A stretch of 64,000 nucleotides of DNA, from contig NZ_JACZFR010000053.1 of NCBI RefSeq assembly GCF_014904815.1, positions 1 to 64,000 on the forward strand, in the 5' to 3' direction. Made by a program: the position numbers and the translations under genes. Source of the stretch: Microbulbifer taiwanensis. GTDB lineage: Bacteria; Pseudomonadota; Gammaproteobacteria; Pseudomonadales; Cellvibrionaceae. This document shows positions 1-64,000 of this stretch, in pieces. How positions within the stretch are numbered: the stretch's first letter is position 1; each line of letters opens with the position of its first letter. Under the pieces are notes generated by a model. The model was not told where the DNA came from, searched no databases, and saw only the letters and a program-made list of their open reading frames with translations.

Positions 1-91
1 CATTCCGCATTCCGCATTCCGCATTCCGCATTCCGCATTCCGCATTCCGCATTCCGCATTCCGCATTCCGCATTCCGCATTCCGCATTCCG
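1..91. repeat. Heptamer tandem array (CATTCCG x13)
   Basis: Thirteen perfect head-to-tail copies of the 7-bp unit CATTCCG fill the first 91 bases, so the array probably continues beyond the window edge. It ends 2 bases before the stop codon of the BON-domain lipoprotein gene. The same unit on the other strand (CGGAATG) recurs in the murC-ftsQ spacer. Perfect short-unit arrays like this change length by replication slippage. Confidence 0.95.
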
Positions 92-92
92 G

Positions 93-680
93 TCAGTTGA
101 TATATTCAACCGCCTTGACCACCTTCTGTACCCCGCCGATACCGCGGGTCACATCCGCGGCTCGCTCCGCCTCGGCGCGGGTCAGCAGTCCCATCAGGTA
201 GACAACACCATTCTCAGTCACCACCTTGATACGGCCGCTGTCGATTTCCTTGTTGGCCAGTAGATTGCTTTTCACCTTGGTGGTCAACCAGGTGTCGCTG
301 CTGCTGGCCAGAAAGGACACATTGCCGCGCACCTGTACTTCGTTGTAGACCTGGCGCACATTCTGTACCTGCTGCGCGGTGCGCCCGGCGAGCAGGCGCA
401 GGTCGTTGTCCCCTACCTGGCCGGTCAGCAATACCACGCCGTTGAAGGCGTTGACGTTGAGGTTGGACGCTTTCAGGTCCGGGTGTGCCTTGTTGATATT
501 GACGGTGGTGATGGTCTCGATTTTCTGGTCATCCATATAGGTGCCCAGGGAGCGCTTGCCCGGGTCCTGTTGTATGGGGCCGTCGTGGGTCGCCTCCAGC
601 ACGGTGCTGCAGCCGGCCAGTGCCGTTGACATGGCCAGGGCGATAAAAAAGCGTTTCTTGAGAGTTGGATTATTTTTCAT
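93..680 (-). CDS. dolP: BON-domain outer-membrane lipoprotein (DolP/YraP type)
   Basis: A 195-residue lipoprotein with a basic N-terminus, a hydrophobic stretch and a lipobox (LAGC) near residue 24, so it should be lipidated and sorted to the outer membrane. Two BON domains follow, roughly residues 50-115 and 125-195, with the usual alternation of VNVNAFNGVVLLTG and VVTENGVVYLMG strands. DolP (YraP) maintains outer-membrane integrity in enterobacteria. The position, last in an lpoA-yraN-diaA-dolP run on the minus strand and 17 bp after diaA, matches the conserved gammaproteobacterial order and supports orthology. The start codon is ATG at 680. Confidence 0.88.
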   Translation of the reverse strand: MKNNPTLKKRFFIALAMSTALAGCSTVLEATHDGPIQQDPGKRSLGTYMDDQKIETITTVNINKAHPDLKASNLNVNAFNGVVLLTGQVGDNDLRLLAGRTAQQVQNVRQVYNEVQVRGNVSFLASSSDTWLTTKVKSNLLANKEIDSGRIKVVTENGVVYLMGLLTRAEAERAADVTRGIGGVQKVVKAVEYIN

Positions 681-697
681 GGTTCAGTCCTCGTAAC

Positions 698-1288
698 TCA
701 ATCCTCATATCCGCCGAACAGGCTGCTGTCGATCAGGTCGCATAGGCAGAAAATAGTGAGCAGGTGTACCTGGTGTACCTCAGCTGCGACCTCAGAGGGC
801 ACGCGCAGTTCAATATCGTGGGTATCCAGCAGCGCGGCGCAGTCACCGCCGTCGCCACCGGTCAGTGCCAGTATGCCCATGTCGCGGTCGCGCGCGGCGC
901 GCATGGCCTGTACCAGGTTGGAGTCGCGGCCGTCGTTGCTGACGATCACCAGCAGGTCGCCGGGCTGGCCGAGTGCGCGCACTGGCCGCGCAAAGGATTC
1001 GGCGCGGCCGTGGTTGCGCGCCACAGTGCCGATGGAGATGCCATCGCTGTTCAGCGCAATGGCGGGCAGGCCCGGGCGCTCGCGCTGGAAACCGCCCATC
1101 AGCTTGGCACTGAAGCTTTGCGCCAGGGCGCCGCTGACGCCGTTGCCGCACAGCAGCAGTTTGTTTTCCGCCAGCAGCGTATGCACGATCATCTCGCTGG
1201 CTTCTGCAATCAGCGGCGCCAGCACTTCGCCGGCGTTCATGGTGGCTTCCAGGCTGTGGTGGAATAGGGTTACGACTCGCTGTTCCAT
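698..1288 (-). CDS. diaA: SIS-domain protein, DiaA/GmhA family
   Basis: A 196-residue single SIS-domain protein of the phosphoheptose isomerase/DiaA family. DiaA binds DnaA and promotes timely initiation at oriC; GmhA isomerises sedoheptulose 7-phosphate. Synteny with yraN and dolP favours DiaA. The sugar-phosphate loop, usually CGNGGSAADAQHF, reads CGNGVSGALAQSFSAKL here, and the second loop reads VSNDGRDSN instead of a TSGNS-type motif. The isomerase residues are therefore altered, which fits a non-catalytic DiaA role better than an active isomerase. That functional choice is inference; the fold assignment is firm. Confidence 0.8.
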   Translation of the reverse strand: MEQRVVTLFHHSLEATMNAGEVLAPLIAEASEMIVHTLLAENKLLLCGNGVSGALAQSFSAKLMGGFQRERPGLPAIALNSDGISIGTVARNHGRAESFARPVRALGQPGDLLVIVSNDGRDSNLVQAMRAARDRDMGILALTGGDGGDCAALLDTHDIELRVPSEVAAEVHQVHLLTIFCLCDLIDSSLFGGYED

Positions 1289-1343
1289 TTTTTCCTTATC
1301 GGGCGCACTCGGAGTTCACCCTGCAAATATTTCGAATTCGGGA

Positions 1344-1718
1344 TCAGGTCCCGAAGGCGTCTTTGAGCCACTGGATATTCTGTGTATCGCCCTCGGCCGC
1401 CCCGTCTATTGCAAAGACATCGAAACGACAGGGGCAGTCCAGCCTGTATTGCTGCAAATAACTCTGCGCGGTGGCCAGCAGTTTCTGTTGTTTGCGCGCA
1501 TCGACACTGGCGCCGGCGGAGCCGAAGCGGCTGCTGCGGCGGTAGCGCACCTCGACGAATACCAGGGTGTCGCCGTCGCGCGCTATCAGGTCTATCTCGC
1601 CGCGGCGGCTGCGGTAATTGCGCGTTAACAGTGTCAGTCCGGCGTCCCGCAGGTGACGCGCCGCGACCTCCTCCATCTGCGCGCCGACACTGTCGGCGGG
1701 CGGCTTAAAAGGTTTCAC
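1344..1718 (-). CDS. yraN: YraN family (UPF0102) nuclease-fold protein
   Basis: A 124-residue protein with the family core: an N-terminal helix (GAQMEEVAARHL), then RNYRSRRGEIDLIARDGDTLVFVEVRYR, a restriction-endonuclease-like fold with Glu/Asp metal ligands. The biochemical role of the family is not settled. Its first codons overlap the end of lpoA by 14 bp, which suggests translational coupling within one minus-strand operon. Length and context match the usual gammaproteobacterial yraN. Confidence 0.9.
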   Translation of the reverse strand: MKPFKPPADSVGAQMEEVAARHLRDAGLTLLTRNYRSRRGEIDLIARDGDTLVFVEVRYRRSSRFGSAGASVDARKQQKLLATAQSYLQQYRLDCPCRFDVFAIDGAAEGDTQNIQWLKDAFGT

Positions 1719-3627
1719 TGTTCCCGGTCAGTTCCACGCCCCCTGCCTGGGGCAGGACTGGCTCGACGACAGTGGTGACCGGCACCGGCGCGCCCTTGTC
1801 GATGCGCGCCCACATCTGCTCGCGCACTATGCGGCCGTCGGCGGTCAGGCTCAGGGCGCCAGTCAGGCCGTGCACCCGCTGCCCCGGAAACTGGCGCAGC
1901 ATCGGGATGCGCGGATAGAGGCGGAAGGCGTCAGCGCCCAGGGCGTAGAGGCGCGCAAAGGCCGGCGCCGGGGAGGCCTGCTTCTCGATGCTGCGCTTGG
2001 TCTGGTTGTCGCGCTCGAACAGCCAGGGCAGCGCAGTAAAGCGGATACCATTGATATCCCGGTCGCGCTGCGGATTGATATTGCCGTCGAACACCTGCGA
2101 GGTGGCGTAGACGGGCAGGTCGCCGGCGTAGAAGAAGGTCAGCATCGGGTTGATCTGGCGCGCCTGCTGCGGCTGTGCCGTCAGGAAGATCATGTCCACG
2201 TCGCCGCGGCGGCGCGGGGTGAATTCCAGCGGTGCCGCCAGCCTGCGGCGCAGCGCAGCCTCGCGCGCTTTGCTGTCCGGGATCAGCAGCGCGTCGCTGA
2301 CCAGCTGGGAGAAGTTGCTGCCGTTGCGGTAATTCCTGCTGATACTGACGGTGCCACCCAGGCGCTGCCACTCCTCCTGGAATGCCTCGGCGCCGCGTTG
2401 TCCCCAGCTGGCCTCGGCGGCGAGGATCATCGCCTGGCGGTGGCCCTGGCGATAGGCGTGTTGAGCCACCTGGCGGGCCTCGTCTTCAATCGCGAGACCG
2501 AATTGCACCAGGTCATCGGTCAGGCGTCCCTCGTCGCCATAGTTCAGGGCCAGGGTCGGCACCGGCAGCTTTTCGGTGGCCAGCAGGTTGGCCACCTTGC
2601 GCTTGTCCAGCGGGCCGACGATGGCCTGGGCACCGGCGTCGACCGCCGCCTGGTAGATTTCTTCAAACGGCTGTTCGGTGCCGGTGTCGAAGATCTCTAT
2701 CTGCGGGGTGGGGGCGCCAGCTGTCAGGGCCGTGTAGTGGGCGGCCATAAAGCCGTCGCGGATGGCGCGGCCGGCGCTGCCCAGTGGGCCGGACAGCGGC
2801 AGCAGCAGCGCTATGCGATCGGCGCGCTGGGAGGCGAGTTGTTCCAGCAGCCGCAGCGCCTGCGGCGGGTGGCTGCTGGCGCTGTGGCCCGGCCACTGCT
2901 GGCGCCAGCGGCTCAGGGCGGTGAGTTGGGAGCTGATATCTGTCTGGGTGTCGCGGCCGAGCAGGGCCAGCTGGTACCATCCGCGCATCTGCGGGTCGCT
3001 GCTCTCGTCTGCGCGCAGCTGCAGTTCGCTGGAGGGCAGCTGGGTCAGCAGCTGCCAGAAGCCGTCGTTGTTGTCGGCAATGGCCTCGTCGCTGCGCGCC
3101 AGCGCGGCGATCTGGCGGCGCTCGGCGATGGCGCTGTCCAGGTCGCCCAGCAGGCCCCAGAGGTCGGCGCGCAGGTCGCGCAGGGGCAGAGCGGTAGCCT
3201 GTGGCAGTTGCGTCCACACCTGGTCGAGGCGCGGGGCCGCAACCAGGTCCAGGGCGCGGAAGAACTCGTCCTCGGCGGCCAGCAGGCCACCGTATACCCG
3301 GGCGTACTGGGCGTAGAGGGGATCGTCCAGCTGTTCCGGGGCAATATTGACCACGGCCTCTTTTGCGGTCTCTTTGTCTCCCAGCTCGTATAGAATGGCC
3401 GCCGCCTGCAGGCGCTGCCTGTCCCGCTCCGGCGCCGGCAGTGTCTCGGCGCTGTGCAGCAGCTGTACGGCGGCGCTGCGGTTGGCGGAAGCGCCTGAGT
3501 CCACCGGCAGCTGCGCGCCCGGCCTGGGGGCCTGCGTCTGGCAGGCGGCCAGGGCCAGGGCCAGCGCGCTGGCGGCGATCCTGGCGGTAATCTTGGAGAC
3601 TGGATGGGATGCGCCGGGGGCGGTCAT
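1705..3627 (-). CDS. lpoA: Penicillin-binding protein activator LpoA
   Basis: An outer-membrane lipoprotein of about 640 residues with a lipobox ending in AAC near residue 29. It has an N-terminal TPR-like helical half and a C-terminal periplasmic-binding-like half (RIALLLPLSGPLGSAGRAIRDG begins it). LpoA reaches through the periplasm to stimulate PBP1A. I prefer the ATG at 3627, preceded by GAGAAG, over an in-frame TTG at 3642. It overlaps yraN and lies back to back with rsmI, the normal arrangement, sharing a short divergent promoter region of about 34 bp. Confidence 0.92.
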   Translation of the reverse strand: MTAPGASHPVSKITARIAASALALALAACQTQAPRPGAQLPVDSGASANRSAAVQLLHSAETLPAPERDRQRLQAAAILYELGDKETAKEAVVNIAPEQLDDPLYAQYARVYGGLLAAEDEFFRALDLVAAPRLDQVWTQLPQATALPLRDLRADLWGLLGDLDSAIAERRQIAALARSDEAIADNNDGFWQLLTQLPSSELQLRADESSDPQMRGWYQLALLGRDTQTDISSQLTALSRWRQQWPGHSASSHPPQALRLLEQLASQRADRIALLLPLSGPLGSAGRAIRDGFMAAHYTALTAGAPTPQIEIFDTGTEQPFEEIYQAAVDAGAQAIVGPLDKRKVANLLATEKLPVPTLALNYGDEGRLTDDLVQFGLAIEDEARQVAQHAYRQGHRQAMILAAEASWGQRGAEAFQEEWQRLGGTVSISRNYRNGSNFSQLVSDALLIPDSKAREAALRRRLAAPLEFTPRRRGDVDMIFLTAQPQQARQINPMLTFFYAGDLPVYATSQVFDGNINPQRDRDINGIRFTALPWLFERDNQTKRSIEKQASPAPAFARLYALGADAFRLYPRIPMLRQFPGQRVHGLTGALSLTADGRIVREQMWARIDKGAPVPVTTVVEPVLPQAGGVELTGNSETF

Positions 3628-3661
3628 ATTCTTCTCACGCAATACTTATCTGGAGTGAATT

Positions 3662-4504
3662 ATGGGGCCGGATCAGGCGCTGCTTTATATCGTCGCCACG
3701 CCGATTGGTAATCTGGCGGATATGGTACCGCGAGCCGTCGAAGTTCTACAATGCGCCGATCTGGTTGCGGCAGAGGACACACGTCACAGTCAGAGGCTTT
3801 TCTCCCATTTCAATATCGATACGCCGCTGATGGCGTACCACGATCACTCGGATGACAAGCGCACCGGGCAGATACTGCAGCGGCTGGAGCAGGGGCAGAC
3901 GGTCGCGCTCATCTCGGATGCGGGCACGCCGCTGATTTCCGATCCCGGCTACCGGCTGGTGCGCGAGGCGCGCGAGCGCGGCTTCCGTGTGGTGCCGATT
4001 CCCGGCCCCTGCGCCTTTGTCGCCGCGCTGAGTGCCGCCGGCCTGCCCAGCGACCGTTTCAGCTTCGAGGGTTTCCTGCCGGCCAAGCCGGGCCAGAGAG
4101 AGAGGGCCCTGCGAGAACTGGCGGGCGATACCCGCACCCTGGTGTTCTACGAGGCCCCGCACCGGGTGGCGGACACCCTGGATGCGATGGGGTTGGTGTT
4201 TGGCGGCGAGCGCGAGGCGGTGATCGCCCGAGAGGTTTCCAAGGCCTTCGAGACCTTTCACCTGGCACCGTTGAAGGAGCTGGCGGAATGGGTGCGGGCG
4301 GACAGCAATCAGCAGCGCGGCGAGATAGTGCTGCTGGTGCGCGGCGCCGAGCGCCGGCGCGACTCGGAGCTGAATCCAGAGGCCGAGCGGATCATGAAAC
4401 TGTTGCTGGCGGAGCTGCCGCCGAAGAGGGCGGCGGCGCTGGCGGCGGAGATCACCGGCGTAAACAAGAAGGCGCTGTATAACTGGAGCCTGGAACAGAA
4501 GTGA
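3662..4504 (+). CDS. rsmI: 16S rRNA 2'-O-methyltransferase RsmI
   Basis: A 280-residue tetrapyrrole-methylase-fold enzyme that 2'-O-methylates C1402 of 16S rRNA with SAM. Visible family motifs are LYIVATPIGNLADM at the N-terminus, LVAAEDTRHS, ISDAGTPLISDPGY (SAM site) and the PGP loop followed by ALSAAGLPSDRF. Its partner RsmH, which methylates N4 of the same nucleotide, is encoded about 13.5 kb downstream at the head of the dcw cluster. In relatives rsmI lies close to rnpB and mraZ; here a catabolic block separates them. Confidence 0.96.
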   Translation: MGPDQALLYIVATPIGNLADMVPRAVEVLQCADLVAAEDTRHSQRLFSHFNIDTPLMAYHDHSDDKRTGQILQRLEQGQTVALISDAGTPLISDPGYRLVREARERGFRVVPIPGPCAFVAALSAAGLPSDRFSFEGFLPAKPGQRERALRELAGDTRTLVFYEAPHRVADTLDAMGLVFGGEREAVIAREVSKAFETFHLAPLKELAEWVRADSNQQRGEIVLLVRGAERRRDSELNPEAERIMKLLLAELPPKRAAALAAEITGVNKKALYNWSLEQK

Positions 4505-4506
4505 CA

Positions 4507-4530
4507 GGCCGGGCGCACTGCCGCCCGGCC
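4507..4530. terminator. Hairpin between convergent rsmI and deiminase-like gene
   Basis: A 9-bp GC-rich perfect stem (GGCCGGGCG paired with CGCCCGGCC, 6-nt loop) lies just after the rsmI stop and 9 bp before the stop of the convergent gene. No T tract follows on either side, so it may slow or end transcription only weakly. Confidence 0.4.
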
Positions 4531-4538
4531 GGCAGCCG

Positions 4539-5450
4539 TTAAACCGCCTGTCTGGCCAGCGGCTGGCACATGCAGTGCACGCCGCCGCCGCCGGCGGTGA
4601 TCATGGAGATGTCCGGATCTATCACCTTGAGGCCCTGCGCCAGGCACTTCTGTTTCAGTTCGGTGTTGTCCGAGGGCAGCATCACCCGCTCGTCGCCCAG
4701 TGCAACCACATTGACTCCCAGTTCCATCACCTGCGGGTAGGAGATATCGATAATCTCGAAGTTGCGGGATTTGAACCACTGCATCAGTTCCGGTTCGACC
4801 GCGTCCACGCACACCGCCACCAGCTTTTCTGCCAGTGCCGCCACCAGTACGTCCAGGTGCAGGAAATAAGGGTCGAACTGGTAGCCCTTCACCTCCCAGC
4901 CCTCGGCCTCTATCCACTGCTTCATCTGCGCGAAGCCCTGGGGTGAGGTGCGTTCGCCGGAGTAGCCGCACAGGATCACGCCCGGCTCCAGCACCATAAA
5001 GTCGCCGCCTTCGAGGCTGCCGGCGGTGATGACGTCGTAGATGGGGATATCCAGTGCGCGGTAGGTTTTCAGCACGTCGAGCCATTCGCCGCGGCGCCAG
5101 GGGCTGTACATTTGGGTCACTATCGGTCCCCAGGGGGTCATCACGCTGGAGTCGCGGGCGTAGAGCTGGTAGGGCAGATTCTCGTCTGCCGGCAGCAGGT
5201 GGGTGGTGACGCCGGCCTCGCGATAGGCGTCGAGCATCTCGCTGTGCTGGCGGCGGGCCACATCGAAGTCGAACTGGCGCCCCAGGCGCAGGGAGCGGCG
5301 CGCGGCGGCGTTGCCTGTCTGCCAGGTGTAGTGATCGATGGGACCCACCAGCAGGTCGGTGAGCACGCCGTACTCGGAATCGATACCCCAGCGCTGCAGG
5401 GCCGGGGTGTTGCCGCCGTCTTTGCGGTGTTTGAAAGTGAATTTGCTCAT
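4539..5450 (-). CDS. Arginine deiminase/DDAH-like guanidino-modifying enzyme
   Basis: A 303-residue enzyme of the guanidine-modifying (pentein) superfamily. Landmarks are LLPADENLPYQLYARDSSV, SLEGGDFMVLEPGVILCGYSGERT (the acidic guanidinium-binding strand and G-x-SxRT-like loop), a histidine in FLHLDV, and the C-terminal GGGGVHCMCQPLAR with the nucleophilic Cys. All parts of the Cys-His-acid set are present, so it is probably active. Family members hydrolyse arginine, methylarginines or other guanidino compounds to ureido products, or transfer amidino groups; the substrate cannot be read from sequence. The neighbour on the same strand encodes an N-carbamoyl hydrolase, which would act on a ureido product. 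Confidence 0.8.
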   Translation of the reverse strand: MSKFTFKHRKDGGNTPALQRWGIDSEYGVLTDLLVGPIDHYTWQTGNAAARRSLRLGRQFDFDVARRQHSEMLDAYREAGVTTHLLPADENLPYQLYARDSSVMTPWGPIVTQMYSPWRRGEWLDVLKTYRALDIPIYDVITAGSLEGGDFMVLEPGVILCGYSGERTSPQGFAQMKQWIEAEGWEVKGYQFDPYFLHLDVLVAALAEKLVAVCVDAVEPELMQWFKSRNFEIIDISYPQVMELGVNVVALGDERVMLPSDNTELKQKCLAQGLKVIDPDISMITAGGGGVHCMCQPLARQAV

Positions 5451-5517
5451 GGTGCTTCTCGAATTTTAATTCTGGAAATTGAGTTGGGTGATCCGGGCTC
5501 CGAGTCGGGTCCCGGGC

Positions 5518-5629
5518 GCCCCTGCTGTGGGGATCTGGTTGCGGGACACGCCGTGAATACATCCCTGTAGGCTTGTCGGCGAGGTCCCTCTCGCCAACAG
5601 TCCCGCAACCAGATCCCCACATCAGGGGC
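5518..5629. repeat. Inverted-repeat element between two catabolic genes
   Basis: Two 30-base arms (5518-5547 and 5600-5629) are inverted copies with a single mismatch and enclose 52 bases. The arms run from GCCCCTG to GCGGGAC. The element lies in the 217-bp gap between the M20 hydrolase and the deiminase-like gene. No T tract marks it as a simple terminator, and its size and form resemble a small MITE. No second copy is visible in the window. Confidence 0.75.
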
Positions 5630-5667
5630 TTCGCGTCTCAGTTCTATCTAAACAACAACCTCTGTAA

Positions 5668-6912
5668 TCAGGTGCTTGCGGCCATCTTCAGCATCGCGTG
5701 CAACAGCACATTGGCCCCGGCCTCCAGGTCCGCCGGCTCGGCGTTCTCCGCCTCGTTGTGGGACAGGCCCTTCTCGCAGGGCACGAAGATCATGCTGGTC
5801 GGGGCCACGCGGGAGATATACACGGAGTCGTGGCCGGCGCCGGAGAACATCTCCATATTGCTGTAGCCGAGCTCCGCCACCGATTCGCGCACCGCGGCCA
5901 CGCACTGGGGCGCGAAGGCCACCGCCGGCGAGCGCCACTCGTCGCGGATTGAGTGTTCCAGCCGCGCCTCGTCGGCGGCGGCCGCGGCGATTTCGCGGAA
6001 GCTGCGGTCCATGGCGTCCAGCACCGGCTGCTCCGGGTGACGCAGGTCCACCGCCAGGGTCAGGGACTCGGGCACGGTGTTGCGGCTGCCCGGCTCGACG
6101 CGGATATCGCCGAAGGTGACCCGCGCCCAGGGACCGTGGCTTTCCGCCAGGCGGTAGAGCTGCTCGAGAATGCGGTGCAGTCCCATAAAGGGATCGCGGC
6201 GGCCGGTCATCGGGCTGGGGCCGGCGTGGCAGGGTTGGCCGGTCAGGGTCAGGTCGTACCAGTGCATGCCCTGTACACCATTGAGCACGCCTATCTGCTT
6301 CTGCTCCTGCTCCAGGATGGGGCCCTGCTCGATATGCACCTCGAAGGCGGCAGTCAGCGGCCGCGCCCTGGCCGGCGTCTCGCCGCGGTAGCCGATGCGC
6401 GCCAGTTCGTCGCCGAATTTACGCCCGTCCTTGTCCTCGCGGCTGTAGGCGTAGTCCAGTTCGAATTCGCCGCTCCAGACGCCGGAGCCGATCATGGCCG
6501 GGGAGAAGCGCGCGCCCTCCTCGTTGGTCCACACCGCGACTTCCAGGGGGGCTTCGGTCTCTACGCCGGCGTCGTTGAGGCTGCGCAGCACTTCCAGGCC
6601 GGCCAGTACGCCGTAGACACCATCGAACTTGCCGCCGGTGGGCTGGGTGTCCAGGTGGGAGCCGGTCAGTACCGGCGGCAGGTCCGGGTTGCGGCCCGGG
6701 CGACGGGCGAAGATATTGCCCATGGCGTCCACGTCAATGCTGCAGCCGGCCTCGCGGCACCAGCGCACAAAGAGATCGCGGCCATCCCTGTCCAGGTCGG
6801 TCAGCGCCTGGCGGTTGCAGCCGCCCCTGTCGGTGGCGCCAATGGTGGCCATCTCCATCAGCGAGTCCCAGAGTCGCTGGCCATTCACACTTAAGTTGCT
6901 GCTGGCGGTCAT
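5668..6912 (-). CDS. M20-family N-carbamoyl-amino acid hydrolase
   Basis: A 414-residue zinc amidohydrolase of the AllC/HyuC/beta-ureidopropionase group. Metal and substrate motifs are clear: GSHLDTQPTGGKFDGVYG (His/Asp ligands), VWTNEEGARF (Glu-Glu pair), HIEQGPILE (His), HAGPSPMTGRRDP in the dimerisation domain, and MEMFSGAGHDS plus GLSHNEAE at the C-terminus. Such enzymes split N-carbamoyl compounds to the amine, CO2 and ammonia. Lying upstream of a deiminase-like gene on the same strand, it could remove the carbamoyl group that deimination creates. It is divergent from a LysR gene. The exact substrate is unknown. Confidence 0.88.
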   Translation of the reverse strand: MTASSNLSVNGQRLWDSLMEMATIGATDRGGCNRQALTDLDRDGRDLFVRWCREAGCSIDVDAMGNIFARRPGRNPDLPPVLTGSHLDTQPTGGKFDGVYGVLAGLEVLRSLNDAGVETEAPLEVAVWTNEEGARFSPAMIGSGVWSGEFELDYAYSREDKDGRKFGDELARIGYRGETPARARPLTAAFEVHIEQGPILEQEQKQIGVLNGVQGMHWYDLTLTGQPCHAGPSPMTGRRDPFMGLHRILEQLYRLAESHGPWARVTFGDIRVEPGSRNTVPESLTLAVDLRHPEQPVLDAMDRSFREIAAAAADEARLEHSIRDEWRSPAVAFAPQCVAAVRESVAELGYSNMEMFSGAGHDSVYISRVAPTSMIFVPCEKGLSHNEAENAEPADLEAGANVLLHAMLKMAAST

Positions 6913-6973
6913 CAGTCTGGCTCCGTTTGTTATTGGGGATTTGGGATCAGTCTATGGTTTGATTTCATATAGA

Positions 6974-6990
6974 CAATTAACTTTTAATTG
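6974..6990. promoter_or_regulatory. Palindrome in the divergent LysR/M20 promoter region
   Basis: CAATTAACTTTTAATTG is a perfect 7-bp inverted repeat with a 3-bp centre and fits the T-N11-A pattern of LysR-type binding sites. It lies in the 118-bp gap between the M20 hydrolase start and the divergent LysR gene start, where an autoregulating LysR protein would normally bind. The assignment rests on position and symmetry only. Confidence 0.55.
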
Positions 6991-7030
6991 CCGATCTGGT
7001 GCCTTTTAGATACCAAATGGTGATTGCTCC

Positions 7031-7999
7031 ATGGCCGCACAACTCCGAAACCTGTCCCTGACCTCCCTGCGCAGCTTCTATGCGGTGGGGCGCCACTGCC
7101 ACCTGCGCCGCGCGGCGGAGGAGCTGCATGTGTCGCACCCGGCGCTGAGCCGCCAGATCCGCGAGCTGGAGGGGCGCCTGGGCACACCCCTGTTTGAGCG
7201 CAGTGGCAACCGCCTGGCGCTGACCGCCGCCGGCCGCCGCCTGCACCGGGTGGTGAGCAGCGCCTTCGCGCAGTTGGAGAAGGGGCTTTTATACCTGGAT
7301 CCGCAGAGCCTCAGCGGCGAGGTGGTCATTGCCACCACCGCCACCATTTCCATGAGCTGGATGCTGAGGCTGCTGCGGGAGCTGCAGGCCAGGTATCCGG
7401 AGATACGCCTGCGCCTGACCACCATAGAGCCGCGGGCGCGGCGCCTGCACAGCGATATCGATATCGCCATCTGCCTCGGGGAGCCGGAGGCGCCGGAGCT
7501 GCGGGTCACGGCGCTCTATGAGGAGCACTACCTGCCGGTATGCAGCCCGCAGCTGCTGCAGTCGCGCCGGGTCGGTCGGCCGCGGGACCTGCTGCAGCTG
7601 CCGCTGCTGCACGACCGCCAGCAGCAGTGGCCCAGCTGGTTTGCCGGCCAGGGGGTGGAGTACGCCCCGGGCGCCGGGGAGATGCGGTTCGACTACGCCT
7701 ACCAGGCCATAGAGGCGGCGCGGCTGGGGATGGGGCTGGCGCTGGCGGACCGGCTGGAGGTGAACGAGGACCTGGCGGAGGGGCGCCTGGTGACTGTGAT
7801 CGAGCGGCCCTTCACCATCGGCCAGTCGCTCTACCTGGCCTGCGCCCGCGGTCCACAACTCAACGCGCGCAGTCGGCTGGTGATCGGCCTGGTTCTCGAG
7901 TGGCTGCGCAGCCGCGGCGCGCCGCTGGAAGCGGCAGCCAGACAATTGCAGCTCGAATTTGCCGCCTCCGCCGGGGAGGGGCGACAGGGCATCACCTGA
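7031..7999 (+). CDS. LysR-family transcriptional regulator (GcvA-like)
   Basis: A 322-residue LysR-type regulator. The N-terminal winged helix-turn-helix (LTSLRSFYAVGRHCHLRRAAEELHVSHPALSRQIRELE, about residues 9-48) is of the GcvA/AmpR type, followed by a linker helix and the effector-binding domain from about residue 95 (GEVVIATTATISMSWMLRLL). It is divergent from the M20 hydrolase gene and 151 bp ahead of the aldehyde dehydrogenase start, so it could control both arms of the catabolic locus. The effector is unknown. Confidence 0.93.
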   Translation: MAAQLRNLSLTSLRSFYAVGRHCHLRRAAEELHVSHPALSRQIRELEGRLGTPLFERSGNRLALTAAGRRLHRVVSSAFAQLEKGLLYLDPQSLSGEVVIATTATISMSWMLRLLRELQARYPEIRLRLTTIEPRARRLHSDIDIAICLGEPEAPELRVTALYEEHYLPVCSPQLLQSRRVGRPRDLLQLPLLHDRQQQWPSWFAGQGVEYAPGAGEMRFDYAYQAIEAARLGMGLALADRLEVNEDLAEGRLVTVIERPFTIGQSLYLACARGPQLNARSRLVIGLVLEWLRSRGAPLEAAARQLQLEFAASAGEGRQGIT

Positions 8000-8008
8000 A
8001 GAGGTGAT
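7991..8008. promoter_or_regulatory. Inverted repeat ATCACCT-N4-AGGTGAT
   Basis: A perfect 7-bp inverted repeat straddling the LysR stop codon and upstream of the aldehyde dehydrogenase gene. The half site AGGTGATAG recurs in the palindrome at 11163-11176 ahead of the TonB receptor gene, so both could be sites for one regulator of this locus. It could equally be a weak terminator hairpin for the LysR gene, though no T run follows. Confidence 0.35.
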
Positions 8009-8150
8009 AGTGACCCGCTGCCCAATCGAGCATACTGAATAAAAATTCGGGTTTGATTAAAATTTGATCTTCCTGTTCAATGTTTGACTGTTTGGTCTTG
8101 AGCGAGAAATCTTGAACACGAAGTCTGAGGGCATGGGGTCCGGAGTCAGG

Positions 8151-9578
8151 ATGGAAAACTATAACAGGATTTACATTGACGGCCGCTGGCAGCCAGCCGC
8201 TGGTGGCGAGCTGCTCGAAGTCATCAACCCCGCCACCGAGGCCTGTATCGCCCGGGTGCCGAGGGGCTCCGCGGAAGATGTGGATAGCGCGGTGCGCGCG
8301 GCCAGAGGTGCCTTCGATGGCTGGGCCAGCACGCCCGGCGAAGAGCGCAGGGCACTACTGCTGCGCATCGCCGACGGCATGGAGGCGCGCAAGGCCGAGC
8401 TGACCGCCGCCATCTCCGCCAGCATGGGCTGCCCGGAACATATCGCCGAATGGCTGCAGGTGGAGGGACCCATCGAGGCCATGCGCCTGTTTGCCGAACA
8501 CACAGCCATCACCGAGGAAATCACCGAGGCGGGCCACTCCCTGGTGTGGCGCGAGGCCGTGGGTGTCTGCGCCTTTATCAATCCCTGGAATTATCCCCTG
8601 CACCAGTTTGTCGGCAAGGTGGGTGCCGCGCTCGCCGCCGGCTGCACCATGGTGGCCAAGCCCTCAGAACAGACGCCCCTGCAGGATCTGCTGATGGCGG
8701 AGATCATGCATGAGTCTGGCCTGCCCGCAGGGGTCTTCAACCTGGTGCCCGGTCGCGGCGCAGAGGTGGGCAGGGCGCTGTGCGAACACCCGCTGGTGGA
8801 TATGGTGTCCTTTACCGGTTCCACTCGCGCCGGGGTGGAAATCGCCAAAGCCGCCGCACCCATGGTCAAGCGGGTGACCCAGGAACTGGGCGGCAAGTCC
8901 CCCTTTATCATCACCGCCAATGCGGATCTGGCTGCGGCGGTGCGCTATGGCGTCGATGACGTGATGATCAACAGCGGCCAGACCTGCACGGCGCTGACGC
9001 GCATGCTGGTACCGGCGCAACAGCGCGAAGAAATCGAAGAGCTGATTCTCGACCGGGTGGCGGAGATCACACTCGGCACCGACGGCGGCGCCTTTATGGG
9101 TCCCATGTCCTCCCAGGGCCAGTGGCAGCAGGTGCAGGACTATATCCGCATCGGTATCGAAGAGGGCGCGACCCTGCTGTGCGGCGGCCCGGGCAATCCG
9201 GAGGGGCTCTCTACCGGTTATTTCGCCAGGCCCACGGTTTTTACCGGTGTGCACAACGAAATGCGCATCGCCCGCGAGGAAATTTTCGGGCCAGTGCTGT
9301 GCGTGATTGCCTATGGCGATATCGACGAGGCAGTGGCCATCGCCAACGACTCTCCCTATGGCCTCTCCTCCGGCGTCTACGCCGCCAACGAACAGGACGC
9401 GCTGGCCATAGCGCGGCGCATCCGCGCCGGGCTCTGTTTCGTTAACGGCGGCGAGTTCAATTACCGCGCGCCCTTCGGCGGCTACAAGCAGAGTGGCAAC
9501 GGGCGCGAATTCTCCCAGCAGGGGGTGGAGGAATTTACCGAGATCAAGTCGGTGCAGCTGGCGGCGCCGGCGCAGTGA
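8151..9578 (+). CDS. NAD(P)-dependent aldehyde dehydrogenase
   Basis: A 475-residue aldehyde dehydrogenase superfamily enzyme. The start at 8151 is chosen because GGAGTCAGG lies just upstream and the protein then begins MENYNRIYIDGRW; an earlier TTG at 8112 is less likely. Motifs: PWNYPLHQF (substrate/cofactor pocket), FTGSTRAG (NAD loop), ELGGKSPFII with the general-base Glu, and SGQTCTALTR with the catalytic Cys. Together with the flavin oxidase downstream it would turn an amine-derived aldehyde into an acid, as PuuC follows PuuB in polyamine breakdown. The substrate is inferred from context only. Confidence 0.92.
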   Translation: MENYNRIYIDGRWQPAAGGELLEVINPATEACIARVPRGSAEDVDSAVRAARGAFDGWASTPGEERRALLLRIADGMEARKAELTAAISASMGCPEHIAEWLQVEGPIEAMRLFAEHTAITEEITEAGHSLVWREAVGVCAFINPWNYPLHQFVGKVGAALAAGCTMVAKPSEQTPLQDLLMAEIMHESGLPAGVFNLVPGRGAEVGRALCEHPLVDMVSFTGSTRAGVEIAKAAAPMVKRVTQELGGKSPFIITANADLAAAVRYGVDDVMINSGQTCTALTRMLVPAQQREEIEELILDRVAEITLGTDGGAFMGPMSSQGQWQQVQDYIRIGIEEGATLLCGGPGNPEGLSTGYFARPTVFTGVHNEMRIAREEIFGPVLCVIAYGDIDEAVAIANDSPYGLSSGVYAANEQDALAIARRIRAGLCFVNGGEFNYRAPFGGYKQSGNGREFSQQGVEEFTEIKSVQLAAPAQ

Positions 9579-9643
9579 CGATTCGACGGCAGTAAATATC
9601 GGCGACGAGCGAATTATAAAAATAGTCAATGCGGGAGGTAACC

Positions 9644-11035
9644 GTGACAGAGCTTGCAGCAATCAACAAAAACCTCGGCAAGCGGGACATGATCCTGTTT
9701 ACTGTCTCCGCCATCCTGCTGGTGGACACACTGGCCGCCACCGCCGCCATAGGAACCTCCAGCATTTTCTGGTGGTTGTTCCTCGGAGTCTTTTTCTTCG
9801 TGCCCTTCGCGCTGGTCTCGGCGGAACTGGGTTGTACCTACCCGCAACAGGGTGGCATCTACGCCTGGGTGCGAGATGCCTTCGGCGGCCGCTGGGCCTC
9901 GCGCATCAGCTGGAGCTACTGGGTCAACGTGGCCATCTGGATGCCGGCGATATTTATCCTGTTTGCCGGCGTAGCCAAGCAGCTGTTTTTCCCGCAGATG
10001 AGCGTCGCCGAGCAGATCGCCATCGGCATAGCGCTGACCTGGATTGCAGTAGCCGCCAATGTGGTGACCCTGAATATCGGCAAGTGGGTGCCGAATATCG
10101 GCGCCGTCTTCAAGATCGTTATCTTTGTATCGATCATTGTCGGGGCCTTTTTCTACGCGGCCGACAATGGCCTCGCCAATCCCATCACGCTCGACAGCAT
10201 CCGGCCCGACTGGGGCGACAGCCTGCAGTATATTCCGGCGATCATCTACGGCATGCTCGGTTTCGAACTGATCAGCGCCAGCAGCGAGGAAATGCGCAAT
10301 CCGCAGCGCGACGTGCCGCTGTCGATACTGGTATCCGGCATAGTGATTCTCGCCCTCTACACCCTTGGCACCGCCGCGATACTGGCGGCCATCCCCTCCG
10401 GCGATATCGACCTGGTGGAGGGTCTGGTGGATACCCTGCAGCTGTTTTTCGGCGGTTCCACCCTGGGTGAGGCCTTTGTCATCGCGCTCGGGCTGGCGGC
10501 GCTCTATACCTTTTTCTCCAACGGCGTGACCTGGGCCATCGGCGGCAACCGCGCCGCGGCCGAGGCGGCGGAAGAGGGCGAACTGCCGCGGGCCTTTGCC
10601 CTGAAGAGCCGAAGCCGCAATACCCCGGTGGGCGCCGCCGTTTTAATGGGGCTGGCGAGCACGCTGATCCTGCTGCTGTACGGTTTCCTGGTAAATGCCA
10701 ACGAAGATCTCTTCTGGTCCCTGTTCGCCTTCAGCGGCGTTATCTTCCTGCTGCCCTATATCGGCATGTTCCTGGCATTCCTGAAAATGCGCCGTGTCGA
10801 CGGCGCCCGCCCGCGCCCCTTCGCCGTGCCCGGAGGCTATGGCGTGGCCCTGGCGCTGACGCTCTTCTGTGTGGCGGTGCTGGCGACCTGTATCTTCCTG
10901 TTCGTCTATACGCCCGGTGAAGGATTCCAGTGGCCGGTGCTGATCGGTTCTGTGGTGACCCTGCTGCTGGGCGAAATGGCGATCGCCTGGGCGGAAAGGC
11001 AGAAAGACGGGGCGGTTTCTCCCGCAGTCTGCTGA
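9644..11035 (+). CDS. APC-family amino acid/amine permease
   Basis: An inner-membrane transporter of about 463 residues with roughly twelve hydrophobic segments, of the amino acid-polyamine-organocation family. The N-terminal AAINKNLGKRDMILFTVSAI and the GCTYPQQGGIYAWVRDAFGGRW loop are typical. I place the start at the GTG at 9644 because a strong GGGAGG ribosome site at 9633-9638 sits 5 bases upstream; the in-frame ATG at 9629 overlaps that site and would lack one. It lies 65 bp after the dehydrogenase gene and probably imports the compound the locus degrades. Confidence 0.9.
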   Translation: MTELAAINKNLGKRDMILFTVSAILLVDTLAATAAIGTSSIFWWLFLGVFFFVPFALVSAELGCTYPQQGGIYAWVRDAFGGRWASRISWSYWVNVAIWMPAIFILFAGVAKQLFFPQMSVAEQIAIGIALTWIAVAANVVTLNIGKWVPNIGAVFKIVIFVSIIVGAFFYAADNGLANPITLDSIRPDWGDSLQYIPAIIYGMLGFELISASSEEMRNPQRDVPLSILVSGIVILALYTLGTAAILAAIPSGDIDLVEGLVDTLQLFFGGSTLGEAFVIALGLAALYTFFSNGVTWAIGGNRAAAEAAEEGELPRAFALKSRSRNTPVGAAVLMGLASTLILLLYGFLVNANEDLFWSLFAFSGVIFLLPYIGMFLAFLKMRRVDGARPRPFAVPGGYGVALALTLFCVAVLATCIFLFVYTPGEGFQWPVLIGSVVTLLLGEMAIAWAERQKDGAVSPAVC

Positions 11036-11068
11036 TTCGATTTATTGCCAATCAGTCGAAGTGATTGT

Positions 11069-11100
11069 CCCGCAGCCGTTGTCGGCTGCGGGGATTTTTT
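11069..11100 (+). terminator. Rho-independent terminator after the permease gene
   Basis: A perfect 10-bp stem (CCCGCAGCCG with CGGCTGCGGG, 4-nt loop) is followed by GA and six T. It separates the dehydrogenase-permease unit from the TonB receptor-oxidase unit. Confidence 0.9.
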
Positions 11101-11162
11101 GCGTTCTCAAAACAAAGTAGAAACAAAAATAGAAAATCGAATTTAGTTTCGACTTTCTCACC

Positions 11163-11176
11163 CTATCAGGTGATAG
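11163..11176. promoter_or_regulatory. Palindrome CTATCA-GG-TGATAG upstream of TonB receptor
   Basis: A perfect 6-bp inverted repeat about 75 bp before the TonB receptor start. It shares AGGTGATAG with the repeat near 8002-8010. It is a candidate operator for one of the two regulators of this locus. Confidence 0.35.
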
Positions 11177-11248
11177 CTGAATTCCGGCTCAGTTTTTATA
11201 TTCCCCTCAACGATAAATTTAATAACGAAGTCATCTAGGGGAAGAGCC

Positions 11249-13567
11249 ATGTGCCCAGTGAGTGAGAAACGCCAACTCTGTTTTGATAGAAAATCCCTGT
11301 CCGCCGCCATTGCCGGTGCGCTGTTTTCCGGTGCCGTCGGTGCCGCGGAAATCGAGGAGGTCAGCGTTACCGCGCAGAAGCGCGAGCAGTCTGTCAACGA
11401 TATCGGTGTATCCGCCAGCGCCTTTGGCGGCGAGCAGATGGAAAACCTGGGTATCGACAGTGCCGTGGACATCGGCGCGCACACGCCCGGCCTGGTCACC
11501 GTCAACTCCACGTCCGGCGGTACGCCCATCTTCGCCATCCGCGGTATCGGCCTCGATGATTTCAGCCCCAACAACAGCAGTGGTGTGGGTATCTACACCG
11601 ACGAGGTCTTCGCCAGCAACCCGGCGTTCCTCGGCGGCCAGTTGTTCGATATAGAGCGGGTGGAAGTCCTGAAGGGGCCCCAGGGAACTCTCTACGGCAA
11701 GAACACCACCGGCGGTGCGATCAATTTTATCAGCCGCAAACCCACCAGCGAATTCGAGGCCTACGTCGATGCCGGTATCGGCAACTACAACAGCCGTGAG
11801 TTGACCGGTGTGATCAACGGCGAGATCGCCGGCGAAGTGCTCGGCCGCCTGAGCCTGAAAAGCACCCGGGCGGACGGCTGGCAGGAGGATGCGGAGACGG
11901 GGCGCGAATTCGGCGCTGTCGATCGCACTGCCGCTCGCGGCCAGCTGCTGTTTCCCTTCGCCGGCAACGGCGAGGCGATCGCCAAAGTCTACTTCACTTC
12001 CGACAAGTCCACTCCGGTATCACCCCAGGTGAGCGGCCTGGGCGAAGCCTTCGGCGACCCGTCCTTCGGCGCGCTCAATTCCGCCAGTGATGCCAGCGAG
12101 GTCAACGTCGGCGACCTGGATGTCGGCCGCGATGAGTCCGGCTACGGGGCATCGCTGAACCTGAGTTACGGCTTCGAGAATTTCGATTTTATTGCCATCA
12201 GCGCCGTGGACAGTTACCGGCGCCAGGTCGTGGATAACTACGGCGGTTCCGCCGCCGCCATTCTCGATCTGTACCAGGACAACGACATCGACCAGTGGTC
12301 ACAGGAGTTCCGCCTGGTCGGCGCCGGCGATGGCCCATTGACCTGGATTGCGGGTGTCAATATTTCCGAAGACACGGTCGATGTGACCGATCGCTTCGAC
12401 GATTCCTTCTTCGTCACCGACTCTGTCGCCAGCAACTTTGTACTGGACCCGGTGGACCTGTCCGCCCGCGGCTGGGACCTGCTCAGTGCGGACTACGAAC
12501 AGGTGACCAGATCCTACGGCGCCTACCTGCACACGGAAACCGCGCTGAATGAATCCGTAAACCTGATTGCCGGTGTGCGCTACAGCAACGACAAGCGCAG
12601 CTTCGACGGCGTCTCCAGCAACCACGACGATATCTACTCCTTCAACGATACCATCGCCGAACTTCACGACAGCAGCAGCGAAAGTGCCGTAACCGGCAAG
12701 CTGGGCCTGGACTGGATGGTGTACGACGACCTGCTGCTCTACGCCAATGTGGCCAACAGCTACAAGGGCGGCGCCTACTACGGCGCGGCGATTCTCGACG
12801 ATATCAGTTGGGCCTATGTAGAGCCGGAAAAGGTGCTCTCCTACGAGGCTGGTTTCAAGGCGACCCTGTTCGATGCATCCCTGCAGCTGAACGGCGCCGT
12901 CTTCAGTCTCGATTACACCGACCGCCAGTCGCTGGTGACCATTGTCGTCGATGACTTCAGCAACAGCCTGCAGTTCCCGGTGGCGGACACCACCCTGGTC
13001 AATGTGCCCGAGTCCCAAACCCGGGGTTTCGAGCTGGATATGCAGTGGCTGCCCACCGATAACCTGACATTGATGGCCGGTCTCGCCTATCTCGACAGCG
13101 AAGTGACCCGCGCACCCGGCAGCGCAGAAATGCGCGGCATCCAGGCCGACCCCGGTGTCAACGACGGGGCCGACGGCGTGAACCAGTTGTTCGTGGATGC
13201 ACTCGCCGCACCCCTGCCCGCCGGTGCCACCCTGTCCCAGTCGCCGGAGTGGAGCTACAACGGCCTCGCCGCCTACGACCTGCCCATCGGCGACGACCTG
13301 AACCTGCGCCTGCAGACCAGCTATAGCCACAGCGATGAGATGACCGGACAGCTGGCGGACGCCAATGCGCTGTCCGGGCCGGTGCGCTCCTGGGATGCCG
13401 AGGCGGCGCTGAGCGATACCGCGGAGCAGTGGCGTCTCAGCGCCTGGATAAAGAATATCGGCGATGAAGACGGGGAGACCTATGCCTTTTCCAGCTTTGC
13501 CGGCCGTTCCTTCTACCGCCAGGCGCCAACCACCTTCGGAATTTCGGTCAGGTACAACTTCTACTGA
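11249..13567 (+). CDS. TonB-dependent outer-membrane receptor
   Basis: A 772-residue outer-membrane transporter with a signal peptide ending near GAVGAAE (about residue 31). A TonB-box region (EEVSVTAQKREQS) and plug domain (VDIGAHTPGLV, FAIRGIGLDDF, IERVEVLKGPQGTLYGKNTTGGAINF) precede the beta barrel, which ends in the canonical aromatic residue (SVRYNFY). An AGGGGAAG site precedes the ATG. It shares a transcription unit with the flavin oxidase 38 bp downstream, so it probably brings the locus substrate, or a larger form of it, across the outer membrane by TonB energy. Iron-siderophore uptake is an alternative, but nothing else here points to iron. Confidence 0.93.
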   Translation: MCPVSEKRQLCFDRKSLSAAIAGALFSGAVGAAEIEEVSVTAQKREQSVNDIGVSASAFGGEQMENLGIDSAVDIGAHTPGLVTVNSTSGGTPIFAIRGIGLDDFSPNNSSGVGIYTDEVFASNPAFLGGQLFDIERVEVLKGPQGTLYGKNTTGGAINFISRKPTSEFEAYVDAGIGNYNSRELTGVINGEIAGEVLGRLSLKSTRADGWQEDAETGREFGAVDRTAARGQLLFPFAGNGEAIAKVYFTSDKSTPVSPQVSGLGEAFGDPSFGALNSASDASEVNVGDLDVGRDESGYGASLNLSYGFENFDFIAISAVDSYRRQVVDNYGGSAAAILDLYQDNDIDQWSQEFRLVGAGDGPLTWIAGVNISEDTVDVTDRFDDSFFVTDSVASNFVLDPVDLSARGWDLLSADYEQVTRSYGAYLHTETALNESVNLIAGVRYSNDKRSFDGVSSNHDDIYSFNDTIAELHDSSSESAVTGKLGLDWMVYDDLLLYANVANSYKGGAYYGAAILDDISWAYVEPEKVLSYEAGFKATLFDASLQLNGAVFSLDYTDRQSLVTIVVDDFSNSLQFPVADTTLVNVPESQTRGFELDMQWLPTDNLTLMAGLAYLDSEVTRAPGSAEMRGIQADPGVNDGADGVNQLFVDALAAPLPAGATLSQSPEWSYNGLAAYDLPIGDDLNLRLQTSYSHSDEMTGQLADANALSGPVRSWDAEAALSDTAEQWRLSAWIKNIGDEDGETYAFSSFAGRSFYRQAPTTFGISVRYNFY

Positions 13568-13605
13568 TTGCACCGAAACAAAAAGAATGCTGATAAGAGG
13601 TAAGC

Positions 13606-15021
13606 ATGTGTGACCAACAGACCCAGGCGCAGGCACTCGAGGCGCTGAGGGATACCACCTTTTTCCCCTACTGGCTCGACTCGCCACAGCGGCCGGCGGA
13701 GGAGCCGTCCCTGCGCGGCGAGGCGCACTGCAGCCTGCTGATCGTCGGCGGTGGCTTTACCGGGCTCTGGGCGGCGGTGCAGGCAAAGGAGGCAGATCCG
13801 CAGCGGCAGGTGATTCTGATCGAGGCCAACAGCATTGCCATCGGCGCCTCCGGGCGCCCAGCGGCCATTCTGTCCACATCGGTCATGCACGGCCTGGCCA
13901 ATGCGCAGCGCCTCTTCCCGGAGGATATGGAAAGTCTGGAACAGTTGGGCAAGGAAAACCTGGACGGCTTCCGCGAAACCATCGAGCGCTACGGCATCGA
14001 CTGTGACCTGGAGTGGGGCGGTGAGTTGACCGTCGCCGTCGGCGAGGAAGGTGTCGAGGACATAGCGCGGGAATACAAGCTCTACCGACGCTACGGACAC
14101 GATGCCCACCTGTTGGACAGGGGCGCAGTCCAGAAAGAAATTCACTCGCCGCTGTTCAACGGCGGCCTCTGGTCGAAGAAACGCAGCGGCACAGTGCACC
14201 CGGCCAAGCTCGCCTGGGGCCTGAAACGCGTGGCCAGGGAACTGGGGGTGAAAATCTTCGAGAACACGCCCATGCTGCGCAACCGCAAAAAGGGTGGCGG
14301 CATCCAGGTGGAGACGCCCGGGGGCACTATTCAGGCGGACAGGGTGCTGCTGGCGACCAACGCTTTCGCCCAGGGCAGCAAAAAAATCCGCAAGCGCGTG
14401 GCCGCCATCCGCGACCGCATCATCGTGACCGAGCCACTGACGCCGGAGCAGATGGAACTGGTCGGCTGGCAGAACCGCCAGGGCATCTACGATACCCGCA
14501 CCCAGCTGAACTATATGCGCCTGACCGCGGACAACCGCATTCTGTTCGGCGGTCGGCTGGGCTATTTCTTTGGCAATAACACGGATCCGGAAGAGGACAA
14601 GACGGCGGCGCCCTATGTGCGCCTGGTGGAAAATTTCTACCGCACTTTTCCGATGTTGCGCGATATCAAGTTCTCGCACGCCTGGAGCGGTCCCATAGCA
14701 CTGACCACACGCATGGCGGTGCACTACCAGCACTACCACGGTGGCAGGATGCTGTACGCGGGGGGCTATTCCGGTTTCGGTGTCACTGCCACACGATTTG
14801 GTGCCCGGGTGGCCCTGGCGATACTCGACGACAGCAATGTCCCGGAGCGCAAATTGAAGTTTGCCAGTTCACAGCCCAGCTATATCCCGCCGGAGCCATT
14901 CCGCTGGCTGGGGGCCAAGATCACCATGTACGCGCTGGACACCCTGGATGAAAAGCGCGGCTGGCGGGTGCCCTGGGTTCGCATGGTGGAGAGAATGGGC
15001 TTTCCGGTAACGCAAAAGTAA
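13606..15021 (+). CDS. FAD-dependent amine oxidase (PuuB/OrdL-like)
   Basis: A 471-residue DAO-fold flavoprotein. The dinucleotide-binding motif LLIVGGGFTGLWAAVQA sits at about residues 45-61, followed by IEANSIAIGASGRPAA; the C-terminal FAD/substrate segment includes YAGGYSGFGVTATRFGARVA. It resembles gamma-glutamylputrescine oxidase and related amine oxidases, which give an aldehyde, ammonia and peroxide. An AGAGGTAA ribosome site precedes the ATG. With the upstream aldehyde dehydrogenase it forms an oxidase-dehydrogenase pair. No gamma-glutamyl-amine ligase (puuA) or hydrolase (puuD) is in the locus, so it is not a complete Puu pathway. Confidence 0.88.
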   Translation: MCDQQTQAQALEALRDTTFFPYWLDSPQRPAEEPSLRGEAHCSLLIVGGGFTGLWAAVQAKEADPQRQVILIEANSIAIGASGRPAAILSTSVMHGLANAQRLFPEDMESLEQLGKENLDGFRETIERYGIDCDLEWGGELTVAVGEEGVEDIAREYKLYRRYGHDAHLLDRGAVQKEIHSPLFNGGLWSKKRSGTVHPAKLAWGLKRVARELGVKIFENTPMLRNRKKGGGIQVETPGGTIQADRVLLATNAFAQGSKKIRKRVAAIRDRIIVTEPLTPEQMELVGWQNRQGIYDTRTQLNYMRLTADNRILFGGRLGYFFGNNTDPEEDKTAAPYVRLVENFYRTFPMLRDIKFSHAWSGPIALTTRMAVHYQHYHGGRMLYAGGYSGFGVTATRFGARVALAILDDSNVPERKLKFASSQPSYIPPEPFRWLGAKITMYALDTLDEKRGWRVPWVRMVERMGFPVTQK

Positions 15022-15044
15022 CCCGCTTGTTTTTGTGCATGTTT

Positions 15045-15068
15045 CCCCGCCTTAAGGCGGGGTTTTTT
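15045..15068 (+). terminator. Rho-independent terminator after the oxidase gene
   Basis: A perfect 9-bp stem (CCCCGCCTT directly joined to AAGGCGGGG) is followed by six T. It ends the TonB receptor-oxidase unit ahead of the convergent LuxR-type gene. Confidence 0.9.
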
Positions 15069-15143
15069 ATTCTTCCTATTCAAGTTTCGGGGGAGCAGAT
15101 CGGGGAGCCAGTGGGGGGTACGCCCTTCTGGGACTTGAGTTGC

Positions 15144-15983
15144 CTAGCTGCCGGATTCCAGGCTGATCAGAGGATCCGAATCGGACTCGGCGTGGTGGCG
15201 CAGGGCGCTGATAAACAGGTAGAAAAGCTCTGATTGGGAGGTGATATCGAGTTTGGTGTAGATGTGCTTGCGGTGTGTCTTGATGGTATCGACACTCGCA
15301 TCCAGCCGCTCCGCCATCGATTTTATCGAGTGACCGCGCATGGTCATGTGCAGAACCTCGCACTCGCGTCTTGTCAGCACCGAAGTGCCGAAATTCTCCA
15401 GGGCGCTGTCCAGGCGATTGCCGAAGGATTCTGATTCCGCGGTATCGCGGTCCTGCATCCACTTGCGCAGTAGGCTTTTTACCAATGGAAACAGCGAGCG
15501 CAACAGTGTGACTTCCTCGCCGGAAAAACGCCCTCCGCAGAGGTCCTCCGAGCGCCCGATCGACAGGCTGGCGACGGTGCCGTCCTCCCCCTGAACCAGG
15601 TAACAGGCCTCGTCACTGAGGTGTGCCTCGCGGTAGTAGACGCGAAAGTATTCCGTCTGCTCGAAGGCGTCGGGTGCGACTTCCCGCAGCAGGAAGAGGC
15701 CCTCGCGGCCTTCGTCTATAGCAGTGCGGAAGAAGGGGTCCAGCAAGTAGGCACCGTCTACATAGCGGTCGACCTGGGTGCTGGGTTTTTCGTTGGCGAG
15801 CAGGCGGTGGTGCGTGACCTGGGGGCTGGATTTTTTCGGGTAGAGGATGGCCATGCTGCTGTTGCCGTGCACCAGCGCCTCCGCCCCTTTCAACAGCTCG
15901 TAGATGCTCTCCGAGTCGGATGCGCTTTCGAAAATCCTGGCGATGGTCTGGTGCCAGCTTGTCAGATTGATGGCTGTATTCAT
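15144..15983 (-). CDS. LuxR-type (GerE HTH) transcriptional regulator
   Basis: A 279-residue regulator with a C-terminal LuxR/GerE helix-turn-helix at about residues 200-262 (LTRRECEVLHMTMRGHSIKSMAERLDASVDTIKTHRKHIYTKL). The N-terminal 190 residues look like a sensory domain but lack a clear acyl-homoserine-lactone signature, and no luxI gene is near. It converges on the flavin oxidase gene and probably governs the catabolic genes. Being the last gene of the insert, it sits next to the rnpB region. Confidence 0.85.
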   Translation of the reverse strand: MNTAINLTSWHQTIARIFESASDSESIYELLKGAEALVHGNSSMAILYPKKSSPQVTHHRLLANEKPSTQVDRYVDGAYLLDPFFRTAIDEGREGLFLLREVAPDAFEQTEYFRVYYREAHLSDEACYLVQGEDGTVASLSIGRSEDLCGGRFSGEEVTLLRSLFPLVKSLLRKWMQDRDTAESESFGNRLDSALENFGTSVLTRRECEVLHMTMRGHSIKSMAERLDASVDTIKTHRKHIYTKLDITSQSELFYLFISALRHHAESDSDPLISLESGS

Positions 15984-16625
15984 GGGGATTTTATTCGGCC
16001 AAGCAATGGTTGCTCCGGTGCGGGTCTGTTGCCGACAATAGTATCAAAACTCCCGGTATAGGCGTACTTAAAATCGATTCTGTTGATGACTGTTTGCCGT
16101 AACTTTCGCCGATTTCGCCGGTATAAAATATGTTCTTGAATGGGGTGGAAAAAGTTGCTCCTTTGGCACGCAATAGAGGAAAACTTCCATCGTCTCGATT
16201 AGGATATTTCCGTTCTAATTTCGCGACTGTTTGCGGCCGCAGCATATTTATCGACATGTATCTCTGATGAGCTTATTCCTGTGGGAGGGGACTCCATCGG
16301 TGGGGGGCTGTTTCTCCGCCCGTCTAAATCGAACTCGAGCTGTCGGCAAAAAATGGTTGGATCCACTTAGCAGCCGTGCGGCACCCGTCCATATGCACAA
16401 GCGACGGGATTGGCTTAGGCCCTGGTAGGGATGGATGCGTGACTGTCCCGCAGCTTGTAGTTCTAGGGCACCGCCTCCCGCGACCGTGGCGCGGGCGTCT
16501 CGGCGCTCCGAGGGTCATCGGCACCTCCCGAGGTGGCGAAAGTCGCACTCCGCGCCTGGTTTGCGGCGGGCCCCGGCTACCGATACCTCTTGCATTCCCC
16601 CCGCCCGCTCATTACCCTTCGCCGC
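15984..16625. other. Gene-free stretch upstream of rnpB
   Basis: About 640 bases with no convincing coding sequence. The left 280 bases are AT-richer and should carry the LuxR-type gene's promoter; the right part is GC-rich and should hold the rnpB promoter. Open frames across it show no recognisable protein features. I see no tRNA, repeat or clear terminator. Confidence 0.6.
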
Positions 16626-16980
<355 letters not shown>

Positions 16981-16986
16981 AATTCC

Positions 16987-17020
16987 GAAAGCCCCGGCAT
17001 CCGCAGGGGCTTTCTTTTTT
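16987..17020 (+). terminator. rnpB terminator
   Basis: A perfect 9-bp stem (GAAAGCCCC with GGGGCTTTC) and 10-nt loop followed by a seven-T run, 7-10 bases after the P1 helix of RNase P RNA. Confidence 0.92.
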
Positions 17021-17317
17021 CCATCCACGGTTTCTTCGTTAATTGGTCCCGTTTCCATTTTGGGTTCACCTGGTTTTCGCGGTCGCCCGTCCTCCGGCAA
17101 TGAATTTCCTGTCATACCTGGCAATTGCTATAAGCGTTCGCTAACAAATTCAATTTCAGGATTATCCATCCGGAAGTTAAAGTAGTCTCTCAAGTTGAAT
17201 AAGTAAGTGCTTGCTTCGTTTTGCAATTGTAGTGCTGCGAGCTGTCTATTTTTTCGTCTCCCCCCTCTCCAGCCCGCGAAATTACTGGGATTTCACGGCG
17301 CTTTGCCGTTGATTTCC
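17021..17317. other. Spacer between rnpB and the mraZ promoter
   Basis: About 300 bases in which I see no gene, repeat or RNA fold of note. The following 220 bases form the mraZ promoter, operator and leader. Confidence 0.5.
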
Positions 17318-17345
17318 TTGACTTTGCGCAGTCCAGATTTATAGT
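17318..17345 (+). promoter_or_regulatory. Candidate sigma70 promoter of the dcw cluster
   Basis: TTGACT at 17318-17323 and TATAGT at 17340-17345 with a 16-bp spacer match the sigma70 consensus well. Transcription would begin near 17352, at the edge of the GTGG repeat array, and would serve mraZ and the tightly packed genes behind it. Confidence 0.7.
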
Positions 17346-17352
17346 GTCGTCA

Positions 17353-17407
17353 GTGGGGAAAAGTGGTTTTTTGTGGGGTTTGGTGGTTTATTCGTGGCTG
17401 TGAGTGG
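17353..17407 (+). promoter_or_regulatory. MraZ operator: six GTGG repeats at helical pitch
   Basis: GTGG occurs at 17353, 17363, 17373, 17383, 17394 and 17404, spacings of 10, 10, 10, 11 and 10 bp. MraZ, a ring-forming AbrB-fold repressor, is known to bind short G-rich direct repeats spaced by one helical turn just after the mra promoter. Six regular copies immediately after the predicted start point fit autorepression of the dcw cluster. Enteric operators carry about three copies, so this one is long. Confidence 0.82.
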
Positions 17408-17537
17408 GTATTTACACCGCGCGAATGAAAATTGCGCAAAATTTCTCCATATGAAATTGGTAGTAGAGAAGCTCGATAAAAGACCCGCACCGATAGGTGC
17501 TTAACCGGCGCAAGCGAACAAAGCACACAGACACAAA

Positions 17538-17981
17538 GTGTATTTAGGCAGCCACGCAATCAATATGGACGCCAAGGGGCGTCTGGCCATTCCGGCGCGT
17601 GTTCGCGACACGCTGCTGGAAGACTGTGCCGGCCGCCTGGTGGTGACTGCTCACACCGAGGAGCGCTGCCTGCTGGTTTATCCCGAACCCCAGTGGCAGG
17701 AAATTCTGCCGAAGATCGAAGCCCTGTCCAGCTTTAACAAGGTGGCGCGCCGCGCCCAGCGGCTGTTGATCGGATACGCCTGCGAGCTGCAGGTGGACGG
17801 CAACGGCCGCGTGCTGATTCCGCCGACCCTGCGCGAGTATGCCGGCCTGGAGAAGAAGCTGATGCTGGTGGGGCAGGGCAAGAAACTGGAGTTGTGGAGC
17901 GAGGACCGCTGGATGTCCTGGCTCGACGACAGCGAGGGCGAGGGCGAGATGCCGGAGGAGATGGCGTCCCTCTCTTTATAA
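17538..17981 (+). CDS. mraZ: Transcriptional regulator MraZ
   Basis: A 147-residue DNA-binding protein with two AbrB-like MraZ domains, each with the DxxGRLxIP signature: [15 protein letters not shown] near residue 10 and [15 protein letters not shown] near residue 88. It represses the dcw promoter by binding direct repeats; a fitting array lies upstream. The start is a GTG, with no strong ribosome site, about 185 bases into the transcript. It is followed 12 bp later by rsmH. Residues after about 125 form an acidic tail. Confidence 0.95.
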
Positions 17982-17993
17982 GGAGAACACAGG

Positions 17994-18920
17994 GTGTCTC
18001 AAGAACTGCATCGCAGTGTGTTGCTGCGCGAGGCCGTGGACGCCCTGGTCACCGACCCGGGCGGCTTTTATATAGACGGCACCTTCGGTCGCGGCGGCCA
18101 CAGTGCGGCGATTCTGGAAAGGCTGAATCGAGATGGCCGCCTGCTGGGCATCGACAAGGATCCACAGGCAGTTGCCTACGCGGGGGAACGCTTTGGCGGC
18201 GACGAGCGCTTCGCCATCTGGCACGGCTCCTTCGCCGATATGGATAGAGCCGCCGCGGAGCGGGCCGGCAAGGTGACCGGAATACTGCTGGACCTGGGCG
18301 TCTCTTCGCCACAGCTGGACCAGGCCGAGCGCGGCTTCAGCTTTATGCAGGACGGCCCGCTGGATATGCGTATGGACACCAGCCGCGGCATGAGTGCGGC
18401 GGACTGGGTCAACAGCGAATCGGAAGCGGAGCTCTCAAGGGTATTCAAAGAGTACGGCGAGGAGCGTTTCGCCCGCCGTATGGCTGGAGCCATAGTCCGG
18501 CGCCGGGTAGAGAAGCCGTTCGAGCGCACCCTGGACCTGGCGGAAGTGGTCAAGGAGGCCAATCCGGCCTGGGAGAAGGGCAAGCACCCGGCCACGCGCG
18601 TGTTCCAGGCGATCCGTATCCATATCAATGGCGAGCTGGAAGACCTGCAGCAGACGCTGGACAAGTCCCTGCAGCTGCTCGCCCCCGGCGGACGCCTGGT
18701 GGTGATCAGTTTCCACTCGCTGGAAGATCGCATGGTGAAGCGCTTTATCCGCGACAAGGAACGCGGTCCGAAGCTGCCCAGGGGGTTGCCGGTCATGGAC
18801 AGCCAGATCGCCAAGACACTGAAATCCGTCGGCAAGGCGATCAAGGCCGATACCGGCGAGGTGGGTGAAAACGTCCGCTCGCGCAGTGCGGTGATGAGAG
18901 TTGCGGAGAAATTGGGGTGA
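17994..18920 (+). CDS. rsmH: 16S rRNA m4C1402 methyltransferase RsmH (MraW)
   Basis: A 308-residue SAM methyltransferase that N4-methylates C1402 of 16S rRNA. Motifs: [27 protein letters not shown] (SAM loop), [20 protein letters not shown], and the C-terminal [15 protein letters not shown]. The start is GTG after a GGAG site at 17983. The stop overlaps the ftsL start by 4 bp (GTGA). Confidence 0.97.
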
Positions 18921-19192
18921 GCGGCAGGAAGAAACTGGCAATGGCGCTGCTGTGGCTGGCGACTATCGCCACGGCCTTGGCGGTGGTGCACAGCACCCAG
19001 CGCAGTCGTGAACTGACCGCACAGCTGGGGCAGGCGCAGAAAGCGCGCGATGAGCTGCGTTATGAACAGGAGCGACTGCTGCTGGAAAAAGGCGCCTGGT
19101 CCGCCTACAGCCGCATCGAAAAGGTGGCGCGGGAAGAATTGGACATGCACGTGCCGGCACCGGATGAGCGGGTGCTGGTGCCGGCAAAATAA
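18917..19192 (+). CDS. ftsL: Cell division protein FtsL
   Basis: A 91-residue bitopic membrane protein: short cytoplasmic N-terminus, one transmembrane segment ([18 protein letters not shown], about residues 9-26) and a periplasmic coiled coil ending in the leucine-zipper-like [12 protein letters not shown]. It joins FtsB and FtsQ in the divisome and activates FtsW-FtsI. It starts at a GTG overlapping the rsmH stop. Confidence 0.93.
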
Positions 19193-19228
19193 CAATCGAA
19201 ACCATAAAACGATAGGGATGGGAGCGCC

Positions 19229-20986
19229 ATGGGCGCAGTCAAGAGACAGCAGGTTCAGCCGGGTATCGCCCGCTGGCGCTTCGCGCTGGTGGCGGTACTG
19301 CTGTGCCTGCTCGCCCTGGCCCTGGTGCTGCATCTGGCGCGCCTGCAGGTGCTGCCGGAGGCCGAGCGCGGTTACCGCTTCCTGCAAGACCAGGGCCGCG
19401 CGCGCACCATCCGCACCGAGGAAATCGCCGCCTATCGCGGTTCCATCGTCGATCGCAACGGCGAACTGCTGGCGGTCAGTACGCCGGTACACAGCCTCTG
19501 GGCCAATCCGCAACTGCTGCGCGAGGCCAGCGCTGACGAGCTGCGCAAACTGGCCGCGGCCCTGGAAATGAAGCCGGCATCCCTGGCAAAGCGCCTGGAT
19601 AAATATCGCAACAAAGAATTTATGTACCTGCGCCGCCACCTGTCCCCGGAGCGGGCCGGCGAGGCACTGGGCCTGGAACTGGCCGGTGTCTACAGCCGGA
19701 AGGAGTACCGCCGCTTTTACCCCGCCGGAGAGGTGGTGGCGCAACTGCTCGGCTTTACCAATATTGATGACCGCGGCCAGGAGGGGCTGGAGCTGGCCTA
19801 TGACGACTGGCTCACCGGCCAGCCGGGTGCGCAGCAGGTGGTCAAGGACCTGAAGGGCCGCAGGGTGCAGGACCTGGCGACCCAGCGCGAGGCGAGACCC
19901 GGTCGCGACCTGCGCCTGTCCATCGATATGCGCCTGCAGTATCTGGCCTATCGTGAACTGAAGAAGGCGGTGTCTGAGAATGGCGCCGCCTCCGGTTTTA
20001 TGGTGATCCTGGATACCCAGAGCGGCGACGTGCTGGCGATGGCCAACCAGCCGTCCTTCAACCCGAACAACCGCCACGGCGTCAAAGCGGCGGCGATGCG
20101 CAACCGCGCACTGATCGACCAGTTTGAGCCGGGCTCCACGGTCAAGCCGCTGACCGTACTGGCGGCACTGGAGAGCGGTCGCTACCAGCCGCACACCCAG
20201 ATAGACACCAGCCCCGGCTATATCCGCCTGCCGGGCAAGACACTGGTGGATCACCGCAATTACGGCCTGATGGACCTGACCAAGATCATTACTAAGTCGA
20301 GCCAGGTGGGTATCACAAAAATTGCCCTGGACCTGGAACCAAACTCGTTGCGGGAACTCTTTTACCGACTGGGTCTGGGGGAGGCGGTTGGCAGCGGCTT
20401 CCCCGGTGAGGCGGCGGGGATATTGCCCAGCCGCAGTCGTTGGCACCCAATCGAGCGGGCCAACTTCGCCTTCGGCTACGGTTTAACGGTGAATGCGGTG
20501 CAGCTGGCCCAGGCCTACAGCGTACTAGCCAATGCCGGGATCAAGCGCCCGGTTTCCCTGGTTTTATCCGGCGACAAAACAGAGGCGGAACCGGAGCGGG
20601 TGGTCGAGGGGCCCCTGGCCGAACAGGTTACAGGGATGCTGGAAACCGTGATTGGCCGAGGTACCGGCAAGCGGGCCGCCGTCGAGGGCTATCGGGTGGC
20701 CGGCAAAACGGGAACGGCCCACAAGGTGGGCAGTGAAGGTTATATCGACAATCGCTACCGCTCGGTCTTCGCGGGCTTTATTCCCGCCGACAAACCGCGC
20801 CTGGCTGCGGTTGTCGTGATCGACGACCCCAGCCGGGCCAAATACTACGGTGGCGAAGTGGCCGCGCCGGTGTTCGGCTCGGTCATGGCCGGTGCCATGC
20901 GCCTGCTGCAGGTACCGCCGGCGGAGCTGACCCCGGCGGAGCGGCAGCTGGCCGCGCAGTTGAACGAGAGAGGTACCAAATCGTGA
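19229..20986 (+). CDS. ftsI: Septal transpeptidase FtsI (PBP3)
   Basis: A 585-residue class B penicillin-binding protein with one N-terminal membrane anchor, a PBP dimer domain and a C-terminal transpeptidase domain. The catalytic Ser303 lies in STVK and the KTGT motif at 493-496. The middle SxN motif reads SSQ at about 357-359, where enterobacterial FtsI has SSN. It cross-links septal peptidoglycan with FtsW. It lies 36 bp after ftsL and overlaps murE by 4 bp. Confidence 0.96.
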   Translation: MGAVKRQQVQPGIARWRFALVAVLLCLLALALVLHLARLQVLPEAERGYRFLQDQGRARTIRTEEIAAYRGSIVDRNGELLAVSTPVHSLWANPQLLREASADELRKLAAALEMKPASLAKRLDKYRNKEFMYLRRHLSPERAGEALGLELAGVYSRKEYRRFYPAGEVVAQLLGFTNIDDRGQEGLELAYDDWLTGQPGAQQVVKDLKGRRVQDLATQREARPGRDLRLSIDMRLQYLAYRELKKAVSENGAASGFMVILDTQSGDVLAMANQPSFNPNNRHGVKAAAMRNRALIDQFEPGSTVKPLTVLAALESGRYQPHTQIDTSPGYIRLPGKTLVDHRNYGLMDLTKIITKSSQVGITKIALDLEPNSLRELFYRLGLGEAVGSGFPGEAAGILPSRSRWHPIERANFAFGYGLTVNAVQLAQAYSVLANAGIKRPVSLVLSGDKTEAEPERVVEGPLAEQVTGMLETVIGRGTGKRAAVEGYRVAGKTGTAHKVGSEGYIDNRYRSVFAGFIPADKPRLAAVVVIDDPSRAKYYGGEVAAPVFGSVMAGAMRLLQVPPAELTPAERQLAAQLNERGTKS

Positions 20987-22506
20987 GTCAGCGTGAACAG
21001 AGAACAGTTTCATTAAAGGACCTGGTACCGGGATATGCCGGTATTCCCGACGTGCCGGTAACCGGTGTGGCCCTGGATAGCCGCTTGGTGCAACCGGGCG
21101 ATGTGTTTATGGCCCTGCGCGGCACCGTCGTCGATGGGCGCGAATATATAGATGCAGCCATAGCCTCTGGCGCGGCAGCGGTACTGGCCGACGGCGACCA
21201 GCTGGAGTCAAGGGAACGCGAAGGTATTCAGGTTGTGAGCGTGCCGGGTCTGGCCAAGCGCGTCGGTGAGATAGCCGCGCGCTTCCACGGCAATCCCACC
21301 GAGCAGATGCACCTGGTGGGAGTGACCGGTACCAACGGCAAGACCACCTGCGCCTACCTGACCTCACAGCTGCTGGCACGCCATTTTGGCAGCGCCGCGC
21401 TGATGGGCACCATTGGCAACGGCATCTGGGCTGACGGCACTATCGAACTGCAGGAAACCGGTCTGACGACCCCGGATCCGGTGCGCTTGCAGGCGGACTA
21501 TGCGGCTTTCCGCGATCGGGATGTGCGCGCCGCGGCTATGGAGGTCTCCTCCCACTCCCTGTCCCAGGGCAGGGTGCATGGGCTGATTTTCGATACCGCC
21601 ATCTTTACCAACCTGTCGCGGGACCACCTGGATTACCACGGTAATATGGCCGCTTATGGCGCCGCCAAGGAAAAGCTGTTCGGTCTGCCGAAACTGAAGC
21701 GCGGCATCATCAACCTGGACGACCCCTTCGGCGCCCAGCTGGCGGAACGCTGCAAGCTGCGCAACCTGAAAGTCATCACTTACGGTTTGCAGGCGGGCGA
21801 CCTGCACGCGACGGATTTGCGCCGCCACGAGGGCGGTTTCTCGGTGCAATTGACAACTCCCTGGGGCAGCGGCGAGCTGCGGGCGCCGCTGATCGGCGAC
21901 TTCAATATTCACAATGCACTGGCAGTGGTGGCCGCGGCGGCCTCGGCGGGTATGCCGTTCGAGGAGATACTGGCGGCCTTCCCGACCATTGTGCCGGTGC
22001 CGGGGCGTATGGAACCGGTCAAAGTCGGGGGCGAAGATGAAATCAGCGTGCTGGTGGATTATGCCCACACGCCGGATGCACTGCGCGCGGCCCTGGCCGC
22101 GGCGCGCCCCTACTGCCGCGGCAAACTCTGGTGCCTTTTCGGCTGCGGCGGTGATCGCGATACCGGCAAGCGCGCGCCCATGGGCCGCATAGCTTCGGAG
22201 ATGGCGGATCATGCGATTGTCACCAGCGACAATCCGCGTAGCGAGGACCCGCAGAAAATCATCGACGATATTCTCGAGGGCGCGGCCAGCAATATCGAGG
22301 TGGAAATAGACCGTGCCGCGGCAATTGCGCGCGCGGTAACTTCGGCCGAGCCCGGCGACATCGTGCTGATTGCCGGCAAGGGCCACGAGGACTACCAGAT
22401 TATCGGCCGCGAGAAGATTCACTTCTGCGATCGCGAACAGGCGGCTGCGGCACTGAAAAGGCGCGCGGCCGCACGCGCGGGCGAAATAAAGGGGGAGTCC
22501 GAGTGA
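20983..22506 (+). CDS. murE: UDP-MurNAc-tripeptide synthetase MurE
   Basis: A 507-residue cytoplasmic Mur ligase adding the third stem-peptide residue. The ATP loop GVTGTNGKTTCAYL is at about residues 109-122. The specificity motif DNPRSEDP near residue 415 predicts meso-diaminopimelate, as in other Gram-negatives. It starts with a GTG overlapping ftsI and overlaps murF by 4 bp. Confidence 0.96.
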   Translation: MSQREQRTVSLKDLVPGYAGIPDVPVTGVALDSRLVQPGDVFMALRGTVVDGREYIDAAIASGAAAVLADGDQLESREREGIQVVSVPGLAKRVGEIAARFHGNPTEQMHLVGVTGTNGKTTCAYLTSQLLARHFGSAALMGTIGNGIWADGTIELQETGLTTPDPVRLQADYAAFRDRDVRAAAMEVSSHSLSQGRVHGLIFDTAIFTNLSRDHLDYHGNMAAYGAAKEKLFGLPKLKRGIINLDDPFGAQLAERCKLRNLKVITYGLQAGDLHATDLRRHEGGFSVQLTTPWGSGELRAPLIGDFNIHNALAVVAAAASAGMPFEEILAAFPTIVPVPGRMEPVKVGGEDEISVLVDYAHTPDALRAALAAARPYCRGKLWCLFGCGGDRDTGKRAPMGRIASEMADHAIVTSDNPRSEDPQKIIDDILEGAASNIEVEIDRAAAIARAVTSAEPGDIVLIAGKGHEDYQIIGREKIHFCDREQAAAALKRRAAARAGEIKGESE

Positions 22507-23900
22507 TCAGCCCACTCTCTCTGCAACAACTACAGGGGCGCTTCGGCGGCGAGCTGGTCAACGGCTCGGTGCAGTTCGAGCGCGTGTGCACCGACACCCG
22601 CAAGATCGATTCGCAGGCCCTGTTTGTCGCCCTTAAGGGAGAGAACTTCGACGCCCACGATTTTGTACTCGAGTTGGAAAGCGCCGGTGAACTGGATGGC
22701 CAGGTTCTGGGCCTGGTAGTGGATCGGGAAATTCCCGGCTGCAGGCTGCCGCAATGGCGGGTGGCGAACACCACTGTAGCTCTGGGCCAGATTGGCCGCC
22801 TGTGCCGCGACCAGTTCAAGGGGCGGGTGATCGCGATTACCGGTTCCTGCGGTAAGACCACGGTGAAGGAAATGCTCGCGGCGATTTTCGCCCAGCGCCA
22901 CAACCCCTGTGTGACCCGCGGCAACCTGAACAACCAGTTCGGCCTGCCGATGACCCTGTTCGGCCTGTGCGCGGATCACGACGTGCTGATCCTGGAGATG
23001 GGCGCCAGCGGGCCGGATGAGATCGGCTACCTGTGCGGAATCGGCAAGCCACAGGTGAGTGCCGTCAACAATGTCATGCCCGCCCACGTCGAGGGTTTCG
23101 GTTCCGTTGACGCTATCGCCAGGGCCAAGGGACAGATCTATACCGGCCTCGAAGTGGGCGGTACCGCGGTGGTCAATGTCGATGACGGCTACGCAAACTA
23201 CTGGCTCGACCAGATGCCCGAGGGTGTGCACACCCTGGAAGTGGGGCTGGGGCACCAGTGCGCAATCAGCGCGGACAATATTGAATTGACCGAAAGCGGC
23301 TGTCCCTCTTTCGATCTGGTGGTCGAGGGGCTGGCGCACCTGGTGCAGCTACAGCTGCTCGGCGAGCACAATGTGCACAACGCACTGGTCGCCGCCGGCT
23401 GTGCCTTTGCTGCCGGTGTGCCGGCGGCGGAAATCGCCAGCGGATTGGGCGGGCTCGGTGGCGTCGCCGGTCGCATGCAGGAGTTGAAGGGGCTCAGTGG
23501 CGCGGCGATTATCGACGACAGCTACAACGCCAACCCCGGCTCTGTGGCGGCGGCGATAGAACTGCTGGCGCAGCGCCACGGCAGGAAAATCCTGGTGCTC
23601 GGCGATATGGCCGAACTGGGCCCGGACGCCGATGCCATGCACCGGGAGATAGGCCGGCTGGCGCGGGAGCGCGGCCTGGACACACTGTTTACCCTGGGCC
23701 CGCTGGGTGCTGCCGCCAGCGTCGCTTTCAGTGCCGGGCGCCATCAGCCCCTGCACAACTACCGCGAAAGGGCGCCGCTGCTGGCGGCGCTCACGCATGA
23801 ATTGAACGAAAACACCACTGTGCTGGTGAAAGGTTCCCGCAGTGCCCGTATGGAACTGGTGGTGCAGGCGCTGACCGGGAACGATAAAGAGGATAAATAA
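22503..23900 (+). CDS. murF: UDP-MurNAc-pentapeptide synthetase MurF
   Basis: A 465-residue Mur ligase that joins D-Ala-D-Ala to the tripeptide precursor. ATP loop [15 protein letters not shown], then [15 protein letters not shown] and [10 protein letters not shown] of the C-terminal domain. It starts at a GTG overlapping murE, and its stop shares a base with the mraY start (TAATG). The D-Ala-D-Ala it uses must come from a ligase encoded elsewhere, since ddl is missing from this cluster. Confidence 0.96.
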
Positions 23901-24985
23901 TGCTGCTCTGGCTGGCAGAATTACTGCAACAACATGTGAGCACTTTCGCGGTGTTCAATTACCTGACGGTGCGCGCCATCCTCGGCGCGCTGACTGCGCT
24001 GGGTATTTCCCTGATCGTGGGCCCGCGCATGATCACCTGGCTGAACCAGCTGCAGGTGGGGCAGGCGGTGCGCGACGACGGCCCGCAGACCCATTTGAGC
24101 AAGTCCGGCACGCCCACCATGGGTGGCACCCTGATCCTGGCCTCGATTTTTTCCTCCGCGCTACTGTGGTCGGATCTCTCCAACCGCTATGTGTGGGTCA
24201 CCCTGCTGGTGACTTTTGTATTCGGTGCCGTGGGTTTTGTCGACGACTACAAAAAAGTGGTGCACAAGAATCCGCGTGGCCTGATCGCGCGCTGGAAATA
24301 TTTCTGGCAGTCGATCGCCGGTCTGGGCGCGGCCATCTACCTGTATATGAGCGCGACCAGCCCGGCGGAAACCCAGTTTTTTGTGCCCTTCTTCAAGGAT
24401 GTGGCCATCAACATGGGGCCGGTGTTCTTTATCCTGCTGACCTATTTCGTTGTGGTGGGCTCGAGCAATGCGGTGAACCTGACCGACGGTCTCGACGGCC
24501 TGGCGATCATGCCGACGGTGATGGTCGGCGGCGCCCTTGGCCTTATCGCCTACCTGGCGGGCCATATGGAGTTCGCCAACTACCTGCATATCCCGTCGAT
24601 CCCCGGCGCCGGCGAACTGGCGGTATTCTGTGCGGCCCTGGGCGGTGCCGGGCTCGGCTTTTTGTGGTTCAACACCTATCCGGCGCAGGTATTTATGGGC
24701 GATGTGGGTGCCCTGGCCCTGGGGGCGGCGCTGGGCATTATTGCCGTGATCACCCGCCACGAAATCGTATTGTTCATCATGGGCGGCGTCTTCGTGATGG
24801 AGACGGTATCGGTCATCCTGCAGGTGGCGTCTTTCAAACTGACCGGCAAGCGCATTTTCCGCATGGCGCCGCTGCATCACCATTTTGAGCTGAAGGGCTG
24901 GCCGGAGCCGCGCGTGATCGTGCGCTTCTGGATCATCACCGTTGTGCTGGTGCTGGCAGGTTTGGCAACACTTAAATTGCGATAA
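23900..24985 (+). CDS. mraY: Phospho-MurNAc-pentapeptide translocase MraY
   Basis: A 361-residue integral membrane enzyme with about ten transmembrane helices that makes lipid I on undecaprenyl phosphate. Signatures: [20 protein letters not shown] (catalytic Asp pair), [10 protein letters not shown] and [17 protein letters not shown]. Length and motifs are standard. Confidence 0.97.
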
Positions 24986-24992
24986 GTAAAAA

Positions 24993-26375
24993 ATGACATT
25001 GATCGCGACTTCGGAGAAAAAAGTGGTAATCGGCATGGGCGCTACCGGTGTTTCGGCAGCGCGCTTTTTGCTGCGTGCCGGAATCACTCCCGTAGTTGTG
25101 GACAGCCGCAGCCAACCGCCGGGCCTGGATGCCTTCCGTGAGGAATTCCCCCAGGTGCCGGTGGAAACCGGCCCGCTGAATGCGGAAACCATGCTCGCCG
25201 CCAGTGAGATTATCGCCAGCCCGGGCGTAGCGCTGGCCGAGCCGGCGCTGCAGCAGGCGCTGAAGGCGGGCATCCCGGTGATCGGCGATATCGAACTCTT
25301 CGCGCGCGAGCTGGCGAAACTGGATATGCCGCCCAGGGTGGTCGCCATTACCGGCTCCAACGGCAAGAGCACCGTGACCACCCTGGTGGGAATGATGGCC
25401 GAAAAGGCCGGTGTGGACGCGCGCGTGGGCGGCAATATCGGTGTGCCGGTGCTGGACCTGCTACAGCAGCCGCTGCCGCAACTGTTCGTGCTGGAGCTGT
25501 CCAGCTTCCAGTTGGAGACCACCAGTTCCCTGGCGCCGGCGGCGGCCACGATTCTGAACCTTAGCGCGGACCATATGGACCGCTACGACACGCTGGCGGA
25601 TTACCACAGGGCCAAACAGCGTATCTATCGCAACGCGAAACAGCTGGTGGTCAATCGCGCGGATCCGCTGACCCGCGGCCCGCTGTCCCGCGACAGCCGC
25701 GAGTGGAGCTTCGGCCTGGACCAGCCGGACCTGCAGCAGTTCGGCCTGAAGAAAGCCGATGGAAAAGAGTGGCTGGTGCAGGGCCTGGAAAAGCTGCTGC
25801 CGGTCGGCGATATGGCGATGGTGGGCAGACACAATGTCGCCAATGCGCTGGCGGCGCTGGCGCTGGGCAATGCGGTGGAGCTGCCGATGGCGGCGATGCT
25901 ATCGGCACTGCGGAGCTTTAACGGCCTGTCGCACCGCTGCGAGCGGGTTGCGGACCTGGACGGCGTCACTTTTGTGAACGATTCCAAGGGCACCAATGTC
26001 GGTGCCACCCGCGCGGCGCTGGACGGCCTCTCTACCGGGAACAGAAAAATTGTGCTGATCGCCGGCGGCGACGGGAAGGGCGCGGATTTCTCGCCGCTGG
26101 CGGAGTCCGCCGGCGCCCTGCGCGCGCTGGTCACCATCGGCGTCGACGGCGACAAGATTGCAAAGGTGTTCGAGGGCAAGGCAGAGATTCACCGCGCCCT
26201 TTCCATGGACGACGCGGTGGCGCAGGCGCGTGCACTGGCCAGCCGCGGCGACTATGTGCTGCTGTCGCCGGCCTGTGCCAGTTTTGATATGTACCGCAAC
26301 TTTGAGGCGCGCGGCGACGATTTCCGTCGCGCCGTTGCGGCGCTCGGCAGCCTGCCGGTGGGAGGCGCCCAGTGA
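24993..26375 (+). CDS. murD: UDP-MurNAc-L-Ala:D-Glu ligase MurD
   Basis: A 460-residue Mur ligase adding D-glutamate. N-terminal GMGATGVSAARFLLRAG (UDP-binding), ATP loop AITGSNGKSTVTTLVG and the C-terminal NDSKGTNVGAT motif are present. It lies 7 bp after mraY and overlaps ftsW by 4 bp. Confidence 0.96.
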   Translation: MTLIATSEKKVVIGMGATGVSAARFLLRAGITPVVVDSRSQPPGLDAFREEFPQVPVETGPLNAETMLAASEIIASPGVALAEPALQQALKAGIPVIGDIELFARELAKLDMPPRVVAITGSNGKSTVTTLVGMMAEKAGVDARVGGNIGVPVLDLLQQPLPQLFVLELSSFQLETTSSLAPAAATILNLSADHMDRYDTLADYHRAKQRIYRNAKQLVVNRADPLTRGPLSRDSREWSFGLDQPDLQQFGLKKADGKEWLVQGLEKLLPVGDMAMVGRHNVANALAALALGNAVELPMAAMLSALRSFNGLSHRCERVADLDGVTFVNDSKGTNVGATRAALDGLSTGNRKIVLIAGGDGKGADFSPLAESAGALRALVTIGVDGDKIAKVFEGKAEIHRALSMDDAVAQARALASRGDYVLLSPACASFDMYRNFEARGDDFRRAVAALGSLPVGGAQ

Positions 26376-27589
26376 CAGACATACAGGTAGCGCAGGAAAA
26401 GAATCTCGACTGGCTGTTGCCATTCTGTGTACTGGCACTGGTCAGCATCGGCGTTGTGATGGTGGCCTCCGCCTCCATCGCCTATGCGGCAGACGTGTAC
26501 GGCGACCCCTGGTTTTTCCTCAAACGCCACCTGATGTATCTGGGTGTGGGTGCACTGGCGGCGCTGGTGGTGAGTCAGGTGCCGCTGTCGATCTGGTCGA
26601 GCCTGTCCTGGCCGCTGTTGCTCTTTTCCTGCCTGCTGCTGATGGCGGTGCTGGTTCCGGGCATAGGTCGTGAGGTGAACGGCAGTCGACGCTGGCTGGC
26701 GCTGGGCTCGATTACCGTGCAGCCGGCGGAAGTGGCCAAGTTCTGCCTGTTGGTATTTTTTGCCAGCTTCCTGACGCGCCGCAACCAGCAGCTGCGCCAC
26801 TGGAGCAGTTTTATGGTGCCGGTGGTGATCCTGGGACTGGTGGCGATGTTGCTGTTGTTACAACCGGACTTCGGCTCGGTGGTGGTGATTTCCGGCACGG
26901 TTCTGGCGATGGTATTCCTCGCCGGTGCGCGCCTGCCGCACACCTTCCTGCTGGTGGCGGCGGCGGCCTCCGGCCTGGCGCTGATGGCGCTGGTGAGTCC
27001 CTACCGGCTGCAGCGGCTGATGACCTTCCTGGATCCCTGGGGAGACCAGTTCGCCAGCGGTTACCAGCTGACCCAATCGCTGATTGCCTTCGGCCGCGGT
27101 GAGTGGTTCGGTGTCGGTCTCGGCAACAGCGTGCAAAAGCTGTTCTACCTGCCGGAGGCGCACACGGACTTTATTTTCGCCATCCTCTCCGAGGAGTGGG
27201 GCATGGTCGGTGGCCTGGTGGTGATAGCGCTTTTCGTCGCCCTGACCTGGTCGCTGCTGCGCCTGGTGCGCGGCGCCCTGGCGCAGCAGAAATTTTTCGC
27301 CGCGCTGCTCGCATTCGGCATAGCGGTGCTGCTGGCGGGGCAGGCGTTTGTGAATATGGGCGTGGCCTCGGGCCTGCTGCCGACCAAGGGGCTGACACTG
27401 CCGTTTGTCAGTTCCGGCGGCAGCAGCCTGGTGATCTGCTGCACGTTGTTTGCGCTGGCGCTGCGACTGCAGACAGAGCTGAAGGAGAAGAGTGACAGCG
27501 AAAAGCCCGGCCTGGGCACAATCAGACAACTGCCGATCTTCAATCCGCTGCAATTGGGAGATCGCTCGCTGAAAGGGGAGGCGGCCTGA
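26372..27589 (+). CDS. ftsW: Septal peptidoglycan polymerase FtsW
   Basis: A 405-residue SEDS-family membrane glycosyltransferase with about ten helices, the partner of FtsI. Family motifs: GREVNGSRRWLALGSITVQPAEVAK, LLLLQPDFGSVVV, YQLTQSLIAFGRGEWFGVGLGNS and the C-terminal GLLPTKGLTLPFVSSGGSS. It starts at a GTG overlapping murD, and its TGA overlaps the murG ATG by 1 bp. Confidence 0.97.
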   Translation: MTDIQVAQEKNLDWLLPFCVLALVSIGVVMVASASIAYAADVYGDPWFFLKRHLMYLGVGALAALVVSQVPLSIWSSLSWPLLLFSCLLLMAVLVPGIGREVNGSRRWLALGSITVQPAEVAKFCLLVFFASFLTRRNQQLRHWSSFMVPVVILGLVAMLLLLQPDFGSVVVISGTVLAMVFLAGARLPHTFLLVAAAASGLALMALVSPYRLQRLMTFLDPWGDQFASGYQLTQSLIAFGRGEWFGVGLGNSVQKLFYLPEAHTDFIFAILSEEWGMVGGLVVIALFVALTWSLLRLVRGALAQQKFFAALLAFGIAVLLAGQAFVNMGVASGLLPTKGLTLPFVSSGGSSLVICCTLFALALRLQTELKEKSDSEKPGLGTIRQLPIFNPLQLGDRSLKGEAA

Positions 27590-28686
27590 TGGTTAAAAGT
27601 AGTGCGCCGTTTTCTAGTAAAAAATTCCTGGTGATGGCCGGCGGTACCGGTGGTCATGTATTCCCGGCACTGGCTGTGGCCCGCGCGCTGCAGGATCAGG
27701 GCGCGGTGGTCGAATGGCTGGGCACCGAGCGCGGCATAGAGGCGCAGCTGATTCCGGATGCGGATATACCGCTGCACTTTATTACTGTCGAGGGCGTGCG
27801 CGGCAAGGGCAAGCTGGCGCTGTTGAAGGCGCCGCTGCAGATACTGCGTGCCATTTCCCAGGCGCGCTCGGTGGTGAAGAAGGTGCAGCCGGACGCCGTG
27901 CTGGGGTTCGGCGGCTTTGCCACGGGGCCCGGCGGCGTCGCCGCGCGCCTGGGCCGCATACCGCTGATCATTCACGAACAGAATGCGGTGGCCGGCACCA
28001 CCAATCGCCTGCTGGCCCGTATCGCCAGTCGGGTTCTGGAGGCCTTCCCCAGTGGACTGCCGGGCGGGCAGCAGGTGGGCAACCCGGTGCGCAGCGAGAT
28101 AGCGCAGCTGCCGGAACCGCAGGCGCGTATTGGCAGCGAGAAACCGCTGCGCCTGCTGGTACTCGGTGGCAGCCTCGGCGCCGTGGCCATCAACGAACTG
28201 GTGCCCCAGGCGATCTCCATGCTGGACGGGGCACTGCGCCCGCGCATAGTGCACCAGGCCGGCAAGCGCCACCTGGATGTGGCGCGCGAGGCCTACCGGC
28301 AGGCGAACGTGGAAGCGGACGTAGTGCCGTTTATCGCCGATATGGCGGCGGCTTACAGTGCGGCGGACCTGATCATCTGCCGCTCCGGTGCGCTGACGGT
28401 ATCGGAAATCGCCGCGGCGGGGGTGGGTGCCATCATGGTGCCTTTTCCGTTTGCGATCGACGACCACCAGACCAAGAACGGCGAGTGGCTGGCACAGGCC
28501 GGCGGCGCCATAGTGATACAGCAGGATGCGCTGGACGCGGCCAAACTGGCGGAGCTGCTGAAAGAAATGTTTGCCGACCCGCAAGAGCTGCTGGCGATGG
28601 CCGAGGCCGCGCGACGCGTGGCAAAAACCGATGCGACGGCGCAGGTGCTGGCGGCCTGTGGCGAAGAACTGGCCCTGGGGCAATGA
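27589..28686 (+). CDS. murG: Lipid II synthase MurG
   Basis: A 365-residue GT28 peripheral membrane glycosyltransferase that adds GlcNAc to lipid I. N-terminal MAGGTGGHVFPALAVA, HEQNAVAGTTNR, GGSLGAVAINELVP and the UDP-GlcNAc site (RSGALTVSEIAAAGVGAIMVPFPFAIDDHQTKN) are intact. Confidence 0.97.
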   Translation: MVKSSAPFSSKKFLVMAGGTGGHVFPALAVARALQDQGAVVEWLGTERGIEAQLIPDADIPLHFITVEGVRGKGKLALLKAPLQILRAISQARSVVKKVQPDAVLGFGGFATGPGGVAARLGRIPLIIHEQNAVAGTTNRLLARIASRVLEAFPSGLPGGQQVGNPVRSEIAQLPEPQARIGSEKPLRLLVLGGSLGAVAINELVPQAISMLDGALRPRIVHQAGKRHLDVAREAYRQANVEADVVPFIADMAAAYSAADLIICRSGALTVSEIAAAGVGAIMVPFPFAIDDHQTKNGEWLAQAGGAIVIQQDALDAAKLAELLKEMFADPQELLAMAEAARRVAKTDATAQVLAACGEELALGQ

Positions 28687-28695
28687 GGTAGGTAT

Positions 28696-30156
28696 ATGTC
28701 CGAGCAACCGATGACAGCAGAGAAAAGTTACGGCGTACCCAGGATGCGCCGCGTCAGCCGTATTCACTTTATCGGTGTCGGTGGCGCGGGTATGAGTGGC
28801 ATTGCCGAAGTGCTGCAGAACCAGGGCTACGAAGTGTCCGGTTCCGACCTGCGCGAGTCCTCGGTCACCGAGCGGCTGCGCAAGCTGGGTGTAAAAGTGC
28901 AAATCGGTCACAGTGCGGAAAATATCCGCGATGTGGATGTGGTGGTGAACTCCACTGCCGTGCACAGCGACAACCCGGAGCTGGTGGCGGCACACGAGAA
29001 GCGCACCCCGGTAGTGCGCCGCGCGGAGATGCTCGGCGAACTGATGCGCTACCGCTACGGTATCGCTGTCGCCGGTACGCACGGCAAGACCACCACCACC
29101 AGCCTGATCGCGTCGATTTTCGCCGCGGACAAAAAGGATCCGACCTTCGTGATCGGCGGCCTGGTCAATGCGGCCGGCGCCAACGCCGCGCTGGGCGAGA
29201 GCCGCTACCTGATTGCCGAGGCGGACGAGAGCGATGCGTCCTTTATCCATCTGCAACCGATGGTGACCGTCATCACCAATATCGATGCGGACCATATGGA
29301 GACCTACGGCGGTGACTTCGAGAAGGTCAAACAGATCTTTATCGATTTCGTGCACAACCTGCCTTTCTACGGTCTGGCAGTGGTCTGTGGCGACGACGAG
29401 CATATCCGCGAAGTGATACCCAAGTTCTCGCGCCCGGTGATCACCTACGGTTTCGATGAGGGCAACGACTTCCGCATCGTTGACGTGCAGCAGGAGCCGC
29501 TGCGCAGCCACTTCAGCGTGCAGCGCCCGGATGGCAAGCAGCTGGATGTCTGCGTCAATACGCCGGGCATTCACAATGTGCTGAATGCGACTGCCGCCAT
29601 TGCCGTGGCCACCGATGAGGGGATTGGGGATGAGGCTATCTGCGCGGGCCTGAAGGGCTTCCAGGGCGTCGGCCGGCGTTTCCAGATTTACGGGCACTAC
29701 GCTGTCAGCGACGACGGCAGTGCGGAGAAAGTGATGCTGGTGGACGACTACGGCCACCACCCGCGGGAAGTGGCCGCAACCATCAAGACGGTGCGCGACG
29801 GCTGGCCGGAGCGGCGCCTGGTAATGATCTACCAGCCGCATCGCTACACGCGCACCCGCGACCTGTTCGAGGATTTTGTGCAGGTACTGTCCCAGGTGGA
29901 CAAATTGATATTGCTGGACGTGTACAGTGCCGGTGAGGCGCCTATCCCCGGCGCGGACGGCCGCACACTTGCGCGCAGCCTGCGCAATCGCGGCCAGGTG
30001 GACCCGATTTTTGTCGAGACCATCGAACAGGTGCCGCCGGTATTGGCGGATCTGCTCGAACCCGGCGATATAGTGCTGACCCAGGGCGCGGGAAATGTCG
30101 GTGCCCTGTCCCAGCAGCTGGCCCAGTGGCGCCTGGGTGAGGGAAATGCGGAATGA
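28696..30156 (+). CDS. murC: UDP-MurNAc:L-Ala ligase MurC
   Basis: A 486-residue Mur ligase that adds L-alanine to UDP-MurNAc. Signatures: [46 protein letters not shown] and [20 protein letters not shown] site precedes the ATG. Its last codons and stop (GCGGAATGA) form the first unit of a heptamer repeat patch. In most relatives ddlB follows; here ftsQ does. Confidence 0.97.
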
Positions 30157-30175
30157 TGAATTCGGAATGCGGAAT
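30149..30175. repeat. CGGAATG heptamer patch at murC-ftsQ junction
   Basis: Three CGGAATG units (starting at 30149, 30162 and 30169) with ATGAATT between the first two fill most of the 33-bp gap between murC and ftsQ. It is the same heptamer as the array at 1-91, on the opposite strand. The first unit contributes the end of murC. Confidence 0.75.
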
Positions 30176-30189
30176 GGAGTCTGCGTAGG

Positions 30190-30996
30190 ATGGGCAAAGC
30201 ACAGCGTGCCCATCAAAAAAAGAAAGTGCGCGGCGCCCGCCCGATTTCGGACCGTGGTGAGCGCGCGAGCCGGAACTGGCGGCCGCTGCTGATAATCGCG
30301 CTGGCGATGGGTACTTTAGCCGGCCTCAGCTACGGCGGTCTGTGGCTCTGGCAGCGCACCCCGGTGCAGCAATTGAGCCGGGTGGATGCACTGGAGCAGG
30401 TGCGGGTCAAGGGACCGTTCAACGCGGTGACCCAGCGGCAGGTAGAGGAGACGCTGCTGCCCTATTTGAGAGAGGGATTTTTCTCCGCGGATATCCGCGG
30501 TATGCGCGAGGCGCTGTTGCAGAATCCCTGGATTAGCGGGGCCTCGGTGAGCCGGCGCTGGCCCCGCGGGGTCGAGGTGGAAGTGCAGGAGGCGCAGCCA
30601 CTGGCGGCCTGGGGCGAGGACAAACTGCTGGTGGCGAGCGGCGAGTTGCTGCCGCGGCCGGCGCAGATGAATAGCGGTCGCCTGCCGGAGCTGGCGGGTG
30701 ACGAGGAGCTGGTGGAGCGCATAGTGGCGCAGTACCAGGCCCTCGCGGGGTTGCTGACCACGCGGGATATGGAAGTAAAGCGGTTGTCTTTCGACGACCT
30801 GGCAGGGTGGCAGCTGGAACTGGTTTCCGGTGTGCAACTGCATCTGGGGCACGACGAACTGCTGGAGCGGGTCAATCGATTCCTGCAGCTGAGTCGCGGT
30901 GTACTGGCACCACACCTGGAAAAGGTGTCCAGGGTGGATACCCGCTACGGCAACGCAGTGGCGGTGCAGTGGAAAGAAGACAAACAGCAAAACTGA
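30190..30996 (+). CDS. ftsQ: Cell division protein FtsQ
   Basis: A 268-residue bitopic protein: basic cytoplasmic tail (about 38 residues), one transmembrane helix (LLIIALAMGTLAGLSYGGLWLW), a POTRA domain beginning near VDALEQVRVKGPFNAVTQRQVEE and the FtsQ beta domain. It links early and late divisome parts through FtsB-FtsL. The gene directly follows murC without ddlB. Confidence 0.93.
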   Translation: MGKAQRAHQKKKVRGARPISDRGERASRNWRPLLIIALAMGTLAGLSYGGLWLWQRTPVQQLSRVDALEQVRVKGPFNAVTQRQVEETLLPYLREGFFSADIRGMREALLQNPWISGASVSRRWPRGVEVEVQEAQPLAAWGEDKLLVASGELLPRPAQMNSGRLPELAGDEELVERIVAQYQALAGLLTTRDMEVKRLSFDDLAGWQLELVSGVQLHLGHDELLERVNRFLQLSRGVLAPHLEKVSRVDTRYGNAVAVQWKEDKQQN

Positions 30997-31105
30997 GCGC
31001 AGCCAGAAGGTTGCGCTGAAAAACAAAATTTAAAAGCGAACGCTGTGCCCTGACCCGTTATTGGGAATGCGGCTCGGAGCACAGTTCAGCGAGGTTGGTA
31101 CAAAA

Positions 31106-32341
31106 ATGACACAAGCATCCGATCACCGCATGATCGTGGGCCTGGATATCGGCACTTCCAAAGTGGTCGCGATCGTCGGCGAGGTCGACCGCGATGGCGA
31201 GCTGAATATTGTCGGTATCGGTTCACACAGATCCACCGGTATGAAAAAGGGTGTAGTGGTGAATATCGAGTCCACCGTGCAGTCGATTCAGCGCGCGGTG
31301 GAGGAAGCGGAACTGATGGCCGGTTGTGAAATTCACTCGGTCTACGCCGGCATTGCCGGCAGCCATATCCGCAGTTTGAACAGCCACGGCATTGTTGCGA
31401 TCAAGGATCGCGAGGTGACCCAGCAGGATCTCGACCGGGTTATCGATGCGGCGCGCGCCGTGGCGATTCCGGCGGACCAGAAAATCCTGCACACGCTGCC
31501 GCAGGAATTCCTGATCGACAACCAGGAGGGCGTCAAGGAACCCCTGGGTATGTCCGGAGTGCGCCTGGAAGCCAAGGTGCACCTGGTCAGCGGCGCGGTC
31601 AATGCGGCGCAGAATATCGAGAAGTGCATCCGCCGCTGCGGCCTGGAAGTGGAAGACATCATCCTCGAGCAGCTGGCCTCCAGCTACGCGGTACTGACCG
31701 AAGACGAAAAGGAACTCGGCGTGTGCATGGTGGATATCGGCGGCGGTACCACCGATATCGCGGTGTTTACCGGCGGTTCCATCCGCCACACCGGTGTCAT
31801 CCCGATTGCCGGCGACCAGGTGACCAACGATATCGCCATGGCCTTGCGCACACCGACGCCGCACGCGGAGGAGTTGAAAATCAAATATGCCTGCGCCCTG
31901 GCCAAGCTGGCGCGCGAGGGCGAGACCATCAAGGTGCCGAGCGTCGGCGACCGCGCGCCGCGGGACCTGTCCCGGCAGGCACTGGCGGAAGTGGTGGAGC
32001 CGCGCTACGACGAGCTGTTTACCCTGGTGCAGGCGGAACTGCGCCGCAGCGGTTTCGAGGACCTGTGCGCGGCCGGCGTGGTGCTGACCGGCGGCTCCTC
32101 GAAAATGGAGGGCGCGGTGGAACTGGCCGAGGAGATTTTCCATATGCCGGTGCGCCTCGCCGTACCCCAGGGTGTGGCCGGACTGACCGATATTGTCAGC
32201 AACCCGATTTATTCCACCGGCGTGGGTTTGCTGATGTATGCCATGCAGCGGGAGGAGACCGGCGAGAGCCGCCAGCGCCCGGTGCGCAATGAGAACCAGT
32301 GGTGGGACAAGGTAAAGCACTGGTTCAGGGGAAATCTGTAA
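31106..32341 (+). CDS. ftsA: Cell division protein FtsA
   Basis: An actin-like protein of about 411 residues that tethers FtsZ to the membrane. Motifs: IVGLDIGTSKVVAIVGEV (phosphate 1), VDIGGGTTDIAVFTGGSI (phosphate 2), GVVLTGGSSKMEGAV (adenosine), and a C-terminal amphipathic helix (WWDKVKHWFRGNL). I choose the ATG at 31106; an in-frame start at 31061 would add 15 residues unlike the family. Confidence 0.96.
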   Translation: MTQASDHRMIVGLDIGTSKVVAIVGEVDRDGELNIVGIGSHRSTGMKKGVVVNIESTVQSIQRAVEEAELMAGCEIHSVYAGIAGSHIRSLNSHGIVAIKDREVTQQDLDRVIDAARAVAIPADQKILHTLPQEFLIDNQEGVKEPLGMSGVRLEAKVHLVSGAVNAAQNIEKCIRRCGLEVEDIILEQLASSYAVLTEDEKELGVCMVDIGGGTTDIAVFTGGSIRHTGVIPIAGDQVTNDIAMALRTPTPHAEELKIKYACALAKLAREGETIKVPSVGDRAPRDLSRQALAEVVEPRYDELFTLVQAELRRSGFEDLCAAGVVLTGGSSKMEGAVELAEEIFHMPVRLAVPQGVAGLTDIVSNPIYSTGVGLLMYAMQREETGESRQRPVRNENQWWDKVKHWFRGNL

Positions 32342-32490
32342 GGATGCAGGGTGATGAAAACGGAATGAAGAATTGATTGTGTAGGGTGCGCCTCGCGCAC
32401 CAGTGACCGGAAAGGGGAATCCTTGGCCGGCACAAAAGTTTTTAGGGACCGAATTAAAAATTTTGACATGAGCAAAAAAGGGGAACAGCA
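32342..32490. other. ftsA-ftsZ spacer with a palindrome
   Basis: A 149-bp gap. At 32385-32401 GGTGCG and CGCACC form a 6-bp stem within a TGTAGGGTGCGC...CGCACCAG sequence of the sort found as a short dispersed repeat in related genomes. GGGGAAC provides the ftsZ ribosome site. The gap is long enough for an ftsZ promoter, but I cannot point to one with confidence. Confidence 0.45.
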
Positions 32491-33708
32491 ATGTTCGAAT
32501 TAGTCGATAGCGTACAGGATAAACCTGTCATCAAAGTGATCGGTGTCGGCGGCGGTGGCGGCAATGCGGTGAAGCATATGATCGTCAGCGAAGTGGAGGG
32601 TGTGGATTTCATCTGCGCCAACACGGATGCCCAGGCGCTGAAAGACATAGAGGCGCGCACCATTCTGCAGTTGGGTAACAGCATCACCCGCGGCCTCGGC
32701 GCCGGCGCCAACCCGGAAGTGGGCCGCCAGTCCGCGATGGAGGATCGCGAGCGCATCTCCGAGGTGCTGCAGGGTGCGGATATGGTGTTCATCACCGCCG
32801 GCATGGGCGGCGGTACCGGAACCGGCGGTGCGCCCATCGTGGCGGAAATCGCCAAGGATCTCGGTATCCTGACGGTCGCAGTGGTCACCCGCCCGTTCAA
32901 GATCGAGGGTCGCAAACGCTCGGTGGTGGCCGAGGAGGGCATTCTCGAGTTGCGCGACAAGGTCGACTCGCTGATCACCATTCCCAACGATCGCCTGCTG
33001 GAAGTACTGGGCAACAAGATCACCATGAAGGCCGCCTACAAGGAAGCGGACAATGTGCTGCTGGGTGCCGTGCAGGGTATCGCCGACCTGATGATCCGCC
33101 CGGGCATCATGAATGTGGACTTCGCCGACGTGCGCACCGTCATGTCCGAGATGGGCATGGCGATGATGGGCTCCGGCTCCGCCGTGGGTGAGAACCGCGC
33201 CCGCGAGGCGGCGGAGAAGGCGGTGCGTAGCCCGCTGCTGGACAACGTCAACCTGCAGGGCGCCCGCGGCATACTGGTGAATATCATCACCGGCAGCGAG
33301 GAGGGCGGTTGCCAGGAGCTGACCCTGGGCGAGTACTCCGAAGTGGGTGAAATCGTTCAGGAGATTGCCTCCGACGACGCCACCGTCGTGATCGGCACCG
33401 CCGTGGACGACAAGCTCGGCGACGAGATGCGCGTGACCGTGGTCGCCGCCGGCCTGGGCGAAGGCGCGCAACAGACCGCCCGCCCGACCAAGGTGGTGGA
33501 CAACACCCGTCGCCCGCAGATGCACGAGGGCCGCGAAGCGCGCGAGAGCCAGGGCAGTTCGGCCGGACTGGCGGGTCGTGAAAGCGGCGACAACCGCGCG
33601 CGCGTCGAGAGCGAGCGTCCCAAACGCCCGGCTCCGGCGCTGAACCCGGCGGATACCGATATGGAGTACCTGGATATCCCCGCGTTCCTGCGCCGCCAGG
33701 CGGATTAA
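32491..33708 (+). CDS. ftsZ: Cell division GTPase FtsZ
   Basis: A 405-residue tubulin homologue that forms the Z ring. The nucleotide motifs IGVGGGGGNAVKHM and GGGTGTGGAP (about residues 108-117) and the catalytic T7 loop (NVDFADVRTVMSEMGMAMMG) are present. A variable linker precedes the conserved C-terminal peptide DTDMEYLDIPAFLRRQAD that binds FtsA and ZipA. Confidence 0.98.
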   Translation: MFELVDSVQDKPVIKVIGVGGGGGNAVKHMIVSEVEGVDFICANTDAQALKDIEARTILQLGNSITRGLGAGANPEVGRQSAMEDRERISEVLQGADMVFITAGMGGGTGTGGAPIVAEIAKDLGILTVAVVTRPFKIEGRKRSVVAEEGILELRDKVDSLITIPNDRLLEVLGNKITMKAAYKEADNVLLGAVQGIADLMIRPGIMNVDFADVRTVMSEMGMAMMGSGSAVGENRAREAAEKAVRSPLLDNVNLQGARGILVNIITGSEEGGCQELTLGEYSEVGEIVQEIASDDATVVIGTAVDDKLGDEMRVTVVAAGLGEGAQQTARPTKVVDNTRRPQMHEGREARESQGSSAGLAGRESGDNRARVESERPKRPAPALNPADTDMEYLDIPAFLRRQAD

Positions 33709-33845
33709 GGCGTTCGGCGACAGGCTGGAAGCGCCGTATCGGGGCAGCAACCCCGCTCATGTCACCCCGGCGCTCTCCTGGCGGAGAGGGCCGGAGCTGC
33801 CTCGACGGCGGTCTCCAGGTCGCATGACCTGACAGTCGATATCTG

Positions 33846-33881
33846 TTGTTAACCCGGGCCAGTCCCGGGTTAACAATTTTT
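33846..33881 (+). terminator. Terminator of the dcw cluster after ftsZ
   Basis: A perfect 13-bp stem (TTGTTAACCCGGG with CCCGGGTTAACAA, 5-nt loop) followed by five T. It closes the mraZ-ftsZ run, leaving lpxC as a separate unit. Confidence 0.93.
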
Positions 33882-34006
33882 AACAGCGATTAAGGCGAAC
33901 GCCGCCCTAAAATACGGTCAAAGTAGTCGTTGTGGCGCAGCAGTCTTCGCGCTGCGCTACTCTGAAGGAATGGGGCGATAGACAGAAATGACTGCCTGGC
34001 TAGATG

Positions 34007-34035
34007 TGGTTTTGGCGTAATATTTCTGCTATGAT
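34007..34035 (+). promoter_or_regulatory. Candidate lpxC promoter
   Basis: TGGTTT, a 17-bp spacer and TATGAT (34030-34035) with an extended -10 TG upstream. The -35 is weak but the extended -10 is good, and a terminator separates it from ftsZ. Confidence 0.45.
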
Positions 34036-34088
34036 CGCCGGCTCGCTGCGGCCTCTGTGCCGTTTACCGACTGGGAAAAGATACCTAC

Positions 34089-35000
34089 ATGATCAAACAG
34101 CGCACACTCAAGAATGCTATCCGCGCCACTGGCGTGGGCCTGCACACCGGCAAGAAGGTCGTCCTGACCCTGAAGCCGGCACCTGTGGACACTGGCATCG
34201 TGTTCCGCCGCACCGATCTGGATCCGGTGGTCGAGATAGAGGCCCGGGCGGAAAATGTGGGCGATACCCTGCTGTCCACCACCCTGGTCAAAGACGACGT
34301 GCGCATCGCCACCGTCGAGCACCTGCTGTCCGCCATGGCGGGCCTGGGTATCGACAATGCGGTTGTCGAGCTGTCCGCGCAGGAAGTGCCGATCATGGAC
34401 GGCAGTGCCGGTCCCTTCGTATTCCTGATCCAGTCCGCGGGTATCCAGGAGCAGTCGGCGCCGAAGAAATTCCTGCGTATCAAGAAGCCGGTAACCGTGG
34501 AAGAGGGTGACAAGGTGGCCAGCTTCCTGCCGTTCAACGGCTTCAAGGTGTCTTTCACCATCGACTTCGATCACCCGGTGTTTCAGGGCCGCAACCTGAC
34601 TTCCTCGGTGGACTTTTCCAGCACCTCCTTCGTCAAGGAAGTGAGTCGCGCGCGCACCTTCGGCTTTATGCACGAGATCGAGTACCTGCGCTCCAAGGGC
34701 CTGGTGCAGGGCGGCAGCGTCGACAACGCCATTGTGATCGACCAGTACCGCATCCTGAACGAGGGCGGGCTGCGCTACGAAGACGAATTTGTGAAACACA
34801 AGATCCTGGACGCCATCGGCGACCTGTATCTGCTGGGTACCAGCCTGATCGGTGAGTTCAAGGCGCACAAATCCGGTCACGCACTGAACAACAAGTCCCT
34901 GCGCAACCTGATGGCGCAGGAAGACGCCTGGGAAATGGTGACCTTCGAGGGCGAGCAGGAGGCCCCCATCTCCTACGTCAAGCCAATACTGGCGGTCTGA
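34089..35000 (+). CDS. lpxC: UDP-3-O-acyl-GlcNAc deacetylase LpxC
   Basis: A 303-residue zinc deacetylase, the committed step of lipid A synthesis. Zinc and active-site motifs: [16 protein letters not shown] (His), [12 protein letters not shown] (Glu/Asp), and [14 protein letters not shown] with [10 protein letters not shown]. Length matches the family. It stands alone between two terminators. Confidence 0.97.
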
Positions 35001-35012
35001 GCCAGATCCCGG

Positions 35013-35042
35013 AAGCCGGCATGAAAATTGCCGGCTTTTTCG
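35013..35042 (+). terminator. lpxC terminator
   Basis: A perfect 9-bp stem (AAGCCGGCA with TGCCGGCTT, 7-nt loop) running into a T-rich tail, 13 bases after the lpxC stop. Confidence 0.88.
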
Positions 35043-35257
35043 TTGTGACCTGCCCGGCAGGTAATGGCTCCGCGTGGTGAATTTGCGGACCAGTAACAAT
35101 TTTTGTCAGTCGACCGGTGTTACATTGGACAGGTTGGTCGGCTGAATTGCCATTGGAAAGGCGTGAAGGTGAAGCATGGAAGCGGTATTCCGCGCTTCGC
35201 AACAGAGCTAACGAAAACAACAAACTGTCGCTATCTGTCAAAAGCCACACGCCTGTT

Positions 35258-36193
35258 ATGAAAATTATCCTGGTCAATGAACGCGGCGGTACGCGCAATC
35301 TCAGCTTCGGCGGCTTGAGCAAGGCGCTGTTGGGGCTGTGCCTGCTCGGCCTGCCCGTGGGCGCCTTCCTGATAGGCGCCAACCTGCCGGTCGCCGAAAC
35401 CGATGTATTCGACTCCCGCACCGCCAAGGCCTGGAACAAGGCCCTGCGCAAGCAGCAGGAACAGATCGACGAGGCGGATCGCGAGGCCCGCGAACAGCTG
35501 ACCGCATTGACGGTGAAGCTGGCGGAAATGCAGGCGCGCCTGACCCGCCTCGATGCCCTCGGCGAACGACTCACCACCGCGGCCAAACTCGATGAGGGCG
35601 AGTTCCAGTTCGGCAGCGCCCCCGCCCTCGGCGGTCCGGAAGACCCGGGTATCGCCGGCGCCTCCGAGTTGCCCTACCAGCCACCGGAGTTCCTCGAGGT
35701 GATCGGCGAGCTGTCCGAGCAGATCGACGACCGCCAGATGCAGCTCAATACCCTCGAGTCGCTGCTGGCCAGGCGCCAGCTGCAGGATGAGCAGTTTATC
35801 GCCGGGCGCCCGATCAGCCGCGGCTGGATGTCCTCCCGTTACGGCTACCGCACCGATCCCTTCACCGGCCGCCGCACCTGGCACAAGGGCGTGGATTTCG
35901 CCGGCAAGAAGGGTTCCGATGTGGTCTCCGTCGCCGCCGGCGTGGTGACCTGGGCCGAGGATCGCTACGGCTACGGCCAGTTGGTGGAAATCAACCACGG
36001 CAATGGCTACTCCACGCGTTACGGCCACAACAGTGAGATCAAGGTCAAGTTGGGTGACGTGGTCAAGAAGGGCCAGGTGATCGCGCTGATGGGCTCCAGC
36101 GGCCGCTCCACCGGCCCCCACGTGCACTTCGAGGTGTACAAGAACAACCGCCCGGTCGACCCGGCCAGCTATATCCGCCGCACCGGCAGATAA
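35258..36193 (+). CDS. M23-family peptidase with coiled coil
   Basis: An inner-membrane-anchored protein of about 311 residues: one transmembrane segment (LSKALLGLCLLGLPVGAFLIGA), a long coiled coil (about residues 60-180), then a LytM/M23 domain with zinc motifs HKGVDFAGKKGSDV and HGNGYSTRYGHNS plus GPHVHFEVYKNNRPVDP. The intact His/Asp ligands suggest active peptidoglycan endopeptidase activity. I prefer the ATG at 35258 (MKIILVNERGG); the frame stays open upstream to 35117, but those residues look non-coding. The lpxC-M23-secA order matches pseudomonads, except that the DUF721/DciA gene often found before it does not fit in the 257-bp gap. Confidence 0.9.
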   Translation: MKIILVNERGGTRNLSFGGLSKALLGLCLLGLPVGAFLIGANLPVAETDVFDSRTAKAWNKALRKQQEQIDEADREAREQLTALTVKLAEMQARLTRLDALGERLTTAAKLDEGEFQFGSAPALGGPEDPGIAGASELPYQPPEFLEVIGELSEQIDDRQMQLNTLESLLARRQLQDEQFIAGRPISRGWMSSRYGYRTDPFTGRRTWHKGVDFAGKKGSDVVSVAAGVVTWAEDRYGYGQLVEINHGNGYSTRYGHNSEIKVKLGDVVKKGQVIALMGSSGRSTGPHVHFEVYKNNRPVDPASYIRRTGR

Positions 36194-36375
36194 CACCTAT
36201 CCTCTTCCTATCGGCGCCACCGCCGGCAACTTACCGAGAGCGCCTGCGGCTCAAGGTGGCGGTTGCCAGTCGTGGCGCCTTCCTGTTTACTTGCACCCCT
36301 CTTTAAATGAGCGCTGGTGCCCCCAGATTCTCTACCGGCCCCGCCGGCACAAATAAGATAAGTGGTTCCTAGATA

Positions 36376-39129
36376 ATGATTGGCAAACTGATTAGATCGG
36401 TCTTCGGTTCAAAAAATGACCGCGAGCTCAAACGCATGCGCCGCGTGGTGGCGAAGGTCAACGCCCTGGAGGAGGAGTACCGGCAGCTCGACGACGCCGC
36501 CCTCAAAGCCAAGACCGATGAGTTCAGGCAGCGCCTGGCCGACGGTGAGACCCTCGACCAGCTGCTGCCCGAGGCCTTCGCCGCGGTGCGCGAGGCCGGC
36601 CGACGCAGCCTGGGCCTGCGCCATTTCGACGTACAGCTGATCGGCGGTATGACCCTGCACGAGGGCCGCATCGCCGAGATGCGTACCGGTGAGGGCAAGA
36701 CCCTGGTGGCCACTCTGCCCGCCTACCTGAACGCGCTCGAAGGCAAGGGCGTGCATATCGTTACCGTGAACGACTACCTGGCATCACGCGATGCCAACTG
36801 GATGCGCCCGGTGTACGAGTTCCTCGGCCTGACGGTCGGCGTCATCGTGTCCCAGCAGCACCCGGAGGACAAGAAGGCGGCCTATGAGGCGGATATCACC
36901 TACGGCACCAACAACGAATTCGGCTTCGACTACCTGCGCGACAATATGGTGCTGCGCAAGGAAGACCGCACCCAGCGCCCGCAGAATTTCGCCATCGTCG
37001 ACGAGGTGGATTCCATCCTGATCGACGAGGCGCGCACACCGCTGATCATCTCCGGTGCTGCCGAGGACTCCTCGCACCTCTACCTGGCCATGAACCAGCT
37101 GGTACCGCAGTTGCAGCGCTCGGAAGAAGAGGGCGGTGAAGGCGGACACTACAGTGTCGACGAGAAGACCCGCCAGGTGGAGCTGACCGAGGACGGCCAC
37201 CAGCTGATCGAGGAGCTGCTGTCCCGCAGCGGCCTGATGAAGGAAGACGAATCCCTCTATGCCCCCGGCAACCTGGGCCTGCTGCACCATGTGCACGCCG
37301 CCCTGCGCGCCCATGTGCTCTTCCACAAAGACGTGGACTACATAGTGCAGAACGGCCAGGTGGTGCTGATCGACGAGCACACCGGCCGCACCATGCCCGG
37401 CCGCCGCCTGTCCGAGGGCCTGCACCAGGCGCTGGAGGCGAAAGAGAAGGTACAGATCCAGAGCGAGAGCCAGACCCTGGCCTCCACCACTTTCCAGAAC
37501 CTGTTCCGCTTCTATCCCAAGCTTTCCGGTATGACCGGCACCGCCGATACCGAGGCGTTCGAATTCCAGCAGATCTACGGCCTGGACGTGGTAGTGATCC
37601 CCACCAACAAGCCGACCCAGCGGGACGACCTGAACGACCTGGTCTACCTGAGCAAAGAGGAGAAGCTGGAAGCCATCATCGAAGACATCAAGTACTGCCG
37701 CGACAAGCAGGCGCCGATCCTCGTCGGTACCGCCTCCATTGAGACCTCGGAAGAGATGTCGCGCGGCCTGCAGCAGGCGGGTATCGAACACCAGGTACTG
37801 AACGCCAAGTACCACGAGCGCGAGGCGCAGATCATTGCCCAGGCCGGCCGCCCCGGCACGGTCACCATCGCCACCAATATGGCCGGCCGCGGTACCGATA
37901 TCGTGCTCGGCGGCAACTGGGAGGCGGAAGTCGCCGAACTGGAGCAGCAGGAGGGCCGCGAGGCCAGCGAAGACGAAAGGGCCGGGATCAGGGAAGAGTG
38001 GCAGAAGCGCCACGACACCGTGATCGAGGCCGGTGGCCTGCACATTATCGGTACCGAGCGCCACGAATCCCGCCGTATCGACAACCAGCTGCGTGGTCGC
38101 GCCGGCCGCCAGGGGGATCCGGGCGTGACCCGCTTCTACCTGTCCCTGGAAGACAACCTGATGCGCATCTTCGCGTCAGACCGGGTGAAGAACTTCATGC
38201 AGATGCTGGGCATGGAGCGCGGCGAAGCCATCGAGCACCGCATGGTGTCCAACGCCATCGAAAAGGCGCAGCGCCGCGTCGAGGGCCGCAACTTCGATAT
38301 CCGCAAACAGCTGCTGGAATACGACGACGTCGCCAACGACCAGCGCCAGGTGATCTACGGCCAGCGCAACGAGCTGCTGGAAGCGGAAACCATCAGCGAC
38401 ACCATTGGCGCCATCCGAGAGGATGTGGTCAACGAACTGATCTCCGGTTTCGTGCCGCCGCAGAGCGTGGAGGAGCAGTGGGATATCCCCGGCCTGGAAA
38501 AACAGCTGGCAGGCGAACTGGGCCTGGAGCTGCCGGTACAGCAGTGGCTGGACGAGGACCGCACCCTGCACGAGGAGAGCCTGCGCGAGAAAATCGCCAC
38601 TGCCGCCCAGGAGGCCTACAAGACCAAGGTCGAGCGCATCGGCGAATCCTCAGGGGACGCCACCCTGATGCCGACCGTAGAGCGCCAGATCATGCTGCAG
38701 GTACTGGACCAGCTGTGGAAGGAACACCTTTCCAGCATGGACCACCTGCGCGCCGGTATCGGCCTGCGCGCCTACGCCAACAAAAACCCCAAGCAGGAAT
38801 TCAAGCGCGAGTCCTTCCACCTGTTCCAGAGCATGCTCGACAATCTCAAGCACGAGGTGGTGCGCATCCTCGCCCACGTCGAGCCGATGACCCGCGAGCA
38901 GATGGAAGAGATGGAACGCCGCCGCCTGGAACAGCAGCGCAAACAGCAGCTGGAACTGCAACACGCCCAGGCCTCTGCCATGCCCGAAGCCGAAGCGGCC
39001 GAGCCGGCGGCACCGATGCCGGAGCGCCGCGGCCCCAAGGTGGGTCGCAACGACCCCTGTCCCTGTGGCTCCGGCAAGAAATACAAGCAGTGCCACGGCA
39101 AACTGGCCTCTTCCACCTCCTCAACCTGA
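36376..39129 (+). CDS. secA: Preprotein translocase ATPase SecA
   Basis: A 917-residue motor driving protein export through SecYEG. Walker A is [15 protein letters not shown] near residue 104, followed by [19 protein letters not shown] (Walker B), [17 protein letters not shown] and [10 protein letters not shown] of the second nucleotide fold. The helical scaffold follows, and the C-terminal SEC-C zinc motif [14 protein letters not shown] binds SecB. The 180-bp upstream gap has no obvious secM-like gene. Confidence 0.98.
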
Positions 39130-39138
39130 TAGCCTCTT

Positions 39139-39186
39139 CCCCTCTCTCCCGCTCGCGGGAGAGGGGCCGGGGGAGAGGGTTGGGGC
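39139..39186. repeat. Short palindromic repeat, family R3 (CTCTCCCGC/GCGGGAGAG)
   Basis: An inverted core CTCTCCCGC...GCGGGAGAG is followed by GGGGCCGGGGGAGAGGGTTGGGG. It lies just after secA and may double as a terminator hairpin. Related copies are at 41419-41460 and, within dnaE2, at 59190-59230. Confidence 0.8.
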
Positions 39187-39215
39187 CGCAGGCCCGCCCG
39201 GTATTTTTTGAAACT

Positions 39216-39250
39216 CGTCATTCCGGCGCAGGCTCTGCGCCGGAATGACG
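39216..39250. repeat. Short palindromic repeat, family R1 (collapsed copy)
   Basis: CGTCATTCCGGCGCA and TGCGCCGGAATGACG are perfect 15-bp inverted arms around GGCTC. This is the shortest form of the R1 family, whose longer copies (about 72-91 bp) have the same outer ends. Confidence 0.85.
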
Positions 39251-39265
39251 ATGGCAAGGAAACAT

Positions 39266-39289
39266 TGTAGGAGCGGCCGTTGGCCGCGA
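39266..39289. repeat. Short palindromic repeat, family R2, abutting argJ
   Basis: TGTAGGAGCGGCCGTTGGCCGCGA ends six bases before the argJ ATG. GCGGCC and GGCCGC can pair. Any argJ ribosome site must overlap it: the only AGGAG (39269-39273) is on the 5' side of the hairpin, 21 bases from the ATG. Confidence 0.85.
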
Positions 39290-39294
39290 AAAAA

Positions 39295-40497
39295 ATGCCC
39301 CAAAACACACTCCCCCAAGTACCCGGCATCCGCCTCGCCAGCGTCCCCGCCAATATCAAAAACTGGCAGCGCGACGACCTGCTGCTGATCGAAATCCATG
39401 CAGGCGCATCCGTCTCCGCCACCTTCACCCGGAACGCCTTCTGCGCGGCCCCGGTGACAGTGGCCAGGGAACATATCCGCAACGGCAATATCCGCGCCCT
39501 GCTGATCAACGCCGGCAACGCCAACGCCGCCACGGGCGAGCGTGGCCTGAGCGACGCCCGCGCCTGCTGCGCGGCAGTGGCCGAAGCGCTGAATATCAAT
39601 GCAAGCCAGGTGCTGCCGTTCAGCACTGGCGTTATCGGCGAGCACCTGCCGCTGCAGAAACTGCTCGACGCCATCCCCGCCGCCGCCACGGAACTGGCCG
39701 GTGACGGATGGGATAGGGCCGCCCGCGCCATCATGACCACGGATACCAGGCCCAAGAGTGCCAGCCGCACCGTCGAAATCGCCGGTGAGCAGATCCGTAT
39801 TGCCGGCATCGCCAAGGGCGCCGGCATGATTCAGCCCAATATGGCCACCATGCTCGCCTATGTGGCGACGGACGCGGCCATAGCCCAGCCGCTGTTGGAC
39901 CAGCTGGTAAAGGAGGCGGTCAACGCATCCTTCAACCGCATCAGCGTCGATGGCGACACCTCCACCAATGACGCCTGCGTGCTGATCGCCAGTGGCGCAA
40001 CGGGTCCGCAGTTAGGCGATGTAAACAGTGTGGAATACCTGCGCCTGAGGGACGCCATTATCGAGGTGCATATAGAACTGGCCCAGGCCATTGTGCGGGA
40101 CGGTGAGGGCGCGACCAAGTTTGTCACTGTGCAGGTACGGGGTGCCCGCCACAGCGAGGAGGCAATGAAAGTGGCCTTCGAAGTGGGCGAATCCCCACTG
40201 GTAAAAACCGCCCTCTACGCGTCGGATCCCAACTGGGGTCGCCTGGTCATGGCTATCGGCAATGCCGGCGTGGAGCAGCTGGAAACGGAAAAAGTGAATA
40301 TCTACCTGGACGATGTGCAGGTCGTCGAAGCCGGCGGCCGCGCATCGGCCTACACCGAAGAGGCCGGCGAGCAGGTGTTCTCCAGGCCGGAATTCACCAT
40401 CACCGTCGACCTGGGCCGCGGTGACATCGACGAATATATCTGGACCTGCGATTTCTCCCACGAGTACGTGACCATCAATGCCGAATACAGAACCTGA
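39295..40497 (+). CDS. argJ: Ornithine acetyltransferase/glutamate N-acetyltransferase ArgJ
   Basis: A 400-residue bifunctional enzyme of arginine synthesis that moves acetyl between acetylornithine and glutamate. It is a self-cleaving Ntn-type enzyme: the cleavage motif KGAGMIQPNMATMLAYVATDA is at about residues 175-195, with Thr as the nucleophile. The C-terminal chain contains ASDPNWGRLVMAIGNAGVEQL. I take the ATG at 39295; an in-frame TTG at 39280 would make part of an R2 repeat coding. No ordinary ribosome site precedes the ATG. Confidence 0.95.
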   Translation: MPQNTLPQVPGIRLASVPANIKNWQRDDLLLIEIHAGASVSATFTRNAFCAAPVTVAREHIRNGNIRALLINAGNANAATGERGLSDARACCAAVAEALNINASQVLPFSTGVIGEHLPLQKLLDAIPAAATELAGDGWDRAARAIMTTDTRPKSASRTVEIAGEQIRIAGIAKGAGMIQPNMATMLAYVATDAAIAQPLLDQLVKEAVNASFNRISVDGDTSTNDACVLIASGATGPQLGDVNSVEYLRLRDAIIEVHIELAQAIVRDGEGATKFVTVQVRGARHSEEAMKVAFEVGESPLVKTALYASDPNWGRLVMAIGNAGVEQLETEKVNIYLDDVQVVEAGGRASAYTEEAGEQVFSRPEFTITVDLGRGDIDEYIWTCDFSHEYVTINAEYRT

Positions 40498-40912
40498 GGT
40501 GCAGCTGGTGGGCAAAGTGATCCATGTCGCCGTGGGCGTGGTGCAGCGGGGCGACGGCAGAATCCTGATAGCCCGCCGCCCCGATCACCTGCATATGGGC
40601 GGTCGCTGGGAATTCCCCGGCGGCAAGGTGGAAGAGGGCGAGACAGTCCAGCAGGCGCTGACAAGAGAGCTGCGCGAAGAAGTGGCGATAGAAGTAAAGG
40701 ATTTAAAACCCCTGACAGAAATCCGCCACGACTACCCGGAAAAAACCGTACTGCTGGATACCTGGTGGGTGACAAAATTCAAAGGCGAGGCCAGCGGCCA
40801 GGAAGGCCAGCAATCCGCCTGGGTGGCAGTGGCAGAGCTTTTCGACTATCAGTTCCCCGACGCCAACCAGGAGATCATTGAGGCCATCCTGGCTACCGGT
40901 TCCCACCTTTAA
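40478..40912 (+). CDS. mutT: MutT-type Nudix hydrolase (8-oxo-dGTPase)
   Basis: A 144-residue Nudix protein that removes oxidised nucleotides. The Nudix box GGKVEEGETVQQALTRELREEVAI is at about residues 48-71, with the glycine normally found in the EExG position replaced by Ala. FPGGK before it and the MutT-like N-terminus (VIHVAVGVVQRGDGRILIARR) support MutT. It overlaps the argJ end by 20 bp, so translation is coupled, in the secA-argJ-mutT order of pseudomonads. Confidence 0.92.
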   Translation: MPNTEPEVQLVGKVIHVAVGVVQRGDGRILIARRPDHLHMGGRWEFPGGKVEEGETVQQALTRELREEVAIEVKDLKPLTEIRHDYPEKTVLLDTWWVTKFKGEASGQEGQQSAWVAVAELFDYQFPDANQEIIEAILATGSHL

Positions 40913-40937
40913 TTTTCCTATCAAACGTCTATTTGTT

Positions 40938-41028
40938 CGTCATGCCGGCGCAGAGCCTGTGCCGGACTCGATCCGATACCGGTATCCAGTTTGGTGGCAC
41001 CTGGATTCCGGCCGTCGCCGGAATGACG
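40938..41028. repeat. Short palindromic repeat, family R1 (91-bp full copy)
   Basis: Outer ends CGTCATGCCGGCG and CGCCGGAATGACG are inverted; an inner pair, TATCCAG and CTGGAT, is also inverted. It lies between the convergent mutT and yacG genes. It shares ends and inner motifs with the copies flanking the GIY-YIG gene near 61.6-62.1 kb. Confidence 0.85.
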
Positions 41029-41037
41029 AGGGCGAGC

Positions 41038-41082
41038 TGTAGGAGCGGCGGGGCGGTCGTCCGCCCACCCACGGCTGCGATC
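41038..41082. repeat. Family R2 repeat (degenerate)
   Basis: TGTAGGAGCGGCGGGGCGG continues to CCGCCCACCCACGGCTGCGATC: a long-loop variant of R2 right after an R1 copy. The rest of the gap to yacG (41083-41177) shows nothing notable. Confidence 0.65.
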
Positions 41083-41177
41083 CCCCGGGAACGCCGAACT
41101 TTTTCGAGCGCTGAGGGCTTCAGCTCAGCAACGGGCCGCGCACCCTACTGGCAACTCTTTTGGGGGAAGCGAAAACC

Positions 41178-41387
41178 TCAATGCCGAGTCTTGGAATCAT
41201 CCAGCTCCCCACTCAAAACATCATCAAAAGCCGGCTCCCCCGGAATCTTGTGCCCTTCAGAGGCCCACTCCCCCAGATCAATCAGCTTGCAGCGCTCACT
41301 GCAAAACGGCCGAAACGGAAACTTGTCATTCCACTCGATGGGCTTCTTACAGGTGGGGCAGTTCAGGGTAGGTGTCTCTTTAGCCAT
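41178..41387 (-). CDS. yacG: DNA gyrase inhibitor YacG
   Basis: A small zinc-ribbon protein of about 69 residues with four Cys in the pattern CPTC...FCSERC, followed by the family motif [15 protein letters not shown]. In E. coli YacG binds GyrB and inhibits gyrase. I use the ATG at 41387 (MAKETP); another ATG four codons upstream (41399) is possible. It ends the pilBCD-coaE-yacG minus-strand series. Confidence 0.93.
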
Positions 41388-41418
41388 AAAACGCTTCAAT
41401 TACTTTCTTCGTAACTAC

Positions 41419-41460
41419 TCTCTCCTCTCCCGCTTGCGGGGGAGGGGTTGGGGGAGGGGG
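41419..41460. repeat. Family R3 repeat between coaE and yacG
   Basis: CTCTCCTCTCCCGCTTGCGGGGGAGGGGTTGGGGGAGGGGG, with CCTCTCCCGC able to pair with GCGGGGGAGG. It fills most of the coaE-yacG gap and could act as an attenuator in that operon. Confidence 0.75.
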
Positions 41461-41476
41461 CCGGTAGGCCGAGAGC

Positions 41477-42085
41477 TTATCTCTCTTCTGCCAGTTGCAG
41501 GTACTTCCGGTGCAGCGATTCCACCTGTGCCTCCAGGCTCGCCAGGTCGCCGGCATTGTCCAACACATCGTCCGCCTTGGCCAGCCGCCCGGACTGGGAC
41601 AGCTGCGCCGCCATAATCTTGCGGATTTGCTCCGGAGTACTGCGGTCCCGCTCACTGGCGCGTTCGGCCTGCAGCACTTCGGGCAGATCCACCACGCAGA
41701 TCCTGTTCACCAGTTGATATTGCCCCGACTCGATCAACAGCGGCGACTCCAGAATCGTGTAGGGGCTGCGACTGGCCTCCAGCGCCCGCACTATCTCCTC
41801 GCGAATCAGCGGGTGCAACAATGCTTCCAGCCACTGCCGCTCACCGGCATGGTCAAATACCAGCCCGCGCAGCCTGGCCCTGTCCAGCCCGCCATTCTCC
41901 AGCAGCACCCCGGCACCGAAGTGCTCCGCAATTTTCGCCAACGCCGGCTGCCCCGGCTGCACCACCACTCGCGCGGCCCAGTCCGCATCCACGACATGGA
42001 TCCCGAATGCCCGAAAACAGTCCGCCGCCGCCGACTTGCCGCTACCAATGCCGCCCGTCAACCCAACAGTAAACACAGTCCCCAA
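41477..42085 (-). CDS. coaE: Dephospho-CoA kinase CoaE
   Basis: A 202-residue P-loop kinase for the last step of coenzyme A synthesis. Walker A GLTGGIGSGKSAAAD at the N-terminus, DADWAARVVVQPGQPAL and HPLIREEI follow. The position between pilD and yacG is the usual one in pilus-bearing gammaproteobacteria. Confidence 0.95.
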   Translation of the reverse strand: MGTVFTVGLTGGIGSGKSAAADCFRAFGIHVVDADWAARVVVQPGQPALAKIAEHFGAGVLLENGGLDRARLRGLVFDHAGERQWLEALLHPLIREEIVRALEASRSPYTILESPLLIESGQYQLVNRICVVDLPEVLQAERASERDRSTPEQIRKIMAAQLSQSGRLAKADDVLDNAGDLASLEAQVESLHRKYLQLAEER

Positions 42086-42091
42086 CCCTCC

Positions 42092-42180
42092 TGTAGGAGC
42101 GGCCCACGGCCGCGATCAGTGCAAAATACCCACCCGGAATTTGGATGGGAACCTTGTAGGAGCAGCCGTTGGCCGCGATC
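42092..42180. repeat. Tandem pair of R2 repeats
   Basis: TGTAGGAGCGGCCCACGGCCGCGATC at 42092-42117 and TGTAGGAGCAGCCGTTGGCCGCGATC at 42155-42180, same orientation and 63 bp apart. The sequence between, with GGAATTTGGATGGGAACC, is not repeated elsewhere in the window. Confidence 0.85.
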
Positions 42181-42332
42181 AATCCCGACTGACCCCCCCA
42201 TGCTTGCAGCTTGTGATTCACTTTAACTGTAGGAATACATGGAGCAGCCTGAGCGAACCCTGTGTTCGCCCTAATCGGGGCGAGCCAGAAACGAAAAGGG
42301 CGGAACCAAGGTCCGCCCTCCAATATATCTTT

Positions 42333-42386
42333 CGTCATTCCGGCGCAGAGCCCGTGCCGGACTCGATCCGCTACCGGAATCCGGTC
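42333..42386. repeat. Family R1 repeat (partial)
   Basis: CGTCATTCCGGCGCAGAG...GGACTCGATCCGCTACCGGAATCCGG: the left half of the 91-bp R1 form at 40938, including its distinctive GCCGGACTCGATCCG inner part, but without the right end. Confidence 0.75.
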
Positions 42387-42412
42387 CGCAATGATTACCG
42401 TTGAACAGCCGC

Positions 42413-43297
42413 CTAGGACCCCAGACCAGAATAGTTAAGATACCACCCCACAATCCGATCCCCCCAGAGCATCGCAATCCAGCCGGCTCCGGCCAGATAG
42501 GGCCCAAACGCAATCGGCAGATTCCTGTCCCGCCCGGCAATCACACTCCAGCTCAACCCGGCCACGGCCCCCACGGCCGCGGACAGCAGAATCACCAGCG
42601 GCAACATCTGCCACCCAAACCAGGCGCCGATGGCCGCGAGAATCTTGAAGTCCCCGGCCCCCATACCCTCCTTGCCGGTCACCAGCCTGAAGATATGGAA
42701 CACGGACCAGAGCGCCAGGTAACCGGCGATGGCCCCGATCACTGCATCCTGCACTGGAACGAAAACGCCCCACAGATTGATAAACAGCCCGCCCCACAAC
42801 AGCGGTAGGGTAATGTTGTCCGGCAGTAACTGCTTGTCGAAGTCGATACCGGTCAGCGCCACCAGCGCCCAGGTAAACACGCAGCCCGCAAGCGCCTGCC
42901 AGGTAAAGCCCAGTTGCCAGACAACGATGGCGGTCAGCAGCCCGGTCACCAGCTCCACCAGTGGGTAGCGCTTGGAAATGGTCGTGCCGCAGTAACCGCA
43001 CTTGCCGCCCAGCAACAGATAGCTGAGCAGTGGCACATTGTGCCGGGGTTTGACCTCGGCATCGCAGTTGGGGCAGTGGGAATGGGGCAGGACCAGGTTG
43101 AAAGTTTCGTCCAGCTCTTTCTGCTCAGCAGGATCTGGCTTGGTGTCGAAATAGCTGTAGAAATCGCGCTTGTATTCCCGCTCCATCATGATGGGCAGGC
43201 GGTAGATGACGACGTTGAGGAAGCTGCCGATCAGCAACCCTAAAACCAAAGCGCTGCCTAAGAGCAGCGCTTGCTGTGAAATTAAAATGTCTAACAT
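42413..43297 (-). CDS. pilD: Prepilin peptidase/N-methyltransferase PilD
   Basis: A 294-residue aspartyl protease of the inner membrane that cleaves and N-methylates type IV prepilins. The cytoplasmic zinc site has two CxxC pairs (CPNC and CGYC). The catalytic aspartates lie in GIDFDKQLLPD and GAGDFKILAAIGAW. About eight transmembrane helices. It follows pilC with a 3-bp gap. Confidence 0.96.
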   Translation of the reverse strand: MLDILISQQALLLGSALVLGLLIGSFLNVVIYRLPIMMEREYKRDFYSYFDTKPDPAEQKELDETFNLVLPHSHCPNCDAEVKPRHNVPLLSYLLLGGKCGYCGTTISKRYPLVELVTGLLTAIVVWQLGFTWQALAGCVFTWALVALTGIDFDKQLLPDNITLPLLWGGLFINLWGVFVPVQDAVIGAIAGYLALWSVFHIFRLVTGKEGMGAGDFKILAAIGAWFGWQMLPLVILLSAAVGAVAGLSWSVIAGRDRNLPIAFGPYLAGAGWIAMLWGDRIVGWYLNYSGLGS

Positions 43298-43300
43298 CTT

Positions 43301-44512
43301 TTATACTACATTGCCCAGCTGGAATATTGGTAGGTACATGGCAATCATCAGACCGCCGACCAGAACGCCCAATACCGCCATAATCATGGGCTCCATCAAG
43401 GTAGTAAGGTTGTCTACGAGATTGTCTACTGCCTCCTCATAGAAATCGGCAGCTTTTGCAAGCATCTCGTCCAAGGCCCCGGACTCCTCACCGATGGCGG
43501 CCATCTGAACAAGCATAGTTGGGTAGAGGCCGGACTGGCGCATTGCCACATTCAATGGAATGCCGGTGGCAACCGAGTCGCGAATCTTCAGAGTTGCCGC
43601 TGTATAAACACTGTTACCCGTGGCCCCCGACACCGATTTCAATGCATCGATTAAGGGGACGCCTGCAGCAAAAGTAGTAGACAAGGTGCGTGCGTAACGA
43701 GCGGCGATGGAGTTGTAGGTAATCAGGCCCAGAATAGGCAGGCGCAATACCAAGCGATCAAAAAAGGCGGCCACATTCTTGTTGCGTTTCTTGATTTCCA
43801 GTGTACCACCAACAACCAACACTATTGATATAAGTGCAATCAACCAGTTGGCTTGCATCCATTCCGATATGCTGACTACAAAAAGAGTAAATGCAGGTAA
43901 GTCTGCCCCGAAGCTGGAAAATGTTTCGGCAAATTGCGGAACTACTTTAATCAATAGTACCGCAGTAACAACAATTGCCACCACAACCACCGCTATGGGG
44001 TAAGTCATGGCTTTCTTGATTTTGGCTTTCAGCGACTCGGTCTTTTCCTTATAGGTGGCAATGCGGTCAAGCATGGTTTCCAGTGCGCCGGATTGCTCGC
44101 CAGAGGCCACAAGGTTGCAGAACAGGTCATCGAACTGTAACGGGTGTTTGCGAAGCGCGTCAGCAAAGGCGGTACCAGAAGCCACGTCATCGCGAATTTT
44201 AAAAATCAGCTCCTTTACTCCGGCGTTATCAAGGCCGTCGGCAACGATCTCGAAACTCTGTACCAGAGGTACACCCGCTTTCATCATAGTGGCCATCTGG
44301 CGGGTGAAGAGGGCGATGTCTGCAGGTGTAACTTTTTTCTTGGCACTGAACAGGGGCTTTGGTTTTTTTTGTACTTTGTTGGCGATAATACCCTGCCGGC
44401 GCAACTGGGCTTTGATCAGCGCTGGACTGGAGCCGCTTAGTTCCCCTTCGACCTTGGCGCCTTTACTGTCCACACCCTTGTAGACGTAAGCAACTGCTGC
44501 GGCATTGGCCAT
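43301..44512 (-). CDS. pilC: Type IV pilus platform protein PilC
   Basis: A 403-residue inner-membrane protein with two GspF/T2SSF domains. Typical motifs are FTRQMATMMKAGVPLVQSFEI in the first and RYARTLSTTFAAGVPLIDALKSVSGATGN in the second. It anchors the PilB/PilT motors. About 160 bp separate it from pilB; the gap carries R1 repeats. Confidence 0.95.
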   Translation of the reverse strand: MANAAAVAYVYKGVDSKGAKVEGELSGSSPALIKAQLRRQGIIANKVQKKPKPLFSAKKKVTPADIALFTRQMATMMKAGVPLVQSFEIVADGLDNAGVKELIFKIRDDVASGTAFADALRKHPLQFDDLFCNLVASGEQSGALETMLDRIATYKEKTESLKAKIKKAMTYPIAVVVVAIVVTAVLLIKVVPQFAETFSSFGADLPAFTLFVVSISEWMQANWLIALISIVLVVGGTLEIKKRNKNVAAFFDRLVLRLPILGLITYNSIAARYARTLSTTFAAGVPLIDALKSVSGATGNSVYTAATLKIRDSVATGIPLNVAMRQSGLYPTMLVQMAAIGEESGALDEMLAKAADFYEEAVDNLVDNLTTLMEPMIMAVLGVLVGGLMIAMYLPIFQLGNVV

Positions 44513-44570
44513 GGTTGTTTTTCCTGTTTCTTGTTATTGGCATGGACCAAGCCATGCTTGTCTATCTATT

Positions 44571-44630
44571 GTCATTCCAGCTCGGGCCGGAATCCAGTAA
44601 TCCGTCATTCCGGCGCAGGCCGGAATCCAG
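44571..44630. repeat. Two short R1 repeats between pilC and pilB
   Basis: GTCATTCCAGCTCGGGCCGGAATCCAG (44571-44597) and GTCATTCCGGCGCAGGCCGGAATCCAG (44604-44630) in direct orientation, 6 bp apart. They are short left-end forms of R1 lodged inside the pilBCD operon. Confidence 0.85.
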
Positions 44631-44674
44631 CCCCCCAGGTTCTGTCTCTTCGAGGAGGGCGCGATATCAGGGGC

Positions 44675-46387
44675 CTAGTCTTTGGTAACCCGGTTAGCCT
44701 CTTCCAGGCTGGTAATACCCATCACCACCTTTCGCAGCGCCGAAATACGCAAATTGTTGAAGCCCTCCTTACGTGCCTGGTCGGCTATCTGAATCGAATT
44801 GCCGCCCTCCATTATAATCCTAGAAATTCCATCGGTGATGCGAACCACTTCATAGACGCCTACTCGGCCCTTGTAGCCCTTGGAGCAGTGTTCACAACCC
44901 ACCGGCTGGTAGATTTTCCATTCCTTGCGGTCAATAGTCACTGTGTCGAAGCCCTCCTCCTTGAGCACTTCTTCCGGGAGGGGTGCCGGCTTCTTGCATT
45001 CATTGCACAGGCGTCGGGCCAGGCGCTGGGCAATGATCACGCTTACAGAGGTGGCGATATTAAATGTGGGAACCCCCATGTTCATCAAGCGGGTCAGGGT
45101 TTCAGGAGCCGAGTTGGTATGCAGGGTAGAGAGCACCAAGTGGCCGGTCTGTGCGGCCTTGATGGCGATCTCCGCCGTTTCCAGGTCCCGGATCTCACCC
45201 ACCATTACGATATCGGGGTCCTGGCGCAGGAAGGACCGCAGGGCCTCGGCAAAATTCAGTCCCACCTTGGGCGATACGTTGACTTGGTTTATGCCCTCGA
45301 GGTTTATCTCCACTGGGTCCTCCGCGGTAGAGATATTGCGTTCGGGGGTGTTGAGAATATTCAGGCCTGTATACAGGGAAACAGTCTTGCCGGAACCGGT
45401 GGGGCCGGTAACCAGGATCATGCCTTGCGGTTGGGCTAGGGCATCCATATAGATCTTTTTTTGCTCGTCTTCGTAGCCCAGTGCGTCGATACCCAGCTTC
45501 GCGGAAGAGGGGTCGAGTATCCGCAAAACTATCTTTTCACCCCAGAGAGTTGGCAGGCTGTTGACCCGGAAGTCGATGGCCTTGGTTTTGGACAGCTTCA
45601 TCTTGATGCGGCCGTCCTGGGGGACACGCCGTTCGGAGATATCCATTTTGGACATGACTTTCAGGCGTGCGGAGATACGGGCTGCCAGCTGAATAGGTGG
45701 CTTGGCGACTTCGTGCAATACCCCATCGGTACGCAGGCGAACGCGGTAGCTCTTTTCGTAGGGCTCAAAATGGATATCCGAGGCTCCGGTACGGATTGCA
45801 TCCAGTAGTACTTTGTTGACAAAACGGACAACAGGGGCTTCATCGCCACCCGGATCATTGTCGTTATTGTGCTCCGCTTCACCACCTTCGACATCGAGGC
45901 TGTCCAGCTCCTCGTCGTCCATACTTTCTAGGCCTGCGCCCATATCGCCGCTATCGGATAGATAGCTTTCGATAGCCTTGGCCAGTTTGTCAGCTTCCAC
46001 CAGCACTGCATCGGTATTCAGCCCAGTATTGAAGTTGATTTCATCCAGACCCGCGAGATTGGTAGGGTCTGCCACTGCCACGAACAGTCGGTTGCCGCGT
46101 TTGTATAGGGGGAGGGTGAAATGCTTGCTGATCAACTTTTCATCAATGATACCCTTGGGTATCAGGTCGAAGTTGTAGCTGCCGAGATCAAAAAGCGGTG
46201 AACCGAAAGCCTGGGAAGCTATGCCTGCCAGCTCGCGGCTCTTTACTAGCTTGGCCTCGACGGCGTGCTGAGCAAATGTCTGGTTTTCCCGTTGGGCTGC
46301 CTTGGACGCCGAAACGGCTGTGTGCTCGTCGATAATCTGGTCAGCGACCAGCCGTTTGGCCAGGCCGCTCAATGAGGTAGTGCTCAT
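44675..46387 (-). CDS. pilB: Type IV pilus extension ATPase PilB
   Basis: A 570-residue secretion ATPase. An N-terminal T2SSE_N domain (about residues 1-150) is followed by the ATPase core with Walker A GPTGSGKT near residue 333, the Asp box, VGEIRDLETAEIAIKAAQTGH (Walker B) and STLHTNSAPETL (His box), and a zinc site with CNEC and CEHC. It powers pilus extension. Confidence 0.96.
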   Translation of the reverse strand: MSTTSLSGLAKRLVADQIIDEHTAVSASKAAQRENQTFAQHAVEAKLVKSRELAGIASQAFGSPLFDLGSYNFDLIPKGIIDEKLISKHFTLPLYKRGNRLFVAVADPTNLAGLDEINFNTGLNTDAVLVEADKLAKAIESYLSDSGDMGAGLESMDDEELDSLDVEGGEAEHNNDNDPGGDEAPVVRFVNKVLLDAIRTGASDIHFEPYEKSYRVRLRTDGVLHEVAKPPIQLAARISARLKVMSKMDISERRVPQDGRIKMKLSKTKAIDFRVNSLPTLWGEKIVLRILDPSSAKLGIDALGYEDEQKKIYMDALAQPQGMILVTGPTGSGKTVSLYTGLNILNTPERNISTAEDPVEINLEGINQVNVSPKVGLNFAEALRSFLRQDPDIVMVGEIRDLETAEIAIKAAQTGHLVLSTLHTNSAPETLTRLMNMGVPTFNIATSVSVIIAQRLARRLCNECKKPAPLPEEVLKEEGFDTVTIDRKEWKIYQPVGCEHCSKGYKGRVGVYEVVRITDGISRIIMEGGNSIQIADQARKEGFNNLRISALRKVVMGITSLEEANRVTKD

Positions 46388-46813
46388 GGATGGAACCGCT
46401 TCATCATTGTTACTGCTTGTTATTTGTACGGTGTTATTCGCACTTGAGAAGCCCCTAACTGGGGTGGCCCGCTACGTTGACGACCGACCTCTGGCCTCCA
46501 AGCACTCAAATATAGCGAAATAACCTGCTTGAGCCAATTGTCCAGTTTGGGACACTTAGCCTTGGGTGGTCTATAGCCACGTAAGTATCTGACAATTTGT
46601 GTCATCTATTGAATCTGTTTGTCAGTACTGATTTTTGGCTAGCGATACTCGCAGATAGATGCATGTGACTAACCTCCCAATTGTATCTGCTTGGATGGAT
46701 TTGGCGCTTGCAGGAATTGGCACAAACCTTGTATCTTGTTCGGCGACTTCCTCACGGGATGTTCTCCCTCACGGGATTCACCAAAACCAAAAGTCTGTAT
46801 GGAGACGGTTACA
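46388..46813. other. Divergent pilB-pilA regulatory region
   Basis: 426 bases without a credible gene. The right part carries the sigma54-type pilA promoter (46718-46732) and a leader of about 70 bases. A pilB promoter should lie near 46400-46560, but I cannot name it from sequence. Confidence 0.6.
46718..46732 (+). promoter_or_regulatory. Sigma54-type promoter of pilA
   Basis: TGGCACAAACCTTGT matches the RpoN -24/-12 consensus (TGGCAC, N5, TTGC) with the right spacing and one change (final C to T). pilA of Pseudomonas is RpoN- and PilR-dependent, so this fits. The predicted start is about 12 bases downstream, near 46744. Confidence 0.75.
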
Positions 46814-47272
46814 ATGAAAAAGCAACAGGGTTTTACTCTTATTGAATTGATGATCGTAGTTGCGATCATCGGTATTTTGGCCGCGGTAGCGCTGCCGGCT
46901 TACCAGGACTACACAGTGCGCGCCAAGCTGTCCGAGCCGGTCAGCCTGATGTCCGCTGCCAAACTGGACCTCTACGAGCGCATGGTTTCCGATGGCGCAT
47001 GGCCGAGTGACGCCGATGGTGAAGCTATCGTGGACAAGATTCAGACTATGTCTAATGTCGTGAGTGCTGCCGACTATACAGCAGGTGGCGATACTGCCTC
47101 TGCTTCCACTGTTGAGCTGACCCTGGCCAACACTGGGGACGGCCAGGTTGATGCCAAGAAGCTGACTTTTAAACTGACTCCTTCCAATAATGGTTTGGAT
47201 CTGAGCTGCTCTACTGATGTGACTTCTGATTACTACAATAAATTGCCGAACGCCTGTCGCAAAGCGTCCTAA
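46814..47272 (+). CDS. pilA: Type IV major pilin PilA
   Basis: A 152-residue type IVa prepilin. The leader MKKQQG is cut before Phe7 by PilD, and Glu at mature position 5 (FTLIEL) is present, followed by the hydrophobic helix [29 protein letters not shown]. Two cysteines near the end bound a disulfide loop ([17 protein letters not shown]), and the protein stops at RKAS, giving a C-terminal serine. P. aeruginosa group I pilins carry a glycan on the C-terminal Ser, added by TfpO encoded next to pilA; a similar gene follows here. GGAG lies 10 bp before the ATG. Confidence 0.95.
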
Positions 47273-47318
47273 TTTTTTGTTGTAATTGTTACGTTTTGAA
47301 GGTGTTCTGCCTTCCCAT

Positions 47319-47347
47319 AAAAAGGGCCACATTTGTGGTCCTTTTTC
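47319..47347 (+). terminator. pilA terminator
   Basis: AAAAGGGCCACA and TGTGGTCCTTTT pair over 12 bp with one G-T wobble and a 2-nt loop, then continue into T. It would leave most transcripts pilA-only, with some read-through to the next gene. Confidence 0.88.
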
Positions 47348-47369
47348 TATTTCAGTGTAGAGGGGTGAG

Positions 47370-48764
47370 ATGTCTGGGCGAGAGTTGCTAGGCTGGGTCT
47401 GTGTTGGTCTCTTGTCTACATGGTTCTTTCTAAGCATAGATCCGCTTGATATTTCTTTGCCTTTGGGCTACTACAATCACAAACGCATCGTACAAATAGT
47501 GCTCCTGAGCTTGCTTCCCTTGCTTTTATATAGCGGGGAATATAGGAGGGTATGCGGGGATTGTTTATGTGATGGGCGGCCGGTGCTGTTGTGGGGGGGA
47601 TCTCTATTTTTTATTGGGATTGGTGCCGTCTTATCCGACAATATTGGCCATGCTTTACTGGAAAGTTTACACTGGTTGTTGTTGCTGGGTGTATTTGTCG
47701 CGGGATTTTATATTGCGCGCCTTGGGTTGTCTGCGTATTTAGTTGCCTTTTTTTTGGTATGCCATGCATTTTTGGTATTCAAGGCGCTCATTTATTTAGG
47801 GTTTGAAGTCTTTTTGAGTTCTTCGCTGCGGCCGGATTTGGTATATCCCTCAGTCAGCCAGATACGTTTTTTTAATCAAGTGCAAGTGTTCATTATCCCA
47901 CTGCTGGTAATTTTTGCGGCAAATACAAGTTATAAGAAAATTTCGTATCTGCTTTTGTTTGGTAATTTTTTGTTGGCCTTTTCCGGTGGTGCCCGCGGAT
48001 TGCTCGTCTCTATCCTGGCGACTGGTATTTTGGCGTACTGGTTGCTTTCGTCTTGGCGATATGATTTGCGTCGTGGCGCATGTGTGTTTCTAGCTGCCTA
48101 TTTGTGTTATGAGTTCCAGCACCTGTTTTTGGATAGTGTCGCTACAAACTCGGACGTGCTCCGCTTTCATTCGTCCGGGCGCTTCACGATCTGGCAAGAA
48201 GTTATATTTTCGCTGAATTATTCCCATATTTTTCTCGGCGAGGGGGTGGGTGCTTACTCGTTTCATGACTTTCATCGAATTGAGGGTCATCCGCATAATA
48301 GTATCTTGCAGTTTCTTTATGAATGGGGGGGGGTTGCAACGTTTGCAGGTATTGCTTCCGTTGTCTGGATAATGCGTCGTGCTTGGGTGGAGCTTGTTCA
48401 AAGTTCGGTTGCACCGAAAAACAGTAGTATACAGGCTGGATTGCTTTTGGCAGTTGTTTCTGCTTGTGTCTACTCTTTGTTTAGTGGAATTGTTGTAATG
48501 CCTGTTCCACAAACATTACTGTTTTTAGGGTTGGGGTTGCTTTGGGGAGGTGTTGTAAAGGGGGATGGGTGTCGTCTCGTATCAAGTGGTTATTTGAAAA
48601 AACGTTCAATTTTGAAGTTGGCTGGGGGCGCATTAATTTTCACTGCTCTCATCACTTACGCTGATTTTTGCGGAAAATATTTTATGCAGCAAGCAGAGTT
48701 TCCCAAGGAAATTCGGGGGCCTAGATTTTGGGTAGAGGGGGCTCAATTCTTAGAGTATGAATAG
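47370..48764 (+). CDS. O-antigen ligase/pilin oligosaccharyltransferase-like protein (TfpO/PilO type)
   Basis: A 464-residue membrane protein with about ten to twelve hydrophobic helices. A periplasmic loop contains GRFTIWQEVI and HPHNSILQFLYEWG, the Wzy_C/WaaL/PglL-type signature. Two readings fit. One is a pilin oligosaccharyltransferase: it lies directly after pilA, has the size of P. aeruginosa TfpO, and the pilin ends in Ser. The other is the Wzy polymerase or ligase of the glycan island that begins 100 bp downstream, which otherwise has none. Base composition is intermediate (less GC than pilB, more than the island core). I favour TfpO-like. Confidence 0.75.
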   Translation: MSGRELLGWVCVGLLSTWFFLSIDPLDISLPLGYYNHKRIVQIVLLSLLPLLLYSGEYRRVCGDCLCDGRPVLLWGGSLFFIGIGAVLSDNIGHALLESLHWLLLLGVFVAGFYIARLGLSAYLVAFFLVCHAFLVFKALIYLGFEVFLSSSLRPDLVYPSVSQIRFFNQVQVFIIPLLVIFAANTSYKKISYLLLFGNFLLAFSGGARGLLVSILATGILAYWLLSSWRYDLRRGACVFLAAYLCYEFQHLFLDSVATNSDVLRFHSSGRFTIWQEVIFSLNYSHIFLGEGVGAYSFHDFHRIEGHPHNSILQFLYEWGGVATFAGIASVVWIMRRAWVELVQSSVAPKNSSIQAGLLLAVVSACVYSLFSGIVVMPVPQTLLFLGLGLLWGGVVKGDGCRLVSSGYLKKRSILKLAGGALIFTALITYADFCGKYFMQQAEFPKEIRGPRFWVEGAQFLEYE

Positions 48765-48866
48765 CGCTTGTGTTAAAGGAGAGGATAGAGGCGGAAACAT
48801 ATGCCTCCCCTATAAGTATATTAAATTTGCAATTATAGTTTTCTAACTGCTTAAATATGGCAGTTG

Positions 48867-50288
48867 CTAATAAGCATTCCTCCCTGCGAGTCCTTTGAAT
48901 ATAGTAATGAAGAGAATCCGCAAGTCCAGCCATATTGACCAGTGACGGATATAGTGCAGGTCGAACTCCACGCGTCTGCACATTTTTTCCAATGTATCGG
49001 TTTCACCCCGCCAGCCGTTCACCTGAGCCCAGCCCGTAATGCCCGGCTTTACCTTGTGCCGCAACATATAGCCACTGACCAGTTTGCGGTACTCCTCGTT
49101 GTGTGCAATCGCGTGGGGGCGCGGGCCCACGATGGACATCTGGCCCCGCAGTACGTTGACCAATTGCGGCAGTTCATCCAATGAGGTACGCCGCAGGAGG
49201 CGGCCGAGTCGGGTGATGCGGGGGTCATTTCGACATGCCTGCACTATGGTTTCACCGTTTTCCAGCGTTGTCATGGTTCGAAATTTCCACACCTCGATAG
49301 GGCGCCCATCCAGCCCGTAGCGGAGCTGCTTGAATATCGCTGGACCCGGTGTCGTGAGCTTGATGCTAATGGCAATCAGCGATAGCAGAGGTGCAGTCAA
49401 CACTAGTAGCAGAGTGCCCAGCAGCAGATCTTCAAGACGCTTCATCCAGCTGTTAATACCCTCAATGGGCGTATCGTAAACGCTTAGTACGCTACTGCTC
49501 CCCACTTGGTACCAACGGGAATGCAGGAGGTTGTGAAAAAACAGGTCCGGCAGTATATGTACGGTAGCCGTGGTGTCGGCAAAGGCGCCCAAGACTGACT
49601 CAATTTGCAGTTCTTCACGCATGGGTAGGGTAATATAGACTTGCTCCAGCGAGCCGGCTTTGGCGGCCGCTAGCGCCTCTGCCACTTCCCCCAACATCTG
49701 ATAGGGCGCGGAGTTCGGCAGCTGTTGCTGGCAGCTAGCCGACTCCGGGACCCGGTAGAAGCCATGGATGCGTATACCTAAGTGCGGTTCGGCCGCAAAG
49801 TCCTCGGCCAGTTGCAGCCCTGAGGGGGTAATGCCGATGATAGCTGCGGAGCGGGTGTTATGATCGCGGGATCGGACGTAGAACAGGGCTTGACGAAACC
49901 CATACCGCCAAAGTGCCAAGAGCACCAGCGTGGACAGGAACCAATTGCCGACTATTAGCCGGGAATAGATTTGTCCGGTTTTGCTGAAGTAGGCAATCAG
50001 TAGCAGCGTGGCGCAGACAGATACCCAGGCAAACAGGGTTAAGCCCAGCATATGGGCATAGGAATCAATACGCCATGAGCGGTAGAGCTCTACCGATTCT
50101 GCACAAAAGACAAACAGAGTAGTGGCGAGCAGACCAATAATTAACCAGACATTTGTCAATTGGTGGTCAAAAAAACGACACCAGAAGAGTAGAGATGTGA
50201 AAATAACACCTCCGTCAATAAGCCGGTAAATTGCTGCTAGACCACTCTGATGGCGGTGCCCCCAACCTGCTTTTGTATATTTGTTCAT
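48867..50288 (-). CDS. Undecaprenyl-phosphate sugar-1-phosphate transferase (WcaJ type)
   Basis: A membrane enzyme of about 473 residues that starts glycan assembly by putting a hexose-1-phosphate on undecaprenyl phosphate. Four to five N-terminal helices, a Rossmann-like central domain (AAIIGITPSGLQLAEDFAA), then the catalytic bacterial sugar transferase domain from about residue 290: KFRTM, DPRITRLGRLLRRTSLDELPQLVNVLRGQMSIVGPRP. I choose the ATG at 50288 (MNKYTKAGW); one six codons upstream is possible. The glucose specificity is the family default, not proven. Confidence 0.9.
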   Translation of the reverse strand: MNKYTKAGWGHRHQSGLAAIYRLIDGGVIFTSLLFWCRFFDHQLTNVWLIIGLLATTLFVFCAESVELYRSWRIDSYAHMLGLTLFAWVSVCATLLLIAYFSKTGQIYSRLIVGNWFLSTLVLLALWRYGFRQALFYVRSRDHNTRSAAIIGITPSGLQLAEDFAAEPHLGIRIHGFYRVPESASCQQQLPNSAPYQMLGEVAEALAAAKAGSLEQVYITLPMREELQIESVLGAFADTTATVHILPDLFFHNLLHSRWYQVGSSSVLSVYDTPIEGINSWMKRLEDLLLGTLLLVLTAPLLSLIAISIKLTTPGPAIFKQLRYGLDGRPIEVWKFRTMTTLENGETIVQACRNDPRITRLGRLLRRTSLDELPQLVNVLRGQMSIVGPRPHAIAHNEEYRKLVSGYMLRHKVKPGITGWAQVNGWRGETDTLEKMCRRVEFDLHYIRHWSIWLDLRILFITIFKGLAGRNAY

Positions 50289-50306
50289 CACCCGACCTCT
50301 CTGCAA

Positions 50307-51115
50307 TAGGTAATCCCGAGCCCGAACGCCACGAGGAGTTTGGTACCCACAAGTTTGGCCCTAGCCCCAGTGTAATGATAAGGCTTTTCGCTCATTTTGT
50401 GACGTGGAAACCAGGGCGAGAATGAACACTAGTGGGGTGGCCTGACTCCATCGATGTGTGTCAGTATTTGATCATTTCATGTGTCAGCGAAAGCTGGAAA
50501 AGTTGGTTAAATATTGATCGGTTTTGGTTGCTTTCAACTTTGTGCTTGAAGTAACGGTATTAAGCGCACTTTCCTACATATTTGCTCCACAGCAATAACC
50601 TATTTTGATCAAAGGTAAAGCGTCATGACAATCACAGCCGTCCAACCTAAAGTGGCTACTTGCCCTGCGGCCGAGACTCCTGTGCTTCCAGGTTCGTCAT
50701 CTGCCTGCGAAATCTCACTTGGTCATATTATTTTTCCATCATGGGAGTATAGAGAGAATCACTACCTCCTGCTACCTGCTGTACCTGGATGAACAGGTCC
50801 CCCTGATGAGTGTCTAACAATGACTAAGAGCAACAGGTAAAAGCACACTGGGTAGTAATTCTAAGAATTTTAGTAAAGAGATACTGATTTCATGAAAGGA
50901 CAGGTGGACAAAAGCGACGTGTATGGGCCGGGCATCAAATTCCTAGAGCCGATAATTCAAAGTGGCGTTTTTGTTAAAAAATTACTATAAGCAGCATTGT
51001 GATAGAAGTTCTACCAATTCTGAAGTCTACTTCACCTACATTTTATTAAGATAGAATTAGAGGTGGTCTTTCATCGCACCTAATATTGCGATGACATAGA
51101 GGCCAAGAAAAACAT
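50307..51115. other. Long AT-rich gap at head of the glycan island
   Basis: About 800 bases between the divergent initiating transferase and flippase genes. It contains one small frame of 55 codons (50625-50792). No JUMPstart/ops element (GGCGGTAG-type), tRNA, insertion sequence or clear terminator is seen. Promoters for both sides must lie here. Composition shifts from about balanced to strongly AT-rich towards the right. Confidence 0.55.
50625..50792 (+). CDS. Small ORF of unknown function (55 aa)
   Basis: An ATG frame with AAGGTAAAG about 6 bases upstream encodes 55 residues (MTITAVQPKVATCPAAETPV at the start, ending LLLPAVPG). It has two Cys and several Pro and resembles nothing I know. 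Its codon use is mixed, unlike the AT-rich genes downstream. It could be a real small protein, the remnant of a gene lost when the island arrived, or chance. Confidence 0.25.
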   Translation: MTITAVQPKVATCPAAETPVLPGSSSACEISLGHIIFPSWEYRENHYLLLPAVPG

Positions 51116-51133
51116 TTGATTAATTTGAAAAGT

Positions 51134-52474
51134 ATGAACAGGGTGATTTCCATCAGAAATAAACTGGGTGGAATACTTGGTTTTGAAGCGATGGGTAAAT
51201 ACTATCAAAATATATCGTGGCTTTTTATTGACAGAATTGCCAGAATGGCGTCTGGCATTTTTCTTGGAGTTTGGCTGGCTAGATATCTGGGACCAAACCA
51301 GTTCGGCACATACAATTATGTTCAGAATTTTGCCGGAATGGTTGGTATTCTGGCGACATTGGGTCTTGACAGGATAGTAGTAAAAGAGCTTTTGGATAAA
51401 AATTTAGATCGCAATGAAGTTCTGGGAACCGCGTTCTTGATGAAGCTATGCGCAGCTATAATAACAGTGATTTTATTATGTGTTTTAGTTGGCATTATAG
51501 AAAACACAACTCGCGATAGGTATTTGATACTAATTGTAGGCGCTTGCCAATTGGCAGGGGCGCTAAATGTCATAGACTTTCTGTTTCAGAGCTTGGTTGC
51601 AAGTCGTTATGTAGTGATTTCAAATTTGGTGTGTTTGTTCGCCTCTATATCCATAACCATAACAATGATAGTCACAAATCAGCCATTGGAATATTTTGTT
51701 TATCTTCTGCTGTTTAATTCGATTGCTCTGGGATTTTTATTGGTATTGATCTACGAAGCTAAAGTTGGATCAATTATAAAGTGGAAGTTTAATGCCCGGA
51801 TAATGATGCGCTTACTTCAACAAGGTTGGCCACTCATTCTGACAAGCTCCTTTGTCATCTTTCAAATGAAAATAGACCAAGTAATGCTTAGGCTGATATT
51901 AGGAGTTAGCGATGTTGGTCTCTATGCAGCAGCAGTCAAAATAAGTGAAGCAAGTTATTTTTTACCAATGATAATAATGTCATCACTGTGGCCTGCTATT
52001 GTGAAGTGGAAGAACTTAGATGAAAAAATGTATCTCAAGAAGTTGCAAAAGTTGTACAGATTTATGGCTGCACTGGCTTTGGTGCTTGCTTTGACTTTAT
52101 CACTTCTTGCTAACTCTATCGTTTTCTACTTGTTTGGTGATGCGTATTCGGAGGCCGCAGATATTTTAAGAATACACGTCTGGTCTTCTGTATTTGTTTA
52201 TTTGGGGGTTGCCTCAGGCGCTTATTTGATAAATGAAGGGCTGCAAAGAAAAAATTTTTACAGGGCCGCTGTAGGAGTTGCCGTGAACGTACCCTTAAAT
52301 CTACTTTTAATACCTAGATTCGGCTGTGAAGGTGCGGCAATTTCCACATGTCTGAGCTTTATGGTGAGTAACTATCTATATGACATCTTGGATACTGATT
52401 TACGTTGTCAGTTTATTATGAAAACAAAATCAATTTTACTTTTCAATATTCCTTCTTGGCAGAAAGCAAGATGA
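51134..52474 (+). CDS. Polysaccharide flippase (Wzx/MOP family)
   Basis: A membrane protein of about 446 residues with twelve or so hydrophobic helices. It starts in typical fashion with NISWLFIDRIARMASGIFLGVWLARYLGPNQFGTYNY. It moves lipid-linked oligosaccharide across the inner membrane. The start is uncertain: TTG 51116, ATG 51134 and ATG 51191 are all in frame, and the last best fits family N-termini. It overlaps the next gene by 4 bp (ATGA). AT-rich, unlike the flanking genome. Confidence 0.9.
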   Translation: MNRVISIRNKLGGILGFEAMGKYYQNISWLFIDRIARMASGIFLGVWLARYLGPNQFGTYNYVQNFAGMVGILATLGLDRIVVKELLDKNLDRNEVLGTAFLMKLCAAIITVILLCVLVGIIENTTRDRYLILIVGACQLAGALNVIDFLFQSLVASRYVVISNLVCLFASISITITMIVTNQPLEYFVYLLLFNSIALGFLLVLIYEAKVGSIIKWKFNARIMMRLLQQGWPLILTSSFVIFQMKIDQVMLRLILGVSDVGLYAAAVKISEASYFLPMIIMSSLWPAIVKWKNLDEKMYLKKLQKLYRFMAALALVLALTLSLLANSIVFYLFGDAYSEAADILRIHVWSSVFVYLGVASGAYLINEGLQRKNFYRAAVGVAVNVPLNLLLIPRFGCEGAAISTCLSFMVSNYLYDILDTDLRCQFIMKTKSILLFNIPSWQKAR

Positions 52475-53985
52475 AGAAATTAAACCAAAGGAAAATGGTA
52501 CAGCATAGAAGTAAATTAGAACTGAAAAACTGCATTGAATCGTTCATATATGAAAAAATTCCCGAAGATGGAGGAGAAATACTTACATTATCATCCAGAA
52601 GATTATTGACTTGGAATAGACTAGACTTGGCTTTCAAATTAGTTTATTTGGAACTTAGAAAAACTCTTCCTGAGCTAGCCAAATCTATTTATTTGGAGGA
52701 TATCAAGGCTCAAACTTTAGGGCAGTTTTCAGAGTTTGGAAATGCTGACAAGAATTCATTTGAAGCATACGTAGAGTGCTTCGAAAAAATATTTACAAGT
52801 ATAGAAAATGATGGGTTTTTAGGTGATAAATCGATAGTTCCACTGGGCCGGAATGGCACTATTTATAATGGTGCACATAGAATTGCTTGTTCCATTTATT
52901 TAAACCGAAGAGTGACGGCTATCCAGATTGATCTTCCTCCAATGATTTGTGATTACAAGTATTTTTATGACAGAAATGTACCCGTTAACTTTATTGAAAT
53001 GGCAGTGAATAAATTTATTGAGTACTCCTCTGATGTCTACATTGCCTTTCTTTGGCCATCAGGCAAGAAAAGAATTTCAGAGTCGGAAATTTTGTTTTCA
53101 AACATTTTGTACAAAAAAGAAGTTGGATTGAGTAAAAAGGGTGCTTTTAATCTTTTAGCCTGTTTGTACGAAGATATGGATTGGGTTGGTAGCAAAAACG
53201 ATGGCTATCCAGGGATAAATAACAAGCTTATAGAATGCTTTCCTACATTTGACCCTGTTAAAGTCATTGCGTTTCAGGCGGAAAATATAGGTAAAGTCAG
53301 AGAGATTAAGAAAAATATACGCTTGATTAATAATATTGGATATAGCTCAGTACACATCACTGACAATATAAGAGAGGCATTAAAAATATCTAACCTTCTG
53401 TTTAATGACAATGGGCTTCACTTCTTGAATAATTCTACACCACATCAGTATGTCAGCTTGGATGATGACTTGAAGAGATTTGACATTCTTGTAAATGAGG
53501 CAGGAATTAAGAGATCGAAGCTGATAATTGATGGAGGGGCTGCATTATCAGTTTATGGTATTAGAAAGAATTCTGATATTGACTTTCTACTAGATGGGAA
53601 GGTGCCGGCAGAATTCAGGGAGGCGGGTTTCGAACCTCATGATGATCAGATTATATTTCATAAAAGAAATAAACTTGAATTGATTTATTCCCCTGAAAAT
53701 CATTTCATTTATTTTGGATTTAAATTTATTTCATTTGATCAGCTATATAGAATGAAAAAGTATAGAAATGAAAAGAAAGATGAAAACGATTGCAAGCTGA
53801 TGGAATCTCTTTGCGAAAATAAAAAATATATGAAATTGCTGGCGAAAGTTAATCAAAAAATTCTCTACAAAAGGCTAAAGCTACATAATTTTATAGTCAT
53901 ATTTATAGTTGAAATACTAAAAAAGTTAAAGCTTTATTCAGCTGTAAGAAAAGCTTACCACCATGTAATGTTTTTACTGAAATGA
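52471..53985 (+). CDS. Unrecognised protein: ParB/Srx-like plus nucleotidyltransferase-like domains
   Basis: A 504-residue soluble protein I cannot name. Two regions stand out. At about residues 121-157 PLGRNGTIYNGAHRIACSIYLNRRV resembles the ParB/sulfiredoxin-type nucleotide-binding motif (DGxHRxxA). At about 354-374 GGAALSVYGIRKNSDIDFLLDG has the GG...G.R...DIDF pattern of polymerase-beta-like nucleotidyltransferases, with two aspartates able to bind metal. A basic C-terminus ends in a hydrophobic stretch. It overlaps the flippase and a GT4 gene by 4 bp on each side, so it is translated with them and presumably works on the glycan: cytidylyl or phospho-substituent transfer is a guess. An upstream in-frame start at 52405 lies inside the flippase and is unlikely. 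Confidence 0.7.
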   Translation: MKKLNQRKMVQHRSKLELKNCIESFIYEKIPEDGGEILTLSSRRLLTWNRLDLAFKLVYLELRKTLPELAKSIYLEDIKAQTLGQFSEFGNADKNSFEAYVECFEKIFTSIENDGFLGDKSIVPLGRNGTIYNGAHRIACSIYLNRRVTAIQIDLPPMICDYKYFYDRNVPVNFIEMAVNKFIEYSSDVYIAFLWPSGKKRISESEILFSNILYKKEVGLSKKGAFNLLACLYEDMDWVGSKNDGYPGINNKLIECFPTFDPVKVIAFQAENIGKVREIKKNIRLINNIGYSSVHITDNIREALKISNLLFNDNGLHFLNNSTPHQYVSLDDDLKRFDILVNEAGIKRSKLIIDGGAALSVYGIRKNSDIDFLLDGKVPAEFREAGFEPHDDQIIFHKRNKLELIYSPENHFIYFGFKFISFDQLYRMKKYRNEKKDENDCKLMESLCENKKYMKLLAKVNQKILYKRLKLHNFIVIFIVEILKKLKLYSAVRKAYHHVMFLLK

Positions 53986-55223
53986 AAATTCTTATCGTAA
54001 ATTCGACAGATTCTATAGGTGGTGCTGCGAGAGCTGCATTTCGGCTGCATGAAGGCTTACTAGCTGAAGGCCTTGATAGTACAATGCTTGTTAACATTAA
54101 GCGTGATGTCGGTACTCGTGTAATTGTTCCAGGAACTTCATTTAGAAGATTTTTAAGCCGCGTCAGACCAAGAATAGAATCTCTACCACTGAGAGTTTAT
54201 CGAAGGAGAGGAGTTGACCCTTTTAGTTTAGCAAGCTTACCCTTTAATGGAATTTCTGATGCAATAAATGAGATTAATCCAGATATTGTCCATTTACACT
54301 GGATTTGCGGTGCCATGATTCGTATCGAAGATTTAAAAAGAATTAAAGCACCAATTGTTTGGAGTTTGCATGATGAGTGGCCATTTACGGGAGGTTGTCA
54401 TTATACTCAAGGCTGCTCGCAATATACTGCGACTTGTGGGAAATGCCCAATACTGAATAGCGAAAAAGAGAGAGATGTAAGTTATAGAGTGTTTAAGAGG
54501 AAGCTTAATACTTACAATGAGATTAAAGAGCTAACCATAATCGGATTGAGTAAGTGGCTCCAGGGAAGAGCAAGTAGAAGCCCATTATTTGATGGACGCA
54601 ATATTGTTAATCTTCCTAACCCTATTGATGTCAATCGCTTTCAGTCAGTTGAAAAAAATACAGCTCGGTATTTATGGAATTTGCCAGTTAATAAGCGGCT
54701 AGTTTTATTTGGAGCTATGAATGCGACTGGAGATCCGCGCAAAGGCTACAAGCAACTTAAAGAATCGTTGCGATGTATTACCAGCTCTAAAATTGAGTTA
54801 GTAATATTTGGTGGCAAGGCGCCTTTGCGTGAAAAATGGGAAAACCTTAAAAGCCATTATCTAGGAGAAATCTACAATGATGGTGATTTAGCCACGCTTT
54901 ATAGCGCTGCGGATGTCTTGGTTGTGCCGAGCCTCGAGGAAAACTTATCTAATGTGATTATGGAGGCAATGAGCTGCTCTTTGCCGGTTGTCGCGTTTGA
55001 CATTGGGGGTAATTCAGATTTAATAGACCATAAAACAAATGGCTATTTGGCGAAGAGAGAAGAAGCTAAAGATTTGGCACGAGGAATTGAGTGGGTTCTT
55101 GAAAATAATGAAAACAGTAAGTTATCTATTAATTCTAGGATAAAAGTAGAAAGTTATTTTGATTCAAGAATAGTGATTAGAAAGTATATGCAGTTGTATG
55201 AAAGTGTTTTGAAGAACAAATAA
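53982..55223 (+). CDS. Glycosyltransferase family 4
   Basis: A 413-residue GT-B retaining glycosyltransferase. N-terminal ILIVNSTDSIGGAARAAFRLHEGL, LHWICG and SLHDEWPFTGGCHYTQGCSQY (a Cys-rich loop seen in WcaL/TuaC-like members), and the C-terminal donor site VVPSLEENLSNVIMEAMSCSLPVVAFDIGGN with the EX7E pattern. Translationally coupled to the unknown two-domain gene. Sugar specificity is unknown. Confidence 0.9.
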   Translation: MKILIVNSTDSIGGAARAAFRLHEGLLAEGLDSTMLVNIKRDVGTRVIVPGTSFRRFLSRVRPRIESLPLRVYRRRGVDPFSLASLPFNGISDAINEINPDIVHLHWICGAMIRIEDLKRIKAPIVWSLHDEWPFTGGCHYTQGCSQYTATCGKCPILNSEKERDVSYRVFKRKLNTYNEIKELTIIGLSKWLQGRASRSPLFDGRNIVNLPNPIDVNRFQSVEKNTARYLWNLPVNKRLVLFGAMNATGDPRKGYKQLKESLRCITSSKIELVIFGGKAPLREKWENLKSHYLGEIYNDGDLATLYSAADVLVVPSLEENLSNVIMEAMSCSLPVVAFDIGGNSDLIDHKTNGYLAKREEAKDLARGIEWVLENNENSKLSINSRIKVESYFDSRIVIRKYMQLYESVLKNK

Positions 55224-55433
55224 TTAATGTTTAAAGACTGCCGGTTGTGTAATAGTTGAGTTTGTGAAGTCTTTTATAGTAGAGTGAATTTCATCGTCGT
55301 TTTCCTTTACGTTTAAAATTAAAATGCATCCTTTATGTATATCTTGGGCGAATTTTGATTGATAAATACTTGGTTGCATATTGCCTAGGTTATTGGTTCT
55401 AAACACAAAGGGTAGTTTATAATATGGGCTTTA
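55224..55433. other. Short AT-rich gap between glycosyltransferase genes
   Basis: 210 bases. A minus-strand frame of 60 codons (55224-55406) spans it, ends exactly where the upstream gene stops and has plausible residue composition, so it could be the tail of a lost gene. There is no recognisable domain and I do not call it a gene. Confidence 0.3.
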
Positions 55434-55442
55434 ATGCTAGGC

Positions 55443-56210
55443 ATGAGATTTAGTAGTAAAAAAGTAAGTGTTATCACCGTTGTTTACAACGGCGAAAGGT
55501 ACTTGGAGCAAACGATACAAAGCGTAATCAATCAAACGTATGAAAATATTGAGTACATCATTATTGATGGCGGATCCACGGACAATACGCTTGATATAGT
55601 TAGTCGATATTTGGATTATATATCCTATTTTATTAGTGAGCCGGATAATGGTTTGTACGATGCAATGAATAAAGGTATTAGAATTGCGAGTGGCGATTTG
55701 ATCGGAATGATCAACAGTGATGATTGGTATGAGCCAAATGCAGTTGAATTAATGGTCGATGCGTACGAGAATAATTTAGATAAAACAATTTTCCACGCAG
55801 ACTGCTACGATGTTTCTTGTGATGGAGTAAGAAAGTTGCGAAATTTTCATCCATCTGAATTAAAGTTAAAATACTACTCCATGACGTATATACATCCGTC
55901 GATGTTTGTTTCTAAACATGAATATTCAAAGCATGTGTATGATGTCAATTTGAAGGTCTTTTCTGACTATAAATTTATTCTTGAGTCTTATTTAAGCGAT
56001 AAGAAAAAAATTCATTATGTTCATAAGGCTATTGTTAACTTTAGGCTGGGTGGCATCAGTTCTAAACTCTCCTTTTTTGACTCTATGAAAGAAGGTTATA
56101 TAGCAAGAAGAACGGCAGGCCTCGGGCGTCCGGAATCGATAATGTCATTATTTGTAAGGGCTTTGGGAGCTTTATATTCACGGTCTAAAGGGTTATTAAG
56201 TAATTCATAG
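55443..56210 (+). CDS. Glycosyltransferase family 2
   Basis: About 255 residues, a compact GT-A enzyme: VSVITVVYNGERYLEQTIQSV, IIIDGGSTDNT, SEPDNGLYDAMNKGIRIASGDLIGMINSDDWY (the DXD region reads SDD) and the HPSMFV catalytic segment. Similar to WcaA-like transferases of capsule and O-antigen clusters. ATGs at 55434 and 55443 are both possible; neither has a strong ribosome site. Confidence 0.9.
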   Translation: MRFSSKKVSVITVVYNGERYLEQTIQSVINQTYENIEYIIIDGGSTDNTLDIVSRYLDYISYFISEPDNGLYDAMNKGIRIASGDLIGMINSDDWYEPNAVELMVDAYENNLDKTIFHADCYDVSCDGVRKLRNFHPSELKLKYYSMTYIHPSMFVSKHEYSKHVYDVNLKVFSDYKFILESYLSDKKKIHYVHKAIVNFRLGGISSKLSFFDSMKEGYIARRTAGLGRPESIMSLFVRALGALYSRSKGLLSNS

Positions 56211-56314
56211 GAAGAGTTTATTTCTTCGGGTGCTCTGTTTGTCAGCAGCAGCTCAATGTGCCATTGACTTTGCGAGTTTTGGTGACAACTGCAAGTTTTA
56301 AAAAGGCAAATTTT

Positions 56315-57493
56315 ATGAAAATATTAATTGTCCACAATAGTTACCAAAACCGTGGAGGTGAAGATTCTGTAATGGAATCAGAAGCCGAAATGTTGCAAAG
56401 GGGGGGGCATGAAGTACAGATTCTATGCTTTTATAATCAAGAGATAGATGGAATTGTAAATAAAATCAAAGCAGCTGTAGGGGTTGTATATTCTAGAAAG
56501 TCAAGCCAAGCTATAGAATCTGAAATTAGAAGGTTTTCTCCAGATTTGGTGCATGTGCATAACTATTTTCCATTAATTTCTCCAGCCGTTTTTTATGTGT
56601 GTAAATATCTTGGAGTTCCGGTAGTTCATACCCTTCATAATTATAGGGCGATTTGTCCTACTGCTACATTTTTTCATAAAGGTCGGATAGAAGAGCGATC
56701 TTTGAAAGAATCGTCATGGTGGACAGCTTCAAAAAAAGTATATAGAGAGTCTTATATTGGTAGTTTTATTGTTGCTACTATGGTTGAGGCTCATAAATAT
56801 CTTGGGACTTGGCAGAATAAAGTAGATCGTTTTATAGCGTTGACTGACTTTTCTCGAAAGAAGTATATTGATGCTGGGTGGCCGGAGAGTAAGATTTCGA
56901 TAAAACCAAACTTTATTGAGGATCCATTTACAGATAGAAAAGTATTCAGGAAGACCGATGCTTATGGAGTTTTTGTTGGACGTTTGAGTGAAGAGAAGGG
57001 TGTCAATGTATTGATTGATGCATGGAAAAATATTAATTTCCCACTGAAAATTATCGGTGAGGGTCCCCTTGAAAGCATAGTGTCTAATAAGAGCGCTGAC
57101 AGCCTTGAATTTTTGGGAAGACAAGATAGGCGGAGTACTTTGGATTTTATGCGAAATGCTGATTTCATAATTGTTCCTTCGCTCTGCTACGAAACATTTG
57201 GAGTTGTCATAATAGAGTCGTTTGCTTGTGGAACGCCTGTGATTGCTTCGAGATTAGGCAGCTTTGAGACGATGATAGAGGACGGTGTAACCGGCCTCCT
57301 TTTTGAGCCAGGAAGTTCCGAAAGTTTAATCGAGAAAGTCCAGTGGATGATGCATAACAGAAATCTTGTATTTGAAATGGGATTGAGAGCTCGCCATGAA
57401 TACCTAGAGAAGTATACACCAGAAAATAACTATAAAATTACAATGGGGGTATATGAGCAGGCAATTGAAGAGGCTAAAGGTAGACAATGGTAA
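56315..57493 (+). CDS. Glycosyltransferase family 4
   Basis: A GT-B transferase of about 392 residues. It starts MKILIVHNSYQNRGGEDSV after an AAAAGG site; the frame extends upstream to 56258 without support. Acceptor half: VHVHNYFPLISPAVFY and HTLHNYRAICPTATFFHKG. Donor half: FVGRLSEEKGVNVLIDAWK and IVPSLCYETFGVVIIESFACGTPVIASRLG with EX7E. It overlaps the WecG-type gene by 7 bp. Confidence 0.92.
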   Translation: MKILIVHNSYQNRGGEDSVMESEAEMLQRGGHEVQILCFYNQEIDGIVNKIKAAVGVVYSRKSSQAIESEIRRFSPDLVHVHNYFPLISPAVFYVCKYLGVPVVHTLHNYRAICPTATFFHKGRIEERSLKESSWWTASKKVYRESYIGSFIVATMVEAHKYLGTWQNKVDRFIALTDFSRKKYIDAGWPESKISIKPNFIEDPFTDRKVFRKTDAYGVFVGRLSEEKGVNVLIDAWKNINFPLKIIGEGPLESIVSNKSADSLEFLGRQDRRSTLDFMRNADFIIVPSLCYETFGVVIIESFACGTPVIASRLGSFETMIEDGVTGLLFEPGSSESLIEKVQWMMHNRNLVFEMGLRARHEYLEKYTPENNYKITMGVYEQAIEEAKGRQW

Positions 57494-58245
57494 ATTATAG
57501 CCGAATTATTGCTATGAATACTGATGTCACGGATTTAGATGCAACAGTCAGTATAGTGCAAAGTTTGGCGGTATCTAGACAGGGCAGCTACATTTGTCTC
57601 TCCAACGTCCATATGTGCATGGAAGTATTGGATTCGTTGAATTTTCGCTCGATGGTTAATGGAGCCGATATGGTCGTCCCCGACGGACGTCCGATTTTTT
57701 GGGCGCAGAAACTGCTAGGGGCTAGTGAGGCAACGCAGGTTCGCGGCCAGGAAATCATGTATACTCTATGCAAAATTTCCGGTGAGAAGCGCCTGAATAT
57801 TGGCCTATACGGTGGTAGTTCAGACATAGTACTGGAGAAGGTAGTAAAGGCCTTAAAGAAAAGCTGTCCAGGTATCAGGCTAAGTTATGTCTACGCTCCT
57901 CCTTTTCGTGCACTAACCGTAGATGAAGACAAAAGCGTAGTGAGGACCATTAATGACGCTGAAGTAAACATACTCTTTGTCGGCTTAGGATGTCCCAAGC
58001 AGGAACGTTGGATGGCAGCGCACAAAGGGCGTCTCAGCTGCGTAATGATTGGGGTAGGTGCAGCCTTTGATTTTATTGCTGGATCGAAGAGACAAGCTCC
58101 ACTTTGGATGCAGAAGTTGGGGTTAGAATGGCTATTTCGATTGTTGTCCGAACCGCGCCGCCTGTGGAAGCGCTACTTAAAGCAAAATCCTCGTTTTATT
58201 TATCACTTTGCCTGCCAGTGGCTGTTTGGAAAAAAGTATTTGTAA
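57487..58245 (+). CDS. WecG/TagA/CpsF family glycosyltransferase (GT26)
   Basis: A 252-residue GT26 enzyme: NVHMCMEVLDS, GADMVVPDGRPIFWAQKLLGA (catalytic Asp), NIGLYGGSSDIVLEKVVKAL, FVGLGCPKQERWMAAHKGRL and GVGAAFDFIAGSKRQAPLWMQKLGLEWLFRLLSEPRRLWKRYL. Such enzymes add the second sugar, often ManNAc-type, to the lipid-linked first sugar, so it probably acts just after the WcaJ-type enzyme. Its base composition is closer to the host genome than the genes before it. Confidence 0.93.
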   Translation: MVNYSRIIAMNTDVTDLDATVSIVQSLAVSRQGSYICLSNVHMCMEVLDSLNFRSMVNGADMVVPDGRPIFWAQKLLGASEATQVRGQEIMYTLCKISGEKRLNIGLYGGSSDIVLEKVVKALKKSCPGIRLSYVYAPPFRALTVDEDKSVVRTINDAEVNILFVGLGCPKQERWMAAHKGRLSCVMIGVGAAFDFIAGSKRQAPLWMQKLGLEWLFRLLSEPRRLWKRYLKQNPRFIYHFACQWLFGKKYL

Positions 58246-58300
58246 CTGCTATCTTAGTTGCGGCCGATTGCGGCTTGCTTCGACCTCCCCTATTTCGCTT

Positions 58301-61300
58301 TCAGTGAAAGCTTCTGACGCTCTGGATTTCCGCCCACTCTAAACAGAGAACTTTTTGTCCGACCAAATGGACTACGGGATGACTCGATTCCTCTGGAGTG
58401 GCATTAATCTGGATTCGTCCACTGATTTGCAGGATATTGCCCCGTTTGATCTCCATTCTATAGCGCTGTTGAGTCTTTTCCCACAGCACTACATTGATCA
58501 CTCCAGTCTCGTCCTCCAGAGTCAGAAACATCACTCCGGCAGCGCTGCCAGGCCTCTGCCGGCAGGTGACCAGGCCGATAATGGTCGCCTGCTGGCCGTT
58601 TGGGTATTGGGCCAGTTCCCATGCTGTGTTGTGCTTGCGGAATCGGTCCCGGCGGCGCAGCAGGGCGATTGGGTGTTCGCGCAGGGTCAGGCCTGTGCTG
58701 CTGTAGTCGCTGTAGGTGTTGTCCTCTGTGGAGTTGCCGGGGCTGTGTTGAGTGGTGATAGTGCTTTCTATCTCTCCGTTCAATGACAGCCAGGTATCCA
58801 GGTAGCGGTTTTCGGTCAGGCTGTTGAAGGCGTTGGCACTGGCCAGGGCGGTGGTCTGTTCCCTGGGGAGTTGGGTTAGCTGGCGGAACTGGGGTAGGGA
58901 GGTGAAGGTTTGTTTTTCTCTCTGGGTGGTGATGGTGGTTGCGGTTTGTTCGTCGAGACCTTTGATCAGGCGTAGGCCGAGGCGGAGCACTGGGGTGGTG
59001 GGTTGCGGTTTGTGCCGGGATGACGGCGGAGTGGTGGGCGTGAGAGGGAGGCTTTCTGCTTTCTGGGTGTTCGATAAGGTTTGGGGGCGTTCTTGTACTC
59101 TTGTGAAGTTGGCATGCATCGATCGCGGCCATGGGCCGCTCCTACGGGAGAGTGTGTTCTCGTCTGTGTGTTGGGGCGCGGCTGGTTTTCCCTCTCCCCC
59201 GCCCCCTCTTCCGCAAGCGGGAGAGGGGGGCTGGAGTTCCAGGCTGTGGTGCCAATGGCTGTAAAGAACATCTATGGGTAACACCTTTACGTTGTGACGC
59301 TGGGCGTCGTAGACCAGTTGTGCCGGGGCGTAGAAGCCCATGGGCTGGCTGTTGAGCAGGCCGCAGTAAAAAGCCGCCGGGTGGTGGTGTTTTACCCAGG
59401 CGGAGAAGTAGGCCAGCAGGGCGAAGCTGGCGGAGTGGGATTCGGGGAAGCCGTAGGAGCCGAAACCTTTCATCTGGTTGAACAGTTGTTCGGCGAACTC
59501 GGCTCTATAGCCGTTGGCCTGCATGCCCTGGATCAGTTTGTCCCTGAATTTGTACAGGTCGCCGTTCTTGCCCCAGCTGGCCATGGCGCGGCGCAGTTCG
59601 TCGGCCTCGCCGCCGCTGAAGCCGGCGGCGACCATGGAGAGCTGGATGACCTGCTCCTGGAATATGGGTACGCCCAATGTGCGCTCCAGTACCGGGCGCA
59701 GGTTTTCGTGGGGGTAGGTCACCGGTTCCAGACCCTGCTTGCGGCGCAGGTAGGGGTGTACCATGCCACCCTCGATGGGGCCGGGGCGGACTATGGCGAT
59801 TTCTATGGTGAGCTCGTAGAAGCGGCGTGGCTGCAGCCTCGGCAGCATGCTCATCTGCGCGCGGGACTCTATCTGGAAGACACCAACGGTGTCGGCGCGA
59901 CACATCATCCCGTAGACGGCTTCGTCGTCGGGGGGGATGTCCTGCAACCTGAGCTTTGGGCCGTAGAGGGCGATATAGCTCAGGGATTTGCGCAGGGCGG
60001 TGAGCATGCCCAGGGCGAGAATGTCCACCTTCATCAGTTTCAGGTCTTCGATATCCTCCTTGTCCCACTGCACTATGGTGCGGTCCTCCATGGCGGCGTT
60101 TTCGATCGGCACCAGTGTGTGCAGCGGCTGTTCGGTGATCACGAAGCCGCCCACATGCTGGGACAGGTGGCGGGGGAAACCGTGGATCTGTGCCAGTAGC
60201 TGCGGCAGGGCCTTGCCGGTGATGCTCTCCGGATCCAGGCCGACTTTCTGCATCTGCCGGGGGAAGTCTTCCATTTTGTCCCACCAGGCGCGCTCCGCCA
60301 GCAGCTGCTCGATGGTGGCGGCGCTGATACCCAGGGCCTTGCCGATATCGCGCAGGGCGCTCTTGAAGCGGTAGGTTATTTTGGTCGCGGCGAGGCCGGC
60401 GCGGTGGCGACCGTATTTGCCGTAGATGTACTGGATGATCTCCTCGCGCCTTTCGTGCTCGAAATCCACATCGATATCCGGCGGTTCGTTGCGCTCGCGG
60501 GAGATAAAACGCTCGAACAGCAGGCCTATCTTGTGCGGGTCTATCTCGGTGATAAACAGGCAGTAGCAGACCACCGAGTTGGCGGCGGAGCCGCGGCCCT
60601 GGTAGAGGATATGCTGGTTGCGGGCGTGCTGGACTATGTCGTAAATGGTGAGGAAGTAATGCTCGTATTCCAGCTCGCCGATTAGTGCGAGTTCTGTTTC
60701 GATCTGCTCGGCAATTTTCTGGGAGGGGCCTTCCGGCCAGCGTTCCTTTTTGCCAGTCTCCACCAGTTCGCGCAGGTAGTTGCTGGACTTTTTACCGGCT
60801 GGCAGGACTTCCGAAGGGTACTGGTAGCGCAATTCACTGAGGCTGAAATGGCAGCGCTCGGCAATAGCCGTAGTATTTTCTATGGCATGTCCGGGATACA
60901 GGGCCTGGATATCCTCGAGACTGCGCATATAGCGCTCGGCGTTCTGTTCAATACGATAACCCAGTTGCTCCAGGGTGCAGTTGTGGTAGTTGGCGTTGAG
61001 CACGTCCTGCAGGGGTTTGCGGCTGCGGCAGTGCATCAGTACGGCGCTGGTGGCCACCATGGGCAGTCTTTCTCGCTCGGCGAATTGAATCAATTCGGTG
61101 TTGCGGGAGTTTTGTTGTGGCAGCAGGTGATTGCTGAAGGCGATATACAGGCGGCCGCGGAAGTGCTGTTTCAGTTCCTCGGGAATACTCAGCGGAGACT
61201 CGTGCGGGAGCCAGATGGCGATGGTCTGCCGGCAGATTTGTAGCAGGTCTTTGAAATATGTCTGGTATTGGCCCTTTTCCGCGCGCAGGCGTGAAGTGGA

Positions 61301-61591
61301 AATCAGCTGGCAGAGTTCGCTATAGGCGGTTTTGTTGGGCGCCAGCAGTACCAGTTGCTCGCCTTCCTGCAGGCGGAAGTAGCTGCCGCAGATCAGCTTG
61401 AGTTGGCTACCGGTGGCTTTCAGGTTCACCAGTTCCTTGTAGGCGCGGACTACGCCGGACAGGGAGCATTCGTCGGTGATGGCCAGGGCGCTGTAGCCCA
61501 GCTGATGTGCCGTCTGGATCAGCTCCTGCGGGTGGGAGGCACCCTGCAGGAAGGAGAAGTTGCTTTGGCAGAAGAGTTCGGCGTACTGCAT
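58301..61591 (-). CDS. dnaE2: Error-prone DNA polymerase DnaE2 (ImuC) with repeat-derived insert
   Basis: A C-family polymerase of 1096 residues for damage-induced mutagenic synthesis with ImuA and ImuB. PHP domain at the N-terminus (LFCQSNFSFLQGASHPQEL); palm aspartates in PPDIDVDFEHERREEI and MKVDILALGMLT; an OB fold near the C-terminus (MFLTLEDETGVINVVLW). Between YSHWHHSLELQ and VLRLGLRLIKGL it carries about 80 extra residues rich in Pro, Gly, Arg and Ser (58991-59230) that are translated short repeats. The frame is kept, so the enzyme may still fold with a disordered loop; without the insert its length (about 1016) is normal. It is separated from imuB by 1.3 kb. Confidence 0.95.
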   Translation of the reverse strand: MQYAELFCQSNFSFLQGASHPQELIQTAHQLGYSALAITDECSLSGVVRAYKELVNLKATGSQLKLICGSYFRLQEGEQLVLLAPNKTAYSELCQLISTSRLRAEKGQYQTYFKDLLQICRQTIAIWLPHESPLSIPEELKQHFRGRLYIAFSNHLLPQQNSRNTELIQFAERERLPMVATSAVLMHCRSRKPLQDVLNANYHNCTLEQLGYRIEQNAERYMRSLEDIQALYPGHAIENTTAIAERCHFSLSELRYQYPSEVLPAGKKSSNYLRELVETGKKERWPEGPSQKIAEQIETELALIGELEYEHYFLTIYDIVQHARNQHILYQGRGSAANSVVCYCLFITEIDPHKIGLLFERFISRERNEPPDIDVDFEHERREEIIQYIYGKYGRHRAGLAATKITYRFKSALRDIGKALGISAATIEQLLAERAWWDKMEDFPRQMQKVGLDPESITGKALPQLLAQIHGFPRHLSQHVGGFVITEQPLHTLVPIENAAMEDRTIVQWDKEDIEDLKLMKVDILALGMLTALRKSLSYIALYGPKLRLQDIPPDDEAVYGMMCRADTVGVFQIESRAQMSMLPRLQPRRFYELTIEIAIVRPGPIEGGMVHPYLRRKQGLEPVTYPHENLRPVLERTLGVPIFQEQVIQLSMVAAGFSGGEADELRRAMASWGKNGDLYKFRDKLIQGMQANGYRAEFAEQLFNQMKGFGSYGFPESHSASFALLAYFSAWVKHHHPAAFYCGLLNSQPMGFYAPAQLVYDAQRHNVKVLPIDVLYSHWHHSLELQPPSPACGRGGGGEGKPAAPQHTDENTLSRRSGPWPRSMHANFTRVQERPQTLSNTQKAESLPLTPTTPPSSRHKPQPTTPVLRLGLRLIKGLDEQTATTITTQREKQTFTSLPQFRQLTQLPREQTTALASANAFNSLTENRYLDTWLSLNGEIESTITTQHSPGNSTEDNTYSDYSSTGLTLREHPIALLRRRDRFRKHNTAWELAQYPNGQQATIIGLVTCRQRPGSAAGVMFLTLEDETGVINVVLWEKTQQRYRMEIKRGNILQISGRIQINATPEESSHPVVHLVGQKVLCLEWAEIQSVRSFH
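58991..59230 (-). repeat. In-frame cluster of R1-, R2- and R3-type repeats inside dnaE2
   Basis: A 240-bp segment of dnaE2 with no counterpart in the family's core. It contains an R3 copy (59190-59230, CCGCAAGCGGGAGAGGGG), an R2 copy (59121-59146, read on the minus strand as CGTAGGAGCGGCCCATGGCC) and a short R1-like piece (59009-59026). All three families occur between genes elsewhere in the window. Exactly divisible by three, it keeps the polymerase frame open. Confidence 0.85.
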
Positions 61592-61615
61592 TGTGTTTAC
61601 CTTTCGTCATACCGG

Positions 61616-61687
61616 CGCAGGCCGGTATCCAGACTCTAGCTCCGTAGTTTCTGGATCCCGGTATTGGGTCAAGTCCGGGATGATGAG
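61616..61687. repeat. R1 repeat, left flank of GIY-YIG gene
   Basis: CGTCATACCGGCGCAGGCCGGTATCCAG, then ACTCTAGCTCCGTAGTTTCTGGAT and an inverted right end degraded to GTCCGGGATGATGAG. It lies 24 bp after the dnaE2 start and 8 bp before the GIY-YIG stop, and is the direct partner of the copy at 62003-62076. Confidence 0.88.
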
Positions 61688-61694
61688 ATGGGTA

Positions 61695-61985
61695 TTAGAG
61701 GATTTCCGGATATAGGTCTCGCCAGTGACGATTGGACTTTTCGATCAGATTTAGTTTCCAGGCGCGTTGCCAGTTCTTGATTGTCTTCTCTCGGTTGATT
61801 GCGTTTTCCATGGTGCCATGGAGTTCGAACCAGACGAGGGTTTTTACTCCGTACTTTGTAGTGAAGCCTTTGATGAAGTCATTTTTGTGTTGCCAGATTC
61901 TCTGTATGAGGTTTGAGGTGACACCTGTGTAGAGTGTACCGTTGCGTTTGCTGGCGAGAATATAGACGCATGGTTGTCTGTTCAT
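61695..61985 (-). CDS. Single-domain GIY-YIG nuclease
   Basis: A 96-residue protein made only of a GIY-YIG domain: CVYILASKRNGTLYTGVTSNLIQRIWQHKND at the N-terminus (VYI/YTG pair plus the catalytic Arg), LVWFELHGTMENAINREKTIKNW (metal-binding Glu in the INREKTIK helix) and KSNRHWRDLYPEIL at the end. It belongs to the YhbQ/UPF0213-like group. The gene is bracketed by two direct R1 repeats 8 and 17 bp away and sits inside the imuB-dnaE2 cassette, which suggests it moved in together with the repeats. Target and function are unknown. Confidence 0.9.
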   Translation of the reverse strand: MNRQPCVYILASKRNGTLYTGVTSNLIQRIWQHKNDFIKGFTTKYGVKTLVWFELHGTMENAINREKTIKNWQRAWKLNLIEKSNRHWRDLYPEIL

Positions 61986-62002
61986 GGTTAATACCCATGT
62001 CT

Positions 62003-62076
62003 CGTCATACCGGCGCAGGCCGGTATCTAGGCTCTGGCTCCGTGGTTTCTGGATTCCGGCCTACGCCGGAATGACG
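62003..62076. repeat. R1 repeat, right flank of GIY-YIG gene (full copy)
   Basis: A 74-bp imperfect palindrome: CGTCATACCGGCG at the left end, CGCCGGAATGACG at the right end, and inner CGGTATCTAG and CTGGATTCCGG. Most of the inner sequence (CTCTGGCTCCGTGGTTTCTGGAT) matches the copy at 61616 with few changes. It is 17 bp upstream of the GIY-YIG start codon. Confidence 0.9.
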
Positions 62077-62102
62077 ACTCTTGGGGTGTTGTTAAGGCTT
62101 CT

Positions 62103-62246
62103 TCAAATTTCCAACTGTTGTGGCGTAATTCCCAGTGCAGCAGATACCCGTTGCAAGGTGGACTTCCGCGGGCGCTGGCTGGCCTCGAGCTGGGCGTAAG
62201 CTGCCTGGCTGATATTCAGGCGTTTGGCGACGTGGAAGCTAATTCT
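62103..62246 (-). pseudogene. Remnant of an XRE-family antitoxin
   Basis: Read on the minus strand this stretch ends in a stop at 62103 and encodes 47 residues of a helix-turn-helix protein: AKRLNISQAAYAQLEASQRP, then RKSTLQRVSAALGITPQQLEI. An in-frame stop at 62247-62249 cuts the frame upstream and no start or first HTH helix is left. It is the 3' end of an antitoxin-type regulator, unrelated to the intact antitoxin 15 bp further on. Confidence 0.7.
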
Positions 62247-62261
62247 TTACATTTTTTCATA

Positions 62262-62540
62262 TTATGCCGCGTGAAACTCTACACTGATCTCAAAGCCGCA
62301 TGCGTGTGCATATTTTTTTAAGACTTTCCAGCTGGGGTTTGTATTGCCTTTCTCCAGGCGGCAGATGTTGCTCTTCTTGGTGCCCATGCGGTGTGCGAGT
62401 TCTTCCTGGGTTAAGCCCGCAGCTGTTCTCATCTTCAGGAGTTTGTCGATTAGCTCGAACTCTTCTTCAAGGGCGTCGTACTCGCGCTGTACTTCGGGAG
62501 CCTGAAGGGCACGGTCTTTCAGTTTCTGTAACTTACTCAT
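62262..62540 (-). CDS. XRE-family antitoxin (HigA-like)
   Basis: A 92-residue protein with an N-terminal helical segment and an XRE helix-turn-helix at about residues 36-88 (LLKMRTAAGLTQEELAHRMGTKKSNICRLEKGNTNPSWKVLKKYAHACG). It neutralises the toxin encoded just upstream and represses the pair. Its first codons overlap the toxin gene by 8 bp; toxin-first order is typical of HigBA. Confidence 0.9.
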   Translation of the reverse strand: MSKLQKLKDRALQAPEVQREYDALEEEFELIDKLLKMRTAAGLTQEELAHRMGTKKSNICRLEKGNTNPSWKVLKKYAHACGFEISVEFHAA

Positions 62541-62859
62541 CTTGGTTAATCTCTTTCATTCGGGCCTGTGCCAAACGAAACTCTTTCTTGGGGAGCTTCT
62601 GAGATTTCTTTACGAAGGCGTGCAAGATGTAAATATGATTACCTTGCATGTAACAGAATAGCGCTCTAGCTATGCCTTCGCTGGCCTTGGCTCTGATTTC
62701 AAATAGGCCGTCACCTAGCGGGGCTGTGTGTGGAGCTCCGAGGTTGGCTCCATAGGTTTCTGCCAGTTCAAGAAGCCTCAGCATGCGCGCCTGTATTTTC
62801 GGCGGCATTGCAAGAATGGCATTTTCGACGCCGTCGTAGAAATCAATTGTCCACGCCAC
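62533..62859 (-). CDS. RelE/HigB-superfamily toxin
   Basis: A 108-residue protein of the phage-derived Gp49-like/HigB family, probably a ribosome-dependent mRNA interferase: MARTIDFYD-like N-terminus (MAWTIDFYDGVENAILAMP), GDGLFEIRAKASEGIARALFCYMQGNHIYILHAFVKKSQKLPKKE. The basic FVKKSQKLPKKE strand is the usual catalytic end. It is the first gene of the pair, behind an operator palindrome at 62875-62896. Confidence 0.92.
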   Translation of the reverse strand: MAWTIDFYDGVENAILAMPPKIQARMLRLLELAETYGANLGAPHTAPLGDGLFEIRAKASEGIARALFCYMQGNHIYILHAFVKKSQKLPKKEFRLAQARMKEINQDE

Positions 62860-62874
62860 TGTTCTTTCCGAGTG

Positions 62875-62908
62875 AGGTTATCTTATATGATAACCTGGGG
62901 TTGTTCAA
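62875..62908 (-). promoter_or_regulatory. Promoter and operator of the toxin-antitoxin pair
   Basis: AGGTTATC and GATAACCT (62875-62882 and 62889-62896) form a perfect 8-bp inverted repeat around TTATAT. On the minus strand it covers a -10 (TATAAG, 62882-62887), with TTGAAC (62903-62908) as a -35 at 15 bp. Antitoxin binding here would block the promoter. Confidence 0.7.
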
Positions 62909-62924
62909 ATTCCATACAGCAGGG

Positions 62925-64000
62925 CTAGCCATAGACCCCATGCAGATACCAATCCTCCGAAGTCAGGTCCTGAAACACCCAGTAGAGCCCGCCTTCCTCC
63001 CCCCGCGCCAGGTAGTAATCCCGCCCGTGGCGGCCGTGTTGCCACCAGTAGCCGTCGATGCGCTCGGGGCCCTGCAACAGCTTGATCTCGCCGCGGTAGA
63101 AGAGCTTGTGTGCGCGGCTCTGCAGCTTGTCGGGCCTGGGCAAGAGCCAGGTGGGACGGGGGGCCTTGATCGGTTGCAGTTGGTGGCCCTTCTTACTGCG
63201 GCTGCTCTGCAGTACCAGTGTGTCGGCGCTGGCCCAGGCCTGTTCCGGCAGGTAGCTCTCCTTCAGGGTGACACCGGAGAGGGCCTCGTGGCCGAGGCGG
63301 GCCTTGAGTTTGTCCAGCAGCTGGTGGCTGCGCTGGACCCGGGTTTCCCTGCCGAAGAGGTCGTCGTCGAGCTTGTTCTGCTCCAGTGGCAGCAGCTGGT
63401 CGCAGGTGAGGCTGAGGGCCTGTATCGGTTGTTCCAGCCGGATTCTCTCCAGCTGCAGCTTTGTCAGCGCGATCAGGCGCTGCGGGTCCAGCATCGGGCG
63501 CGAGACTTCGACGCTGAAGACCTTGCAGCCCCGCTGGCCGAAATCCAGTTTCCAGCGCAGCTGGTGGCTGTAGAGCTGGCGGCGCTGCAGTTGCTGGCAG
63601 AGTTCGCGCACCAGGCGGCCGGTGGGAAACAGCAGCTGTTCGCTGTTGTCCAGCGGGCTGGGGAAGAAGAGTTCACTGTGGAACTCCGGCGGTGGCTGGT
63701 AACTGGGCACCGGGTCGTGGCGGGTGCCGCTGAGGCGCGCCAAATAGTCGACGAAGCCGCGGCCGAAGCGGCTGCCCACTTCCGACAGCGGTATCGCCAG
63801 CAGCTGGCTGACGCGCTTGATACCACAGGCGTAGAGCTTGGCGATGGTCTTGTGGTCGCAGTCGAGCAGTTTGCTGGGGGAGAAGCTGATCCACTGTTTC
63901 CACTGCTGCGGGCTGGGCGGCGCCTGGGTCTCCGCGAGCCACTGGCGGTGTTCCGGCAGCTGGCTGAGCATACGCGCGGTGCTGGGGCTGTGGCCCAGGC
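62925..64000 (-). CDS. imuB: ImuB, Y-family polymerase-like subunit (5' end beyond window)
   Basis: The C-terminal part (at least 357 residues) of ImuB, the catalytically inactive Y-family polymerase homologue that joins DnaE2 to the beta clamp in mutagenic repair. The frame stays open to the window edge (LGHSPSTARMLSQLPEHRQW), so the start is outside. Visible: FSPSKLLDCDHKTIAKLYACGIKRVSQLLAIP (helix-hairpin region), GRGFVDYLARLSGTRHDP, and the C-terminal RIDGYWWQHGRHGRDYYLARGEEGGLYWVFQD. The gene ends 28 bp before the toxin-antitoxin operator; dnaE2 should follow but lies 1.3 kb away. Confidence 0.93.
   Translation of the reverse strand, partial: LGHSPSTARMLSQLPEHRQWLAETQAPPSPQQWKQWISFSPSKLLDCDHKTIAKLYACGIKRVSQLLAIPLSEVGSRFGRGFVDYLARLSGTRHDPVPSYQPPPEFHSELFFPSPLDNSEQLLFPTGRLVRELCQQLQRRQLYSHQLRWKLDFGQRGCKVFSVEVSRPMLDPQRLIALTKLQLERIRLEQPIQALSLTCDQLLPLEQNKLDDDLFGRETRVQRSHQLLDKLKARLGHEALSGVTLKESYLPEQAWASADTLVLQSSRSKKGHQLQPIKAPRPTWLLPRPDKLQSRAHKLFYRGEIKLLQGPERIDGYWWQHGRHGRDYYLARGEEGGLYWVFQDLTSEDWYLHGVYG

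Follow-up and report, generated by a model that had tools for sequence, protein, structure and literature searches.

A small GIY-YIG nuclease gene may be the missing partner of CGTC-tagged hairpin repeats in Microbulbifer taiwanensis and other bacteria

The GIY-YIG gene and its flanking repeats

The window, a stretch of 64,000 nucleotides of Microbulbifer taiwanensis DNA, contains a GIY-YIG gene that is single-copy in this genome and bracketed by two copies of a repeat, R1 (about 61604-61686 and 62002-62076; Table 1). The R1 copies are direct repeats sharing 91% identity over 58 nt (61604-61661 versus 62002-62059), and each consists of two hairpin arms in tail-in orientation (GTCAT-stem-ATCCA ... 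TGGAT-stem-ATGAC). An earlier note on this DNA had described a gene of 96 residues between two R1 copies and at least four further occurrences of R1 at 39-45 kb; the gene and its bracket were confirmed, and four places were matched in that interval. It had placed the start of the first R1 copy at 61616; this start lies at about 61604.

Table 1. The GIY-YIG gene and the CGTC-type REP arms of the window
Feature	Position	Strand	Basis
Single-domain GIY-YIG nuclease gene, 96 aa	61695..61985	-	ORF listing and Pfam PF01541
CGTC-REP arm, gene-distal, dimer 3' of gene	61605..61631	+	pattern match 61606-61631
Degenerate gene-proximal CGTC-REP arm, dimer 3' of gene	61652..61686	-	read from sequence
Gene-proximal CGTC-REP arm, dimer 5' of gene	62003..62029	+	repeat comparison
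Gene-distal CGTC-REP arm, dimer 5' of gene	62050..62076	-	pattern match 62050-62075
Dispersed CGTC-REP arms, R1 family	44571..44630		window search and pattern
Dispersed CGTC-REP copy	40936..41029		window search and pattern
Dispersed CGTC-REP copy, partly degenerate	42329..42382		window search
Dispersed CGTC-REP copy, partly degenerate	39215..39251		window search

The sole Pfam match of the 96-residue protein, PF01541 (GIY-YIG), spans residues 5-79 with an E-value of 1.6e-16; Pfam detected neither a further DNA-binding domain nor a reverse transcriptase nor a Y1_Tnp (HUH tyrosine transposase) domain in this single-domain protein, and an NCBIfam search gave no family at E<=0.001. Six residues are invariant across the homologue alignment (Y8, Y19, R29, H33, E66 and N85), the positions that are catalytic in GIY-YIG enzymes such as UvrC and I-TevI. 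The Pfam match, together with the conserved GIY/YIG tyrosines, Arg, Glu and Asn, places the protein in the GIY-YIG superfamily. The AlphaFold2 model has a pLDDT of 93.8 and, among solved folds, lies closest to UPF0213 (1zg2), Slx1 and the UvrC N-domain, with no match at E <= 0.001; by sequence profile, the nearest solved structures are again 1zg2 and also 1ywl. The protein is a probable DNA-cutting enzyme.

CGTC-tagged REPs are defined by a CGTC (or TGTC, CCTC) tag, a stem beginning with AT, a loop of 4-5 nt and a CCA tail. R1 has a CGTC tag, an 8-bp stem beginning with AT, a 4-nt loop, a CCA tail and a dimeric arrangement, as do the repeats described in the available text of PMC3733652, and by these features it is classified as a dimer of this known class. 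The pattern GTCATNCNNGN{5,9}CNNGNATCCA has 152 matches (77 + 75) in the M. taiwanensis genome and its reversed form has none, indicating that the REP family is not a product of chance. A direct DNA search of the genome with R1 matched only the two window copies; as it is too strict for 27-nt arms, the pattern search was used instead. Among 32 distinct 26-nt copies from this genome, 17 cells are altered on both sides of the stem, compared with 6.0 in shuffles (0/500), which marks the stem as maintained by compensatory change, although 15 of the 17 cells come from one base pair and several positions are fixed by the search pattern itself. Neighbouring inverted pairs within 100 nt are tail-in in 14 cases (spacer 12-19 nt) and tag-in in 2 among the 100 exact-pattern copies listed, a count that misses degenerate partners. 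In an Rfam search that covered matches up to E 1, none came near the gathering score.

Association of gene and repeats across genomes

A peptide-seeded scan yielded 52 loci, 50 of them testable and two dropped, and control ORFs were taken from the same DNA stretches. The strict CGTC-arm scanner found an inward-facing pair at <=300 nt at 27/50 loci versus 4/174 control ORFs. A repeat-blind test, in which the upstream flank was locally aligned with the reverse complement of the downstream flank, was positive (score >=30) at 36/50 loci, compared with 3/174 control ORFs and 1/72 of the ORFs <200 aa; at a score >=40, the counts were 26/50 and 0/174.

By profile, the gene is present in 111 of the 398 genomes of a phylum-wide sample. 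The 110 top-scoring matches analysed (30 initial loci and the next 80, with two contig-start matches passed over) included 108 usable loci, the window's own among them, and two with too-short flanks. An inverted repeat between upstream and downstream flanks (score >=30) is present at 84 of these 108 top-scoring loci, versus 10% of 2000 mismatched up/down pairs, and is missing at 24; the strict scanner detects both arms at 39/108. Most gene copies examined in the two collections are bracketed, contrary to an outcome that the earlier note had named as refuting it. In Microbulbifer, 6/11 gene copies have REPs on their 3' side only, and the gene starts a few nt past the upstream gene. Three plasmid loci (L219, L233 and L316) likewise have REPs only at their 3' side. 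From 33 plasmid-collection records, 15 match regions were taken, and 8 further regions were added, a non-random choice. The homologues of Azospirillum lipoferum and Novosphingobium aromaticivorans, two species named in the accessible part of PMC3733652, are bracketed by matching arms, and a gonococcal homologue (L310) lies inside a cluster of dRS3-like dimers. Five weak GIY-YIG hits fall outside the clade; the stretches examined contain no CGTC-REP for four of them and two for the fifth (L306). Overall, the putative partner gene appears flanked by its own repeats in the manner of REPIN/RAYT-like systems.

The gonococcal record is filed as a plasmid but is chromosome-sized (2.17 Mb), and its GIY-YIG homologue has no annotation in the gene table supplied with it. 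On a plasmid of Planktothrix agardhii (L313), a cyanobacterial GIY-YIG gene lies between an MmeI-type restriction gene and the DISARM gene drmA, with an inverted repeat that is weaker (score 36) and of different sequence.

Repeat number tracks the presence of the gene, if not absolutely. The 11 gene-positive genomes among 48 from Microbulbifer have a median of 106 REP matches (29-157) and the 37 gene-free ones a median of 1 (0-97; p 4e-7). Equal abundance of R1 in genomes that lack the gene, which the earlier note had named as an outcome that would refute it, is therefore not what is observed. On an ImuB tree of 43 genomes, parsimony gives about 10 changes in gene presence, and phylogenetic regression over these genomes, which leaves out the 5/48 without a matched ImuB end, attributes 0.9-1.1 log10 units of REPs to the gene (t 5.7-6.7, df 41). 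Several gene-free Microbulbifer genomes near gene-positive species are still REP-rich, among them G010 (97 matches), G024 (37) and G008 (33), which fits recent gene loss without proving it.

At the phylum level, at least 10 pattern matches are present in 47/111 gene-positive and 17/287 gene-free genomes (odds ratio 11.7), and the family-stratified odds ratio is 8.4 at >=5 matches (11 of 87 families). Fewer than three matches occur in 47/111 gene-positive genomes; the pattern captures some of the REP types, not all. A search for overlooked or diverged GIY-YIG genes in 22 REP-rich genomes scored gene-free came up mostly empty: at E<=0.01, 17 have no homologue and 5 have only weak GIY-YIG hits, a result that counts against a partnership. 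Five of the 17 are G084 (168 matches, 99% complete), G202 (122, 94%), G333 (55, 100%), G150 (36, 100%) and G384 (34, 100%). Such genomes imply that the gene is not needed for the persistence of the repeats, or that another mobiliser exists.

Stems vary strongly by lineage, while left and right arms agree within a locus. Over the 75 of 109 loci with strong enough arms, the window's own locus aside, protein similarity correlates with arm similarity (Spearman 0.26 across genomes and 0.24 across families; 0/500 permutations each). For within-genome paralogues, rho is 0.53 over 33 pairs, and arm similarity is below 0.3 in 22/33, by a measure that may exaggerate differences wherever an extended two-arm region is trimmed to 60 nt. 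One REP type, GTCATNCTGAACTTGTTTCAGNATCCA, was found in 8/398 phylum genomes, seven of which belong to one family and are all gene-positive; the eighth, which is incomplete, has one match. Four genomes have at least 7 copies of GTCATNCTGAACTTGTTTCAGNATCCA: the gene is bracketed by it in G347 and G442 and by a near variant in G395, while the one locus read in G329 carries another REP type.

Occupied sites, empty sites and movement

All 11 gene-positive Microbulbifer genomes have the gene between imuB and dnaE2, and its GIY-YIG distances follow those of ImuB (Mantel r 0.62, 1/2000), which indicates that the gene is inherited largely in place; the flanks in Microbulbifer harenosus (L004) are identical to those in G016. 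The junction was measurable at 10/11 gene-positive and 29/32 gene-free loci. Since 25 of the 29 gene-free junctions are 35-181 nt long, the cassette is normally near-contiguous, much as the earlier note had supposed. The scanner detects REPs at 10/10 gene-positive and 0/29 gene-free junctions.

Other sequences occur at this junction as well. In the window, imuB and the GIY-YIG gene are further separated by a toxin-antitoxin-like pair, a HigB-like Gp49 gene with an HTH gene (62262-62859, minus strand). G015 and G024 have this pair at imuB-dnaE2 too, and other inserts are found there in G008, G038 and G010. Because of the HigB/HTH pair and the other inserts in several genomes, imuB-dnaE2 looks like an insertion hotspot. 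In G036 (L056), a CGTC-REP arm lies inside the first part of dnaE2, and in G013 (L065) about 380 nt interrupt the dnaE2 match after residue 58, so that REPs or inserts appear to lie inside a coding gene. The dnaE2 ORF of the window contains a low-complexity in-frame stretch at about 58990-59270 (minus strand; PSPACGRGGGGEGKPAAP...), which may be another dispersed repeat that has inserted within the coding sequence.

A second site is the recN-ligA spacer of the genus of G246, putatively Bradyrhizobium by our assumption; at least 34 of 146 genomes carry the gene there. The gene-positive set comprises 30 loci, of which 29 were testable and one (L261) was left out as it has no intact profile match; an inverted repeat is present at 29/29 and a REP core on both sides at 27/29. 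The median dN/dS is 0.084 over 134 pairs (0.05<pS<0.65) drawn from the 23 full-length copies among the 30, which argues that the gene is kept by purifying selection at this site. Any CGTC-type signal was found at 1/40 fetched gene-free sites (L304), as a short fused CGTC...GACG palindrome, and 24 of these 40 sites are clean by reading (<=62 nt between aligned blocks). A different palindrome family (TGTCCCGGACGCGGTGCAGC...GCAGAGCCGGGACC) was read at 12/40 of them (L265-L304), and a similar palindrome flanks another GIY-YIG copy (L216).

At imuB-dnaE2 and recN-ligA, sites that lack the gene thus mostly lack REPs as well. No target-site duplication was evident by eye at the loci compared, between relatives too diverged for base-exact boundaries.

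Further sites are occupied in other genera. In Azospirillum lipoferum, the gene stands between sufB and sufC, flanked by one REP dimer at each end. On Sphingobium megaplasmids, it adjoins fnrL, at the fnrL-response regulator site; among gene-free relatives, two have a fused palindrome there (L227 and L228), one is clean and two have other short sequence. The fused palindrome has CGTC at both ends and is built from the outer halves of two arms, and it is read here as a probable deletion scar. Fused palindromes of this kind at gene-free sites (L227, L228 and L304) are possible excision scars.

A 562-nt unit, 98% identical, occurs at two loci of one Sapientia aquatica genome, which suggests that the gene recently moved together with its arms; such movement is seen in this one genome. 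Overall, the gene is mostly sedentary, in Microbulbifer and at recN-ligA, and the repeats are the dispersed part. The earlier suggestion of a mobile unit is therefore only partly right: it is the repeats that disperse, as they do in REPIN/RAYT systems, and the gene, apart from its movement in Sapientia, keeps one place in Microbulbifer. Conversely, a fixed location in all relatives, the outcome that would have spoken against it, is found within the genus but not across genera, as the recN-ligA, sufB-sufC, fnrL and Sapientia loci demonstrate.

Interpretation and comparison with known systems

The gene probably encodes a REP-partner nuclease with the R1 REP dimers of the CGTC class as its cognate substrates, and it could be the missing partner responsible for spreading or keeping these hairpin repeats. 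The observed REP-gene-REP arrangement is laid out like an autonomous element, and the ordinary tail-in REP dimer with its short spacer would resemble a non-autonomous derivative of it. The nuclease would most likely recognise a hairpin with a GTC tag and a CCA tail, in cruciform or in single-stranded replicating DNA, and would cut at the base of the hairpin or close to it; through host repair, REP dimers could then occasionally be excised or copied to other sites. With the gene mostly inherited in place, as observed in two genera, the enzyme would serve the dispersed repeats in trans, much as RAYT serves REPINs. GIY-YIG enzymes cleave DNA by hydrolysis and are not known to form a covalent strand-transfer intermediate. 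REP insertion would consequently need host factors, which counts against this explanation.

It is rather unlikely that the protein is instead a host or domesticated Slx1-like enzyme that clears or repairs cruciforms formed by REP dimers and moves none of them, with repeats building up only where the enzyme is present and decaying after its loss. Such a role is consistent with the nearest folds, which include the UvrC N-domain and Slx1, one Slx1 structure being a complex with 5'-flap DNA. It is also consistent with purifying selection, with the largely vertical inheritance beside imuB and with an SOS box at one small COG2827 gene in Caulobacter, mentioned in the available part of PMC1839093. 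However, tolerance of this kind leaves unexplained the bracketing by matching REP arms, the mostly unlike arms of paralogues and the duplicated unit of Sapientia.

A still smaller chance attaches to hitchhiking, in which small genes are trapped in intergenic REP arrays by repeat recombination and the REPs are mobilised by another enzyme, for example RAYT or a Y1 transposase. Most Microbulbifer genomes (41/48) have Y1_Tnp genes, and some REP-rich genomes have no GIY-YIG gene, but small control ORFs are rarely bracketed, and tyrosine transposases are not flanked by CGTC REPs according to the accessible text of PMC3733652. Within the genus, Y1_Tnp presence has no effect on REP number in the phylogenetic regression, and the REP-rich genomes G012, G013 and G022 have no Y1_Tnp match. 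RAYT was rejected as the mobiliser since Y1_Tnp presence does not predict REP number in the genus. Homing, in which the nuclease cuts existing REP dimers and homologous repair copies REP-gene-REP in, after the manner of a freestanding homing endonuclease, is highly improbable: GIY-YIG homing endonucleases exist and the gene sits where the REP-dimer spacer would be, but the intact target repeat expected at empty sites was mostly not found (none at the 29 Microbulbifer junctions and a short fused palindrome at one of the 40 recN-ligA sites), and the fused palindromes of Sphingobium plasmids, which could be pre-insertion sites, read as deletion scars.

Beyond the preferred reading of a REP-partner nuclease, we put forward only tentatively that a second REP enzyme of independent evolutionary origin, a minimal GIY-YIG nuclease of 96 aa that recognises a tagged hairpin, moves the CGTC REPs, dRS3 of Neisseria among them, as miniature transposons. 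If true, transposition would proceed by hydrolytic hairpin cutting and host repair, distinct from the routes of DDE, HUH, serine and tyrosine recombinases; REP/partner-enzyme systems would have arisen twice from unrelated nucleases; and a widespread gene annotated, if at all, as "GIY-YIG nuclease family protein" would gain a use. The available text of the 2013 study left the spread of CGTC-tagged REPs, including dRS3, open and found no transposase with them (PMC3733652); an assay of the candidate nuclease on a 27-nt hairpin could answer this question directly. A literature search, with preprints and most subscription papers outside its scope, found no report that pairs GIY-YIG proteins with REPs or dRS3, and novelty is unproven; one table in the available part of PMC9465073 has separate entries for a RayT gene and a GIY-YIG gene, with no link claimed there.

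The protein shares its fold and size with the small GIY-YIG proteins of the UPF0213 / YhbQ / COG2827 group, but is only distantly similar to them, with 28% identity to 1zg2. As in I-TevI, I-BmoI and the GIY-YIG proteins of Penelope-like retroelements, a GIY-YIG domain is tied to mobile DNA; unlike in these, the single domain stands alone.

The CGTC-tagged REP families include Neisseria dRS3 and Rickettsia RPE-4/6 (Di Nocera et al. 2013, PMC3733652). The accessible part of that paper reports no dedicated enzyme for them, whereas one is proposed here.

The closest parallel is provided by REPIN/RAYT systems (REPtrons; TnpA-REP). In both cases, as far as the available texts of PMC8049555, PMC3116915 and PMC8266576 describe them, the repeats are dispersed palindromic dimers and the partner gene lies beside its cognate repeats; the gene is single-copy or present in few copies and sedentary, repeats are commoner where it is present, and different paralogues go with different repeat flavours. 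RAYTs are likewise described as single-copy and vertically inherited enzymes with one repeat flavour each (PMC8049555, PMC3116915, in the parts available). The analogy with RAYT transposases drawn in the earlier note therefore withstands comparison in adjacent cognate repeats, dosage, unlike paralogue repeats and selection. The two systems differ in their enzymes, a GIY-YIG nuclease here and an HUH tyrosine enzyme there, and in their repeats, which carry a CGTC tag and a CCA tail here and GTAG there. The GIY-YIG/REP pairing thus appears to work like REPIN/RAYT, but falls outside that system, its enzyme not being an HUH protein.
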